Assembly (NCBI GenBank): GCA_030603745.1
Contig: JAUVXE010000013.1
Location: 1 to 55,278 of the forward strand
Direction: 5' to 3'
Source of the DNA: Coriobacteriia bacterium
Lineage (GTDB): Bacteria; Actinomycetota; Coriobacteriia; Anaerosomatales; SLCP01
DNA: 55,278 bases
Part shown: positions 1 to 55,278 of the stretch, one piece after another
Numbering within the stretch: position 1 is the first letter of the stretch
How the letters are laid out: each line of letters opens with the position of its first letter
The notes under the pieces: generated by a model
Databases searched by the model: none
What the model saw: only the letters and a program-made list of their open reading frames with translations
Told to the model about the DNA's origin: nothing
Position numbers and translations under genes: made by a program

Positions 1-2
1 CG

Positions 3-329
3 CAGGCCGAGGCCGGCCCGGGCACGCAGGCGGTGCTCGTCACGCCCGACGGGACGGTCGTCGACGGGGCCACCGCGACCGTGTGGCTGCGTCGCGGCAC
101 CGAGCTCCTGACCCCGCCGGCACCTCCGGCGGTCGCGGGCGTGGCGCGCGAGCTCGTCTTCGACCTCGCCCCGGCGTGCGGGCTCACCGCCCGCGAGGCG
201 CCGCTCACCCTCTACGACCTCCACTCCGCCGAGGAGGTCCTCTTCTCCAACGCCTACGCCGGCGTGGTGGCCGCGCGCGGACGGGGCGGAGAGGCCGCAC
301 GCGCCCTGTGCGAGCGGTGGCCCTGGTAG
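3..329 (+). CDS. Aminotransferase class IV, C-terminal part (truncated by window)
   Basis: The reading frame is open from the window edge to a TAG at 329, so only about 108 C-terminal residues are seen. The order 'LVTPDGTVVDGATATVW', a GVARELV helix, then 'EAPLTLYDLHSAEEVLFSNA' matches the C-terminal half of fold-type IV PLP enzymes (branched-chain aminotransferase, D-amino-acid aminotransferase or 4-amino-4-deoxychorismate lyase). The substrate cannot be told because the N-terminal half, including the PLP lysine, lies outside the window. It converges on the MscS-family gene on the opposite strand. Confidence 0.7.
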   Translation, partial: QAEAGPGTQAVLVTPDGTVVDGATATVWLRRGTELLTPPAPPAVAGVARELVFDLAPACGLTAREAPLTLYDLHSAEEVLFSNAYAGVVAARGRGGEAARALCERWPW

Positions 330-399
330 CGCCCCGACGACCGCGGACACGGGCGCACTCGCCCTTCGGTGCCGCGCTCCCGCTTCCGCGGACGAGCCC

Positions 400-1428
400 T
401 CACTCGCCCGCGGGCTTGTGCACCACGCGCTGAGGGTAGGGGATCTCGATGCCCTCCTCGGCGTAGGCGAGCTTGACCGCCTTCACGAACTCGTGCTGCA
501 GCAGGTACTGCGCGGTGTACTCGGTCACGCGCATGATCACGTTGAAGTCGATCGAGGAGTCGCCGAAGGCGTGGAATCGCACGAACGGCTCGAAGTCGGT
601 GGCCGCGCCGTCGACCCGCTCCATCACCTCGCGGGCGACCCGCACGGTGACGCGCTCGACGTGGTCGAGGTCGCTCCCGTACGCCACGCCGAGCCCGACC
701 AGCACCGACATCTCGCCCGCCGGCTGGTGGTAGTTGATCATCAGCGATGACGCGAGCTTGGCGTTGGGCACGACCACCATGTTGTTGGAGAGCTGGCGGA
801 TCGTGGTGAAGCGCCAGGTCAGGTCCTCCACGTAGCCTTCCTGACCGGTCTCGAGCGCGACATAGTCGCCGGGCTGGATCTGGCGCGAGCCGATGAGCTG
901 CAACCCGGCGAACAGGTTCGAGAGCGTGTCTTGCAGCGCGAGCGCGACCGCCAGGCCGCCCACGCCGAGTGCGGTGAGCAGCGGCGTGATCGAGATGCCG
1001 AGGGCGTTCAAGGCCACGAGCAGGCCGATCGCGACCACCGCGACCCGGGTGATGTTCACGAAGATGGTGCTCGAGGGCACTACCGCGTCGTCGCGCGAGG
1101 TGTACATCCGCGTGAGCGAGGTCGCGAGGCGGGCCGCCGCGAGCGTGGCCGCGCCGATCGCGGCGACCACGAGGACGTGGCGCACGGTCGAGATCGCCTC
1201 GGCGGACAGGTCGATCCGGTAGGTGGCCGCGGCGAGTCCCGCGAGCACGAAGAAGACCTCGGACATCCCCGAGAGCGCCGTGGCCACCGCCTCGCCGCCC
1301 CGCCAGCCGTGCCGGGCGGCCGAGGCGCGCACGCGCGCGACGACCATGCGGTCGACGACGATCCCGACCACGAACGACCCGGCGACGATCGCCGCCGCGA
1401 CACCCCAGCGAGCCCAGAACTCCTCCAC
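400..1428 (-). CDS. MscS-family mechanosensitive ion channel
   Basis: Encodes 342 residues and probably gates solute release on hypo-osmotic shock in the cytoplasmic membrane. Four or so hydrophobic segments occupy the first ~150 residues. They are followed by the pore-lining helix and beta-domain signature 'LGVGGLAVALALQDTLSN', then 'GDYVALETGQEGYVEDLTWR', typical of MscS/YnaI-like channels. The GTG at 1428 is chosen because a perfect AGGAGG lies 5 nt upstream (1434-1439); an ATG at 1461 is possible but has no such site. It is encoded 3' of, and on the same strand as, the trehalose-synthesis gene, with about 40 nt between them, so both osmotic-stress genes may be co-transcribed (inference). 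Confidence 0.9.
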   Translation of the reverse strand: MEEFWARWGVAAAIVAGSFVVGIVVDRMVVARVRASAARHGWRGGEAVATALSGMSEVFFVLAGLAAATYRIDLSAEAISTVRHVLVVAAIGAATLAAARLATSLTRMYTSRDDAVVPSSTIFVNITRVAVVAIGLLVALNALGISITPLLTALGVGGLAVALALQDTLSNLFAGLQLIGSRQIQPGDYVALETGQEGYVEDLTWRFTTIRQLSNNMVVVPNAKLASSLMINYHQPAGEMSVLVGLGVAYGSDLDHVERVTVRVAREVMERVDGAATDFEPFVRFHAFGDSSIDFNVIMRVTEYTAQYLLQHEFVKAVKLAYAEEGIEIPYPQRVVHKPAGE

Positions 1429-1467
1429 GCCTGCCTCCTGCCGTCGTGCGCGCGGCCGCACCCGATC

Positions 1468-3681
1468 CTACGGCGCGCCCGCGTGTCCTTCCAGAGTGTC
1501 CGCCAACACGCCGAGGATATCCAGCAGCTCGGCCGGCGAGCGGACCGACCATGCCGCGTGGGTGGGGCCCGCGCCCACCTTCACGGTCCACACGCCTTCG
1601 GGGGAGGTCTCGAACGTGTCCTCGTCGGTACTGTCGTCGCCTGCGACGAGCGTGAACGACGTCTCGTCGTCGCGGCAGAGCCAGCGGTGAGAGGCGCGGG
1701 CCTTGTTCACTCCGGAGACCTTGACCTCGAGCACGTGGTGACCGTCGAGCACCGCGAGCCCGTTGTCGGCGACCACGCTCACGAGTGCTTCCTTGAGCTC
1801 CGCCACGCGTGTCTCGGCGAGGCGCGGGTGGACCTTCCGGAAGTGCCACACGAGCGAGTAGTCCTTCTCCTCGATGAGCGCGCCCGGCGTGCGGTCCGCG
1901 AAGATCTCGAGTACGGGCCTCACACGCTCCTTCCATTCGGCGCCCATCGGCTCGATGGTGACCCAGTCGCCGCGCCTGCCGCGGATCCACACGCCGTGCT
2001 CGGCGACAAGGTCGACCGGGAGCCCGCCGAGCGAGCGCTCGATCGCCTCGCGGTCCCGGCCCGAGAGCACCACGACCTCGGTCCGCTCGTCCTCGCCGAG
2101 CCTCGCGAGCACCTCGAGCAGCCGCGGGTCGGGCGGGGAGTCCGCCGGCCGCGTGTCGGCGGGCATGAGCGTGCCGTCGTAGTCGAGCGCGAGCAGCCGG
2201 CGGTCGGCCGCCGCGAACTCCTCCACCAGGCGGGCCTGCGCCCGGTCGTCGAGCCGCGTGGCGCTGTGCTCGGTCTGCGCCCCCTTCACCTCCTCGAGCT
2301 TGCCGAGGAAGTCCTCGGCCCACCGCTGCACGGTGTAGCGCGAGAGACGCCGGTTCATGGCGGCGTTGCGTTCGAGCTGCTCGGCGGCGGGCATGGTGAG
2401 CGCGGTGTGGATCGCCTCGACCATCGAGTCGAGGTCGAACGGGTTGACCTGCACCGCCTCGCCGAGCTCACGCGCCGCGCCGGCCATCTCGGAGAGCACG
2501 AGCACGCCTTCGCGGCCCTCGTGTGCCGCGACGTACTCTTTCGCGATGAGGTTCATGCCGTCGCGGAGCGGCGTGACGAGCGCGACGTCGGCGGCCGCGT
2601 AGAGGCCCATCAGCGTGGGGAAGGGGAGCGAGCGGTAGAGATAGCTCACCGGCGTCCAGTCGATCGTCGAGTACTCGCCGTTGATCGAGCCCACAAGCTC
2701 GTCGACCTCGCGCTTGAGCTCGCGGTAGCGCTCGACGCGCTCGCGCGAGGGCACGGCCACCGCGACGAGCGACACGTTGTGCCGCCACTCGGGGTAGCGC
2801 TCGAGGAAGGCCGCGAACGCGCGCAGCCGATCCGGGATGCCCTTGCTGTAGTCGAGCCGGTCCACCGAGAGGATGACCTTGCGGTCGAGCGTGCGTTTGC
2901 GGACCTGCTCGGCCTCGCGCAACGCGGCCTTCTCGCGGGCCCCCTCGGCGTAGCGCGGGAAGTCGATGCCCATAGGGAACGCGTCCACGAGCACGAGCCG
3001 GCCGTCCACGGTGATGCGGCCGTAATGGTCGTCGGTCCCCGTGAGTCGCCGTGCCGCGCCGAGGAAGTAGCGCGCGTAGTCGTAGGTGTGGAACCCCACG
3101 AGATCCGCGCCGAGGAGCCCCTCGACGATCTCGGTGCGCCAGGGCAGCATCCGGAAGATCTCGAAGACGGGGAAGGGGATGTGCAGGAAGAAGCCGATGC
3201 TCGCGTCTGGGAGCTTCTCGCGCAGCATCGCGGGGAGCAGCATGAGCTGGTAGTCCTGCACCCAGATGGTGTCGCCGGGGCGGGCGACCTCGAGCACGGC
3301 GTCGCAGAACTTGCGGTTCGCCCGCTCGTAGGCGGTCCAGGTGGCGCTGTCGAACTCGGCGTATTGGGTGAACTGGTGGAAGAGCGGCCAGAGCGTCTTG
3401 TTGGAGAAGCCGTGATAGAAACCGCGCACGTCGTCGGCGGTGAGGAAGACCGGCACGCAGCTGTGCTCGTCGCGCAGCGCCGTTCTGATCTGTTCTCGCT
3501 CGGTGGCGTCGAGTCGGCCCGAGGTGACGTCGGCCCAGCCGATCCAGAGGCTCTCGTGGGTCTCGTGGTAGGAGCCGAGTCCCGTCGCGACGCCCCCCAC
3601 GCTGCCTTTGAAGTGGATCTCGCCTTTGCGGCGTTCCACCGAGACGGGCAGGCGGTTGGAGACGATCAGCAGTCGCTTCAT
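1468..3681 (-). CDS. otsAB: Fused trehalose-6-phosphate synthase / phosphatase (OtsA-OtsB)
   Basis: A 737-residue bifunctional enzyme that would make trehalose-6-phosphate from a nucleotide-glucose and glucose-6-phosphate and then dephosphorylate it, giving the compatible solute trehalose. The GT20 domain (about residues 1-460) begins '[12 protein letters not shown]' and contains '[16 protein letters not shown]' and '[12 protein letters not shown]'. The HAD phosphatase domain starts near residue 490 with the nucleophile motif 'LALDYDGTL' and ends with the Mg-binding '[10 protein letters not shown]'. GGGGAG precedes the ATG by 3 nt. OtsA and OtsB are separate in most Proteobacteria; the fusion is known in other bacteria and in eukaryotes. 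The neighbouring MscS channel supports an osmotic-stress role. Confidence 0.95.
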
Positions 3682-3788
3682 AGCTCCCCTGGGCCAGATA
3701 GCGGATGCGCCGCCCCTTTCAAAGGCCCGGGGCGGCGGCTCTCCTTCAACCCTACCATTCCCCGACTCGCTTCGCAGGTCGCCGGGTT

Positions 3789-3817
3789 TTGACCGCGTGC
3801 GGTACGCACGCTACACT
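3789..3817 (+). promoter_or_regulatory. Sigma-70-type promoter of the tRNA-Lys/Glu unit
   Basis: TTGACC (3789-3794) and TACACT (3812-3817) are separated by exactly 17 nt, and the tRNA-Lys begins about 45 nt downstream. This fits the housekeeping consensus well. Confidence 0.7.
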
Positions 3818-3862
3818 TCCCCTTGCCCTGCGCTCGGGCGTGACTGCCGAGCGTGCGCGTGC

Positions 3863-3938
3863 GGGCCGTTAGCTCAGTTGGTAGAGCAGGGGACTTTTAA
3901 TCCCAAGGTCGTAGGTTCGAGACCTACACGGCCCACCA
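3863..3938 (+). tRNA. tRNA-Lys(TTT)
   Basis: A complete cloverleaf: acceptor GGGCCGT/ACGGCCC, D-arm with AGCTCAGTTGGTAGAG, anticodon loop CTTTTAA giving anticodon TTT, T-arm TAGG-TTCGAGA-CCTA, and encoded CCA. First gene of a four-tRNA cluster. Confidence 0.97.
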
Positions 3939-3949
3939 CAAGTGAACAT

Positions 3950-4025
3950 GCCCCCATCGTCTAGCGGCCAAGGACTCCGCCCTTTCAAGGCGGCAACAGG
4001 GATTCGAATTCCCTTGGGGGCACCA
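3950..4025 (+). tRNA. tRNA-Glu(TTC)
   Basis: A complete cloverleaf with acceptor GCCCCCA/TGGGGGC, anticodon stem CCGCC/GGCGG, a normal 7-nt loop CTTTCAA (anticodon TTC), T-arm GGGAT-TCGAATT-CCC and encoded CCA. It starts 11 nt after tRNA-Lys and is presumably co-transcribed with it. Confidence 0.97.
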
Positions 4026-4032
4026 GACATCC

Positions 4033-4062
4033 AGTAGGCCCCTCTGCGAGAGCAGGGGGGTC
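4033..4062 (+). terminator. Hairpin after tRNA-Glu(TTC)
   Basis: CCCCTCTGC and GCAGGGGGG pair around a GAGA loop with one G-U pair, soon after the CCA end. The T-tract is poor, so this is a processing or termination hairpin rather than a textbook intrinsic terminator. Confidence 0.5.
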
Positions 4063-4138
4063 TACCTGCATTCCTACTCAGGGCGACAAGACGGCGCGCG
4101 CAGGAGCATCTTCGGCCCCACGATGGCGCGACACCTGC

Positions 4139-4144
4139 TAGACT
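4139..4144 (+). promoter_or_regulatory. Possible -10 box of the tRNA-Glu(CTC)/Val unit
   Basis: TAGACT lies 8 nt before the tRNA-Glu(CTC) gene. No convincing -35 box is visible at 16-18 nt spacing. Confidence 0.35.
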
Positions 4145-4151
4145 CAACGGC

Positions 4152-4228
4152 GCCCCCATCGTCTAGCGGCCAAGGATGCCGTCCTTCTCGGGACGGAGAC
4201 GGAGATTCGAATTCTCCTGGGGGCACCA
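4152..4228 (+). tRNA. tRNA-Glu, most likely CTC, with an 8-nt anticodon loop
   Basis: Acceptor stem (GCCCCCA/TGGGGGC), D-arm and T-arm (GGAGA-TTCGAAT-TCTCC) are intact and almost identical in design to the preceding tRNA-Glu(TTC), and CCA is encoded. The gene is 77 nt instead of 76. The extra base is in the anticodon arm: stem CCGTC/GACGG encloses CTTCTCGG, 8 nt. Removing one T would give CTCTCGG, a normal loop with anticodon CTC. The extra base could be a sequencing error, a degenerate gene or a real expanded loop; see findings. Confidence 0.8.
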
Positions 4229-4231
4229 TTC

Positions 4232-4306
4232 GGGCGATTAACTCAGCGGGAGAGTGCCTCCCTTACAAGGAGGAAGTCGGGGGTTCAAATCCCTCATCGC
4301 CCACCA
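4232..4306 (+). tRNA. tRNA-Val(TAC)
   Basis: Acceptor GGGCGAT/ATCGCCC, anticodon stem CCTCC/GGAGG with loop CTTACAA (anticodon TAC), T-arm CGGGG-GTTCAAAT-CCCT region and encoded CCA. It starts 3 nt after the preceding tRNA, so the two are processed from one transcript. Confidence 0.95.
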
Positions 4307-4315
4307 GCAGTCTCA

Positions 4316-4346
4316 GAACCGGCCCACACGGCCGGTTCTTGTGTTG
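4316..4346 (+). terminator. Intrinsic terminator of the tRNA cluster
   Basis: GAACCGGCC (4316-4324) and GGCCGGTTC (4330-4338) form a perfect 9-bp stem around CACAC, followed by TTGTGTTG. It lies 10 nt after tRNA-Val. Confidence 0.75.
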
Positions 4347-4593
4347 AGGGGCGCTGATCGGATCACCGCCATCTTGCCCGCACGATGGACGCAGCATGCG
4401 GCCGGGGGCATCTGGAGCCGCGGCTCATCCGGGAGCCGTTCATCTATCACGCACCACCTTCAAGTAGGGCGGCACCGCCACTCATCGACTTGGCGCGCCG
4501 CTCGTCGGTTCTCCCGGGCGAATCTGATTGGCTCGTGAGGAAACCTGGGTACAGCGTGAGGGTGTCACGCGGGTGATAGGGGGCCCGGTTCCC

Positions 4594-5223
4594 ATGCAAG
4601 GAGCAGTTTGGAAGTCTCAGGCAGTGTTCGGCGTCTCGGATGCGCGCGCGCTTGCCCTTGCGAAGCTGGTCATCTACGTGGGCATGGCCGTGGTCCTGTT
4701 GTTCACACCGTTCGTCGGCGAGCTGGCCGAGAGTGCTGCCTGGGAGGTCACGGGGTACGGGCTCGCCGGGAGACTACGGGCCTTACTCGGTACGCCGGGT
4801 GATTGCCGCTTGCTGGCACTGCTGACGGGAACCCTGGCCAGCATCGGGGCGGGTGCCTCGCTGACATTGCATGTTCATGAAGGTGCACTGCATACCTCGT
4901 GTGCACCGATCCCTCGGAGACGCCGTTTCGCTCAGTTCCCGCCTCCGCGTGGGGCGATTCACGACGCTGAGACTACACAGGCTTGTCAATGGTCGCACTG
5001 CGACGGTGTCGCAGCGAAGACCCCCCGGTACAGGAGAACCTGGAGACCGGGGGGTCTTCTGTTGACCGGACGAAGCCCGCCGTCTCGCACCGATGTGCAA
5101 GACCACCCCCGTAGCGACGTCTCCGACAACGTTCTGCGAGGTACGGGCAGTATCCGGGCCACGCACTCACACTATCACCAAGCGAGTGCGTGCGTCCCGA
5201 TTAGGCAAGCAGGGAGGGGTTAA
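4594..5223 (+). pseudogene. Possible remnant of a small membrane-protein gene
   Basis: From an ATG at 4594 (GGGGG upstream) the frame gives a plausible start with hydrophobic runs ('KLVIYVGMAVVLLFTPFVG', 'LLALLTGTLASIGAGASL') for roughly 90 residues. It then runs through the strong hairpin at 5016-5059 with unlikely, Arg-rich sequence before stopping at 5223. I read the first 300 bases as possible coding remnant and the rest as accidental open frame. No family is recognised. Confidence 0.22.
5016..5059. terminator. Strong hairpin upstream of the multicopper oxidase
   Basis: GAAGACCCCCCGGT (5016-5029) and ACCGGGGGGTCTTC (5046-5059) are exact inverted repeats of 14 bp. A nested CAGG-AGAA-CCTG lies inside, so the whole element folds into one long stem-loop. 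TTCTGTTG follows on the plus strand. It probably insulates the oxidase operon from upstream transcription. Confidence 0.6.
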
Positions 5224-5224
5224 G

Positions 5225-8200
5225 GTGCAGTTACGAGGATCCAGACGCGCGCTAGCGGCGCTGTTGGCTCTTGTCTTGTTCGCGAGTACGGCGGTGGCCA
5301 CCGCCGCCCCGTCTGGCAAGGTCAAAGCCAGCAGCAGCCAGCAACAGCGCTACGAAGAGATGATGGAGAAGGCGAAGGCGCGACAGGAGCGGGTCGTGAC
5401 GCAGGAGGAGCGTGAGGCCGCCTCCGCCAACATGAACAAGCAGCTGGCAGCCCTCGGGCTTCCGGCGGATGCGACCCCCGAACAGTACTTCGCGGCGATG
5501 GAGATGCCCATGCCTGGTCCGGGAGACACCCCGGACTACTCCGGCATGACGCCGAACTGGGCGTACACGCCCAAGTTGCGCAAGTTCGTTGACGGGTTGC
5601 CGGGACTTGGCCCCGACAACGCCAACAACCTCGGCCAGTTCATGTCGGTCGCCAAACCGGACCGGGTGACCTATCCGGGGTCCGACTACTATGAGATCTC
5701 GGTGCGCGAGTACGTTGAGCAGATGCACTCTGACATGCCGCCGACAACGCTTCGTGGCTACGTCCAGACGAACATCGGTACCGATCAGTTCGGCACGTTC
5801 AACCAGGTCCCCGACCCCATCCACTACCTGGGGCCGACCATCATCGCCACGAAGGATCGCCCCGTTCGTATCAAGTTCACCAACGAACTGCCCACGGGCG
5901 AGGGTGGCGACCTGTTCATCCCGGTCGATACGACCGTGATGGGCGCCGGTATGGGTCCGCTTGAGATGGACGTGCCCGCCGGACAGCCGATGAACTACAC
6001 TGAGAACAGGGCGACCATTCATCTGCACGGCGGCCGCAACCCGTGGATCAGTGACGGGACGGCCCATCAGTGGGTCACCCCGGCCGGCGAGAATACGCCG
6101 TACCCACGCGGCGTGAGCGCGGTCAACGTGCCCGATATGCCCGATCCGGGCGAGGGTGCCATGACGTTCTACTACACGAACGCACAGAGCGCCCGGCTGA
6201 TGTTCTTTCACGACCACTCGTTCGGGATCACGCGCCTGAACGTCTATGCGGGAGAGGCAGCGGGATATCTGCTCCAGGATGACACCGAGAAGGCGCTTAT
6301 CGCCGACGGCACGATCCCCGAGGAGCAGATTCCGCTCGTCATACAGGACAAGACGTTTGTGGACGCCGACACCATCGGGACGACGGACCCCACATGGAAC
6401 TGGGGTACCGGCATGATGATGGACGGCAAGCGCATGCCCAACACGGGCGACCTGTGGATTCCGCATGTCTACATGCCGGCGCAGAACCCCTACGACATCA
6501 CCGGCTATAACGCGATGGGGCGCTGGCACTATGGCCCATGGTTCTGGCCGCCTACACTCGATATCACGTACGGACCGATACCCAACCCTTACTACATCAG
6601 CCCCGAGGAGACGCCCGGTCAGCCTCCGATGATCCCCGGAGTACCGCACCCTTCGATGGGGATGGAGGCGTTCTTCGACACCCCGCTCGTCAACGGGACG
6701 GCCTATCCGGTACTCGAGGTCGATCCCAAGTCGTATCGCTTCCGGGTCCTGAACGCGGCCAACGATCGCTTCTGGAACCTGCAACTCTACGAGGCGGATC
6801 CGGACGCCGTAAGCGCTGACGGCCGGACGGGCACCGAGGTCAGGATGGTTCCGGCGGCTTCCGGACTGCCAGCGGGCTGGCAGCCTGACGGGCGCGACGG
6901 CGGTCTTCCCGACCCGTCACTCGTCGGTCCGGACATGGTTCAGATCGGCACCGAGGGTGGTTTCCTGCCCTCGCCGGTCGTACTCGAGTCCAAGCCGATC
7001 TCTTGGAACACGAACGTGACGACCTTCAACGCGGGGAACGTCGAAGCAGGCACTCTCATGCTTGGTCCGGCCGAGCGGGCAGACGTCATCGTCGACTTCT
7101 CTCAGTGGGCCGGTAAGACGCTCATCCTCTACAACGATGCACCGGCTCCGTGGCCGGCGGGTGACCCGCGCTACGACTACTACACCGGCAATCCCGACCT
7201 CACCGAGGAGGGCGGCGCGGAATCCACCGAGATCGGATTCGGCCCCAATACCCGTACCATCATGCAGATCAAGGTGGCCGATGCGCCTGCGGCCCCCGCG
7301 TTCGACAAGGTCGCGCTCGACGATGCCTTCACCACGACCACAGAGAAGGACGGCGTCTTCAAGTCGTCGCAGCATGACGTCATCGTCAGCCAGGCCCCTT
7401 ACGGGCCGGCGTACGGGACCACCTTCTCCTCGACATGGCCGTACTGGGGCATCGCGAGGATCTTCGATAGCGACATGACCTTCAAGACCGTCGACGGCGA
7501 CATCGTGAACCTCCCCTTCGAAGCCAAGGCCATCCAGGACGAGATGGGTGAGACGTTCGATCGCGAGTACGGACGCATGGCAGGCAAGTTGGGTCTGCAG
7601 CTGCCCGTGCCGGGCGGAGTACAGAACTTCATCGGATACGATTTCTCCGCTCCGCCGACCGAGCTCGTACAGTCCTCGGCCGAGAGCAGCAAGATCGGTG
7701 AACTCGGTGACGGCACGCAGATCTGGAAGATCACCCAGAACGGCGTCGACACCCATCCGATGCACTTCCATCTGTTCGAGGTCCAGCTGCTCAACCGCGT
7801 GGCATGGGACGGCAGGATCATGCTGCCCGAGCCTAACGAGCTCGGCTGGAAGGACACACTGAAGGTCAATCCGCTCGAGGACACGATTGTGGCGCTCCGT
7901 CCGATCGTGCCGCAGGTGCCCTTCGACCTTCCCAACAGCGTTCGTCCGCTCGATCCCACGATGCCGCTTGGAGCCGAGCTGTGGCCCAACACCGGCATCC
8001 AGGATCCGGCAGGCAACCCGGTGATCCCGGTCATCAACAGCCTCGTGAACTTCGGTTGGGAGTACATGTGGCACTGCCACATCCTCAGCCACGAGGAGAT
8101 GGAGATGATGCGTCCGATCGCCGTGGGCGTGGCACCGAGGACCCCCACCGATCTCGCGGTGAACACCATGGGTGGCGCTGCCAACCTCTCGTGGGCGGAC

Positions 8201-9055
8201 AACTCCCTCAACGAGACCGGTTTCGTCGTCCAGAGGGCTGGCGATGCCGGCTTCACCACCGAGCTCGTGACCTTCAAGGTGGCCGAGGACGCGACGTCCT
8301 ACTCGGACGACACGATCGTTCCGGGTCAGACGTACTACTACCGTGTCTTCGCTACCAACGTGGTCGGCGACACGACCCAGTACCCGGAACCGGCGATCGG
8401 CTTCCCGACCATGACCGTCAACTCCGAGTTCTCGAATTCGGTCAGCGCGATGATTCCTGCGGTCACTCCCGTGGCCGCGCCCACGAATCTGACCGCGACG
8501 CTCGCGGTCGGTCCGCAGGTCAACCTTGCGTGGACGGACAACGCCACCAATGAGACCGGATTCGTGATCGAGCGCAGCGTCAACGGCGGAGCCTTCGCGC
8601 AGCTCGCCACCCGAGGGCCTCGCGGTGGCACGGGCAACACCACGTTCTCCGACGTGACCGTGGCCGTCGGCAACACCTACGACTATCGCGTCAGGGCGGT
8701 AGGGGCAGGCGGTGCCGTGTCAGCGTGGTCCAATACGGCGTCCGTGGCGATCCTCGCTCCGGCGGCGCCGTCGAACCTGACGGGCACCGCATTCAGACAG
8801 GGTAACGGCCCCAACGACAGGGTCACTCTGAACTGGACGGACAACTCCAACAACGAGAGTGGTTTCCAGATCCAGCGCGCGACCAACGCGGCATTCACCG
8901 CCAACGTGGTCAACGCGAACGTGGGAGCCAACGTCACTACCTACACAACGCCCAATGTTCCGAGGAACACCACCTTCTACTTCCGGGTGCGCGCCACGAA
9001 CACGACCACAGGCCCATCAGCCTGGTCCAACACCTTCGAGGTGTTGACCCCGTAG
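5225..9055 (+). CDS. Large secreted multicopper oxidase with three fibronectin-III repeats
   Basis: 1276 residues from a GTG with GGGAGGGG just upstream. It begins with a signal peptide (RR, a hydrophobic run, ATAAPSG). All four copper-ligand motifs are present: H266-L-H268, H329-D-H331, H844-P-M-H847-F-H849, and H950-C951-H952...H956...M961, so type 1 and trinuclear sites should be complete. About 510 residues separate motifs II and III, far more than in laccases of ~500 residues. From about residue 975 there are three fibronectin-III repeats (each with a W-[AT]-D-N-[SA] strand and an 'NETGF' or 'NESGF' segment). The architecture recalls OmpB of Geobacter and MofA-type proteins linked to metal oxidation or reduction. 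Substrate is unknown; metal ions are an inference. The next gene encodes a di-heme cytochrome that could exchange electrons with it. Confidence 0.92.
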   Translation: MQLRGSRRALAALLALVLFASTAVATAAPSGKVKASSSQQQRYEEMMEKAKARQERVVTQEEREAASANMNKQLAALGLPADATPEQYFAAMEMPMPGPGDTPDYSGMTPNWAYTPKLRKFVDGLPGLGPDNANNLGQFMSVAKPDRVTYPGSDYYEISVREYVEQMHSDMPPTTLRGYVQTNIGTDQFGTFNQVPDPIHYLGPTIIATKDRPVRIKFTNELPTGEGGDLFIPVDTTVMGAGMGPLEMDVPAGQPMNYTENRATIHLHGGRNPWISDGTAHQWVTPAGENTPYPRGVSAVNVPDMPDPGEGAMTFYYTNAQSARLMFFHDHSFGITRLNVYAGEAAGYLLQDDTEKALIADGTIPEEQIPLVIQDKTFVDADTIGTTDPTWNWGTGMMMDGKRMPNTGDLWIPHVYMPAQNPYDITGYNAMGRWHYGPWFWPPTLDITYGPIPNPYYISPEETPGQPPMIPGVPHPSMGMEAFFDTPLVNGTAYPVLEVDPKSYRFRVLNAANDRFWNLQLYEADPDAVSADGRTGTEVRMVPAASGLPAGWQPDGRDGGLPDPSLVGPDMVQIGTEGGFLPSPVVLESKPISWNTNVTTFNAGNVEAGTLMLGPAERADVIVDFSQWAGKTLILYNDAPAPWPAGDPRYDYYTGNPDLTEEGGAESTEIGFGPNTRTIMQIKVADAPAAPAFDKVALDDAFTTTTEKDGVFKSSQHDVIVSQAPYGPAYGTTFSSTWPYWGIARIFDSDMTFKTVDGDIVNLPFEAKAIQDEMGETFDREYGRMAGKLGLQLPVPGGVQNFIGYDFSAPPTELVQSSAESSKIGELGDGTQIWKITQNGVDTHPMHFHLFEVQLLNRVAWDGRIMLPEPNELGWKDTLKVNPLEDTIVALRPIVPQVPFDLPNSVRPLDPTMPLGAELWPNTGIQDPAGNPVIPVINSLVNFGWEYMWHCHILSHEEMEMMRPIAVGVAPRTPTDLAVNTMGGAANLSWADNSLNETGFVVQRAGDAGFTTELVTFKVAEDATSYSDDTIVPGQTYYYRVFATNVVGDTTQYPEPAIGFPTMTVNSEFSNSVSAMIPAVTPVAAPTNLTATLAVGPQVNLAWTDNATNETGFVIERSVNGGAFAQLATRGPRGGTGNTTFSDVTVAVGNTYDYRVRAVGAGGAVSAWSNTASVAILAPAAPSNLTGTAFRQGNGPNDRVTLNWTDNSNNESGFQIQRATNAAFTANVVNANVGANVTTYTTPNVPRNTTFYFRVRATNTTTGPSAWSNTFEVLTP

Positions 9056-9066
9056 ATGCCGGGAAG

Positions 9067-9103
9067 GGTCCGGTGGCGCCGGCTGTGCCGGCGCCACCGG
9101 ACC
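9067..9103. terminator. Long 17-bp hairpin between oxidase and di-heme cytochrome genes
   Basis: GGTCCGGTGGCGCCGGC (9067-9083) and its exact complement (9087-9103) flank a TGT loop. It lies about 10 nt after the oxidase stop. No T-tract follows, so it may stabilise or process the mRNA, or partly attenuate the downstream gene, rather than terminate fully. Confidence 0.6.
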
Positions 9104-9174
9104 GACCCGCGATGACTGCAGATACGCCGCGGGAGTTCGGCCCCTGACTCCCGCACAATGAAGGGGGGTAACCC

Positions 9175-10383
9175 ATGCGCTTCAGAGCGGCTTGGTTCTG
9201 CCTCTGCGTCTTGGCGTTCTGCGCGCCGCCGACGCATGCACTGGCCGAACCCACCGCGGAATCGGTGGGCAAGGCGATCTTCTTCGATACGAACCTCTCG
9301 ACTCCACCGGGTCAGTCCTGTGCATCGTGTCACGATCCAGCGGCGGGATTCGCCGACCCGGAGCATGAAGCCGTATCTCCGGGGGCGCTTGCGGGACGAT
9401 TCGGGAACCGCAACGCTCCGATGGCTGCATACGCCAAGTTCATCCCAGAGTTCGGATACGACGCGATACTGATGGCGTACACGGGCGGACAGTTCTGGGA
9501 CGGCCGAGCTGCGACGCTGGAAGAGCAGGCCAAGGGCCCGTTCCTGAACCCGCTCGAGATGAACATGCCGAACAAGAAGGCCGTTGTGAGTCGCATCGCC
9601 GACTCGGCGTATGCCGAGGACTTCCTCGCCGTGTTCGGGCCGAAGAGCCTCAGCACGAAGGACGCCGATGCCGCATACGACCGGGTGGCCTCCGCGATCG
9701 CCGCCTACGAGCGGTCTGCCGAGGTGAGCCCGTTCAGCTCCAAGCACGACTATGCGATGACGCGTACCGGCAGCGCCCGCATGATGACGTTCACCATGCA
9801 GGAACGTCAGGGCATGATGCTGTTCAACGGCAAAGCCCGATGCTGGGTCTGCCACGAGACGCCGATGGGCGGCATGGGTGACGGCATGATGGGCGGCGGA
9901 GGCTCCGGCGGCGGTATGGGTGGCGGCGGCATGGGCATGGTGCCAGACCAGATCATCCTGTTCAGCGACTACCGCTACGCCAACCTCGGCATCCCGGCCA
10001 ACCCCGACAACCCCTACTACACCCTGCCGAAGAAGCTCAACCCCGAAGGGGGCCAGTGGATCGATCATGGGCTCGCCGCCGTGATGCCGGGTGGCGTTGC
10101 GGCCAACCCCGAACTCGATGGCCTGTTCAAGACCCCGAGTCTTCGCAACGTGGCACTGACCGCACCATACGGACACAACGGGTACTTCGAGACCCTCAAA
10201 GAGATCGTTCACTTCTACAACACGAGGGACGTGCCTGGGGCCGGGTGGCCCGCTCCGGAGGTGTCGGCCAACATCGACACCGCGGAGATGGGGAACCTCG
10301 GGCTCAGCGATGCCGAGGAGAACGCGATCGTCGCCTTCTTGATGACCCTGAGCGACGGGTGGTGGATCCCGCCCGCTCCGTAA
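9175..10383 (+). CDS. Exported di-heme cytochrome c, CcpA/MauG peroxidase family
   Basis: 402 residues; ATG preceded by AAGGGGGG. It begins with a signal peptide to about residue 25. Two haem-attachment sites are visible: C49-A-S-C52-H53 and C223-W-V-C226-H227, the spacing of bacterial di-heme cytochrome c peroxidases and MauG. 'FWDGRAATLEEQAKGPFLNP' and 'LRNVALTAPYGHNG' are conserved family segments. Directly after the second haem is a Met/Gly-rich insertion (about residues 231-255) that is unusual for the family. It lies about 120 nt downstream of the multicopper oxidase on the same strand, so the two probably act on the same substrate or electron path outside the membrane. Peroxidase activity is not proven by sequence. 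Confidence 0.9.
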   Translation: MRFRAAWFCLCVLAFCAPPTHALAEPTAESVGKAIFFDTNLSTPPGQSCASCHDPAAGFADPEHEAVSPGALAGRFGNRNAPMAAYAKFIPEFGYDAILMAYTGGQFWDGRAATLEEQAKGPFLNPLEMNMPNKKAVVSRIADSAYAEDFLAVFGPKSLSTKDADAAYDRVASAIAAYERSAEVSPFSSKHDYAMTRTGSARMMTFTMQERQGMMLFNGKARCWVCHETPMGGMGDGMMGGGGSGGGMGGGGMGMVPDQIILFSDYRYANLGIPANPDNPYYTLPKKLNPEGGQWIDHGLAAVMPGGVAANPELDGLFKTPSLRNVALTAPYGHNGYFETLKEIVHFYNTRDVPGAGWPAPEVSANIDTAEMGNLGLSDAEENAIVAFLMTLSDGWWIPPAP

Positions 10384-10508
10384 GCGTCTCGGTACCTCGC
10401 AGGGGATGCGTCGCGGCCCGCGGGTGCGGCAACCGTGCGCGCTGCGGAGCTGTCACGCGCGGGTCCCGCGCCGTCGCGGCACCCACCGCGCTCATCTCCG
10501 CTGCCCGG

Positions 10509-10832
10509 CTACCCCGCCTTCTTCACGCCCCCGCAGCCGCACCCACCCGCGCAGTCGGGGCAGGGCAGCTCGCATCCGCACTCGTGCGCAAGGTCAGCGC
10601 CGCCGAGGAGCTCCACCGCGGTCTCCTCGGCGATCCCGAGGGGGACGGTGACGAGGCGCGCTCCGTCGATCTCGACCTCGGCGAACCGGGGCTGGCGCTC
10701 GGGGTAGCGCGCGAGCACTCGGGCGATCGCGCCCTGGGCGATGCCGGCGGCGAGGTACTTGGTGTAGACGGGCTCGGTGCCGGTCGTGCGGACGAGACAC
10801 GGGGTGGCGATCGGTGCGTCGGCGAGCGACAT
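10509..10832 (-). CDS. Small FeoA-like protein with Cys-rich tail
   Basis: 107 residues from an ATG with GAGGAG upstream. Residues 1-75 follow an FeoA-like SH3 pattern: 'LADAPIATPCLVR', a 'YLAAGIAQGAIARVLARYP' segment, then 'EVEIDGARLVTVPLGIAEE'. The tail contains seven Cys in 'HECGCELPCPDCAGGCGCGG', a likely metal or Fe-S site. FeoA domains regulate ferrous-iron transport or DtxR-type regulators, but no FeoB is in this window. A palindrome overlapping a likely promoter lies about 40 nt upstream. The FeoA assignment is from pattern only and should be treated as tentative. Confidence 0.6.
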   Translation of the reverse strand: MSLADAPIATPCLVRTTGTEPVYTKYLAAGIAQGAIARVLARYPERQPRFAEVEIDGARLVTVPLGIAEETAVELLGGADLAHECGCELPCPDCAGGCGCGGVKKAG

Positions 10833-10869
10833 GGCGCCTCCTCGGGGCAGGTGTGCGTGCGGTCGGAGC

Positions 10870-10902
10870 GTTAGCATATACTAACCACACCACAGAGCGC
10901 AA
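10870..10902 (-). promoter_or_regulatory. Promoter with overlapping palindromic operator
   Basis: On the minus strand TTGCGC (10897-10902) and TATATG (10875-10880) are 16 nt apart. The -10 sits inside GTTAGCATATACTAAC (10870-10885), whose 5-bp arms GTTAG/CTAAC are perfect. A repressor bound here would block transcription of the FeoA-like gene. The half-sites resemble those of DtxR/IdeR-family iron regulators, though with a wider spacer. Confidence 0.5.
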
Positions 10903-10957
10903 GCGAACCCCGCGACGCGGAACACCACGGCGGCAGGGAGCGGTCGCAGGCAGCCGC

Positions 10958-12046
10958 CTACGGTAGCGTCGCCCAGGGGTGGCAGTTCATGCAGAGCCCG
11001 TCGGCCCCCCGCACGAGCATGCGGCGGTTCTGCGTCTCGTGCGGGAAGTTCTGGAAGAGCGGGTTGTCCGTCCCGGCGTCCCCGTCGGTCCGGCCGTCGC
11101 CGTAGCGGTAGACCCGCGCCGGGGCCACGTCGCCGAGCTCGCCGATCAACCGGCTGTCCTCGTGGCACTGCTGGCAGATGGGCGCATGGCCCGCCTGCTC
11201 CGGCGTGCGCGGATACGGCATCACGTAGCCGCGATTGTGCCAGGTCATGCTCGGCAGGGTGCCGATGAGCCCGAGGGAGCCGTATGTTGTCTCGAGCGAC
11301 GTCTCAGACGTCAGGATCGCCACGTTGTCGTAGTGGAACGGCTCGGCGTGGGTGTCGAGCGAATCGACCGGGTGGTTGACCGTGTCGCCGCCCGAGTGCC
11401 GGCCCTGGTGGCAGGCGATGCACCAGTCCGAGCCGTAGACGTCGACGGTCCGGTCGCCGCCGGTGGGCTGCGTGCGCAGCAGCTTGCTCGACGACCACTC
11501 GGGAAGCCAGTTCAGGTCGCTCGCGTGGAACCGGATCCGCTCGCCGCTGAACGGCTCGACCACGTTCGCGCCGTGCGGGTTGTGGCAGTCGTTGCAGCTC
11601 AGGGAGTCGTCGACGCCCCCGAACTCCTGCACCCGGTCGCCCCCGGTCGCGCTGTCCCCGCCGGGGATCACGTTCGTGGTGTCGATGCGGTGGCCGCCGC
11701 CGACCTCCATGCCGCGTGCGGCGATCGCGCCGTAGACGCCCCATCCGCCCGTGCCGTCGTGGCAGACCATGCAGTTGTCGCGCACGGTGGCGCGACGGAG
11801 CAGCCGGACCCCCTCGGCGGGCGCGTCGTGGACCTTGTGGCAGATCATGCACTTGCTGCTCGTGGCCGAGAAGCCTTGATGCGGGCCGGAGCGCGTCTCG
11901 AACGGGAAGTCGTCGGAGTGGCATGACGGACAGTCGGCCCAGTCGCCCTCCCAGGTGATGTCTCCCTCGGCCCACCCGAACGCGAACGCCGGGAACACGA
12001 GAAGGGCGGCCACGATGGCCACGACGACGAGCGGCGCACGTCCCAT
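10958..12046 (-). CDS. Exported seven-heme c-type cytochrome
   Basis: 362 residues with an N-terminal signal peptide (hydrophobic residues 5-24, FAFGWA). Seven CxxCH motifs are visible: CPSCH (39-43), CMICH (66-70), CMVCH (92-96), CNDCH, CIACH, CQQCH and CMNCH, with many extra His that could be distal ligands. The protein should carry electrons outside the membrane, for example to a terminal reductase, a metal or a partner cytochrome. GGGGGGA precedes the ATG by a few nt. No C-terminal anchor is seen. The ArsC gene lies just upstream on the same strand (37-nt gap), but an arsenic role for the cytochrome is not shown by the sequence. Confidence 0.93.
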   Translation of the reverse strand: MGRAPLVVVAIVAALLVFPAFAFGWAEGDITWEGDWADCPSCHSDDFPFETRSGPHQGFSATSSKCMICHKVHDAPAEGVRLLRRATVRDNCMVCHDGTGGWGVYGAIAARGMEVGGGHRIDTTNVIPGGDSATGGDRVQEFGGVDDSLSCNDCHNPHGANVVEPFSGERIRFHASDLNWLPEWSSSKLLRTQPTGGDRTVDVYGSDWCIACHQGRHSGGDTVNHPVDSLDTHAEPFHYDNVAILTSETSLETTYGSLGLIGTLPSMTWHNRGYVMPYPRTPEQAGHAPICQQCHEDSRLIGELGDVAPARVYRYGDGRTDGDAGTDNPLFQNFPHETQNRRMLVRGADGLCMNCHPWATLP

Positions 12047-12082
12047 GGGTCCCCCCAGACCTCGATGGGTGCTACCCCCTCA

Positions 12083-12511
12083 TCATACCCCGACCCGCGC
12101 GACCCACTCCCGGATGCGGGCATCGATGTCGTCGCGAGCCGCGCGGAATGCGTCGAGTCGGCCGACGCCCTTCACGAGCGCGGGGTCATCGATCGGCCAG
12201 TGCTCACGGTGCGACACGCCGGGCCAGATGCGGGGGCAGTTCTCCTCGGCGTCGGAGCAGACGGTCACGAGCCACTGGAAGTGCATGCTGCCGAGGTACT
12301 CGTCGACGCCCTTGCTGCGCAGACCGTCGGTGGAGATGCCCGCCTCCTCGAGCACGGCGATCGTCTCGGGGCGCACCTGGGCGTGCTCCAGCCCGGCGCT
12401 GTGTGCCTCGAAGCGCTCCGGGGCGTGATGTCGCAGGAGCGCCTCGGCGAGTTGGCTGCGAGCCGTGTTGCCGGTGCACAGGAACAGGACGCGCGTCCGG
12501 GTGTCGTTCAC
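12083..12511 (-). CDS. arsC: Arsenate reductase, low-molecular-weight phosphatase fold (thioredoxin type)
   Basis: 142 residues. The phosphate-loop signature C-T-G-N-T-A-R-S starts at Cys12, and two further Cys are in 'VTVCSDAEENCP', the positions used in the Cys relay of thioredoxin-coupled ArsC. A general acid Asp is in the 'WPIDDPA' segment. It would reduce arsenate to arsenite. No arsenite pump or ArsR gene is next to it, so the role is less secure than the fold; a protein-tyrosine phosphatase is the alternative. Confidence 0.88.
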   Translation of the reverse strand: MNDTRTRVLFLCTGNTARSQLAEALLRHHAPERFEAHSAGLEHAQVRPETIAVLEEAGISTDGLRSKGVDEYLGSMHFQWLVTVCSDAEENCPRIWPGVSHREHWPIDDPALVKGVGRLDAFRAARDDIDARIREWVARVGV

Positions 12512-12661
12512 GGGGACCTCCCTCGGCCGGTGGTGCTCGGCGTGTGTCCCTGACTACTACACGCTTCGCGCGCCTTGGGGGTTACATCGGCGTAAACCTT
12601 TGGGCGAGTCCCGGGCTGCTACACTGCTCAGCATCACCGTCTCACTCGCCGAGGAGAGCCC

Positions 12662-13150
12662 ATGGACGCCCCGTACCACGTGCGCCGCGCCGACCGCGAG
12701 ATCGTCGACCCCACCGAGCTCGACGCGCTCCTCCATGAGGGGAAGTACGTCACCATCGCGTTCGCCCGGGCCGACGAGCCCTACCTCGTCACGCTGAGCT
12801 ACGGCTTCGACGCCGAGCGCCGGGCGCTCTACTTCCACACCGCGACCGAGGGCGTGAAGTACGAGTTCGCCGAGGCGAACCCGCAGGTCTGCGCGTCGGT
12901 CGTGCTCGACGGGGGCTACGTCGCCGGCGAGTGCGAGCACAACTACCGCTCGGTGGTGGTGCGCGGGACGTTCGCCCGGGTCACCGATCCCGCGGAGCTC
13001 CGTCACGGCATGCGCGTGCTCCTCGCGCACCTCGAGGACGACGCCGAGGAGTGGATGACCTCCCGCAGGCTCGACCGCGACAGCGCCTACGAGCGGATGG
13101 CGGTCGCGCGTCTCGATATCGGGTCCGTCACGGGCAAGCAGGGGAAGTAG
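12662..13150 (+). CDS. Pyridoxamine-5'-phosphate-oxidase-fold flavoprotein (NimA-like)
   Basis: 162 residues; GAGGAGAG precedes the ATG. The order 'VTIAFARADEPYLVTLSYGFD', 'LYFHTATEGVKYEF' and 'ANPQVCASVV' is the split-barrel FMN-binding fold seen in NimA-type and related flavin reductases. The His/Lys of 'FHTATEGVK' corresponds to flavin-phosphate contacts. Substrate unknown. A -10-like TACACT is at 12620-12625. It is followed after 12 nt by a YbaN-like membrane-protein gene, likely in one operon. Confidence 0.8.
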   Translation: MDAPYHVRRADREIVDPTELDALLHEGKYVTIAFARADEPYLVTLSYGFDAERRALYFHTATEGVKYEFAEANPQVCASVVLDGGYVAGECEHNYRSVVVRGTFARVTDPAELRHGMRVLLAHLEDDAEEWMTSRRLDRDSAYERMAVARLDIGSVTGKQGK

Positions 13151-13162
13151 GGGGGCTGCGAG

Positions 13163-13558
13163 ATGCGCGGTGTGAGAGGCAAGGCTTTGCTCGTCATCGG
13201 GTGGCTCTGCGTCGGCCTCGGCGCGGTGGGGATCGTCGTGCCCGGCGTGCCGACGACCACGTTCCTGATCGTGGCGGCCTGGTGCTTCTTCCGCTCGAGC
13301 GAGCGCGCGCACCGGTGGCTCCTCGGACACCGGGTGCTCGGCCCCTACGTCAACGACTTCCTGTCCGGCAAGGGGATGCCGAGGAGAGCGAAGGTGGTGG
13401 CACTCACCATGATGTGGGTCTCCTGCACGGCCTCGGCGTGGCTGTTCATCCCGAACGTCTTCGGCAAGGTGGCGGTGATGTCGTGCGCGGTGATCGGGAC
13501 GGGGCTTGTGGCGCGCGTCCCGACGCGGGTGGACGACGCCGAGACCGCCCCCGCATAG
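13163..13558 (+). CDS. YbaN-family (DUF454) inner-membrane protein
   Basis: 131 residues. 'GWLCVGLGAVGIVVPGVPTTTFLIVAAWCFFRSSERAHRWLL' contains the PGxPTTxF and WCF..SS motifs of DUF454/YbaN proteins, with three to four membrane segments. The function of the family is unknown. Start ATG at 13163 has weak upstream purines. It stops 2 nt before the stop of the opposing histidine-kinase gene. Confidence 0.85.
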   Translation: MRGVRGKALLVIGWLCVGLGAVGIVVPGVPTTTFLIVAAWCFFRSSERAHRWLLGHRVLGPYVNDFLSGKGMPRRAKVVALTMMWVSCTASAWLFIPNVFGKVAVMSCAVIGTGLVARVPTRVDDAETAPA

Positions 13559-13560
13559 CG

Positions 13561-14412
13561 TCACACGCCGAGGAACCCCCGCCCGTCCCCGTCGTCCTCG
13601 CTCGCTGCCGGCAGCTCGAACAAGAAGGCCGATCCTTCGCCGACCACGCTGCGCGCCCACATGCGTCCTCCGAGCCGTTCGACCATGCCGCGCGCCATAG
13701 CCAGGCCGAGGCCGAGGCCGGACGGCTTCGCGAGCCCGCCCACGTCTATCTGCGTGAACGCGTCGAAAGCCCGCTCGAGTTCGGGTTCGGACACGCCGGA
13801 CCCCGTGTCGCTCACGCTGAACCGGACGCGATCGCCACGCACGGTCGCGGCCACGACGATCTCCCCCGCGTCCGAGAAGCGCACCGCGTTCGAGATCAGC
13901 CGGATGAGCACCTGACGCAGCCGTTCACGGTCCGTGCGCACCCACACCGTCGCGGGGCTCGGCGCGCTACGCAGGCACAGACCCTTCTCGCGCGCCGACC
14001 GCTCCATCAGCTCGCACGCCGCCCTGATCGCGGCATCGGCGTCGACATCGGTCACCCGCATCTCGAGCGCGCCTGCTTCGAGCCGGGTGAAGTCGATGAC
14101 GTCCTCGATGAGCCGGGCGAGGTGCTTGCCGGCGCTGTTGACCGTCTCGAGATGCGACCGCTGTTCGCCGGAGAGCTCCCCGCTCATGCCGAGGAGGAGG
14201 ATCCCGGAGTAGCCGATGATGTGGTTGAGGGGGGTGAGCAGCTCGTGGCTCACGGCCGCGGCGAACGCGCTTCTGCCCTCGCGGGCCACCTCGAGCTCCT
14301 CCTCGAGCGAGGCGATCCGGGCGTGTGCCGCCGCGAGCTCTTGGCGCAGTCGCGTCACCTCGTCGGCGGACTCGTCCCCTGGAGCGGACTGTCCGGTGGC
14401 CTCGGCAGTCAT
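13561..14412 (-). CDS. Soluble histidine kinase
   Basis: 283 residues with no membrane segment. A coiled coil (about 15-45) precedes the dimerisation/H-box 'AVSHELLTPLNHIIGYS', then the ATPase boxes 'RLISNAVRFS' (N), 'VSDTGSGV' (G1) and 'GLGLGLAMARGMVERLGG' (G2). The ATG overlaps the stop of the upstream GGDEF gene as ATGA, so translation is coupled. No response regulator is adjacent. As the third gene of the operon it probably receives a signal from the cobalamin-binding protein, or from the PAS protein, and phosphorylates an unlinked regulator (inference). Confidence 0.9.
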   Translation of the reverse strand: MTAEATGQSAPGDESADEVTRLRQELAAAHARIASLEEELEVAREGRSAFAAAVSHELLTPLNHIIGYSGILLLGMSGELSGEQRSHLETVNSAGKHLARLIEDVIDFTRLEAGALEMRVTDVDADAAIRAACELMERSAREKGLCLRSAPSPATVWVRTDRERLRQVLIRLISNAVRFSDAGEIVVAATVRGDRVRFSVSDTGSGVSEPELERAFDAFTQIDVGGLAKPSGLGLGLAMARGMVERLGGRMWARSVVGEGSAFLFELPAASEDDGDGRGFLGV

Positions 14413-15806
14413 CGCGAGTCGCTCTTCCGCGCGCGCTTGACGGCGTACATCGCCTCGTCCGCGGCCTCGGCCAGCTCCTCGAGCCGACACTCGCCGGGGG
14501 TGTCGCATCGCGCGCTCCCCACACTGACGGCGAGCGGTCGCTCCTCGCCGCCGGGACCCGGTATCGGCGGAGTGTCCGCCAGAGCCTGCTGGAGCCGGCT
14601 CACGAGCATGTCGATGCCGCCGGGACCCGTCTCCACGACGAGCGCGGCGAACTCGTCCCCGCCGAGGCGGCCGATGACGTCCGCCGCCCGGGTCGAGCGG
14701 CGCAGGGCGTCCGCCGTGAGCCGGATCGCCTCGTCGCCGGCCGCGTGGCCGAAGTCGTCGTTGAGCGCTTTGAGGCCGTCGACGTCGGCGAAGAGCATGC
14801 CGGTCGGGTTCCCGGCGCGCGCCGCCTGCTCGACGGTCTGGCGCGCGAACAGGTCGAAGCCGCGACGGTTGTACAGCCCGGTCAGCTCATCGACGAGCGC
14901 GAGCTGCTCGAGCCGCTGCTGGGCGTTGCGCCGGTCGGTCACGTCCTCGGTCGCGCCGAGGATCTGTGAGACCCGGCCGTCGCCGAGGCGCTGGAACACC
15001 GTGTAGCGGGTGGAGAGCCACCTCCATGCCCCGAGGGAGTCGAGCGCGCGGTACTCCCACTCACGGACCTGCCCGTCCTCGAGCGAGACCGCGATGTCGA
15101 GGTGACCGCTGAACTCCTCGGCCGCCGAGGGGTGCAGCAGGTCGACGATGCCATCGGGGCCGAGGTCGGACCGGTCCTCCTCGGCGAATCCGAGCAGTGA
15201 CGCGAGCGGCCGGTTCGCGTAGACGGTCCGGCGCCGCTCGAGGTCGTAGATGTGGATCACGCTGGGCGTCGTGTCCAGGATGCTCTGGATCAGGCGTCTG
15301 CCCCGTTCGAGGTCGGCGTTTCGGCGGGCGAGCTCTCGCTGCACGTTCACGAGCTCGTTGTTCAGACGCGTGAAGTCGGCGTAGGGCCCCTGGGAGGGCG
15401 TCCGCGCGTCTGCGATCTCGTCCTTGCGAAGTGTCCGCACCATGTTCACCAGCTCGTTGTTCATCGCGAGGAACTCCTCGACCATCGCGAGGAGATCCGT
15501 TCGCGTGCCGGCGACCAGAACCAGGAAGCCGTCGGCGGAGCGGGCGCCCGAGAAGTGGAGCGCCTCGATGGCGTCGGTGAGGGCCACGTTGATCTCGTCG
15601 TTGAACGCGGTGCCGCGCTCGATCAGCCCCGTGAAGAACGCGTCGAACTTCCCGCAGCTCTCCACGTCGACGATCTCGGCGAGTCGCACTCCCGTTCGCA
15701 CGGGGTGCCGGGTCGGCAGACCGGCCTCGATGACCTCGGTGACCACGCCGTCCGCATCGCAGACGACGGCGAGACCCGACCCTGGGTACAGGTGCGGGGT
15801 TCTCAT
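14409..15806 (-). CDS. PAS-GGDEF diguanylate cyclase
   Basis: 465 residues, cytosolic. An N-terminal PAS-like region (1-110) is followed by a coiled coil ('NNELVNVQRELARRNADLERG'-type heptads), a second PAS domain near residues 170-290 with the PAC motif, and a C-terminal GGDEF domain containing 'LVDELTGLYNRRGF', 'FADVDGLKALND' and an intact GGDEF. No RxxD inhibitory site is clear and there is no EAL domain, so it should synthesise cyclic di-GMP. Start and stop overlap both neighbours by 4 nt (ATGA), making a tightly coupled operon with the cobalamin sensor upstream and the kinase downstream. Confidence 0.92.
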   Translation of the reverse strand: MRTPHLYPGSGLAVVCDADGVVTEVIEAGLPTRHPVRTGVRLAEIVDVESCGKFDAFFTGLIERGTAFNDEINVALTDAIEALHFSGARSADGFLVLVAGTRTDLLAMVEEFLAMNNELVNMVRTLRKDEIADARTPSQGPYADFTRLNNELVNVQRELARRNADLERGRRLIQSILDTTPSVIHIYDLERRRTVYANRPLASLLGFAEEDRSDLGPDGIVDLLHPSAAEEFSGHLDIAVSLEDGQVREWEYRALDSLGAWRWLSTRYTVFQRLGDGRVSQILGATEDVTDRRNAQQRLEQLALVDELTGLYNRRGFDLFARQTVEQAARAGNPTGMLFADVDGLKALNDDFGHAAGDEAIRLTADALRRSTRAADVIGRLGGDEFAALVVETGPGGIDMLVSRLQQALADTPPIPGPGGEERPLAVSVGSARCDTPGECRLEELAEAADEAMYAVKRARKSDSR

Positions 15807-16882
15807 CGGCGGGCACCGGAGACGAGTTCGGACGCCGTACGGATCGCTGAGGGGGCGTCAGGCGCGTACCCGTCCGCACCGACCCGCTCCCACAGTCCGG
15901 GCGACAGGTTGAACGGGTATCCGCCCACGATCACCGGGACGTCACGGGTCCGCTCGTCGGCCCTGAGCGCGTCGATCACGTTCGCGACCTCGGGAACGTG
16001 ATAGGCCATGGTGGCGGAGAGGCCGAGGACGTCGGCGTGCCGCCCGGCGACCGCGTCGACGATCGAGGCGACCGGGGTGTTGGCGCCGATGAAGTGCGTG
16101 CCCCACTCCTCCATCTCGAAGAAGTCGGCGACCATCCGCAGGCCCATCTCGTGCAGCTCGTGACCGACGCATGCCGCGACGAGCGTCCGGCCGTTCGTGC
16201 CCGAGCCGAAGATGTAGGGGTAGAGCCTGGCCATGACGAGCTGCGTGACGCCGGTGACGAAGTGCTCCTGCGCCACGGTGATCTTCCCGGTCTGCCAGAG
16301 CCGTCCGAGCTCAAGCTGTACCGGCTCGAAGACGTGCAGGTAGATGTCGCGGACCGGGACTCCGCGTTCCACGGCGTCGAGTATCGTCCGTGACGCCTCG
16401 TGGCGGTCGCCGCCCAGAGCCGCGCCGAGGTAGCGCATCGCGAGTGCCGCGTGCGGGCGTTCGGGTGCGATCTGCGAGGTGATTCCGGTCGATCGATACG
16501 GCAGCGTCTCGAGCGCGCGCTCGACGACCCGCGTGGCCGCGGCCGCGTGCGCGGGATCGATCGCGGCCCCCACCGCACTGGCGACGTCGGCGAGACTCCC
16601 GGTCAGCCACTCCTCCGGCAGGCCGAGGTTCTCGAAGAGGACGCGCACCCAGAGCACGTAGTCGTCGAACAGGACCTGATCGCCCGCCCACAGCGCCGTC
16701 GCGAGGAAGTCGACGTGATACCGGGTGTCTTGGCGGGCGTGCGCGAGCTGCGACTCGGAGAAGGTCTCCCGGAGTCCGGGCCACCGGCTCCACTGGCGCT
16801 CCAGCGCTTCGGAGACGATGTCGTCGGCGGCGACCCGTATGGCGTGAGCGGCATCGATACCTGGTGCGGGCAGGAGGACCAC
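15803..16882 (-). CDS. Cobalamin-binding sensor protein (AerR/CarH-type B12 domain, no HTH)
   Basis: 359 residues. An unassigned helical N-terminal region of about 140 residues is followed by a B12-binding cap and Rossmann domain. Two diagnostic motifs are present: W-x9-EH ('LWQTGKITVAQEH'), the lid of light-sensing CarH, LitR and AerR proteins, and E-x-H-x-x-G ('ELHEMG'), whose His is the lower cobalt ligand. 'VLGLSATMAYHV' and 'VIVGGYPF' continue the Rossmann fold. No DNA-binding domain is present, so output must pass through partners; the coupled genes make a diguanylate cyclase and a histidine kinase. Light sensing via adenosylcobalamin is an inference; a corrinoid methyltransferase subunit is the alternative. 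Confidence 0.85.
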   Translation of the reverse strand: MVLLPAPGIDAAHAIRVAADDIVSEALERQWSRWPGLRETFSESQLAHARQDTRYHVDFLATALWAGDQVLFDDYVLWVRVLFENLGLPEEWLTGSLADVASAVGAAIDPAHAAAATRVVERALETLPYRSTGITSQIAPERPHAALAMRYLGAALGGDRHEASRTILDAVERGVPVRDIYLHVFEPVQLELGRLWQTGKITVAQEHFVTGVTQLVMARLYPYIFGSGTNGRTLVAACVGHELHEMGLRMVADFFEMEEWGTHFIGANTPVASIVDAVAGRHADVLGLSATMAYHVPEVANVIDALRADERTRDVPVIVGGYPFNLSPGLWERVGADGYAPDAPSAIRTASELVSGARR

Positions 16883-17017
16883 CTCCGTGCTTCTGTGAGC
16901 CTGCCGGGTGGGGCGAGCTGTCTCCAGGGTACCCCGCCGTCACCGGGCGGGAAAGCAGCCGCTCGGACAGATTCGTCGCCGGGTGTGCTCGTCCCCGGGT
17001 CTCGGCGCATCACGCGA

Positions 17018-17056
17018 CGGAACGCCCCCGGCGCAGGCGCCGCGAGCGTTCCGGGT
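17018..17056. terminator. GC-rich hairpin between monoheme cytochrome and cobalamin-sensor genes
   Basis: Arms CGGAACGC and GCGTTCCG flank a GC-rich interior with a further CGGCGC/GCGCCG pairing. It lies just downstream of the small cytochrome gene (minus strand). No clear T-tract. Confidence 0.4.
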
Positions 17057-17081
17057 TCGGCCATGTGCACCGGGTCAGAGG

Positions 17082-17258
17082 TCACATGCCATGGCAGAAC
17101 GCGCAGACCTTGGCCATGCCGCTGGCGCCGCCCGACATCATGTAGCCGTTGTGGATACCGGCAGCACCCTTGCCGTTCGGCGCGAAGGCGAACGCGGGCG
17201 CCGCAGCTGCGGCGACAAGCGCGAACGCGGCCAACGCGACCAACAGTCGCTTCTTCAT
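17082..17258 (-). CDS. 58-residue exported monoheme c-type cytochrome
   Basis: A short gene: ATG with AAGGAGG 7 nt upstream. The protein is a Lys-Arg signal peptide (MKKR, then a long Leu/Ala run ending PAFAFA at residues 21-26) and about 32 mature residues. The mature part is Gly/Met-rich (NGYMMSGGASGMA) and ends in C52-A-F-C55-H56-G-M58. The haem-binding motif sits at the very C-terminus, leaving only three residues after the second Cys. Gly/Met richness recalls the insertion in the di-heme peroxidase at 9175. Function unknown; it could be a mini electron carrier or a haem-binding tether. A palindromic promoter region is upstream. Confidence 0.75.
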   Translation of the reverse strand: MKKRLLVALAAFALVAAAAAPAFAFAPNGKGAAGIHNGYMMSGGASGMAKVCAFCHGM

Positions 17259-17299
17259 GGATCGACCCTCCTTCCGTACGCCCCTGAACTGTGCGGACG

Positions 17300-17313
17300 C
17301 GGTATGTATACCG
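17300..17313 (-). promoter_or_regulatory. Palindromic promoter element of the monoheme cytochrome gene
   Basis: CGGTATGTATACCG (17300-17313) has perfect 6-bp arms and contains TATACA on the minus strand, a good -10 box about 42 nt before the start codon. No clear -35. Regulation by a dimeric repressor is plausible. Confidence 0.4.
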
Positions 17314-17397
17314 TGGTTCCCGTCCGCCGAGACCGGATGGGAGGGATGAACGGGACGGACGGCGTCCCGGGGTCGCTCGGTGGTCTGCTCAAGGGGC

Positions 17398-17475
17398 TTA
17401 ACGGTCGAGCAGGCGCCGGACGGCGTTCACGGCCGGCGTGAGCAGGATGCTCGGCACGAACATCGACGCGCTCAT
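17398..17475 (-). CDS. Candidate 25-residue ORF coupled to the release-factor gene
   Basis: An ATG overlaps the stop of the ArfB-like gene as ATGA, with GGGAG about 7 nt upstream, and the frame runs 25 codons to TAA. The peptide (begins [16 protein letters not shown]) is hydrophobic then basic, like a small amphipathic helix. It is too short for coding statistics; it may be chance. Confidence 0.25.
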
Positions 17476-17861
17476 TCGTCGTCTCCCGGGCGTTGTCGCA
17501 TGCGCTTCACGCCCGAGCGCCGCACCTTGCCCTCGACCCGCCGCTTGCGGGCGGCAGCCGAGGGGCGCGTCTTCACCCGCGGCGTACGGGTGCGTCCGAG
17601 CGCCTCGAGCCGCGCACGGAGCCGCCGCACGCACTCGTTCTTGTTGCGCAGCTGGCTGCGCTCCCGGCGGCACACGACCGTCACGCCGGTGGGACGGTGC
17701 ACGAGCCGGACCGCGCTGTCGGTCGTGTTGACCGACTGCCCGCCGGGCCCGCTCGAGCGAAAGACGTGCACGTCGCACTCGCCGAGGAGTTCCTCGTCCG
17801 TGCCGGGCACCACGTAACCGGCGGGAAGCCTTCCCGCCCCGTTCTCGCCCTCCGTGGTCAT
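17472..17861 (-). CDS. RF-1-domain ribosome-rescue protein (ArfB/YaeJ-like)
   Basis: 129 residues consisting of only the catalytic release-factor domain, with '[19 protein letters not shown]' carrying the GGQ that triggers peptidyl-tRNA hydrolysis and the basic C-terminal tail rich in Arg/Lys. Stand-alone proteins of this type (ArfB, ICT1) free stalled ribosomes without a stop codon, using the tail in the empty mRNA channel. The codon-recognition domains of RF1/RF2 are absent. It starts 10 nt after the ferredoxin stop on the same strand, so they may be co-transcribed. Confidence 0.88.
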
Positions 17862-17871
17862 CGCCGCGCGC

Positions 17872-19171
<1,300 letters not shown>

Positions 19172-19310
19172 GGAGCGGGTTTATCCATTCGTAAGGGTTT
19201 CGTATGCACGCCTGCGTTGTTTTGTTCCCCGTCCGGCTCGTACGGTCTGTCCGACGTACAGGGAAGCGGTGTCGCGCCGGGTGGCGCGGCGCGACGAAGG
19301 AGGGAACGAC

Positions 19311-20477
19311 GTGGGTGTGGTACGGAACGTGTTCAAGCGCAAGATGAGGGCATTCCTCACCATCTTCGGCATCACCATCGGGGTCTTCGCGCTCGTGGTG
19401 ATGGGCGGGCTGGCCGAGAAGCTCAATCTGCTCGTCGACGGCGGCGTCGACTACTACAAGGACAAGGTGCTCATCACCGAGGGCGGCTCCGGCGCCGCGG
19501 TCCTCGGCAGCTCGCCGATCACGACCGACCTGGTCGCCGAGATCGAGGCGATCGAGGGCGTCGAGCTCGCCTCGGCCGAGGTCGGGATGGTGCTCGACGA
19601 CGACCCCACGGCGGTGACCTTCGGCATCCCGCCGATGATCGTGGGAGACGACCTCAGGTGGCTCGAGATCCCGGATGCCGCGCTGCGCATCGCCGACGGG
19701 CGCGAGCTGACCGTCGATGACAGCGGCGTCGCGGTGGTCGGCGCAGACCTCGTGGCGATGCTCGACGCCGAGGTGGGCGGGACGATCGAGCTTCGCGGCG
19801 AGACCTTCGAGGTCGTGGGTATCGCGGAGAAGACGCTCGCGGGCACCGACACGCTCGTGCGTGTCCCGATGGCCGACGCGCAGCGCCTCTTCCACGCGAC
19901 CCTGCCGGCCGCGCTCCAGGACGTCCTCGAGCCCGAGACGCTGGCGCTCCAGATCGTCGCGTACGCGGCCGACGGCGTCGATGCCGACGAGCTCGCGACG
20001 GAGATCGCGGCGTCCGTGGAGGGCATCTCGGCGACCGGGCCTGAGGCCTTCCAGGCGCAGGTGGTCGACAGCATGGCGATGTTCAACACGATCATCTTCG
20101 GCGTGGCGCTCGTCTCGCTCCTGGTGGGTGGCCTGTCGGTGATCAACACCATGACGATGGCGGTCGCCGAGCGGACCCGCGAGATCGGCGTGCGCAAGGC
20201 GATCGGTGCGACCTCGGGCGCGATCATGCGGCAGTTCGTGGCCGAGTCGGCGGTGATCGGCGTGACGGGCGGCCTGCTCGGTCTTGGGCTCGGTTGGCTC
20301 ACCACGCTCGCGCTCAACAGCGCGGGTGACGCGAGCGCGACGGCGCTCTTCGAGGTCACGACGCGCCTCGCGCTCGGCTCTGTCGGGTTCGCGCTCGTGC
20401 TCGGCGTGCTCGCGGGACTCTATCCCGCCTGGCACGCGGCACGCCTCGACCCGGTCCGCGCGCTTCGCTACGAGTAG
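19311..20477 (+). CDS. ABC exporter permease (MacB/FtsX type) 1
   Basis: 388 residues from a GTG with AAGGAGGG upstream. The N-terminal membrane helix ('AFLTIFGITIGVFALVVMG') is followed by an extracytoplasmic domain of ~210 residues and three C-terminal helices with the FtsX signature 'NTMTMAVAERTREIGVRKAIGAT'. It pairs with the ATPase at 20527 and is closely related to the permeases at 21312 and 22486. Likely exports peptides, lipoproteins or an antibiotic; the substrate is not deducible. Confidence 0.88.
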   Translation: MGVVRNVFKRKMRAFLTIFGITIGVFALVVMGGLAEKLNLLVDGGVDYYKDKVLITEGGSGAAVLGSSPITTDLVAEIEAIEGVELASAEVGMVLDDDPTAVTFGIPPMIVGDDLRWLEIPDAALRIADGRELTVDDSGVAVVGADLVAMLDAEVGGTIELRGETFEVVGIAEKTLAGTDTLVRVPMADAQRLFHATLPAALQDVLEPETLALQIVAYAADGVDADELATEIAASVEGISATGPEAFQAQVVDSMAMFNTIIFGVALVSLLVGGLSVINTMTMAVAERTREIGVRKAIGATSGAIMRQFVAESAVIGVTGGLLGLGLGWLTTLALNSAGDASATALFEVTTRLALGSVGFALVLGVLAGLYPAWHAARLDPVRALRYE

Positions 20478-20526
20478 CCGCCAGGCTCCGGACAGACGAC
20501 GACTTCCTTGAAAGGATGCGATACCA

Positions 20527-21243
20527 GTGAACGACAACATCATCGAGATCACCGGCGTGACCAAGCGCTACCGCCTCGGCAAGGACAACTACGTCAACGC
20601 GCTTCGAGGCGCGGACCTGACGGTGGCGCGCGGCGAGATGGTCGCCCTGATGGGGCCGAGCGGCTCGGGCAAGTCGACGCTCATGCACATCGCGGGCTGC
20701 CTCGACCGGGCCGACTCGGGCGAGGTGCGCCTCGGCGGACGACGCGTCGACACCCTCCGGGGGCGCGAGCTCGTCAGCGTCCGCGGACGCGAGGTGGGCT
20801 TCATCTTCCAGGGGTTCAACCTGATCCCGACCATGACCGCGGTCGAGAACGTGGCGCTCGCCGCCGAGTACGCCGGCGTGAGCAAGCGTGACGCGATCCG
20901 CCGGGCGACCGGTCTGCTCGAGCTCGTGGGCCTCGGCGATCGGATGCGGCACACGCCCACCGAGCTCTCCGGCGGCCAGCAGCAGCGCGTGGCCATCGCG
21001 CGGGCACTCGTGAACGGGCCGGGGATCGTGATGGGCGACGAGCCCACCGGTGACCTCGACACCGCAACGAGCGAGGAGATCGTGGGCGTGATGCGCGACA
21101 TCAACACCGACCAGGGCACCACGTTCGTGTTGGTCACGCACAACCCCGAGGTCGCCGAGGCGTGCGACCGCACGATCAACATGCGCGACGGCGTGGTCGT
21201 CGACGACGGCATGGCGCTCTTCACCGAGTACCGGAGCGCATAG
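20527..21243 (+). CDS. ABC exporter ATPase (LolD/MacB type) 1
   Basis: 238 residues with Walker A 'GPSGSGKST', signature 'LSGGQQQR', Walker B 'VMGDEPTGDLD' and the switch His in 'LVTHN'. The start region 'RYRLGKDNYVNALRGADL' is nearly identical to the second ATPase at 23677, showing duplication. It starts about 50 nt after permease 1 and is followed 69 nt later by permease 2. Confidence 0.92.
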   Translation: MNDNIIEITGVTKRYRLGKDNYVNALRGADLTVARGEMVALMGPSGSGKSTLMHIAGCLDRADSGEVRLGGRRVDTLRGRELVSVRGREVGFIFQGFNLIPTMTAVENVALAAEYAGVSKRDAIRRATGLLELVGLGDRMRHTPTELSGGQQQRVAIARALVNGPGIVMGDEPTGDLDTATSEEIVGVMRDINTDQGTTFVLVTHNPEVAEACDRTINMRDGVVVDDGMALFTEYRSA

Positions 21244-21311
21244 TCGGCTTGAATCGGTGCATAGCCGAGTGGTTCAATGGGGTCCTTCCGTCATCGACCG
21301 GGGGGACCCCG

Positions 21312-22469
21312 TTGCGCATCCTTCGTGACATCTTCAGGCGCCGCCTGCGCTCGTCACTGACCATCTTCGGCATCGCGATCGGGGTCTTCGCCCTCGTGAT
21401 GCTCGGGTCGGTCGCCGAGAGCATGAACCGTATGGTCGAAGGCGGGACCGAGTACTACGCCGAGAAGGTGATGGTATCGGACGACTCGGGCGCCGGGAGC
21501 ATGAGCGTCACCCCGATGTCGCTCTCGATGATCGAGCGGATCGAGGAGGTCGAGGGCGTGAGCCGGGCCTCGGCGTCGCTCTCCGTGCTCCTCGACGACC
21601 TCGGCGCCGTGCAGATGGGCATGCCGGCGCTCATCATCGGGAGCGACCTGCGCGACCGCGGCTTCGAGACCTTCCCGCTCACGCTCGCCGAGGGGCGCGA
21701 CCTCGAGCCGGGCGACCGCCGGGCCGCGGTCGTGGGTGCCGACCTCGTGACGCGCCTTGAGGCCGAGGTGGGCGGCGAGGTCGAGCTGCGCGGAGAGACC
21801 TTCGAGGTGGTGGGGATCCTCGGCAAGACGTTGACCACGCCCGACTCCACGGTCTACGTGCCGCTCGCCGACGCGCAGGACCTCTTCGCGGAGCAACTGA
21901 CCGCGCCGGTGCGCGAGGCGCTCGACATCCGCGACGTCGCGACCGGCCTCGTGGTCTTCCACGCCGAGGACGTGGACTCCGACGAGCTCGCCGCGCGTAT
22001 CGAGGCCGAGGTCGCCGACGTGCGGGCGGTGGGCCCCGGCGCCTTCGAGGAGCAGATCGGCAGCATGATGGGGATCTTCAACAGCGTCATCTTCGGCGTG
22101 GGGATGATCGCGCTCGTGGTCGGCGGCCTGTCGGTCGTCAACACCATGACCATGTCGGTCGCCGAGCGGACCCGCGAGATCGGCGTGCGCAAGGCCGTCG
22201 GCGGCTCCGACGGCGCGATCATGCGCCGCTTCCTCGGCGAGTCGGCGCTCATCTCGACGCTCGGCGGGGGCGCGGGGCTCGCGCTCGGTGCGCTCGCGAT
22301 CGGGGCGCTCGACGCGCCCGGCTCCGCGATGGCGGGGACCTTCCTGCTGAGCGCGCGCCTCGCCGCGGGCTCGCTCGCGTTCGCGGTCGCGCTCGGCGTG
22401 CTCGCGGGCGCGTGGCCGGCCTGGCATGCGGCGCGCCTCAACCCCGTCGAGGCGCTGAGGTACGAATGA
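21312..22469 (+). CDS. ABC exporter permease (MacB/FtsX type) 2
   Basis: 385 residues. A TTG start at 21312 (GGGGGACC upstream) is chosen because the FtsX-type N-terminus 'LRILRDIFRRRLRSSLTIFGIAIGVFALVMLGS' begins there; an upstream ATG frame overlaps the ATPase and has Arg/His-rich nonsense sequence. The domain order is as in permease 1, with 'NTMTMSVAERTREIGVRKAVGGS'. It lies between two permease/ATPase pairs and could form heterodimers with either neighbour. Confidence 0.83.
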   Translation: MRILRDIFRRRLRSSLTIFGIAIGVFALVMLGSVAESMNRMVEGGTEYYAEKVMVSDDSGAGSMSVTPMSLSMIERIEEVEGVSRASASLSVLLDDLGAVQMGMPALIIGSDLRDRGFETFPLTLAEGRDLEPGDRRAAVVGADLVTRLEAEVGGEVELRGETFEVVGILGKTLTTPDSTVYVPLADAQDLFAEQLTAPVREALDIRDVATGLVVFHAEDVDSDELAARIEAEVADVRAVGPGAFEEQIGSMMGIFNSVIFGVGMIALVVGGLSVVNTMTMSVAERTREIGVRKAVGGSDGAIMRRFLGESALISTLGGGAGLALGALAIGALDAPGSAMAGTFLLSARLAAGSLAFAVALGVLAGAWPAWHAARLNPVEALRYE

Positions 22470-22485
22470 GAGAGAGGGTCGTCCC

Positions 22486-23649
22486 ATGAGGGTCGTACGG
22501 AACGTGTTCAGGCGCAGACTGCGCGCCTTCCTCACCATCTTCGGCATCACCATCGGCGTGCTCGCGCTCGTGGTGATGGGCGCGATGGCCGAGAAGCTCC
22601 AGTTGCTCGTCGACGGCGGGGTCGAGTACTACGGCGACAAGGTCGTGGTCTCCGGACCGGGGAGCATCGGCGGCTTCGGCGTCGAGCCGCTCTCGCGCGA
22701 CCTCATCGGCGAACTCGAGGCGATCGACGGCGTCTCCCGCGCCTCGGGGTCGGTCATGATGCTGCTCGACGAGGAGGTGGGAGCCGTGAGCTTCGGCGTG
22801 CCCGCCAACATCAACGGCGAGGACGGGCGCGCCGAGGGCTACGAGTCGTTCGAGGTCCGCTTCGCCGACGGCCGCGCGGTCGAGCCCGGCGAGCGCGGCG
22901 TGGTCGCGGTGGGCGCGGACCTCGTGGGCAAGCTCGAGGCCGAGGTCGGGAAGAGGGTGACGATCCGCGGCGAGTCCTTCGAGGTCGTGGGCATCGCGGA
23001 GAAGACGCTCACCGCTCCCGACCAGGCCGTGATGATGGGCCTCGAGGACGCGCAGGACCTGTTCGTCGCCTCGCTCCCCGCGGCGGTCCGCGAGACCGTC
23101 GACGCGCGCGAGCTGGTGACCTCGATCGCCGTCTATCTCGACCAGGGCCGTGACCCCGACGCCATGGCCCGCGTCATCGCCGAGGAGATCCCCGACATCA
23201 CCGCTATGGGACCGGAGGGTTTCCAGACCTCGGTCCAGGAGCCCCTGCAGATCTTCAACCAGATCATCTACGCCGTCGCGCTCGTCTCGCTGCTGGTGGG
23301 TGGCCTGTCGGTGATCAACACCATGACCATGGCGGTCGCCGAGCGGACCCGCGAGATCGGCGTGCGCAAGGCGATCGGCGCGTCGGACGGCGCGATCATG
23401 CGCCAGTTCGTGGCGGAGTCCGCGGTGATCGGGTTGGTGGGAGGCGTGCTCGGCCTGCTCGCGGGCTGGGGCATCGTGCTCGCGGCGAACAGCGCCGGCG
23501 CGGCGAGCGCCACCGAGCTGTTCCTGCTCACGCCCCGGCTCGCGTTCGGGGCGGTGGGCTTCGCGGTGGTCCTTGGCGTGGTGTCGGGGCTCTATCCGGC
23601 ATGGCACGCCGCACGGCTCGACCCGGTCGAGGCCCTGAGGTACGAGTAG
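22486..23649 (+). CDS. ABC exporter permease (MacB/FtsX type) 3
   Basis: 387 residues, ATG with GAGAGGG upstream, 16 nt after permease 2. Same layout: N-terminal helix 'AFLTIFGITIGVLALVVMG', extracytoplasmic domain, three C-terminal helices with 'NTMTMAVAERTREIGVRKAIGAS'. It is more like permease 1 than permease 2 at its N-terminus (RAFLTIFGITIG) and in the membrane region. Confidence 0.88.
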   Translation: MRVVRNVFRRRLRAFLTIFGITIGVLALVVMGAMAEKLQLLVDGGVEYYGDKVVVSGPGSIGGFGVEPLSRDLIGELEAIDGVSRASGSVMMLLDEEVGAVSFGVPANINGEDGRAEGYESFEVRFADGRAVEPGERGVVAVGADLVGKLEAEVGKRVTIRGESFEVVGIAEKTLTAPDQAVMMGLEDAQDLFVASLPAAVRETVDARELVTSIAVYLDQGRDPDAMARVIAEEIPDITAMGPEGFQTSVQEPLQIFNQIIYAVALVSLLVGGLSVINTMTMAVAERTREIGVRKAIGASDGAIMRQFVAESAVIGLVGGVLGLLAGWGIVLAANSAGAASATELFLLTPRLAFGAVGFAVVLGVVSGLYPAWHAARLDPVEALRYE

Positions 23650-23676
23650 ACCCCGTACGGGGAGAGGAGCGTTCGC

Positions 23677-24359
23677 ATGGATCCGATCGTCACGGTGGCG
23701 GGACTCACGAAGCGGTACCGCCTCGGCAAGGACAACTACGTCGATGCGCTGCGCGGCGCGTCGCTCGAGATCGCGCGCGGCGAGATGGTCGCCATCATGG
23801 GGCCGAGCGGGTCGGGCAAGTCCACCCTCATGCACATCGCAGGCTGCCTCGACCGGCCCGACTCCGGTGAGGTGCACCTCAACGGGCGCCGGGTCGACCA
23901 GCTGCGCGGTCGCGCGCTCACCACGGTCCGCGGACGCGAGGTGGGCTTCATCTTCCAGGGGTTCAACCTCATCCCGACCATGACCGCGCTGGAGAACGTG
24001 GCGCTCGCCGCCGAGTACGCGGGCGCCTCCCGTCGCGACGCCGCCGACAAGGCGCGCTCGCTCCTCGAGCTGGTGGGGCTCGCCGACCGCATGCGGCACG
24101 CGCCCACCGAGCTCTCCGGCGGGCAGCAGCAGCGCGTGGCGATCGCACGCGCCCTCGTCAACGACCCCGCCATCGTGATGGGTGACGAGCCCACCGGCGA
24201 CCTCGACACGGCCACCAGCGCCGAGATCGTGGGCGTCATGCGCGAGATCAACACCGAGCGGGGCACGACCTTCGTGCTCGTGACGCACAACCCCGAGGTC
24301 GCCGAGGTGTGCGACCGCACGATCCACATGCGCGACGGGATCGTGGAGGCCGTGACCGC

Positions 24360-24363
<4 letters not shown>
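23677..24363 (+). CDS. ABC exporter ATPase (LolD/MacB type) 2
   Basis: 228 residues with Walker A 'GPSGSGKST', 'LSGGQQQR' and 'VMGDEPTGDLD'. It shares long identical blocks with the ATPase at 20527. Its TAG stop overlaps that of the opposing ATPase at 24360 by four bases (CTAG), so two exporter operons meet tail to tail. GGAGAGGAG lies upstream of the ATG. Confidence 0.92.
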
Positions 24364-25074
<711 letters not shown>

Positions 25075-25082
<8 letters not shown>

Positions 25083-26214
25083 TCTGGATCACCTCGATCG
25101 GGTCGAGGCGCGAGGTCGAGCGCGTGGGGATGATGCTCGAGCCGAGCGCCACGCCGATGCCCACCGCCGCCGAGAGCGCGATGAAGCCGGGCTCGGGCCG
25201 GATCGCGAAGTCGAGCGGCACGAACGAGAACGACCAGATCAGCGCGAACCCGAGCGCGAGGCCGCCGAGGGTGCCGCCGCTGCCGAGCAGCAGCGCCTGC
25301 CAGAGGAAGATGCGTCCCGCACGCGCGTCGGAGAGCCCCATCGCCTTCAAGATCCCGATCTGGCGCGTCTTCTGCACGGCGCTGATGGCGAGCGTGGACG
25401 CGATGCCGAGCGCGACCGCGACCAGCACGAACGCCTGGATCATGTAGGAGGAGGCCGACTGGCTCTGCAACGCGGTGAGCAGGTCGGCGTTCGCGGCCTG
25501 CCACTCCGTGACCGTCACGCTGCGGATCGCCGTGCGCCACTCCGCGGCCACCTCCGCCGAGGAGAACGGGTCGCGCATCTGGATCTCGATCGCCGAGAAC
25601 TCATCGGCGCGCCAACCGGTCAGCGAACGCGGGAGCCCGGCGCTCACGAACGCCTGGCGCTCGTTCGCCGCGGCCGCGCCGAGGTCGACGACCGCGGTGA
25701 GGGTCGGCCGCGCGGTGCGGTTCCCCGCGAAGGTGAGCGGCACCGCGTCTCCCGGGACGAGCCCGTACTTCTCGGCGAAGTCCACGCCGAGCACGATGTC
25801 GCCGTCGCCGAGGCGCGGAGTTCCCGCCACGGTGCGTCCGGACAGGTCGTAGATCGCGTCGAGCCCCCCGAGCTCGCCGCCTTTGAGGGAGAGGGGCGCG
25901 CTGTCCTCGCCGTCGCTGTAGAGCGCCGAGGCGTCACGCACGGCGGCGACCGCTCCGGGCTCGACGCGCGGCTCGGCGGCGATGAGCTCGCGGATCGCCT
26001 CGGTGAATGTGACGGGGTCGCCCTCCTCGGCGGCCGAGATCGTGACCTGGGGCGCCGAGCCGATCGTCTGGTCGACGAGTCCGGCCTGCAGGCTCACGAT
26101 GAGCGACCCCACGAACACCTGCGTGGCGATCCCCACCGCGATCCCCGCCATGATGAGCGCCGACTGCGCGGGACTGGAGCGCAGGAAGCGGGCGGCGATG
26201 CGCAGCGAGAGCAT
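25075..26214 (-). CDS. ABC transporter permease (LolC/FtsX type) of the cobalamin-sensor operon
   Basis: 379 residues from an ATG one nt after the stop of the cobalamin-sensor gene. N-terminal helix 'SALIMAGIAVGIATQVFVGSLIVSL', a large extracytoplasmic domain, then three helices with 'SAVQKTRQIGILKAMGLSDARAGRIFLWQ', the LolC/FtsX motif. Substrate unknown. In a Gram-positive-type cell the homologues export lipoproteins, peptides or toxic lipids. Confidence 0.85.
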
Positions 26215-26215
26215 C

Positions 26216-26941
26216 TCAGCCGTCCTTGCGGGGCGGGGAGGGGGCCGCCTCGGCGGGTGCGGCGGGAGTCGCGCCGGGAAGCCCGAGCGCGGCCGGGTCG
26301 AGCGTGAGGTCGGCCAGCTCGCCGGCGTCGCGCGCGAACGCGGGGCCACCGGCGACGACGCGGGTGCCCGAGGGCAGGCCCGCGCGGAGCCGCTCGACCG
26401 TCTCGCGGAGGCGCACCCGGTGGTAGTGGGTCGATGCGGAGAGGACCACGAGGACGGCCCCGAGGCGCTCGGCGGCGTCGCAGATCTCGGTCACCGGGGT
26501 GTCCGCGCCGAGGAAGTGCGCGTCGTAGCCCGCGAGCAGGAAGCGGTCGAGCATCATCCGCAGGCCGAGGTCGTGGAACTCCTCGGGCGGGCAGGCGAGC
26601 AGCGCGGTCTCGCCCCGGCGCGGGAGTGCGGCGGCGGCCTCGATCACGAGGGGAGCGAGCGACTCGACGGCCGTGCGGACCGTGGCGGTCGCGTAGTGCT
26701 CCTCCCACACCCGGGTCGCACCCCGCTGCCACGCCGCGCCGGTGTCGGCCATGAGCGGGCCGAGCACGAGCGTGTAGAGGTCGGGGACGGTGATCGCGCC
26801 GCTTCCGGCGACCCGCAGCACGAGCTCGATGGCCGTCTTCCGGTCGCGGGCGGCGAGTGCTTCGTCGAGGTCGGCCCGCACCTGTGCGACCAGGGATTCG
26901 GCGGGCTGCTGTCCTGTGGCGGGACGGGGTGTGTTCTCCAT
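26216..26941 (-). CDS. Cobalamin-binding sensor protein 2 (AerR/CarH-type B12 domain, no HTH)
   Basis: 241 residues from an ATG at 26941. A helical lid with W-x9-EH ('WQRGATRVWEEH') and the cobalt-ligand motif E-x-H-x-x-G ('EFHDLG') followed by 'LGADTPVTEICDAAERLGAVLVVLSAS' defines a B12-binding module without a DNA-binding domain. It is shorter than the sensor at 15803, lacking most of the N-terminal extension. Its gene is one nt from an ABC permease gene, so it probably regulates the transporter or its expression in response to corrinoid or light (inference). Confidence 0.83.
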   Translation of the reverse strand: MENTPRPATGQQPAESLVAQVRADLDEALAARDRKTAIELVLRVAGSGAITVPDLYTLVLGPLMADTGAAWQRGATRVWEEHYATATVRTAVESLAPLVIEAAAALPRRGETALLACPPEEFHDLGLRMMLDRFLLAGYDAHFLGADTPVTEICDAAERLGAVLVVLSASTHYHRVRLRETVERLRAGLPSGTRVVAGGPAFARDAGELADLTLDPAALGLPGATPAAPAEAAPSPPRKDG

Positions 26942-26964
26942 GCAACAGATGCTACCCCAAGGTG

Positions 26965-26993
26965 TGGACAAGCGTGCGGACGCACGGTAGAAT
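26965..26993 (+). promoter_or_regulatory. Promoter of tRNA-Asp (left copy)
   Basis: TGGACA (26965-26970) and TAGAAT (26988-26993) are 17 nt apart, 20 nt before the tRNA-Asp gene. The right-hand tRNA-Asp copy has no comparable sequence upstream. Confidence 0.65.
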
Positions 26994-27012
26994 CGCGTTC
27001 GCTGTCCCACAT

Positions 27013-27089
27013 GGGGGTATAGCTCAGTTGGTTAGAGCGCTGGCCTGTCAAGCCAGAGGCCGCGGGTTCGAGTCCCGTTACTCCCGCCA
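27013..27089 (+). tRNA. tRNA-Asp(GTC), left boundary of the integrated element
   Basis: Acceptor GGGGGTA/TACTCCC with one G-U, D-arm AGCTCAGTTGGTTAGAG, anticodon stem TGGCC/GGCCA-type with loop CTGTCAA (anticodon GTC), T-arm GCGGG-TTCGAGT-CCCGT, encoded GCCA. A second copy at 43042 differs at only two positions. The tyrosine integrase gene lies just downstream, so this is an attachment site. Confidence 0.97.
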
Positions 27090-27100
27090 CAGAGAATATG

Positions 27101-27138
27101 CAGGTCAGTCACTGTTAAGGTGGCTGGCCTGTTTTACT
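27101..27138 (+). terminator. Terminator after left tRNA-Asp
   Basis: CAGGTCAG pairs with CTGGCCTG (one G-U) and is followed by TTTT. Also used at the element end, where it separates the tRNA from the converging integrase gene. Confidence 0.6.
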
Positions 27139-27160
27139 TCTTCGGAAGAGTGAGGCCGTT

Positions 27161-27180
27161 TTCCTACGTATTCCTACGGG
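27161..27180. repeat. Left copy of 20-bp direct repeat (putative integrase arm site)
   Basis: TTCCTACGTATTCCTACGGG occurs here and at 42969-42988 in the same orientation. Each copy is itself two imperfect TTCCTACG units. The left copy overlaps the end of the integrase gene. Confidence 0.75.
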
Positions 27181-28300
27181 GGCGAGCTACCAGGGAGTAA
27201 GCCGCCTGCCCCAGGGCGTGCTCCCTTGCGAGCCAGTCATCCATGTCCGTCGAGGCCACTGCCCGCTCTTCATCGTAGACGCCGATGTAGTAGGCAAGCG
27301 TCGTTTTGGCCTGTTCATGCCCGAGGACGTCTTGCATGAATGCCGCACTGCGACCCTGGCGAGCTAGGGCGCTGGCGTAGGTCCGACGAAGGTCGTGCAT
27401 CGTCAGATCAGGGCGAAGACCGGCTGCCTCGACTGACGGCTTCCAGATCCGGGAGCGGAAGTTGTTGACGTTGACCGGACGACCAGTCGGAGACGGGAAC
27501 AGCAGATCCAGTTCGCTCGGTGGAGCCGTCTCCATGTGTTGGCGAAGCGTCTCGACGGTCGTGTTCGGCATGGGTATCACCCTGCGTGCCCGGCGGGTCT
27601 TCAATGGCGCCAGTTCATGACCGACGAGTTGATGGGTCACATGCAATAACCCAGCTGCGAGATCCGCATTGGAACGTACAAGCCCAAAGGTTTCTGAGCG
27701 TCGAAGTCCGCAGGTGGCCATGACGGTCAGAGCAGGGCGCCAGTAGGGGGGAGTGGCGGCGATCAATGCCCGTATATCGGCAGGAGATAGCGGACGGATA
27801 CGACGCTCGGGCTGCCGTGGCAGGTTGGTCACCGGTGTGGCCATCGGGGCCTGCGTGCTGTAGCCCATTGACTCTGCGAACCTAAAGATCTGCGACAGCC
27901 TGACCACGACCTTGCGCACATAGTTGTCGCTCAGCCCCTTGGATGAGACCCAACTGACGAAACGGTATACGTCCGGCTTCGTCACGGACGAGACCGCCAC
28001 ATTGCCGAAGTGCTCACGGATGTAGCGAGCCTGATACCCGTAGTCTGCACGGGTGCTTGGGCGCAGGTTCACCGTCTGCAGAGCGAGCCATTCATCGACG
28101 AGCGACGAGAAGGCTATGTCTTTGTGCTCTACGGGCGTGATCCCGAGACGGATCCGCCGATCTGCCTCCGCGTAAGCCAGTTTGGCGTCGGCCTCAGTCT
28201 TGAACGTACCGACCCATTCAGAACGCTTGAGGTGGCGGTTGTATACGTTGACGGCGAACCGGAGCTCGCCTTTGCTGGTCTTGTACTTCTTGATGGACAT
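27164..28300 (-). CDS. Tyrosine recombinase / integrase (element integrase)
   Basis: 378 residues from an ATG with GAGGAG upstream. An N-terminal AP2-like/arm-binding segment ('YKTSKGELRFAVNVYNRHLKRSEWVGTF') is followed by a SAM-like core-binding domain and a catalytic domain. Catalytic residues are visible in 'TCGLRRSE' (Arg), 'HDLRRTYASA' (His..Arg) and 'GHEQAKTTLAYY' (His..Tyr). It is transcribed toward the tRNA-Asp and most likely integrates this element there. Four 10-bp repeats lie immediately upstream. Confidence 0.93.
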   Translation of the reverse strand: MSIKKYKTSKGELRFAVNVYNRHLKRSEWVGTFKTEADAKLAYAEADRRIRLGITPVEHKDIAFSSLVDEWLALQTVNLRPSTRADYGYQARYIREHFGNVAVSSVTKPDVYRFVSWVSSKGLSDNYVRKVVVRLSQIFRFAESMGYSTQAPMATPVTNLPRQPERRIRPLSPADIRALIAATPPYWRPALTVMATCGLRRSETFGLVRSNADLAAGLLHVTHQLVGHELAPLKTRRARRVIPMPNTTVETLRQHMETAPPSELDLLFPSPTGRPVNVNNFRSRIWKPSVEAAGLRPDLTMHDLRRTYASALARQGRSAAFMQDVLGHEQAKTTLAYYIGVYDEERAVASTDMDDWLAREHALGQAAYSLVARPRRNT

Positions 28301-28326
28301 GGTCTTCTCCTCGGAGGTCGATAGGG

Positions 28327-28366
28327 CAAAGTGGGCGAAAGTAGGACAAAGTGCCACAAGGTGTGA
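28327..28366. repeat. Four tandem 10-bp repeats upstream of the integrase
   Basis: CAAAGTGGGC, GAAAGTAGGA, CAAAGTGCCA and CAAGGTGTGA follow each other without gaps, so the CAAAGTG core repeats at exactly one helical turn. They end 27 nt upstream of the integrase start codon. They may bind an excisionase or repressor. Confidence 0.65.
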
Positions 28367-28479
28367 TGATGTGCCGCATTTCCGCAGGTAAATGGGCAAA
28401 AAAGATCGTTCAGAGCGGATCCGTAAACTGCGATCCGGAGTACTATTAAGAGAGAGACAAACACTACCGAGGACAGCTG

Positions 28480-28776
28480 ATGGCACCGAGAACACCAAGA
28501 ACCAAGCAGTCGATACTCAAGCGGGATGCGGCCGGAAACGTCGTCTACGACGAGTCGGGGCGACCCGTAGTCGAGCGCCGCGTCACCGCGTCGAGAGCGC
28601 GTTTCAGGAGCACCAAGCCCTCCTCTAGCGGTCAGTGCGTCAGCCGTGTGATGACTGATGAGGAACGCGAACGCTATGGGTTGCCGGCCGCGTCGCTCAG
28701 TGCCGATGAACGCGAGCGTGTCGGGCGTGCTGCCTTGTCAATGACTGCAGATGAGCGGAGGCTCCACGGCTACTAG
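28480..28776 (+). CDS. Small hypothetical protein of the element
   Basis: 98 residues. The N-terminal half is basic. The C-terminal half holds three degenerate units of about 14 residues: 'MTDEERERYGLPAA', 'LSADERERVGRAA' and 'MTADERRLHGY'. No family is recognised. Divergent from the integrase, with a possible promoter TACTAT just upstream. The repeated acidic-basic helix could be a DNA-binding or oligomerisation motif, which is a guess. Confidence 0.55.
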   Translation: MAPRTPRTKQSILKRDAAGNVVYDESGRPVVERRVTASRARFRSTKPSSSGQCVSRVMTDEERERYGLPAASLSADERERVGRAALSMTADERRLHGY

Positions 28777-29512
28777 GACAAGAGCGCGACAACCTTCCCG
28801 GGCATCACATGGGGCGGACGACCACAGAAGGCGGTCGTCGAAGGCGCCCCGCGAGTACCGGCTCGCGAATGAAGTCCTCCCACGAGGAGCATGGAGCGGC
28901 ACCACCCCACAAGCCGTTGAGGAACTCGTTTGGTTCGGCCGTCCCTGGGGGTTCCCAGGGTTCGACCGGTGGAAGGCACTAGGTGCTCTCCCCGGGAAGA
29001 GGGCCATCGCTTGCGTATGCATTTACATACGACCAACGACTGCCATGCTACAGTCCCGAGCGCACCTTACCCAGATCAACACCCCCACCGGGGTACCGCC
29101 GTCGCAGTTGCCGAGAGGCAAGCGGACATCGACCAAGGTATCAAGCTGCACCTGGGGCCGCTGACTCTCACACGAGTTTGGAGGTCGATGTCTTTCCGAG
29201 ACAGGGCGGGTGTGTGTCCATAAGCACGAGAACGCCGTCAATGTAACAGCGTGAGGTTCGTCTTACGAGGTGGACGCACACCTTCACGTGTCGACGATCC
29301 TCCGGGAGCGGAGACAGCGAGCGCAGCGAGCCCGTTCGGTTTGCAACAGCACGAGCGAGGCGACCTCTGCTAGAGGCGAGCAGGCCGTAAGAAAGTGAGT
29401 GGTCATCAGCACGACTGCTGAGTGATGCGCACTTCCCACTGACGGCAACCACGGGCTTAGCAAACGAGCGACTGAGCAACACGAGACCATTCAGTAAGAA
29501 GGGAGTCATCTC
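28777..29512. other. Gene-free stretch of the element
   Basis: About 735 bases where I support no gene; the open frames there have biased, low-plausibility sequence. It contains an inverted repeat CGTATG/CATACG (29014-29031) and a tract with the mirrored motif GAGCGCAGCGAGC (around 29320). It could hold regulatory sites, an origin of replication or transfer, or an RNA. Confidence 0.4.
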
Positions 29513-29680
29513 ATGGACCAGCAGACCGACTACGAAGATCTTGACGGACTCGATCGGGCAGCCATCGATCTCGCCGACGCCTTCATCGGTGTCTCATTCG
29601 GGAGGCTGATCTCATTGATCGGCCTCGCCAGCATGCTGCTGACGGGTGTCGGCTACCTCGCGGTTGCCTATTTCAAGTAG
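29513..29680 (+). CDS. 55-residue single-span membrane protein
   Basis: ATG preceded by AAGGGAG. The acidic N-terminus ('MDQQTDYEDLDGLDRAAIDL') precedes one strong hydrophobic segment ('LISLIGLASMLLTGVGYLAVAYF') at residues 32-54 and a terminal Lys. Topology and small size resemble holin-like or toxin-type membrane peptides, but no family is recognised. Confidence 0.55.
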   Translation: MDQQTDYEDLDGLDRAAIDLADAFIGVSFGRLISLIGLASMLLTGVGYLAVAYFK

Positions 29681-29761
29681 CTGGAGGACTGCTCTTGTGC
29701 CCTTTAGCAGACGCTACCGGAACGAACTACACATATGCGACATCAGGCGCTTGGAGCCCAT

Positions 29762-30442
29762 ATGCCTAAGACCGCACAAGGATCGAGAGCATCAGCCCTG
29801 AACCGGCTGTCCCACGGCTGCAACGTCGAGGGAGTCCTTCCCTGCAAACAGGAGAACTGCGTTTGGGCCGAGGGCTGCCGGCTGGATCCGTACACACGAG
29901 AGAACGGATGGCCATTATACGGAGACCCATGCCACCTAGAGCAGCGTGAACTGGATGCTTACATCCTTTGGGCACGGCGCTTGTACGCCTACGCAAAGCA
30001 GTGGCTCACCGACGAAGAGTTTGAGGACCTCATCCACCGACTCGGCCTGTTGCGTCTACGCTCACGGCGCGTTGTTCAGCGGTTGAACCATGAGGGCCTA
30101 GTCCACTACATCGAGCTCTCGAACGGCCAGAAGCTGCACCGGGAGCCGATCGCTTCAAGACGCTACCTAGCGAGCGTGAACCACCAGAGAGACAAGATCA
30201 TGGAGCGACTCGCCGAAGAGCCCTCGACGAAGGCCGAGAAGGCTCGCAGGGCGAAGATGAAGCGCATACGAGACCGTGAGGCGCGAGACCAGGAGATCGC
30301 ACTGCTGATGATCCGACACCGCTACTTTCGGCCATACGAGGGCGAAGAGCGGCTGGATCTCAGCAAAGCCCCCGAATGGATACTTCGCATGGTTGACGAG
30401 AAGTTTGCATCAACCCGTGGCGACCACAACCGAGACAACTAG
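29762..30442 (+). CDS. Hypothetical protein with Cys cluster and HTH-like region
   Basis: 226 residues; GGAG lies upstream of the ATG at 29762. Cys residues around 'HGCNVEGVLPCKQENCVWAEGC' (about residues 20-41) suggest a zinc site. 'LRLRSRRVVQRLNHEGLVHYIEL' resembles a DNA-binding helix pair, and the C-terminal third is highly charged coiled coil. It somewhat resembles small DNA-binding or terminase-small-subunit-type phage proteins, which I cannot confirm. Confidence 0.6.
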   Translation: MPKTAQGSRASALNRLSHGCNVEGVLPCKQENCVWAEGCRLDPYTRENGWPLYGDPCHLEQRELDAYILWARRLYAYAKQWLTDEEFEDLIHRLGLLRLRSRRVVQRLNHEGLVHYIELSNGQKLHREPIASRRYLASVNHQRDKIMERLAEEPSTKAEKARRAKMKRIRDREARDQEIALLMIRHRYFRPYEGEERLDLSKAPEWILRMVDEKFASTRGDHNRDN

Positions 30443-30564
30443 CCCTGTAAGGCTGCAGAGAAGACGCTTGCAACGAGCACGAGGTGCAGCAGCACCGGGA
30501 GCGCCATCACGACGATGAGCCCCGTGGCGACCATGCCCACGGCGTGAAGCATTCTCTTGATCAT
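30439..30564 (-). CDS. 41-residue single-span membrane protein
   Basis: ATG preceded by a perfect AAAGGAG at 6 nt. Basic start (MIKRM) and a hydrophobic segment through residues 12-40. Its stop codon overlaps that of the + strand gene ending at 30442. It follows the J-like gene in the same direction behind a hairpin (30580-30611). Function unknown. Confidence 0.55.
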   Translation of the reverse strand: MIKRMLHAVGMVATGLIVVMALPVLLHLVLVASVFSAALQG

Positions 30565-30579
30565 GGTTACTCCTTTCGT

Positions 30580-30611
30580 GGGAGGGACCGCCCCAGTGAA
30601 CGGCCCCTCCC
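30580..30611 (-). promoter_or_regulatory. Leader hairpin upstream of the 41-residue gene
   Basis: GGGAGG...CCTCCC with an inner CCG/CGG pairing encloses a short loop. It ends 16 nt upstream of the start codon. Could attenuate or protect the transcript. Confidence 0.45.
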
Positions 30612-30624
30612 GACAGGAACTTGG

Positions 30625-31050
30625 CTACTTGTCGAAACGCTGGAGTGCCTGAGCGGCCGCAACCTGGACTTTGCGTGATGCCGCCCCGGCAGCGTCAGCC
30701 GCCTTGGCAGACAGCCCGCTGGCGAACACCGTGGTCCGAAGCGTCAAGTGCCACGCCTCGGATGCCAGCTCCTTGGCGTCGACCTCGGGGACGAGCTCCT
30801 TGACTTGACCGGCCACCTCGATCGCCCTGTCCTTGACGAGCACCATCTTGTCGGTGGCTGCGACCCCGATGCGTGCTGCATCGTAGGCACGGCGGAGTGG
30901 CGGGTCCGTAAGAACGGCCAGTGCAACATGAAGGTCGGACGTCTTTGCGCGACGGGCACGCCGGGCACTGAGAACCTCAGCAAATGCGGCTTCGATCTCG
31001 TCCGTTGTGGCCTTGGGATCGACACCCAAAGCCGTGTAGTGATCCTGCAT
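30625..31050 (-). CDS. J-domain-like protein lacking the HPD motif
   Basis: 141 residues. The first 60 have a J-domain pattern: 'DHYTALGVDPKATTDEIEAAFAEVL', then 'LHVALAVLTDPPLRRAYD', which normally binds Hsp70. The HPD tripeptide that stimulates DnaK should lie between the helices and is absent, so it cannot be a standard co-chaperone. The C-terminal ~80 residues form an alanine-rich helix of unknown role. It lies 110 nt downstream of radC, separated by a terminator-like hairpin (31097-31128). Confidence 0.7.
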   Translation of the reverse strand: MQDHYTALGVDPKATTDEIEAAFAEVLSARRARRAKTSDLHVALAVLTDPPLRRAYDAARIGVAATDKMVLVKDRAIEVAGQVKELVPEVDAKELASEAWHLTLRTTVFASGLSAKAADAAGAASRKVQVAAAQALQRFDK

Positions 31051-31096
31051 GACTACCTCCTCTTTTCCGGCTTCGGTTCTATGACCGAAACAACAA

Positions 31097-31128
31097 AGGC
31101 GATCCGCCCCCTTATGGACGAACCGCCT
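31097..31128 (-). terminator. Hairpin between radC and J-like gene
   Basis: On the minus strand AGGCGGTTCG and CGGATCGCCT pair (two G-U pairs) and TTTGTTGTTT follows, as in an intrinsic terminator. It may end the radC transcript or attenuate the downstream gene. Confidence 0.6.
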
Positions 31129-31160
31129 ACCTACAACACGTTGAACTCGAAGCGCACGAA

Positions 31161-31781
31161 CTACATGAGCCCCAGGTCTCTGAGCGAAGAGTGCTCGTTG
31201 TGGCCTAGCACTACGTGATCGAGAAGCTCCACTCCGAGCACGTCCCCCGCCTTAACGAGTCGCCGAGTGAGCTGAATGTCGGCGCCAGACGGCTGACTGC
31301 AGCCTGAGGGGTGTTGGTGACATGCAATAACGCTGGCCGCCCCGATCTGGAGGACCTCTCGATACAAAATGGACGGGCTGACGATCGAGGCGTTCAGGGA
31401 TCCGCTGGAGATCGGGATCACCCGGAGCAACATGTTCTTCGTGTTCAGTGCGAGTGCCCAGAAACGCTCCTGATCGATGCCGACGCAGAGCGGCCGCATG
31501 ATCTCGGCGACGTCGTCAGGCGTGCTGATGACCCGCCCACGACGTGCAGCCCGTGCGTGAAGTGCGCGACGTCCGAGCTCGATCGACGCCTGAATGCGGG
31601 CGAGACGACGATCCCCGACACCGGAACTCTCACGGGCGACCTCAGCGAGGGGTCCGCCGCTCAACCAGCCCTCGTTCATGGTTGCGGCGAGTCGGATGAC
31701 GGCCTCCTCGGACGGCTTCATGCCGAGCACGAGTGCCACTAGCTCGACGGTATCGAGCCCTTCAATGGTGTAGACGGTCAT
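31161..31781 (-). CDS. radC: RadC-family JAB/MPN-domain protein
   Basis: 206 residues from an ATG with AAAGGAG upstream. The C-terminal JAMM domain has 'HQHPSGCSQPSGAD' (H-x-H-P-S-G...D) and 'GVELLDHVVLGHNEHSSLRD', matching RadC; an HhH-like N-terminal domain is reduced ('SSGVGDRRLARIQ'). RadC copies are common in mobile elements and phages, often near anti-restriction genes; their biochemical role remains unclear. It lacks a toprim or any fused domain. Confidence 0.88.
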   Translation of the reverse strand: MTVYTIEGLDTVELVALVLGMKPSEEAVIRLAATMNEGWLSGGPLAEVARESSGVGDRRLARIQASIELGRRALHARAARRGRVISTPDDVAEIMRPLCVGIDQERFWALALNTKNMLLRVIPISSGSLNASIVSPSILYREVLQIGAASVIACHQHPSGCSQPSGADIQLTRRLVKAGDVLGVELLDHVVLGHNEHSSLRDLGLM

Positions 31782-31805
31782 AGCAGCTCCTTTCGGGATG
31801 CAGTG

Positions 31806-31837
31806 GAGCCCGCCCTCCTTCACGGAGAACGGGCCCC
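31806..31837 (-). promoter_or_regulatory. Leader hairpin upstream of radC
   Basis: GAGCCCGCCCTCC (31806-31818) pairs imperfectly with GGAGAACGGGCCCC on the other arm. It ends about 25 nt before the start codon. Confidence 0.4.
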
Positions 31838-31932
31838 CTCTGACTTGGATAGTTGGATACTGGTAAGGCGTTGGCGCGATAGTGCTGCTTGGTGGTCGGC
31901 TTCAACCCTCAAGGACCAACCCCTGTCGTCGG

Positions 31933-32841
31933 CTAAGAACCGCCGATCACATCCGATAGGTCGATGGCCTCACCCCCTCCGTCAAGCGGGGAGAGCAAGT
32001 GCCCGTACACATCGAGCGTTGTCTCAACCGATGCATGACGGGCAAAGCGGCTTACCACCAGAGGGTGAGCTCCCTGGGCGATGACGGCTGCGATCGCCGA
32101 GTGCCGGAGTTGGTGAAAGGTGCAGGGCTCGATGCCTGCCCTGATACACGCATTGCGTAGTTGACGCCCTGGAGCACCGTCGTCGAGGGGTCGGCCGTCT
32201 GATCGACAGAAGACGTAGCCGTGCTCTGGATCGAAGCAGCGCTCACGTCTGGCCTGTAGCAGCGGCACGAGTGCTTCTGCCATGACCACCGAGGCACGAG
32301 ACGCCGGCGTCTTAACCGTGTACTCGACTCCGGCCCGCATGGAACGAACGAAGGCGATCTGCCTGCGCTCGAACGAGACCTCAGGCCAGCGGAGCGCCAG
32401 GATCTCGCCCTTGCGCCCGGCACTGTAAATGGGAAGCGCCAGTAAGCACTTCCACGCGTCCGGTGTTGCACTCAAGATGGCGGATAGCTCGCTTGGCCGA
32501 AGGAAACACTGCTCTCGGCGTTGCTGACGTGGGGGCGCTGCCTTGGCTGCCGGGTTGGACTCAAGGAGCCCCACGGTCACGGCACTTCTGAGCACGGACC
32601 GCAAGACCACCAACTGGTTCAGCACGCTTCGTGGGGCGAAGCCCTTTCCCACCTGATGGGCAAGGAACCTCTGGACGTCAGCGACCGAGATCTCGCACAA
32701 CGGCGTCTCGCCGAAGCACGGGACTATGTGCAGCCGAAGCAGCGAGGAGTACTCGGCCATAGCGGTCGGTTTGTAGCGGACCGGCGCTACTTCGACCAAC
32801 CAGTGCTCGACGTAGCCGCCGAACGAGACGTACGCATCCAT
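31933..32841 (-). CDS. Second tyrosine recombinase
   Basis: 302 residues from the ATG at 32841, chosen for GGAGG 8 nt upstream over an in-frame ATG eight codons earlier. SAM-like core domain, then catalytic residues: Arg in 'YSAGRKGEI', His/Arg in 'FHQLRHSA', and His/Tyr in 'FARHASVETTLDVYGH'. It is not next to a tRNA or visible att repeat, so it may belong to an older or nested element, or perform a different step such as resolving dimers. Confidence 0.88.
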   Translation of the reverse strand: MDAYVSFGGYVEHWLVEVAPVRYKPTAMAEYSSLLRLHIVPCFGETPLCEISVADVQRFLAHQVGKGFAPRSVLNQLVVLRSVLRSAVTVGLLESNPAAKAAPPRQQRREQCFLRPSELSAILSATPDAWKCLLALPIYSAGRKGEILALRWPEVSFERRQIAFVRSMRAGVEYTVKTPASRASVVMAEALVPLLQARRERCFDPEHGYVFCRSDGRPLDDGAPGRQLRNACIRAGIEPCTFHQLRHSAIAAVIAQGAHPLVVSRFARHASVETTLDVYGHLLSPLDGGGEAIDLSDVIGGS

Positions 32842-32958
32842 CAACACCACCTCCAATATCGACAACGGCCGCCACGGGATGTGACGGCCTGATGGATGAC
32901 TCCTGTGTCAGTGCGGACTGGTACGCTTGCTGGAACAAGAAGCGACCAAGGGGGAAGC

Positions 32959-33747
32959 GTGCGCGGCTCAGAACACGTATCAGTGGCGGTACTGACCACC
33001 GGGGGTGCCCTATGGCTCATGAATGGCCAAATGGACGTGTCCGGACCCGCAGTGGCTGCCATGGGGGCAGCAGCGATCGGGGCGCTGGTTCCCGACATAG
33101 ACCACCCCAAGGCGTGGATCTCGAACCGCATCCCGGCCTCATTGTTCGGGCTTGGCGTGACGGTGCTCGCTGCCTACGGGATCATGCGGTGGTCGGCGCA
33201 GGGAGCCTCATCTCAGATGTTCGGGCCGATGTTCGTAGGCTTGGCGGACATGATGGTGCCCTTGCTCAGTTGGGCGTGGCTTGCCGTAGCCGTGGGCTTG
33301 GTGCTGCTTGTTGTCTCGATGATCATTGCCTCGGTAGTGGAGCATCGCGGCGCCACACACTCTTTGGCGGCTGGCGCAGTAGTCACCTGCATCGCTTTGA
33401 TCGCATTCGCTTTCGCAGGTCGGCCAACTATCGGCCTATGGTTCGGATGGGGCTTTCTCACGCATCTGCTGACCGATGCGCTCACCCCAATGGGATGCCC
33501 GGCCCTGCTTTGGCCCTGGCACCCGGGTGGCTCACGCTGGAGTATTCCTAAGCCTGCCATGCGACCGATGACGGTACCTGGTGCGCAACAGAGCGCGACA
33601 CCAAGTACGAACACATCGGTCGGCGCGAACGGTGACGGCGGACTCGCTCAGCCGGTTGAAGATCTTCCACGTCACGTGACAACCGGCCTCGCACAGGACG
33701 TCCTTGCACCGTCCGACTTAGAAGGCGGCAGGCAGGAAGTAAGCTAA
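32959..33747 (+). CDS. YdjM-family (DUF457) membrane-bound metal-dependent-hydrolase-like protein
   Basis: 262 residues from a GTG with AAGGGGGAA upstream. Several membrane segments and the family's metal-type motifs 'DIDHP', 'HRGATHS' and 'LTHLLTDALTPMG' are present. The C-terminal 60 residues are hydrophilic and specific to this protein. The family is linked to SOS-regulated genes and phage-associated functions in Enterobacteria, but the reaction is unknown. Divergent from the second integrase. Confidence 0.8.
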   Translation: MRGSEHVSVAVLTTGGALWLMNGQMDVSGPAVAAMGAAAIGALVPDIDHPKAWISNRIPASLFGLGVTVLAAYGIMRWSAQGASSQMFGPMFVGLADMMVPLLSWAWLAVAVGLVLLVVSMIIASVVEHRGATHSLAAGAVVTCIALIAFAFAGRPTIGLWFGWGFLTHLLTDALTPMGCPALLWPWHPGGSRWSIPKPAMRPMTVPGAQQSATPSTNTSVGANGDGGLAQPVEDLPRHVTTGLAQDVLAPSDLEGGRQEVS

Positions 33748-34184
33748 GCCACCCCGAGGCGTGAGAGCTCCTCGGGAGCGCCGATGGCCTCGATGAACGC
33801 ATCGACATTCATTCCGAGCTCGGCGGCGATGGCATCGGCGGTCCAGAAGGACATGCGCCCCTTGTATGCGACCACGCTCGCGTATCCCGTGCTCTTGTTC
33901 GCCATAGGGCCGACCGCCGTCAGCGGGATGCGATGGCGCCAGAAGACCCGCTTGAACTTCGCTCCGTCGATCAGGACGGTGCCCGCACTCCTCGCTCGGG
34001 GAAGGCTGCCACGACCCTGACGATCAGCGACGTAGCGACGTGACAACTCACTTACGCCGGCCACTTTGACGGGGTCGGCGATGACGGCCGCCAACCACGC
34101 GGCACTCTCGTCAGTCGGGGCAAGGGAGACAAGCATCTCCACGATCTCGTTTGCGGGCAGGGTTCGCACATCAGCTGGTGTCAT
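33744..34184 (-). CDS. Hypothetical protein with HTH-like C-terminus
   Basis: 146 residues; GAGGAGGA lies upstream of the ATG. Residues ~80-140 follow a Cro/C1-like pattern ('HRIPLTAVGPMANKSTGYASVVAYKG' then 'FWTADAIAAELGMNVDAFIEAIG'), suggesting a DNA-binding repressor, while the N-terminal half is an acidic helical domain. A hairpin (34216-34246) precedes it. Its stop overlaps that of the YdjM-like gene by 4 nt. Confidence 0.5.
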   Translation of the reverse strand: MTPADVRTLPANEIVEMLVSLAPTDESAAWLAAVIADPVKVAGVSELSRRYVADRQGRGSLPRARSAGTVLIDGAKFKRVFWRHRIPLTAVGPMANKSTGYASVVAYKGRMSFWTADAIAAELGMNVDAFIEAIGAPEELSRLGVA

Positions 34185-34215
34185 GACTCCTCCTCAAGGG
34201 TCACAGACGCGAAGC

Positions 34216-34246
34216 GGCCCCGGGCTGTTCGATGAAGCCCAGGGCC
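34216..34246 (-). promoter_or_regulatory. Leader hairpin upstream of the HTH-like gene
   Basis: GGCCCCGGGCT and AGCCCAGGGCC pair with one mismatch around a TGTTCGATGA-type loop, about 32 nt before the start codon. Confidence 0.45.
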
Positions 34247-34275
34247 GTCCGCTATTGGCCTTAGAAACAGAACAA

Positions 34276-34300
34276 GCCGCACAGGGCGATCCTGTACGGC
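34276..34300 (-). terminator. Intrinsic terminator after the YraN-like gene
   Basis: On the minus strand GCCGTACAGG and CCTGTGCGGC (one G-U) enclose a short loop and TTGTTCTGTTTC follows, just after the YraN-like stop codon. Confidence 0.65.
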
Positions 34301-34325
34301 CTCGGTGGTGCAGCTAACGCTTGTG

Positions 34326-34697
34326 CTATTGGCTTGTGCTCAACGCGTCGCGATGATGCCGCAGCAGTGCGCGATCATCGCTGATGACGATCAGGTCGAT
34401 CCGGTCATACCTCCACGGAGTGGACTCATCCAAGTCAGCTTGCTCCGAATACGCTTTCGCCAGCTGCTTCACTCGTCGTGCCCTTGCTGGCGTCGGGGTC
34501 CACTGCTCACCCCGCTGGCGGCTCGCCTTCCTCGTCTCGACATCGATGAGTACCAGCGTATCTCCGTCCCATGCGATCACATCGATGACCCCGCTATCGC
34601 AGCGCCATTTTCGCTCGACGACGCAGGTGCCTACGCGCTCCATGTAGGCTGCGGCAGCGTCCTCGCCTCGACTCTTCAACGAACGTGTGTTGCTCAT
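34326..34697 (-). CDS. YraN/UPF0102-like protein with altered catalytic residues
   Basis: 123 residues from the ATG at 34697 (GGGAGG 8 nt upstream). The alignment with YraN-type nucleases is clear in 'GEDAAAAYMERVG', 'VIDVIAWDGDTLVLIDVETRKA'. The usual GEID and EVKTR are GVID and DVETR: the second-metal Glu is Val and the catalytic Lys is Glu. It is therefore unlikely to cut DNA the way canonical members are predicted to. Role unknown; it could be a DNA-binding or decoy version. Confidence 0.8.
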   Translation of the reverse strand: MSNTRSLKSRGEDAAAAYMERVGTCVVERKWRCDSGVIDVIAWDGDTLVLIDVETRKASRQRGEQWTPTPARARRVKQLAKAYSEQADLDESTPWRYDRIDLIVISDDRALLRHHRDALSTSQ

Positions 34698-35068
34698 TCT
34701 GTTCACCTCCCATCCGATGGACTCGACGTACTCGACGCGGCATCACCTCCTTTCCTGTTGGCCCGGATGCCGACGCATAACGCAAAGAAGCCCGCCTCCT
34801 CGGTGGAGACGGGCGTTGACCCCTACGGGGCTCCTACTTCAAAACTTCCGAGGCCGAATACCCTATGACCCCCTTGGATACTGAAACCGTTTTTCGATCC
34901 GCGAAACCCTATTTCGGTGGTCACACCGTTACTGACGCGTTCAAGGTTGCGGCACTCAGAGGCTCTTTCCTTGAGTCTTCTGGTGTCCGCGTGGCGAATG
35001 GTAGCAAGTGCTAGGCACTCATGAACCGGACCCCCTTCGAGGGTCTCGCTACGCTCGACCCCTCCCGT
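34698..35068. other. Non-coding stretch with hairpins
   Basis: About 370 bases without a supported gene. It holds the hairpin GCCCGCCTCC/GGAGACGGGC (34790-34814) upstream of the YraN-like gene, and near 35028-35063 two nested inverted repeats (GACCC...GGGTC type) downstream of the nuclease gene that could be its terminator. It is AT-richer than its surroundings and looks like the boundary between two gene modules. Confidence 0.45.
34790..34814 (-). promoter_or_regulatory. Leader hairpin upstream of the YraN-like gene
   Basis: GCCCGCCTCC and GGAGACGGGC (one mismatch) are followed on the minus strand by TTCTTT, as in an intrinsic terminator; the YraN-like start is about 90 nt further on. Confidence 0.5.
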
Positions 35069-35803
35069 TTACTTCGACGACTTCTTGGGTCGTGACGTAG
35101 CGCTGTTGAGTATGACGATCTGCTCCCAGTCGATCGTGCCGTCCGGCTTACAGAAGTCGCGCTCAAGCTCGTCGACAAGTTCGTCAATGAGAGCAGTCCT
35201 AGCCGACTCGTAGTGTTCGGCGATGGAAGGCGGAGCGTCGGAGAGCAGCCGAATGATCCGAACGTAGCAGTCCGGATCACCCGAGAGCTCCTCCCACAAT
35301 GCTTGTCCCGCGAGTTCTCGATAGGCGGCCTGAACGCGTTGCTGTTTGCGGCCATAGCCATATCCGATGACCGGGTCAAAGCGCTTGCCGAGCTTGCGTA
35401 CGCGGGCAGCAAGGGAGCCGAACTCTTCGAGCTGCTTCTTCTTGCTCTGTGCATTGAAGACGGCGGTGCCCGACTTGATCGCGTACGCGGTGTAGGTTGA
35501 CGCGTCCTCACACACAACGTCTACCCCGGGTGATGGCGCCGTATGGCCACCGCTTAACATCAGCGCAAGCGGCTCGAAGAAAGCATCGCCGAACAACCCC
35601 TCGTCTGAGGAAGACACCTGCGCGTTGACAATGGCCTCGACGATCTTCCTTGGGTCATTGATGCCAAGCGCACAATAGAGGTACGGGTTCTTTTTCGAGA
35701 GGATCCTACGGAGATCCAACTTCTCGAGAGAGCTGATCCTCCGTTTGTAGAACGAGTCCATAAGACTCGTCACGACATCCTTTAGTTCCTCGTCCGTGAT
35801 CAC
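35069..35803 (-). CDS. PmeII-type type II restriction endonuclease-like protein
   Basis: 244 residues. Central part 'GDAFFEPLALMLSGG', then 'GVDVVCED' and 'AIKSGTAVFN' follows the PmeII-family pattern of a PD-(D/E)xK nuclease (D...K with the KSG motif). The C-terminal region is helical. With the adjacent Vsr and C5 methyltransferase it forms a type II restriction-modification set, presumably recognising a C5-methylated site; the sequence recognised is unknown. Confidence 0.75.
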   Translation of the reverse strand: MITDEELKDVVTSLMDSFYKRRISSLEKLDLRRILSKKNPYLYCALGINDPRKIVEAIVNAQVSSSDEGLFGDAFFEPLALMLSGGHTAPSPGVDVVCEDASTYTAYAIKSGTAVFNAQSKKKQLEEFGSLAARVRKLGKRFDPVIGYGYGRKQQRVQAAYRELAGQALWEELSGDPDCYVRIIRLLSDAPPSIAEHYESARTALIDELVDELERDFCKPDGTIDWEQIVILNSATSRPKKSSK

Positions 35804-35856
35804 GGCCGCTCCTTTGTCATGCGGCGCCTGTGGGCGCTGCGGGTAGACTCCCCATT

Positions 35857-36330
35857 ATGACCGAGAAGAGCCTATCAGACGTGCCGCCTGCCAGCTCACA
35901 ACTCACTCGTCGCCGCATGCAGCGCCAGGCCAGGAGGAACACGAGTGCTGAAATGCGCCTGCGCTCAGTGCTCTTCGCCGAGGGCATGAGGTATCGCGTT
36001 CACTTCCCGGTTCCCGCGTGCGCTCGCCGGAGCATCGACATTGCCTTTACACGGCAAAGAGTCGCTGTGTTCGTGGATGGCTGCTTCTGGCACGGCTGTC
36101 CGCTCCACGGGCACCACGTTCGCACTAACGCGGACTGGTGGAACAGGAAGATCAGCCGCAACCGAAACCGAGACCAAGAGACAGATGAACTTCTGCGCAC
36201 GCAAGGCTGGATCGTCGTTCGCCTATGGGAGCATGACTCTGTTGAGGTGGCGGTCAAAAGGGTGAAGGACGCGCTAGCGGACGCGGCCGATCCAGATCAT
36301 CAGGTGCGAACGCCGTCTAAGTCGTCGTGA
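35857..36330 (+). CDS. vsr: Very short patch repair endonuclease
   Basis: 157 residues. 'FVDGCFWHGCPLHGHHVRTNADWW' with its Cys/His zinc site and 'TQGWIVVRLWEHD' is the Vsr signature; it nicks T:G mismatches that arise from deamination of 5-methylcytosine. A TAGACT -10 box sits 7 nt before the ATG and no SD is present, so a leaderless transcript is likely. The 3' end overlaps the convergent methyltransferase gene by 14 nt. Confidence 0.9.
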   Translation: MTEKSLSDVPPASSQLTRRRMQRQARRNTSAEMRLRSVLFAEGMRYRVHFPVPACARRSIDIAFTRQRVAVFVDGCFWHGCPLHGHHVRTNADWWNRKISRNRNRDQETDELLRTQGWIVVRLWEHDSVEVAVKRVKDALADAADPDHQVRTPSKSS

Positions 36331-37498
36331 TCTCTCTGTGCACGCTGGTGCCGCGTAGCCGTTTGTAGGATCTGTCGCCCTCGCCTTCCGCCACCGCGAT
36401 GAGTGTCTGCCCCAGCGCACGACCCAGCCCCAGGGGCACCGCGTTTCCGATCTGCCGGTACGCGTGCGTCGGGTTGCCATTGATGCGCCAGCTGTCGGGG
36501 AACTGCTGGAGCCTCGCGTACTCTCGGACAGATAGCGGGCGATCCTTCGTCGGATGGCAGAGCATCGTCGCTTTTTGAACGGGCGAGGTCACCAACGTCG
36601 GGCTTGGCTCGTCGTACGCGAGGCGACGGAAGAACCCGACCTTCCCGCCGCTTGACTCATAGGCTCCGCCCATACCCGCCCGCCGGAGATCGTCGGGAAG
36701 GGATCTCCAGTTGCCGCCCTCCGGTACTTTGCGAAGCAAGGCGAGACGTTCGTCAGAGAAGACCCCACCCGGGCCGGGATCCTGCTCAAGGTCTCCGATC
36801 GCACTCCGAAGCGATCGCCATCTGTAGTTGGGATCCTGATGGTTCGGGAAGTGCGTGGGTTTGGGGAGGAACAGCGACTCGCCATCACGTGATCCAACGA
36901 TCACCAAACGCTCACGGAACTGCGGCACTCCATAGTGCACGGCGTCCAATACGCTCCACTCAAGCGTGTATCCGAGCGCCTGGAGAGTGGACAACACCAA
37001 CTTGAACACTGAACCGGGCAGCTCCTCGGGACTCGGCTTACCTCCCCGTTCAGAAAGCGGGCGGTGCACGACTGCTGCGGAAAGCAACCCCTTCACGTTT
37101 TCCATCAGGAAGAAGCGTGGGCGGGTCTCATCGACGACATGCGCGAACTGCATAAACAGGCTACCCCGAGGATCATTGATCGCCTGCCGCTTTCCAGCGG
37201 TAGAGAACGCCTGGCAAGGCGGCCCACCGACGACGGCAAACGCCTCACCCTTCTTCAGCCCTGCCGTCTTCAGCAACTGCTTGCACTTCGGGTCTTCCGC
37301 GAGGATCTCTCTTATATCGCCGGGAATGTGGGGGCGACCATTGTCCGCCATGGTCTTAATACACCATGGGTCGAAGTCCTGCGAGACGCGAACAGCGAGG
37401 CCCGCAGACTCGACACCGAGGTCGAGGCCCATGGCTCCCGAGAAGAGTGAAATGACAGGGTAGTCCAACGGAAGTGCCCTCCTGATCGTTTGAGGCAT
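36317..37498 (-). CDS. dcm: C5-cytosine DNA methyltransferase
   Basis: 393 residues from the ATG at 37498 (an in-frame GTG at 37513 is an alternative; neither has an SD). All key motifs are present: 'SLFSGAMGLDLGVESAGL' (I), 'GGPPCQAFS' with the catalytic Cys (IV), 'FFLMENVKGLL' (VI), 'PQFRERLVIVG' (VIII) and 'YRQIGNAVPLGLG' (X). It should protect the host against the PmeII-like nuclease. Target sequence unknown; the variable region between VIII and X is the specificity part. Confidence 0.93.
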   Translation of the reverse strand: MPQTIRRALPLDYPVISLFSGAMGLDLGVESAGLAVRVSQDFDPWCIKTMADNGRPHIPGDIREILAEDPKCKQLLKTAGLKKGEAFAVVGGPPCQAFSTAGKRQAINDPRGSLFMQFAHVVDETRPRFFLMENVKGLLSAAVVHRPLSERGGKPSPEELPGSVFKLVLSTLQALGYTLEWSVLDAVHYGVPQFRERLVIVGSRDGESLFLPKPTHFPNHQDPNYRWRSLRSAIGDLEQDPGPGGVFSDERLALLRKVPEGGNWRSLPDDLRRAGMGGAYESSGGKVGFFRRLAYDEPSPTLVTSPVQKATMLCHPTKDRPLSVREYARLQQFPDSWRINGNPTHAYRQIGNAVPLGLGRALGQTLIAVAEGEGDRSYKRLRGTSVHREITTT

Positions 37499-37553
37499 TG
37501 TATCGGGTAGCACTGACGTGGTCCAGCCCTCAAGAAGCTCCAGCTAAGAACCG

Positions 37554-38171
37554 ATGGCATTTATCGGGCGTACTTGCGCAACTGTGGAGGCGGACTTGCT
37601 GATGGACGGGGTGCACGACCCGCAAGACAAGGGTTGGTGGCTGGAGGCGGGGCTCCGACGAGAGCTCGGCTTCGTGGAGCGTGTGGCTCCCCGACTGGGG
37701 CTAACGGCGGTCATCAACCCGGCTATAGCGAGAGACCCTTATGCTCCCGACCTCATGGTCGACGGCCTTGCTGTAGATCTCAAGTGCCAGACCACACCGT
37801 TTTTCCGGGCGGAGTCGTTCTACAACGTGCCAGTAAGGACGGCGGTGACTTTCAACCGCGTTGACTACGAGCGGTATCGCAAAGAACACCCTGCTATCGA
37901 TCTCATCTGGTGGGTTCATTGGGATCAACTGGCGATGCGCTTTCGCGACGGCACTGTCGTGAGAACACCGCCGTTAAGTGGTGTGTGGCGAGTTTCGTTC
38001 GATGCCGTAGCGCAGAACATTGACCATGGCCGATATCGGCTTCATGAGTACATCCACCGTCGCAACGACATACGCGGTAACGCCAGGGACTCTTTCGTTC
38101 TCGACCTGAGAGAGTTCGACAGGCTCAGCGGTGACGACTGGGAGCCTATCAGCCCTTCCGCTTTCGACTGA
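37554..38171 (+). CDS. Putative PD-(D/E)xK-type nuclease, defence-linked
   Basis: 205 residues, unknown family. The stretch 'YAPDLMVDGLAVDLKCQTTPFF' gives a D-x(8)-D-L-K arrangement like the catalytic core of restriction nucleases, followed by beta-strands and aromatic residues. It is divergent from dcm, 56 nt away, and next to an HNH pair. It may be an accessory or second restriction enzyme that uses the same methylation. The nuclease assignment is an inference from a short motif. Confidence 0.5.
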   Translation: MAFIGRTCATVEADLLMDGVHDPQDKGWWLEAGLRRELGFVERVAPRLGLTAVINPAIARDPYAPDLMVDGLAVDLKCQTTPFFRAESFYNVPVRTAVTFNRVDYERYRKEHPAIDLIWWVHWDQLAMRFRDGTVVRTPPLSGVWRVSFDAVAQNIDHGRYRLHEYIHRRNDIRGNARDSFVLDLREFDRLSGDDWEPISPSAFD

Positions 38172-38174
38172 CGG

Positions 38175-38765
38175 CTATAACCCGTGAGAGACGATCAACG
38201 CCTTCCCGCCGCCGATCAACTGCACGATGACGAGCGCCAAGGCCCCTTCGTTGAGCGCACCCACGTCCTGCGGTTCGAGCAGATCCTGTGGTCTCCGCAA
38301 CCTGTGATCGCGCGTGACGAGAGTCCGGACCCGTGTTCCCTTTGATGGCCCGTCCAGCGTAAACAGCCCCGGCTCAACATACTCGGCACCCTCATGTTGA
38401 GATGCGAGCGCCTTGGTGGCCCTTTCGATGATGGCCTCATCCTCGACCAGCGGAGACTGACCCGTGCCCTCAGAAATGAGGGAGAGCGCTTGCCCTTCGA
38501 TAACAAAGGCGCCGACATCGGCAGTATCATCACCGTGCGACTTCCACCACATCCCGGAGGCGGTGCGAGTATCGCGTTCTGGTGTGCCGTTCTCATGCTG
38601 CAGGTAGTCCAAAGCAGCTACAGCGACTCGGACTCCCAGAACGCCGAGCGCACGAGAGACCGCGTTTGCAATGGCATGGGTATCCGCGATGACCGAGCCG
38701 TCAGGCCCGATGCTTATGAGGCGGTCGAGTTCGTCCCGACCCAAGTTAACCAGCAGCCTGTCCAT
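38175..38765 (-). CDS. Unknown protein encoded downstream of an HNH nuclease gene
   Basis: 196 residues. Mixed alpha/beta sequence with 'ISIGPDGSVIADTHAIANAVSRAL' and a hydrophobic C-terminal segment ('GALALVIVQLIGGGKALIV'), with no recognised domain. The start lies 50 nt after the HNH gene stop on the same strand, so they are probably an operon and act together. Its ends abut the PD-(D/E)xK-like gene (3 nt apart, convergent). Confidence 0.55.
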   Translation of the reverse strand: MDRLLVNLGRDELDRLISIGPDGSVIADTHAIANAVSRALGVLGVRVAVAALDYLQHENGTPERDTRTASGMWWKSHGDDTADVGAFVIEGQALSLISEGTGQSPLVEDEAIIERATKALASQHEGAEYVEPGLFTLDGPSKGTRVRTLVTRDHRLRRPQDLLEPQDVGALNEGALALVIVQLIGGGKALIVSHGL

Positions 38766-38815
38766 GGAACCTCCCTGGCCCCAGGATCACATGACGAGCT
38801 GCTCAAGTCCACGCG

Positions 38816-39712
38816 CTACACGGCTTCTAGCTCGTCATCCTCGGTCAAGTCCTCGGGAACGCCGAGGTCTCTCGGGAACACCGAGTTGATCATCTTGACG
38901 TAGCGATCCGCTAGAGCCGCCACCTCAGCATGCGCCATATTGAGCACAAGTCGCATTTGCTCACTGTCCTCCAGCGGGACGTAGTTGCGGCTATCCATGT
39001 ACTCCTCGATGCGGGCGATCGCAGCAGCGTTCTCCCCGAGGAAGGTGCGGAAGTCCTGCCCACCCTTGTCCGCGTTGCACTGCCGACAGCTGGGGACAAT
39101 GTTGCCGAGTCGGTGCTCGCCAAGGCTGCCCCGGTTGATAGGGATGGCGTGCTCGATGAGCAACACGCCTTCGTCGTCACAATAGGCGCAGCGGTTGCCG
39201 AAGTACGCTTTGGTCTCAAGCCAGTCACGCTCATTGAAGGACTCGGTGCCTAAACTGCTCAGGATGTTGCGGACGAACGCGTTCTGCGCGTTGCCGATCG
39301 CATAGCTACGGTAACGGGCATTCGCTCGGCTCGATACCCGGGCGACCGACGTAGAGGGTCTGGCCGTCGTGCCTCTGGGAACCGAACTCAATGTCTCTTC
39401 GCGGGCCAGTGCCTCCGGTGCGGTGGCTATCCCATGCACCTCAAGGTAGGCGACAAACTTGGGCCGGTGTTTCTCGAACCACTGGCTGATCACCCTGATC
39501 TGCCGGCCGCGCACCATGTACACGTCGGTCCAGAAGCGCTTCGACTCTTCCGGCTTGATGTCCTTGACCTCTTTGCAGAACGGGAAACTGAGGCCGAAGG
39601 TCCTCTTCGAGTACGCCCGGTCGAGCAGTCGCTCGAGTTCCCCGTGATCCTTCGAGTCACAGTGGGCGAAGATGTCGCCGAGGTAGCCTTTCACGAGCCT
39701 GCCGATCGCCAT
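38816..39712 (-). CDS. HNH endonuclease-domain protein
   Basis: 298 residues. The C-terminal HNH core 'CAYCDDEGVLLIEHAIPINRGSLGEHRLGNIVPSCRQCNADKG' region has the paired CxxC zinc knuckles and the HNH metal site. The N-terminal ~150 residues are helical and basic with no named domain and may bind DNA or a partner. It is divergent from the GmrSD-like gene, sharing a 95-nt promoter region, and upstream of the unknown 196-residue gene. A defence role is inferred from the surroundings. Confidence 0.78.
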   Translation of the reverse strand: MAIGRLVKGYLGDIFAHCDSKDHGELERLLDRAYSKRTFGLSFPFCKEVKDIKPEESKRFWTDVYMVRGRQIRVISQWFEKHRPKFVAYLEVHGIATAPEALAREETLSSVPRGTTARPSTSVARVSSRANARYRSYAIGNAQNAFVRNILSSLGTESFNERDWLETKAYFGNRCAYCDDEGVLLIEHAIPINRGSLGEHRLGNIVPSCRQCNADKGGQDFRTFLGENAAAIARIEEYMDSRNYVPLEDSEQMRLVLNMAHAEVAALADRYVKMINSVFPRDLGVPEDLTEDDELEAV

Positions 39713-39733
39713 ATTGCTCCCCCATCTCTGCAG

Positions 39734-39767
39734 TTCTCGTCGCGCATGTCAGCCGTATTATTACAAT
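39734..39767. promoter_or_regulatory. Divergent promoter region of the HNH and GmrSD-like genes
   Basis: TACAAT (39762-39767) on the plus strand and AATAAT-type sequence on the minus strand lie back to back in the only AT-rich patch between the two genes. No -35 boxes are convincing. Confidence 0.4.
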
Positions 39768-39807
39768 GTAGGAGAGGGCTTCGTACGACAACACGAGGGG
39801 GAGCAGC

Positions 39808-42105
39808 TTGGACGCGCACATTCACGAGGTCGGCGTGCTGTTTCAGTCGCAGGCACAACTCACGATCCCGATCTACCAGCGGCCGTACGTCTGGAGCGAG
39901 GATCGCCAGTGGGCTCCCTTATGGTCGGACATTCGCCGGCTTGCGGAAGGCGTCACCGCAGGCGCGTCGTCCAAGCCGCACTTCCTCGGCGCGGTCGTCA
40001 TCGACGCCCACCCCGAGACTAACGGCATCACCAACATCAAGCGCTACCTGGTGGTCGACGGCCAACAGCGGCTCACGACCATCCAGCTATTTCTGGAGGC
40101 ACTCGCCGACAACTATGAGCGTGTGTGTGGCGAAGGCTGCACCGAGGCGCAGCACTTCGCCAACGTCGCCCGTCTCCTCACTCGCAACCAGTTTGTGCCG
40201 GACGAAGACAAGGATGGTGAGTTCAAGGTCTGGCCGATGAACCTTGATCAGCACCCGTTCCGCTCGGTGATGAGTGCGGGTTCTCCGGACGAGATCGGCA
40301 GACTGACTGAACTTGACAAGGGACTGGCGGACAGCCGCATCGCTGGCGCCTACCGGTACTTCTACGAGCGCATCCGTGAATGGCTGTCGGCTCAGCCCGA
40401 CATGCCAATAGCGGTGAAGTCGCTATACGACGTGGCGCACCGGTATCTCCACATCGTCGTCATCGACCTCAAGAACAGCGTCGACCCGCAGATGATCTTC
40501 GAGACGCTGAACGCGCGGGGCACGCCTCTGCGGCCCTCCGACCTGATCAAGAACTACCTCTTCCACGAGGTTGCCGCCGAGACCGGCGACGGGGCGGACC
40601 TGTACGCGCAGTACTGGATGCCTTTCGAGGATGGTCACTCCTACTGGAGCGAGTCGATCGGACGCGGCGCCCAGCGTCGCGGTCGTCTGGACACCTTCAT
40701 GCACCAGTACTTGACGATGCAGATGCGCGATGACGTACAGGTCGGCAACCTGTACCGCGAGTACGGGCGCTTCGCCGACGCCACGGACCTGACGGTCGTG
40801 GACCAGCTGTCGGAACTCGCGAGATACGGCGACATCTACAGGTCGCTGGACGAGTTGCCCAAGGGCCGCGAAGCGACTTTCATCTACCGACTCCGGCAGA
40901 TGGATGTCGCCACGATCATGCCTTTCGTCCTGAGGCTCAAGGGCGACAGCAGCGTCCCAGCGGACGATCGAGTCCGCATCATGGAGTACCTGGAGTCCTA
41001 CCTCGTCCGTCGCCTCGTGTGCCACCTCACCGGCAAGGCGTATAACCGCAGTTTCGTCGATCTCCTTCGCGTCACGGACGAGAAGGGCATCACCCCCGAG
41101 GTCGTCTGCGATCTCCTGCTCAGTTGGGACAAGGACACCAACGTGTGGCCGGACGACAACTGGTTCCGCACCGCTTGGATGTCTTATGGCTCCTACAACT
41201 GGATGGCCCAGGCCCGCGTTCGGATGATCCTTGAAGCCCTTGAGCCAGCGCTCACCACGGGCAAGGCCGAGGACATCGACATAAACGAGAAGCTCACTAT
41301 CGAGCACCTGTTGCCCCAGAAGTGGATGGAGCACTACCCGCTTCCGGCTGACGGTTCCGTCGATGCCGTCACGCGTGACAACATGCTCCACACGTTCGGC
41401 AACCTCACTCTCCTGAACAAGAAGCTGAACCCGTCAGTCTCGAATGGCGCTTGGCTACGCTTGGCCGAGCAGGAGGTCGACGGGGTTATGACCGACGTGG
41501 ACCTGGGCAAGCGTGCCGAGATCCTCCGTCACTCCCGGCTCACGCTGAACAACATGCTGCTCGACTATCCGATATGGGACGAGTCGGCCATCCGCTCCCG
41601 AGGTGAGCGGCTGTTCGAGGCTGCCACTCGAGTCTGGCCTCGGCCCCAGACAGGCAGCACTCCCATCATCGTCACCGAGTCCGAGTCGGATGCAGAACTC
41701 GAGGGAGAGATCATCGCGCAGGACGAGGAGATCGCTCAGGTCGCCGTCTTGGAGAACGACTCCGTAGCGCTCGTGCCGGCGCAGGGAGACATGGAGGGCC
41801 GGGACAAGACTGACTACGAGAAGCTGCTCGTGTACTGTCCGGCCATCGCCAGCGACACGCTGCTCTATTACATCCGCCAGGGCGACTCGTACTCACTGCG
41901 CTCATATGGTGGCCACCTCGGCACCAACACTACGGGCAGGCATGCTGAGGGTGCTCACACGTCGGCGGACTTCGAGCGCATGTACCGCCCCGACCGCTGG
42001 CGCGAGATGAGCCATGTTGAGACGGCCGTCACCGAGGCAGACAGGTGGGAGCGCCTGGTATCCGATCAGTGGGCCGCGTATCAGACCGCACGGTTGAGCA
42101 GCTAG
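39808..42105 (+). CDS. GmrSD-like restriction protein (DUF262 + DUF1524)
   Basis: 765 residues from a TTG with GGGGGAG upstream. N-terminal DUF262: 'IPIYQRPYVWSEDRQW' and 'LVVDGQQRLTTIQLF' (NTP-hydrolysing ParB-like motif). DUF1524 HNH nuclease part: 'IEHLLPQKW', 'HTFGNLTLLNKKLN'. Then a ~130-residue extension at the C-terminus of unknown fold. GmrSD-type enzymes attack modified phage DNA in an NTP-dependent way, so this is a type IV-like restriction candidate. It leads an apparent operon with two small genes. Confidence 0.88.
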   Translation: MDAHIHEVGVLFQSQAQLTIPIYQRPYVWSEDRQWAPLWSDIRRLAEGVTAGASSKPHFLGAVVIDAHPETNGITNIKRYLVVDGQQRLTTIQLFLEALADNYERVCGEGCTEAQHFANVARLLTRNQFVPDEDKDGEFKVWPMNLDQHPFRSVMSAGSPDEIGRLTELDKGLADSRIAGAYRYFYERIREWLSAQPDMPIAVKSLYDVAHRYLHIVVIDLKNSVDPQMIFETLNARGTPLRPSDLIKNYLFHEVAAETGDGADLYAQYWMPFEDGHSYWSESIGRGAQRRGRLDTFMHQYLTMQMRDDVQVGNLYREYGRFADATDLTVVDQLSELARYGDIYRSLDELPKGREATFIYRLRQMDVATIMPFVLRLKGDSSVPADDRVRIMEYLESYLVRRLVCHLTGKAYNRSFVDLLRVTDEKGITPEVVCDLLLSWDKDTNVWPDDNWFRTAWMSYGSYNWMAQARVRMILEALEPALTTGKAEDIDINEKLTIEHLLPQKWMEHYPLPADGSVDAVTRDNMLHTFGNLTLLNKKLNPSVSNGAWLRLAEQEVDGVMTDVDLGKRAEILRHSRLTLNNMLLDYPIWDESAIRSRGERLFEAATRVWPRPQTGSTPIIVTESESDAELEGEIIAQDEEIAQVAVLENDSVALVPAQGDMEGRDKTDYEKLLVYCPAIASDTLLYYIRQGDSYSLRSYGGHLGTNTTGRHAEGAHTSADFERMYRPDRWREMSHVETAVTEADRWERLVSDQWAAYQTARLSS

Positions 42106-42118
42106 CGCGGACGCGAAG

Positions 42119-42553
42119 ATGTCACGGTCAATGCGGAAAGACCTGCTCGCATTCAAGCGGTTTGCTGATGCCTTCGATGCGGAGGGCTTCCATGCCGGGC
42201 GCATTCACACGTCGGAGGAGGTCGAACCTGGCGTTCACTCGTGGCCTTGGTGGGAAGCATCACCCGTCGCAGGCGAATGGCATCAGGCCCTCTATGACAA
42301 CGGCATCATCGATCCCGAGAGTGACTATCTGTCTGTGGAGTTCGCGCAGCAAATGCGGCAGTTCGAGGCGGACCCCACTCTCCTGTCGGCTGCAGACCTG
42401 TCTACCGTGCGTACCGTCCTCACCAACATCTCCAGAGGCGAACGCTTCTGCGACGGCTACATGGCAAGCATGTTCGACACCGGTGTGGCTCAGGCGGCTA
42501 CCCGACGACTTGTCGAGCTCGCCTGTGACCAGGCCGATGGAGAGGGTGCGTAA
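42119..42553 (+). CDS. Small hypothetical protein in the GmrSD-like operon
   Basis: 144 residues beginning 13 nt after the GmrSD-like stop. 'LLAFKRFADAFDAEGFHAGRIHTSEEV' and 'FAQQMRQFEADPTLLSAADLSTVRTVLTNISRGERFCDGYMA' vaguely resemble DUF6508 proteins, known only as conserved bacterial proteins of unknown function. Its TAA overlaps the next ATG by one base (TAATG), so translation is coupled. Confidence 0.6.
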   Translation: MSRSMRKDLLAFKRFADAFDAEGFHAGRIHTSEEVEPGVHSWPWWEASPVAGEWHQALYDNGIIDPESDYLSVEFAQQMRQFEADPTLLSAADLSTVRTVLTNISRGERFCDGYMASMFDTGVAQAATRRLVELACDQADGEGA

Positions 42554-42885
42554 TGGGCCAGATATGGCGAGTGCGTTGTCAGGCTTGTGGATACCAGTCT
42601 GACGACTTGCTTGGCATTGGAGGGGACGTCGGAATGGCTGCAGAACTGATCGCCACGGTAGCGTGCACCGAGACCAAGACGCTCCAAGACACGGAGCCGG
42701 GGCGCATCTCTCCCGAACTACTGGAACATCTGGGGACTGACGGTCCCGAGTGGATGGATAATGTGCCCGTTGGCTCGTGCCCTGAATGCGGGAAGACGCA
42801 CAGCTTGTGGGATCCGCGATCAGCCATGTGCCCAAAATGCGGAACGCCCGGCTGCTTCATCACCCCAGTCGGCAACTGGGACTAG
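42553..42885 (+). CDS. Zinc-ribbon protein in the GmrSD-like operon
   Basis: 110 residues. Three Cys pairs: 'CQACGYQS', 'CPECGKT' and 'CPKCGTPGCF', indicating one or two structural zinc ribbons flanking an acidic helical middle. Overlaps the preceding stop. It could be a nucleic-acid-binding partner of the nuclease. No family identified. Confidence 0.6.
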   Translation: MGQIWRVRCQACGYQSDDLLGIGGDVGMAAELIATVACTETKTLQDTEPGRISPELLEHLGTDGPEWMDNVPVGSCPECGKTHSLWDPRSAMCPKCGTPGCFITPVGNWD

Positions 42886-42968
42886 TTCTCTGCCAAGAGC
42901 GCAGTCGCAAACGACGTGAGCCGTAGGCGACCACAAGAGCGGCAACTTCTCTCTACCGGCAACAAACG

Positions 42969-42988
42969 TTCCTACGTATTCCTACGGG
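42969..42988. repeat. Right copy of 20-bp direct repeat (putative integrase arm site)
   Basis: Identical to 27161-27180 and in the same orientation. A third TCCTACGG unit follows at 42989-42996. Confidence 0.75.
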
Positions 42989-43041
42989 ATCCTACGGAAA
43001 ACACCCTCCGTCTGCTGTCCGCTTCGGCGGATGTGCCCTAC

Positions 43042-43118
43042 GGGGGTATAGCTCAGTTGGTTAGAGCGCTGGCCTGTCAAGCCAGAGGTCGCGGGTTCGA
43101 GCCCCGTTACTCCCGCCA
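43042..43118 (+). tRNA. tRNA-Asp(GTC), right boundary of the integrated element
   Basis: A complete cloverleaf with anticodon loop CTGTCAA and encoded CCA, two substitutions from the left copy (one in the variable loop, one in the T-loop). No promoter-like sequence is seen upstream, unlike the left copy. It likely combines the element's 5' half with the original chromosomal 3' half. Confidence 0.96.
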
Positions 43119-43131
43119 CAGATACGAACAC

Positions 43132-43166
43132 AGGCCGAGAAGCGAACCCGCTTCCCGGCCTGTTGC
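43132..43166 (+). terminator. Terminator after the right tRNA-Asp
   Basis: CAGGCCGAGAAGCG and CGCTTCCCGGCCTG pair over 14 positions (one mismatch) around AACC, followed by TTGCTTTG. Confidence 0.7.
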
Positions 43167-43239
43167 TTTGCAGCTGACGAGCAGCCGGCGAGCCGTACTC
43201 CCTGCGACGACCGCCGCCGCTCCGCGACCCGCGACCCGC

Positions 43240-43938
43240 TTACTCGTCGTCGGTCTCGCCCTCCGAGCGCAGCGCCCGCGCCGCCGCCGCCGTCCGGGCC
43301 TCGAGCGCGTCGAGGCGGGCCACGAGCGCGCCGAGCGCCTCGTCCCCGATCGCGACCGGCCCGCCGCCCGCCGCCGCGAGCCCGCCGCCGCCCGCCGCCT
43401 CGGCCTCACGCCCCCGCACGAAGCGCAGGTAGCCGAGCGCGAGGGTCACAAGCAGCGCGAACACGATCACGAGGAACCGCGCCAGCGACTCGCCGCTGAA
43501 GATGATCCAGCCCACGCCGTAGATCATGGTGAACAGGCCGCCGAGGAGCAGCCCGTTCGATATCACGCGCAGCTGATCACTCCGCACGAGCGAGACGCCC
43601 ATCACGAGCGTGGCGAAGAGGATCAGGATGATGCTCGTGTTGCGCGCCCAGTCCTGCCGGGTCGACTCGATCCGCTCGTTGATCTCGTTGATCTCCTCCT
43701 GGATCTCCTGCACCCGGCGCTCATCGGCAGGCGAGAGTCCCGATCCGTCGCGGTCCTTCTCGTAGATCCTGCTCTGCTCCTGGTAGAGCGCGTCGAGCCG
43801 GGGGTCGCTCATGTACTCGGGCTCGGGGTAGAAGGTGTTGACCCCGATGCCGATGAACGCGAGCACCATCAGCCCGAGGAAGAACGAGAAGATGGTCTGG
43901 AGTGCGTACTGCTGCCGTTCTTTCTGGGTTATCGCCAT
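43240..43938 (-). CDS. Polytopic membrane protein with coiled coil
   Basis: 232 residues. One N-terminal membrane helix ('IFSFFLGLMVLAFIGIGV'), an acidic coiled coil ('VQEIQEEINEINERIESTR'), three to four more helices, then a short Ala/Gly-rich tail and a second coiled coil. No family recognised. No SD is obvious near the ATG. First chromosomal gene right of the element. Confidence 0.7.
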   Translation of the reverse strand: MAITQKERQQYALQTIFSFFLGLMVLAFIGIGVNTFYPEPEYMSDPRLDALYQEQSRIYEKDRDGSGLSPADERRVQEIQEEINEINERIESTRQDWARNTSIILILFATLVMGVSLVRSDQLRVISNGLLLGGLFTMIYGVGWIIFSGESLARFLVIVFALLVTLALGYLRFVRGREAEAAGGGGLAAAGGGPVAIGDEALGALVARLDALEARTAAAARALRSEGETDDE

Positions 43939-44017
43939 CGCCGATACGCCCTTTCGGTCGGATGGACTAGCACATCGGTTGATACCCAGATTCTGGCACA
44001 GTCGGGCGGTGTCCGGG

Positions 44018-44956
44018 CTATCCGTTCTCGCGAGCTTCCGGAGGCGGAGGGGCCTGGTAGGCGTAGGTGTCCGGATCCCAGCCCGCGGCCGTCTCGACCG
44101 CGCGCCAGGTCGAGTCGAGGAAGTCGAGCACCGCGCGACGCACGTCGCCGGTCGCGCGCGCGTCCTCGTAGCGCATGACCCACTCGGCGAGCGAGGGGTC
44201 CCACGCCGCCGTGGCCGGTGAGACCGCCGCCGAGGTCGTCCCGTCGGGCATGGGGTAGCAGTAGGCGTAGAACGCCGGGTGCGGGTAGCGCTCGTCGCCG
44301 GGCCACCACCCGGCCACGTAGTGTTCGGCGTCGAGGTCGTGGCGCGTGATGTAGCCCACGTCAGCGGGCGGCTCGGTGCGACGCCCGGTGAACCGCGCGG
44401 TCGACAGGTCGAACGAGCCCCACCAGAACTGCAGGCTCGACCTGCCGAAGAACCCGCTCTGCCACTCGTCGAACACGTTGGTCGCCCCGGTGAGCACCTT
44501 GAAGAAGGCGCGCACCGCTGCGGGGTCGTAGGCGCAGTCCGCGTGGTTCTCGTCGAGCGGCGTGAGGTCCGAGACCTCCTGGGGCCGAGGCCACAGGTCG
44601 ACCTCGACGCCGATGTCGGCGAGCGCCCGGGTCACCTCAGCGTAGAGGTCGGCCACGCAGCGGGCGGGCGTGAGGGGGATGGTGCGGATCCAGCCGTCGC
44701 TCGCGAGCACCACGATCTTGTGGTCGACGAGGTTCAGGATGATCTCGAGAGCCGCGGTCCCCCAGGGCATCCGCCCGGTGCTCAGGCCGCGGGCGGTCGG
44801 GTAGAGCGGCGCCGCGTGCCACTGCGGGCGGGAAGGGGAGAGAGCGAGCCGGACCTTGCCGGCGATCTGCGTGAGCATGTGCAGCGAGGTGCGGGTCTCG
44901 TTCCACTCGGCGAACGGCAGGGCGGGCCACTCGCTGGGGGCTGGTCTCGGCGGCAT
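44018..44956 (-). CDS. DUF5996 family protein
   Basis: 312 residues from an ATG with GAGGAGG upstream. 'WPALPFAEWNETRTSLHMLTQIAGK' and 'HDLDAEHYVAGWWPGD', with many Trp and Pro residues, match the DUF5996 pattern; the family is uncharacterised and usually a stand-alone cytosolic protein. Confidence 0.82.
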   Translation of the reverse strand: MPPRPAPSEWPALPFAEWNETRTSLHMLTQIAGKVRLALSPSRPQWHAAPLYPTARGLSTGRMPWGTAALEIILNLVDHKIVVLASDGWIRTIPLTPARCVADLYAEVTRALADIGVEVDLWPRPQEVSDLTPLDENHADCAYDPAAVRAFFKVLTGATNVFDEWQSGFFGRSSLQFWWGSFDLSTARFTGRRTEPPADVGYITRHDLDAEHYVAGWWPGDERYPHPAFYAYCYPMPDGTTSAAVSPATAAWDPSLAEWVMRYEDARATGDVRRAVLDFLDSTWRAVETAAGWDPDTYAYQAPPPPEARENG

Positions 44957-45147
44957 GGGACCTCCTCGGTCGATATGCACTTCCGGGGTCTGCGTATGCC
45001 TGTCTAATACCCGCTCCACGGGTGCGTGATGCATCCCGCCGCGAGCGGGAGTTGGCGCGCCGGATGCTATACTGAGTGGTTGATGCAGGCGCGAGACCTC
45101 GGTCCGCGAGCGCCTGCGCCGTGTCGCCGGACCGGGGTCGGGTGGGA

Positions 45148-46233
45148 ATGACAGGGTCGTCCAGACTCATGAAGGTACTGACGTTCGCGCTGGTGGTTCT
45201 CGTCGCCGGCGCTCTCGTCGTACCCGAGACCGCGCCCGCGAACCGCTCGGAGGTCGACCGGCTGCGCGAGCAGCTCAACCGGATCAACGACGAGTTCAAG
45301 CGCGCCGGCGCCGCCTTCGACAAGGCGTACTGGGCGCTCGACGAGACCGAGAAGTCGATCTCGGAGACCACCGCGCGCATCTCCGAGAACGAGGCCGAGC
45401 TCGCCGACGCGCAGGAGGTCCTGCAGGGCAGGATGGCCGCATGGTACCGCAGCGACGACCTCGGCCTCATGACGTTCCTCCTCGGCGCGCAGGACTTCGC
45501 CGACCTCGTCACCCGCATGGACTACGCGAGCCGTATCGCGCTCACCGACACCGCCGCGATCGACCGGGTCGAGACGCTCCTTGCCGACCTGCGCGAGGAC
45601 CGCGAGCGGCTCGAGCGCGAGCAGGCCGAGCGCAGCCAGCAGGTCGACCGCCTCAAGGCCGAGCGGGACTCCCTCCAGGCCAAGCTCAAGGACAAGCAGT
45701 CCGAGTACGACCGCGTGCAACGGGAACTCGCCGAGGCCGCCCGCCGCGAGGAGGAGGCGCGCAGGCGAGCCGCCGCCGCGGCCAACCGACCGGTGCCCAC
45801 GCCGGTCTCGCGCGGGTCGGCGGTGCCGGGACCCAACGGTATGGTCTTCCCCGTCGCCGGCCCCAACTACTACAGCGACACCTGGGGCGCGTCGCGTGGC
45901 GGGGGCCGTCGCCGGCACCAGGGCACCGACATCATGGCCGCGACCGGCACGCCCGTGGTCGCCACCCTGTCGGGGACGGTCACGAGCAGGTCGGGCAGCA
46001 CCGCGGGCCTCTACATCATGCTGCGCGCCGACAACGGCTGGACCTTCTACTACATGCACCTCGACAGGATCACGGTGAGCTCCGGACGCGTCGAGGCGGG
46101 CCAGGTGATCGGTACGGTCGGCTACACCGGCAACGCGAGCGCGAGCGCGCCGCACCTCCACTACGAGATCCATCCGCCCGGACGCGGGCCGGTGAACCCC
46201 TACCCCTACCTGCGGGAGATGCAGGGGAGGTAG
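45148..46233 (+). CDS. Peptidoglycan endopeptidase, coiled coil plus M23 (LytM) domain
   Basis: 361 residues from the ATG at 45148 (GGGTGGGA upstream). Signal peptide or signal anchor at residues 10-28, then a ~170-residue coiled coil ('EVDRLREQLNRINDEF', 'LEREQAERSQQVDRL') and a C-terminal M23 domain with the zinc motifs 'HQGTD' and 'APHLHYE' and a Thr/Tyr-rich core. The EnvC/NlpD-like layout suggests it cleaves or regulates the cutting of septal peptidoglycan during cell separation. Confidence 0.9.
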   Translation: MTGSSRLMKVLTFALVVLVAGALVVPETAPANRSEVDRLREQLNRINDEFKRAGAAFDKAYWALDETEKSISETTARISENEAELADAQEVLQGRMAAWYRSDDLGLMTFLLGAQDFADLVTRMDYASRIALTDTAAIDRVETLLADLREDRERLEREQAERSQQVDRLKAERDSLQAKLKDKQSEYDRVQRELAEAARREEEARRRAAAAANRPVPTPVSRGSAVPGPNGMVFPVAGPNYYSDTWGASRGGGRRRHQGTDIMAATGTPVVATLSGTVTSRSGSTAGLYIMLRADNGWTFYYMHLDRITVSSGRVEAGQVIGTVGYTGNASASAPHLHYEIHPPGRGPVNPYPYLREMQGR

Positions 46234-46260
46234 GAGCGCCGCCGGCCGTGCCCGCGCGGC

Positions 46261-46289
46261 TTGACCGGCCACGGGGACCTGGGTAGTAT
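46261..46289 (+). promoter_or_regulatory. Promoter of tRNA-Phe
   Basis: TTGACC (46261-46266) and TAGTAT (46284-46289) with 17 nt between them, 14 nt before the tRNA. Confidence 0.75.
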
Positions 46290-46303
46290 GTTCGAGCATT
46301 CCC

Positions 46304-46379
46304 GGCCAGGTAGCTCAGATGGTAGAGCAGCGGATTGAAAATCCGCGTGTCGGCGGTTCAAGTCCGTCTCTGGCCACCA
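46304..46379 (+). tRNA. tRNA-Phe(GAA)
   Basis: Acceptor GGCCAGG/TCTGGCC with one G-U, D-arm AGCTCAGATGGTAGAG, anticodon loop TTGAAAA (anticodon GAA), T-arm GGCGG-TTCAAGT-CCGTC, encoded CCA. Confidence 0.97.
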
Positions 46380-46391
46380 CTCGAATCGACG

Positions 46392-46424
46392 AAGGGCCGC
46401 CCCGACCCGGGGCGGCCCTTCTGC
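46392..46424 (+). terminator. Terminator after tRNA-Phe
   Basis: AAGGGCCGCCCC and GGGGCGGCCCTT are exact inverted repeats (12 bp) around GACCC, followed by CTGC. The run of Ts is short. Confidence 0.7.
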
Positions 46425-46464
46425 ATGCGCGGGGCGTGAGGCTGTGCTCGCGACCGCGGCGCCC

Positions 46465-46806
46465 TCAGCCCTTCTCCCGGAGCATCCGGTTCGCGCGGCG
46501 CCATCCCGCCACGAGCATCACGAGCGTGCCGGCGGTGAGCGTGCCCGTCAGCACAAGCGCGTAAGCCTCCTCGGCCACGCCGAGGAGCGGCAGTGCGAGC
46601 GCGAGAACGAGTCCCACCACGCCGAGGAGGAGCAGGTCCCGGCCGCTCGCCGCGTTCGCGTCGTACCACACGTCCTCGTCGGCGAAGGTCGCGGGTATCC
46701 TCAGCCCGTAGATGGCGTTCGGCGGCACTTTGCGGCCCATGAGCGGGATCGCGAGTCCGATGAACGCGATCGCGCAGACGGTGAACATCACGACGACGGT
46801 CGGCAT
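46465..46806 (-). CDS. SdpI-like membrane protein
   Basis: 113 residues from an ATG with GAAGGAG upstream. Three to four membrane segments with 'YGLRIPATFADEDVWYDANAASGRDLLLLGVVGL' between them match the SdpI/YhfL immunity-protein family pattern (the 'YGLR.P.T....VW..AN..G' motif). SdpI in Bacillus protects against the SdpC toxin and sequesters a repressor, but single genes are common in other bacteria without that toxin. Confidence 0.75.
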   Translation of the reverse strand: MPTVVVMFTVCAIAFIGLAIPLMGRKVPPNAIYGLRIPATFADEDVWYDANAASGRDLLLLGVVGLVLALALPLLGVAEEAYALVLTGTLTAGTLVMLVAGWRRANRMLREKG

Positions 46807-46942
46807 ACGGGGTCGCTCCTTCGGGTCGGACGGCTTCGGGGCTCCTTCATGCATACCACACAGAGTGGGGGTTCACTTCCCGCGATCCCGTGCCGATACA
46901 CAAGATATGGAAGCGACAGGTCAGCACAGGGAGGACGCGAAG

Positions 46943-47113
46943 GTGGTCGACGGCTCTACGGCGCGACTCCTGTCCCGGGTGCGCGATCTGTCGCCGCGCG
47001 ACCTCGCCGACCGCATCGTCGCGACCGACCTCGCGGCGCTGCGCGACCGGGCGACCTCGGCCAGGAAGAACGCCTTGACGCGGCAGCGGCTCAGCCGTCC
47101 GGCCGCCCACTGA
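46943..47113 (+). CDS. Small hypothetical protein (56 residues)
   Basis: GTG at 46943 is chosen for GGGAGG 8 nt upstream; an ATG at 46907 in frame has no SD. The peptide is basic and helical ('LSPRDLADRIVATDLAALRDRATSARKNALTRQRLS'). It overlaps the end of the DUF5677 gene on the other strand by 23 nt. No family known; could be a chance ORF. Confidence 0.4.
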   Translation: MVDGSTARLLSRVRDLSPRDLADRIVATDLAALRDRATSARKNALTRQRLSRPAAH

Positions 47114-47903
47114 GCGCGTCGAACCCGGCCTTGGCGTCGAGGACCGGCCCGACCTCGACGCGCATCCCCAGCTCGTGCGCGATCAGGCAGGTCTTCACGC
47201 ACACGCCCACCGTGAGGTCGAGCATCAGGTGCAGCAGGTGGTCCGACGGTCCCACCCGCAGCGCCGGCTCCCGTCCGTCCCGCATGAAGTAGTAGTTGTT
47301 GGTGGTCTTGATGTTGGCGTGGGTCACGTCGGACAGCCACGGGTAGAGCGCCTTGAACGTCTGGTGCAGGTCGGGGTCGACCACCTTGATCTCCCGGGCC
47401 ATCGCCGAGGGCGTCTTGTTCGACCACCATACCGGGTTGCCGACCGATCGCCTCCTGCTCTCGAGCTCCCGGATGCGGTCACTCTTCTGGAGTCCCAGGC
47501 CGAGGCGCTCGGAGAGCCGCCAGTACTCGAGCGACCTGGTCTCGTCGAAACGGAGCCACTGCCGCACGTGGGACACCGGCTTGAGCGAGAGATAGCGAAG
47601 CGAGACCGCGTCCTCGAGGAGCGAGCGGGCGATCGCGCTCGACTCGACCGCGTACCCCGCACGACACGACACGATCACCGCTCGCAGGCAGCGCAGCGCC
47701 CGCACCGCGTGGAACGTGGCGATGAGCTCGATCTCCTCGTCGAGCGGCACCGCGGTCGCCGCCGACTCGATAGCGGCCTCGATCGTCTCGCCCACCACCT
47801 CGGCGGCCTGCAGCAGGGTGACATCACTCGGGGAGAGCGGCCACTGCGGGGGGTGGTGGAGCCAGGCCCCGTCCCCGATCTCGCGTCCCCTCGCCGCGCT
47901 CAT
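47091..47903 (-). CDS. DUF5677 family protein
   Basis: 270 residues from an ATG with AAGGGGAG upstream. 'AGYAVESSAIARSLLEDAVSLRYL' and 'LYPWLSDVTHANI' match DUF5677, a helical family seen in defence and metabolic contexts without known activity. It is encoded downstream of the HD-GYP-like gene on the same strand with a 29-nt gap, so may be in that operon. Confidence 0.8.
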   Translation of the reverse strand: MSAARGREIGDGAWLHHPPQWPLSPSDVTLLQAAEVVGETIEAAIESAATAVPLDEEIELIATFHAVRALRCLRAVIVSCRAGYAVESSAIARSLLEDAVSLRYLSLKPVSHVRQWLRFDETRSLEYWRLSERLGLGLQKSDRIRELESRRRSVGNPVWWSNKTPSAMAREIKVVDPDLHQTFKALYPWLSDVTHANIKTTNNYYFMRDGREPALRVGPSDHLLHLMLDLTVGVCVKTCLIAHELGMRVEVGPVLDAKAGFDALSGRPDG

Positions 47904-47932
47904 GCCCGTCAGCTCCCCTTCGGCCGGCCCTC

Positions 47933-49411
47933 CTAGAGGTACTGCCAGACGTCGTCGACGCCCGCCTCGGCGGCCGGCACGCACTCGACGATGGAGTGCA
48001 GGAAGATGCCGTTGGCCGGGTCGATCGCGCGCAAGTCGACCACCTCGGGCTTCTCGTGCCACCGGCCGTCCGGGTCGGCGAGCACCTTCACCCGCGGGTG
48101 CAGCAGGTCGTCGTTGTTCACGCGGAAGACCACGCCCGTGGAGCCGTCGTCGAGCTTGACGATCGCGCCCATCGGATAGATCCCGAGCATCGCCACGAGC
48201 GCCTTGGTGAGCGAGGGGTCGTAGGCCTTGCCGCGTCCCTGCATCAGCACGGCGAGCGCCTTGTCGGGGCGGATCTCGCGCCGGAACGGGCGGCGGGTGG
48301 TCATCGCGTCGTAGGCGTCGCAGAGCGCGACGACCTTGCTGAAGAGATGCTGCTCCTGGCCGCCCGGCACATCCGGATACCCCTGCATGTCGTGGCGCTG
48401 ATGGTGCTCGAACGCGACCACCATGGGCATCTGGTCGACGAGCTGGATGCGCTTGAGCAGGTCGGCGCCCTCCGACGTGTGGCTCTTCACGATGTGCCAC
48501 TCGTCGGTGGTCAGCGGCCCCTGTTTGCCGAGGATGTCCTCGGGGATACGGACCTTGCCGAGGTCGTAGAGGAGCGCGGAGAGCCCGAGCGAGCGGAGCG
48601 ACGCGTCGTCGAGGCCGAGCGAGGCGCCGAGGCTGAGCGAGAGGATACACACGTTGATCGAGTGGTTGAGGGTGTAGTCGTCGTGCCCCTTGATGGCGGT
48701 CAGGCCGAGCACGGCGGCCGGGTCGCGGAAGAGGTTGTCGAGCAGCGAACTCACGACCTGCTGCAAGGGCTCGACCTCGAAGACCTTGCCGAGCTTGGCC
48801 TGCGTCTCGACGTCGCGCATCGCGGCGACGCCGGCGTCGTAGGACTCGCGGGCGCGAGCCTTGTTCTCCCGGCCCTGCTCCTCGGTACCCGAGTCCTCGA
48901 GCGCGGTCGTCTCGGCCACCGCGACGGTGTTCACCCCGCGGCGCTCGATGGCGAGCCGCGCCGCGTCGATGTCGGTGATGGCCGTGTCCGCCAGCACCTC
49001 GACGAGCACGGCGGCATCGGCCGGACGGAGCCCGCCGAGGAAGGTCAGCGCCGAGATGCCGTGCGAGAGGAGGTCCTCGGTGAGGCGGCGGTAGGTGACG
49101 CTCTCCTCGGGGAAGACCTGGTTCTCGACGAAGATCGTGCCCTTGTAGATGTTGATGGTGACGTCGTCGAAGCCGGCGCGGTGAAGCGTGTCGACGGCGG
49201 CGACGAGTTCACCGAGCGACTGGGCGACGAGCGGGTGCGTGGTGGGGTAGAGACCCGCGTTGGTGTGCGAGACCGCGAGCGAGCGCACGAGCTCCTTGGC
49301 CTGGGCGAGCCGCTGGGGCGTCGAGAACGGCGCGCGGGCGCCGGTGCCGAGCTCGGCGGCGATCTCCGCGGGGGACTCGAGGTCATCGGGGATCCGGCCG
49401 GTGTCAGTCAC
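47933..49411 (-). CDS. HD-GYP-like protein with N-terminal domain shared with the HEAT protein; HD altered
   Basis: 492 residues, GTG at 49411 with GAGGAG upstream; starts within 8 nt of the end of the upstream gene. Residues ~35-150 ('LVRSLAVSHTNAGLYPTTHP...') are homologous to the N-terminus of the HEAT protein. The phosphodiesterase domain has H250, H311, H336-H337 and GYP (344-346), but the HD pair itself reads Y282-D283 ('LLYDLGKVRIP') instead of HD. The metal site for cyclic-di-GMP hydrolysis is therefore incomplete and it may act as a sensor or be inactive. Confidence 0.83.
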   Translation of the reverse strand: MTDTGRIPDDLESPAEIAAELGTGARAPFSTPQRLAQAKELVRSLAVSHTNAGLYPTTHPLVAQSLGELVAAVDTLHRAGFDDVTINIYKGTIFVENQVFPEESVTYRRLTEDLLSHGISALTFLGGLRPADAAVLVEVLADTAITDIDAARLAIERRGVNTVAVAETTALEDSGTEEQGRENKARARESYDAGVAAMRDVETQAKLGKVFEVEPLQQVVSSLLDNLFRDPAAVLGLTAIKGHDDYTLNHSINVCILSLSLGASLGLDDASLRSLGLSALLYDLGKVRIPEDILGKQGPLTTDEWHIVKSHTSEGADLLKRIQLVDQMPMVVAFEHHQRHDMQGYPDVPGGQEQHLFSKVVALCDAYDAMTTRRPFRREIRPDKALAVLMQGRGKAYDPSLTKALVAMLGIYPMGAIVKLDDGSTGVVFRVNNDDLLHPRVKVLADPDGRWHEKPEVVDLRAIDPANGIFLHSIVECVPAAEAGVDDVWQYL

Positions 49412-51317
49412 TGCGCATCGACTCCTCACCTGAGTGTCCGTTCGACGCGAGCCGCTCCACGGCGCGTCGGGCCAGGAAACGCAACTCCTTGTTCTTGCGT
49501 CCGAAGACGAAGCGCCTGCGGGACCATCGCTCGAGGACCGGGATCGCGTCACGTGAGCCGATGGACTCTAGGCACTTTATCACTTCCTTCTTGAGCTCAT
49601 GGTTGCGCTCGAGCATGTTGATGTCCTCGAGGATCCGCACGAGCGCGGGGATCGCCTCGGCCGCCTTGACCCGTCCCACCTCGCGGATCGCCCACCTGCG
49701 GGTCTCGGGGTCCCAGTGGCCGAGGGTCTTGGCGAGGGCCCGGCGGCCCTCGGGCCCGTTGAGCTCCGCGAGCGTGCTGACCGCCGCGCGGCGGACGTCG
49801 ATGTCGAGGTGCTCGAGGCCGTGGGGGACCACCGAGAGGGCGTGGCGCTCGCCGAGGTCGGGCATCGCGCTCAGGATCCCGGTCGCGAGCGCGCTCTCGT
49901 CCCCGCGCAACCTGCGGGCAGCGCAGGCGACCACCTGCTCGCTCATGCCGCGGAGCACAGGGCGCATGAGGGACCGCTGTGTGGACCCGGCGCGCGCGTA
50001 GTGGGTCAGCAGCGCGTCGGCCCCCGTGGCGCCGGCGGCCGTGAGCAGCTCGCCCGCGATGGCCGCGTCCGCGTCGGTCCGCACGGCGGCACAGACCCTG
50101 ATGAGCACCTGCGCCTCGGTGAGCGGCTGGCGGGCCGCGGTCGCCGCCGCGGCGAGGTCGGGGCGCATCGCGACGGTCTCGTCGAGGGCCCGCAGCGCCT
50201 CGCGTACCGTGGTGAACGCGCCTCCCATAGCCGCGGGCGCGATCGCCTCGCCCACGGCCGTCACCGACTCCTCGTCGCGGCCCTCGCGCAGGACCGCGAG
50301 CGTCGTCACGAGCGCGCGTCCGGCCCGGCTCGGGCCCGCGTCGGCCTTGAGGGCGCGGAGCTCCTCCTCGCCGCCCGGTCTGGCGACCTCCTGGGCGATC
50401 GCGTCGATCGCGGGGTCGGCAGGCACGCCGCACTCGGCCTCGGTGCGGGGGGAGGGCGCGAGCAGGAGCGCGAGTTCCCGGGCGGCCTCGGGCGGGAGCT
50501 CGAGCTGGAGCACGAGCAGGTCGGGGGTGCCGCCCGTCATGTCGGCCGCGAGCTTGAGGAGCCGGGCGAGGGTCGCGGGGTTCATCCGGGCCACGATGTC
50601 GAGCATCCCGCGCATCGGCCGGCCGGACGCGTCGGACGTGAGCGCGGCGGTGAGCACCCGGGCGCGCTCCTCGTCGGTCAGGCGCATCATGGCGGCGGCG
50701 ACCCGTGCCGAGGCGAGGTCGCGGGTGGCGTGCTCGAGCTGCTCGATCGCGCGGGCCGCCTCGTCGGAGGGGTTGCCCGCCTGCACCGAGGCCACCCACC
50801 GCTCCGCCGCGCCGAGGGTCTCGCGCGCTACGTCGTCGATCGGCGCGTTGACGAGGTCGACGCCGGGCAGCCCCTCCTCGTCGGAGGCGCGCAGGCTCAC
50901 CTCGATCACGGCGACGTTGGTCGCCCCGGCCCCGAGCAGGGCCGCGCGCGGCCCGCCTCCGGTGCGCACCTCGCGAGGGTCGGCGCCGGCGAGACGCACG
51001 AGCGCCTCGGCCTCGGCGGGGGTCATGCCGGGGGCGATGACGAGCTGGCCGACCTGCATGGCGTGCAGGGTCTCGGCCAGCGTGACGGTCTGGGTGTGGT
51101 TGGCCGCGAGCGGGCTCTCGCCGATGCGGAACGCATGCGGGTCGACGAGGACCCGCAGCATGCCGACCCGGGAGACGACCTCGGCGGTCCGGCTGGTGAA
51201 CCGCTCGAGCGCCTGGGCGGGAAGGTCGCTCGAGGGCGGGTAGAGCCGCACGGCGTTGACAGCCGAGGCGAGCAGGCGCAAGACCTCCTCGATGTCAGCG
51301 TACTCGCGCGTCTCCAC
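49404..51317 (-). CDS. HEAT-repeat protein with an N-terminal domain shared with the HD-GYP protein
   Basis: 637 residues from a GTG with GAGGAGG 6 nt upstream. Residues 1-150 ('LLASAVNAVRLYPPSSDLPAQAL...VSRVGMLRVLVDPHAFRIGESPLAANH...PGMTPAEAEALVRL') match the N-terminal region of the next gene's product. The C-terminal ~170 residues contain HEAT-type helical pairs ('VRRAAVSTLAELNGPEGRRALAKTLGHWDPETRRWAIREVGRV'). The middle is long and Ala/Arg-rich. The two genes overlap and form one operon; HEAT repeats probably mediate protein contacts in the same signalling complex. Confidence 0.78.
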   Translation of the reverse strand: METREYADIEEVLRLLASAVNAVRLYPPSSDLPAQALERFTSRTAEVVSRVGMLRVLVDPHAFRIGESPLAANHTQTVTLAETLHAMQVGQLVIAPGMTPAEAEALVRLAGADPREVRTGGGPRAALLGAGATNVAVIEVSLRASDEEGLPGVDLVNAPIDDVARETLGAAERWVASVQAGNPSDEAARAIEQLEHATRDLASARVAAAMMRLTDEERARVLTAALTSDASGRPMRGMLDIVARMNPATLARLLKLAADMTGGTPDLLVLQLELPPEAARELALLLAPSPRTEAECGVPADPAIDAIAQEVARPGGEEELRALKADAGPSRAGRALVTTLAVLREGRDEESVTAVGEAIAPAAMGGAFTTVREALRALDETVAMRPDLAAAATAARQPLTEAQVLIRVCAAVRTDADAAIAGELLTAAGATGADALLTHYARAGSTQRSLMRPVLRGMSEQVVACAARRLRGDESALATGILSAMPDLGERHALSVVPHGLEHLDIDVRRAAVSTLAELNGPEGRRALAKTLGHWDPETRRWAIREVGRVKAAEAIPALVRILEDINMLERNHELKKEVIKCLESIGSRDAIPVLERWSRRRFVFGRKNKELRFLARRAVERLASNGHSGEESMRSD

Positions 51318-51518
51318 AGGGCCCTCCTCGGCGGGTCTTGTCTCTCCCAATGCTACCCGTTGTCTATCGGCTTGGGTACGGTCCGGAAGTGTGAGCCACG
51401 TCGCACTCGGGGAACCCGGGAGTGCCAAGGTGCGGCGCGGGTGCGACAATGGGTGCGGCCGGCGTCTCCGCGCGCCGGCGTGTCCGACCGTGAGCACGAG
51501 CGATGCCGGAGCCGCCCC

Positions 51519-52013
51519 GTGCCGTTGCACAGCGACTCATACTACAAGCGCATAGCCGACGACGCGCTGCGTCAGGCGGCGATCGAGGAGCCCCCGGTGC
51601 CGCTTGAGGCGCTCGCCGAGAGGCTCGGGATCCCGGTGCGCTTCACCACGCTGCCGCTCTTCTTCGGCGGCGCGATCATCGCCGAGGACGGGATGCCCGT
51701 CGCGCTCGTGAACCAGGCGCGCACGGAGGACGAACGGCGCCGCACGCTCGCCCACCTCCTCGGCCACGTACTCGTGGTCCTCGCCGATCCCGACGTGGGC
51801 TACCCGCGCTCCACGACGGCGGACCACCGCGAGGCCGATCTCGCCGCGGGCGAGCTGCTCCTGCCCGAGTTCCTCGTCCGCGACCAGGCGCAGAAGTGGT
51901 TCAACGACCATCGGTACCTCGCGCGGCTCTTCGGCGTGACCGAGGGGGAGATGACGGCGCGGATGCGGGAGTTGGGCATCATCAAAGCGCGGGGCGTGCT
52001 CTGGGACTACTGA
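51519..52013 (+). CDS. ImmA/IrrE-like protein lacking the catalytic Glu
   Basis: 164 residues from the GTG at 51519 with GGAG 7 nt upstream. The ImmA/IrrE signature is clear in 'RRTLAHLLGHVLV' and 'READLAAGELLLPEFLV', but the zinc motif HExxH is HLLGH: both His are kept and the catalytic Glu is Leu. Active members cleave repressors. This one is probably a non-catalytic sensor or regulator, or a different metal-binding protein. No XRE partner gene is adjacent. Confidence 0.8.
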   Translation: MPLHSDSYYKRIADDALRQAAIEEPPVPLEALAERLGIPVRFTTLPLFFGGAIIAEDGMPVALVNQARTEDERRRTLAHLLGHVLVVLADPDVGYPRSTTADHREADLAAGELLLPEFLVRDQAQKWFNDHRYLARLFGVTEGEMTARMRELGIIKARGVLWDY

Positions 52014-52087
52014 TACCATCGGAAGGTCGCGCGGCCGGGGGGCCGTGGACCGACACGGATCCACCGAGGACACACACGGGAGGTCGC

Positions 52088-53062
52088 ATGCGTACCTCGT
52101 TCGCGATCGGCGTGGATGTGGGAGGGACCCGCATCGCCGCCGGCCTGATCGAACGCAAGGGCAGGATCGTCAAGGACCTGCAGAAGCTCACGCCTCACAA
52201 CGGGCCGTTCGCGGTCGTCGACGCCATCATCGAGGCGATCGAGCAGGTCGCCGAGGGGGTCCATCCCAGCGAGATCGCCGGCGTGGGGATCGGGTTGCCG
52301 GCGCAGATCGACTTCCTCAAGCAGTCGGTCGAGTTCTGCACCAACCTGCCGCTCGCCGGGGTCGACGTGCGCTCGCTCGTGCTCTCACGGGTCCGCCACG
52401 AGGTCACCATCGACAACGACGGGCACCTCGCGGCCTACGGCGAGTTCCGCTACGGGTCGGCCAAGGGCGCCCGCGACTTCCTCATGCTCACGCTCGGGAC
52501 CGGCGTGGGCGGCGGGCTGTTCATCGGCGGCGAGCCCTATCGCGGCTCCCGCGGCCTCGGCGGCGAGATCGGCCACATGGTAGTGCAGATGGACGGGCCG
52601 CCGTGTCCGTGCGGAGGGCGGGGCCATATCGAGAGCTACCTCGGCCGACCGGCGATCGCGGCGAAGGGCCGCGAGGCGGCCGCGGCGTTCAGCGGGCGCG
52701 CCATCGTCGAGGAGGCCGGGGGGGATCCGGCCGCAGTGAGCGCCGAGGCGGTCATCAAGGCAGCGCTCAAGGGCGACGAAGTGGCGCGAGCGATCCTGCT
52801 CGACGCCGGCGAGGTGCTCGGCCGAGCGCTCGTCGGGCTCGTGAACGTCTTCAATCCCCGCCTGATCGTGGTGGGCGGCGGCGTGGGCGAGGCGTGCGGC
52901 TTCCTCGTCGAGCGCGCCGCCGAGGTGATGCAGGCCGAGGCGCTCGCCGGCCGCCGTGACGTGCGATTCATCCAGTCCGAGCTCGGCAACGACTCGGGCA
53001 TCCTCGGCGCCGCGGCGCTCGCCTTCGACGAACACGACTCCAGGGAGGGGCTGCACCGATGA
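52088..53062 (+). CDS. ROK family sugar kinase / glucokinase-like
   Basis: 324 residues, ATG with GGAGG upstream. 'AIGVDVGGTRIAAGLI' (phosphate 1), 'LGTGVGGGLFIGGE' and 'NDGHLAAYGEFRYG' are ROK motifs. The zinc motif is 'CPCGGRGHIES', so the third Cys of the usual CxCGxxGCxE is His. It probably phosphorylates glucose. Its stop overlaps the DUF362 start as ATGA. Confidence 0.9.
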   Translation: MRTSFAIGVDVGGTRIAAGLIERKGRIVKDLQKLTPHNGPFAVVDAIIEAIEQVAEGVHPSEIAGVGIGLPAQIDFLKQSVEFCTNLPLAGVDVRSLVLSRVRHEVTIDNDGHLAAYGEFRYGSAKGARDFLMLTLGTGVGGGLFIGGEPYRGSRGLGGEIGHMVVQMDGPPCPCGGRGHIESYLGRPAIAAKGREAAAAFSGRAIVEEAGGDPAAVSAEAVIKAALKGDEVARAILLDAGEVLGRALVGLVNVFNPRLIVVGGGVGEACGFLVERAAEVMQAEALAGRRDVRFIQSELGNDSGILGAAALAFDEHDSREGLHR

Positions 53063-54180
53063 GCGACACGCCCAAGGCCGAGGTCTGGTTCGCGCCCGTC
53101 CGCTCTCCGGGCAAGAAGTCGCTCGTGAAGCGCTCCGGGGACCTGCTCGCGCGCGCGGGGCTCTCCTCGGCGGTAGGGCCCGACGACCTCGTGGCGGTGA
53201 AGCTTCACTTCGGCGAGGAGGGCAACACGGGGTTCGTGCAGCCGATCTACATCCGCGAGGTCGTGGCGCGGGTCAAGGCCGCCGGCGGCAAGCCGTTCCT
53301 CACCGACGCGAACACCCTCTACCGCGGGCAGCGGGCGAACTCGGTCGATCACCTCGCCTGCGCGATCCACAACGGGTTCTCGTACGCGACCGTCGAGGCG
53401 CCGCTCATCATCGCCGACGGTCTCGACGGCCGGGAGGCGTGCGAGGTCGCCGTCGAGGGCGGCAAGCACTTCGAGAGCGTCAGGATCGGCTCGGCGGCGG
53501 TGCACGCCGACGCGATGGTCGTGGTCTCGCACGTCAAAGGTCACGAGGCGACCGGGTTCGGCGGCGCGATCAAGAACGTCGGGATGGGCCTGGGGTGCCG
53601 TAGCGCCAAGCAGCGCATGCACGCCGATTTCCGCCCCGAGGTGGCGGCCGAGAAGTGCACCGCGTGCAACCGGTGCGTGAAGTGGTGCCCGGTCGACGCG
53701 ATCGTGATCGGCCCCGACCGCGTGGCCGTGGTCGACTACGAGCTCTGTTACGGCTGCGGCGAGTGCGTCGCGGCCTGCCCGTTCGGCGCGATCGCCACGC
53801 AGTGGAAGACCACGCCCGAGGCGATCCAGGAGAAGATCGTCGAGCACGTCGCCGGCGCGGTCGCGGGCAAGGAGGGCAAGGTCGTCTACCTCTCGTTCGT
53901 GACCGACATCTCGCCCGACTGCGACTGCTGGTCGTTCTCGGACGCGGCGGTCGTGCCCGACATCGGCGTGCTCGCCTCGACCGATCCGGTCGCGATCGAC
54001 CAGGCCGCCTACGACCTCGTGGTCGCCGCGCCCGGACTGGAAGGCACGAGGGGCGAGGGTCTCGGCGAGGGCGTCGACACGTTCCGGCGCATCACCGGCG
54101 TCGACGGCACGCATGCGATGGCGTACGCCGAGAGCATGGGCCTCGGCACGCGCGCCTACGAGCTCAAGCGGGTAGACTGA
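53059..54180 (+). CDS. DUF362 iron-sulfur protein
   Basis: 373 residues. N-terminal DUF362 domain ('VAVKLHFGEEGNTGF', 'SHVKGHEATGFGGAIKNVGMG') and two ferredoxin-type clusters: 'CTACNRCVKWCP' and 'CYGCGECVAACP' around residues 200-250. The C-terminal 'DCDCWSF' may add ligands. Proteins of this type are cytosolic redox or cofactor proteins of unknown reaction. Coupled to the ROK gene. Confidence 0.88.
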   Translation: MSDTPKAEVWFAPVRSPGKKSLVKRSGDLLARAGLSSAVGPDDLVAVKLHFGEEGNTGFVQPIYIREVVARVKAAGGKPFLTDANTLYRGQRANSVDHLACAIHNGFSYATVEAPLIIADGLDGREACEVAVEGGKHFESVRIGSAAVHADAMVVVSHVKGHEATGFGGAIKNVGMGLGCRSAKQRMHADFRPEVAAEKCTACNRCVKWCPVDAIVIGPDRVAVVDYELCYGCGECVAACPFGAIATQWKTTPEAIQEKIVEHVAGAVAGKEGKVVYLSFVTDISPDCDCWSFSDAAVVPDIGVLASTDPVAIDQAAYDLVVAAPGLEGTRGEGLGEGVDTFRRITGVDGTHAMAYAESMGLGTRAYELKRVD

Positions 54181-54246
54181 GGCCGAAACGGTCGGACGGC
54201 CGGTCACCATCATCGTGTGCCGGCGCCGCGAGGTTAGGGGAGTGAC

Positions 54247-55278
54247 GTGGACCACGTAGGGATCCTCAAGCGCGCGTGGAGCGTGACCTGGCGTCACCGC
54301 ATCCTGTGGCTGTTCGGCCTGTTCGTCGCCGGCTCGGGCGGCGGAGGGGGCGGAGGGGGCAACTACTCCACCGGGAGCGGTGAGCTCGATCCGGCGACCC
54401 TGCGTGAGTTCGAGCGCGCCTACTACTGGTTCCAGGACAACATCGCGCTCATCGTGATGGTCGCGGCGTTCCTCGTGTTGCTCTGGTTCGCGCTCTTCGT
54501 GATCAGCATCGCCGCCAAGGGCGGGCTCGTGTTCCTGGTCAACGAGGCCGAGGAGGACCGCCCCGTCCGCGGCATGGCCGGGTGGGGGGCCGGGTTCCGC
54601 GCGTGGCTGCGCGTCTTCGGCATCTCGATCGTGCTGTGGCTGCCCTTCCTCGTCATCCTCGGCGTGATCCTCTTCGCGATGTTCGCGCCGCTCGTGGTGC
54701 CGCTCGTGAGAGGCGTGGAGCCCGGGGCCGAGGCGATCGTGGGGCTGTGCGGCGGTCTTGTGCTGGGCGGCGTGTTGCTGCTCGTCCTCGGCATCCTGCT
54801 GTCGCTGCTCGACACGCTCGCCGTACGCCACGCGGTGCTCGGCGGGACCGGCGTGTTCCGCTCGATCGGTGAGGCGTGGACCGACATCCGGACCCGCTTC
54901 AAGGACGTCTTCGTGATGTGGCTGCTGATGGTCGCGGTCGGCATCGGTTTCGGTATCGTGGTCGGCGTGATCGCCGCGGTCTTCGGGTTCGCGGCCGTGG
55001 CGGCGTTCCTCGGCCAGGCGTGGTATGTCGGGATCGGCATCGTCGTCGCGCTCTTCCTGGCGCTGCTGTTGCCGAGCGCGATCTACGGGGCGTTCACCTC
55101 GGCGGTGTGGACGATCTTCTTCCGCCGCCTGACCGGGCGCGAGGTCGTCGAGGTCGCGACCGCACCCGTCTACAGCCCGCCGCTCGTGCCGGGCGCCCCC
55201 GACTCGCCGCTGCCGCCCGCCCCGCCCGCACCGGGCGCGGTCGGGCCGCCGCCCGTGCCTCCGGGGCCGCCCGTGGCG
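54247..55278 (+). CDS. Polytopic membrane protein, 3' end outside window
   Basis: Open from a GTG at 54247 (AGGGGAG about 5 nt upstream) to the window edge, 344 codons. An N-terminal basic helix 'ILKRAWSVTWRHRILWLFGLF' precedes a Gly-rich loop (GGGGGGG), five to six membrane segments and a Pro/Gly/Ala-rich tail in progress at the end. Resembles uncharacterised multi-pass proteins of GDPD-membrane-domain type; a transport or stress role is unknown. Confidence 0.75.
   Translation, partial: MDHVGILKRAWSVTWRHRILWLFGLFVAGSGGGGGGGGNYSTGSGELDPATLREFERAYYWFQDNIALIVMVAAFLVLLWFALFVISIAAKGGLVFLVNEAEEDRPVRGMAGWGAGFRAWLRVFGISIVLWLPFLVILGVILFAMFAPLVVPLVRGVEPGAEAIVGLCGGLVLGGVLLLVLGILLSLLDTLAVRHAVLGGTGVFRSIGEAWTDIRTRFKDVFVMWLLMVAVGIGFGIVVGVIAAVFGFAAVAAFLGQAWYVGIGIVVALFLALLLPSAIYGAFTSAVWTIFFRRLTGREVVEVATAPVYSPPLVPGAPDSPLPPAPPAPGAVGPPPVPPGPPVA

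Follow-up and report, generated by a model that had tools for sequence, protein, structure and literature searches.

Three overlapping genes in a 55,278-nucleotide stretch of DNA from a Coriobacteriia bacterium (the window; its genome is G000) encode a sensor (S), an output protein (D), and a histidine kinase (K). In the reading that we favour with moderate confidence, S is a free-standing photocobilin with the globin first and with dedicated output genes, signalling in trans to D, and K is coupled to this signalling. The reading builds on observed domains, motif conservation, and operon structure, on the recurrent adjacency of S and the N-terminal partner domain of D (Dn), and on the exchange of outputs. 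Because relatives in other phyla keep S and the partner domain and swap the output enzyme, the pair looks, from sequence comparison, like an exchangeable light-signalling module.

All three open reading frames lie on the minus strand in the order S, D, K, and both joints, S/D and D/K, read ATGA, in agreement with the overlaps given in the preliminary description of this DNA (Table 1). The K gene starts with the ATG at 14412, which overlaps the stop codon of D; a mechanically listed 315-aa reading frame begins too far upstream. The true start of S may lie a few codons downstream of the annotated GTG at 16882, because this codon abuts a GGAG sequence. A promoter scan found nothing. Just upstream of the trio, a small peptide (17082-17258, minus strand) begins like a signal sequence and bears one CxxCH heme motif, at its C-terminus. 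Multicopper oxidase-like, di-heme peroxidase-like, and multiheme cytochrome-like genes (named by eye) also lie near the trio, at 5093-12046.

Table 1. Coordinates in the window of the three genes and of the domains that they encode.
Feature	Position	Strand	Description
S, sensor, 359 aa	15803..16882	minus	Globin (photoglobin), four-helix bundle, and Rossmann B12 domain; AlphaFold pLDDT 94
S, N-terminal phycobilisome-type globin, aa 9-126	16505..16858	minus	Pfam PF00502, 27.3 bits
S, B12-binding_2 helical cap and B12-binding Rossmann domain, aa 150-347	15842..16435	minus	W196, E206-H207, E242-x-H244
D, output protein, 465 aa	14409..15806	minus	PAS-like partner domain, helical linker, PAS, GGDEF
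Dn, partner domain of D, aa 1-130	15417..15806	minus	PAS-like fold without Pfam family; invariant C16 and G20
D, long-helix linker, aa 141-168	15303..15386	minus	Motif NNELVNxQREL, common to partners of most homologous sensors
D, second PAS (PAS_3/PAS_4), aa 172-293	14928..15293	minus	Pfam
D, GGDEF diguanylate cyclase domain	14421..14912	minus	Intact A-site GGDEF; I-site RAAD
K, soluble histidine kinase, 283 aa	13561..14412	minus	N-terminal coiled-coil-like stretch, HisKA, HATPase_c

Judged by its sequence, S is a photocobilin-type protein in globin-first order and a probable B12/bilin light sensor. Pfam recognises B12-binding_2, B12-binding, and, at residues 9-126, Phycobilisome, the last scoring above its curated cut-off of 22.2 bits. 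The motifs W-x9-EH (W196, E206, H207) and E-x-H-x-x-G (E242, H244, G247), pointed out in the preliminary description, are both present; W196, E206, and H244 are kept in 21 of 21 homologues and H207 in 20. That description had placed S among CarH/AerR-type B12 sensors and had seen no DNA-binding domain in it. The B12 domain and its motifs stand, and Pfam finds no MerR-type or any other DNA-binding domain, but the globin domain had been missed; because of this N-terminal domain, S is filed here as a photocobilin and the CarH/AerR filing is set aside. The globin part could be aligned in 19 homologues, all of which retain W78 and 17 of which retain D52. These residues are equated with D270 and W296 of SasPcob because, in the printed alignments, chain position plus 6 gives the published SasPcob numbering, an offset that W61, E71, H72, and H108 all fit. 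AbPcob aligns a His with D52, as is also reported in its paper (PMC10979010). The cysteine of the CxRD/CxQD motif discussed for bilin globins (PMC10151467) is Ala in S and is present in some of its relatives.

Structural comparison points in the same direction. The AlphaFold model of S is confident (pLDDT 94, pTM 0.90), with an all-helical N-terminal part, and the best solved relatives by sequence are the photocobilins SasPcob and AbPcob. In the VIA-align listing, photocobilins (Z of 26-27) outscore the remaining B12 proteins as matches to the B12 half, and Foldseek returns photocobilins among its top rows, a Chloracidobacterium B12 domain standing just ahead of them; because the domain order is swapped, these searches barely test the globin half. 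In phmmer searches, the isolated globin domain weakly matches the bilin domain of AbPcob (E 2e-4) and phycocyanin (E 3e-4). We infer that S binds AdoCbl and bilin and responds to light. The cobalamin fold is shared with corrinoid proteins of methyltransferase systems, the alternative that the preliminary description had itself raised, and weak MtbC/MtgC matches are found. Such an identity is very improbable, since S reaches 52 bits against cut-offs of 350-370 for the MtaC/MtbC/MtgC families, carries the W-x9-EH pocket and a globin domain, and has no identified methyltransferase gene among the neighbours examined, in the window and at homologous loci.

Elsewhere in the window (24360-27010, minus strand), a second B12-sensor-like protein of 264 aa has W-x9-EH and E-x-H-x-x-G and no other Pfam domain. 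Its gene precedes those of a MacB/LolE-like permease and an ABC ATPase (named by eye), an operon-linked ABC transporter. Permease homologues follow this sensor in 13 of 13 loci of the same order (L019-L031), and the ATPase is seen in 12.

The architecture of D agrees with the PAS-PAS-GGDEF composition originally proposed, the first PAS being a PAS-like domain without a Pfam family. Its GGDEF active site is intact (PF00990, 121 bits), and the product-inhibition site RxxD reads RAADVIGRLGGDEF at residue 373. Residues 1-130, which constitute Dn, have no match in Pfam or NCBIfam, and a sequence search of solved proteins found no relative. The structure model (pLDDT 83) is PAS-like, followed by long helices, and both C16 (codon 15759-15761, minus strand) and G20 are invariant in 12 of 12 aligned copies. 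C16 is also present in Azospirillum. K, a soluble kinase as given in the preliminary description, carries H, N, G1, and G2 boxes; Pfam detects only HisKA and HATPase-type domains and no recognised sensor domain.

Within the class, 13 of the 298 genomes searched encode a sensor of this type (E <= 1e-40). Such sensors also occur in further Actinomycetota and on Azospirillum and Skermanella plasmids (37-47% identity); a match in Ilyobacter covers the B12 part. The globin and the B12 part are separate adjacent genes in the halophile Halanaerobacter (115 and 230 aa) and in a methanogen, a Methanobacteriaceae MAG (141 and 225 aa). A search of the order Halanaerobiales yielded only the copy already known. 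In the MAG (L010, 2559-8245), the neighbours of the split photocobilin are genes for STAS, small HATPase (RsbT-like), and SpoIIE proteins, which together resemble a stressosome set.

Adjacency of S and Dn is seen in Actinomycetota, Azospirillum, a Halanaerobacter, and a methanogen, in all cases on the same strand and within ~1.2 kb, and in most with anything from a 4-nt overlap to a 47-nt spacing. The output joined to Dn varies: beside S, Dn is carried on PAS-GGDEF proteins (G000, G082, G112, G021, and G024), on HisKA-type kinases (G050, G614, G479, and Azospirillum, the last two assigned by reading the sequence), on a HisKA_3 kinase whose gene adjoins that of a NarL-type regulator (G608; the latter named by eye), on a HisKA_2 kinase (the methanogen), and, in divergent form, on a GGDEF-EAL protein (G202). 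The Halanaerobacter Dn stands next to a SpoIIE phosphatase, and in G342 globin-B12 is fused directly to GGDEF. On the sensor tree, outputs change at least four times. Because Dn is fused to the catalytic part of a kinase in G050, G614, and G479 and to PAS-GGDEF elsewhere, both outputs plausibly serve one sensor.

The synteny of the three genes is partial: the S-D pair recurs in the five genomes with PAS-GGDEF, whereas the K gene accompanies it only in G000 and G082. This restriction to two genomes would suit a reading in which the co-transcribed genes are independent, S controlling something else and D and K being unremarkable proteins of c-di-GMP and phosphorelay signalling that are neighbours by chance, as would the 14 GGDEF domains in the window's genome and the sensors that stand alone between ligA-like and gatC-like genes (named by eye) in G036, G030, and G109. 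We nevertheless consider independence improbable, given that S-Dn adjacency recurs with different outputs in distant phyla, that G342 has the direct fusion, and that a profile search of 694 genomes (298 + 396) found no Dn away from S. This search detected Dn in nine genomes, each time beside S; eight of the nine built the profile, so G479, where the sensor C-terminus lies at a contig edge just upstream of the Dn gene, is the only independent hit, and the threshold misses divergent copies such as that of G202, so further copies may exist elsewhere. A plasmid search with Dn alone gave no match, and its sensitivity is limited, because the Azospirillum sensors do adjoin a Dn-like region at profile level. 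Some sensors may work in another way, because a Dn gene is missing from the position beside S in six sensor-bearing genomes of the order (G076, G037, G029, G036, G030, and G109) and the one in G202 is divergent. The Ilyobacter sensor-GGDEF pair has no detectable Dn.

In the working that we propose for the trio, S would form a CarH-like dimer that binds adenosylcobalamin and whose globin pocket may or may not hold a bilin. Light would break the Co-C bond and shift the helical bundle of S, which would signal in trans to D via Dn and the helical linker, altering the dimer geometry and thereby c-di-GMP synthesis. K, which lacks a recognised sensor domain, would be driven by the same S-D complex and would phosphorylate an unlinked response regulator. 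Analogy with published photocobilin work (PMC10979010) makes Dn and the linker the probable route from S to D; S-D contact, the sign of the effect on D, and the coupling of K are what we infer.

A photolyase is present in G000 and in 8 further sensor-bearing genomes of 18 searched, so light is probably relevant to these organisms. Alternatively, S could report AdoCbl status or redox rather than light, with ligand loading setting D and K and with the globin being structural or holding a ligand other than biliverdin. PF01126 heme oxygenase is absent from G000 and 19 other sensor-bearing genomes (20 searched), and no HutW-type anaerobic heme enzyme exceeded the cut-off in 18, which would accord with this alternative. 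So would the presence of a methanogen and other probable anaerobes among the relatives, and the difference in cyclase activity that AbDPcob already displays between its apo and AdoCbl-bound dark states (PMC10979010). Against it, nearly all homologues retain the Trp and Glu-His that light-responsive CarH-type domains have in the adenosyl pocket, the bilin-pocket residues D52 and W78 are kept too, and the photolyases suggest light exposure in half of the bearers searched; we therefore regard a light-independent role as rather unlikely. Possession of a heme oxygenase is a supporting condition only, which the published definition of photocobilins does not include, and AbDPcob needs no bilin for its response to green light (PMC10979010). 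Other heme-opening enzymes or uptake may supply a bilin. Why the bilin-pocket residues should be conserved in organisms that yielded no heme oxygenase is a puzzle.

The arrangement of S and D resembles that of AerR/PpaA and PpsR/CrtJ, in which the gene of a B12-type sensor lies directly upstream of that of a PAS-linker-PAS regulator. Of six plasmid records from Rhodobacterales, three show a 4-nt overlap between the B12 sensor and ppsR genes (ppsR records were retrieved with a probe sequence, and later comparisons used the retrieved records only). The SCHIC domain of AppA, which is of the B12 type, docks on the Q-linker helix of PpsR between two PAS domains (PMC9144470), and this structure and the gene order together offer a structural analogy for S-D. 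AerR/PpsR and AppA-PpsR have a DNA-binding output and no globin, and the trio differs in both respects. The comparisons of Dn with the PpsR N domain are suggestive of kinship that cannot be separated from generic PAS likeness: Foldseek ranks PpsR first (E 1e-4), whereas the top 50 of VIA-align are other PAS domains, mostly PAS-B, without PpsR; the profile comparison, with matches of Prob 33-61, speaks for PpsR; and in single-sequence tests control PAS proteins score about as well (p = 0.095). A broader idea, which we advance tentatively and hold to be possible but doubtful, is that photocobilin and Dn form a general two-protein light module of bacteria and archaea, in which Dn is related to the N domain-Q linker of PpsR/CrtJ and which operates in anaerobes by means of a bilin that has a source other than heme oxygenase. 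If so, a single ancestral docking partner would be common to B12 photosensors and would have had DNA-binding, cyclase, kinase, or phosphatase outputs grafted onto it.

Zhang et al. (2024; PMC10979010) characterised two photocobilins, SasPcob (8J2W/8J2X) and AbDPcob/AbPcob (8J2Y), both of which combine, like S, a globin-type bilin domain with a CarH-type B12 domain. S has the conserved Trp/Glu-His in common with them, and its D52 and W78 fall at bilin-contact positions. In AbDPcob, a B12/bilin sensor and a diguanylate cyclase are joined in one protein, light activates the cyclase >10-fold, and isolated photocobilin proteins act in trans on this cyclase (PMC10979010); the trio likewise has a cyclase. 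The sensor architecture and the photocobilin-cyclase link are therefore already known. The preliminary description did not recognise the output arrangement as one already described, but the output has this precedent. CarH (5C8D) has the B12 photosensor domain and motifs in common with S but carries a DNA-binding domain where S has a globin. The photoglobin family, as cited in two later papers (Schneider et al., 2022, via PMC10151467 and PMC10979010), consists, like the globin of S, of non-heme globins that resemble phycobiliproteins and are linked with B12 domains and signalling proteins. In contrast to the characterised photocobilins, S has its globin at the N-terminus, although groups with the B12 domain at either end were already noted (PMC10979010), and no heme oxygenase (PF01126) was found for its bearers. 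A further difference is that, in the trio, genes other than that of the sensor encode the output, and a PAS-like partner domain and a kinase are present; a separate-gene operon with a conserved partner domain and swapped outputs was not found in the literature searched, which did not take in the Schneider 2022 survey. The swapped outputs (cyclase, phosphodiesterase, three kinase types, and phosphatase) constitute a natural set useful for optogenetics. Moreover, the work on SasPcob and AbDPcob left the targets of stand-alone photocobilins unclear (PMC10979010), and the operon family offers a genetically linked candidate receiver domain for them.
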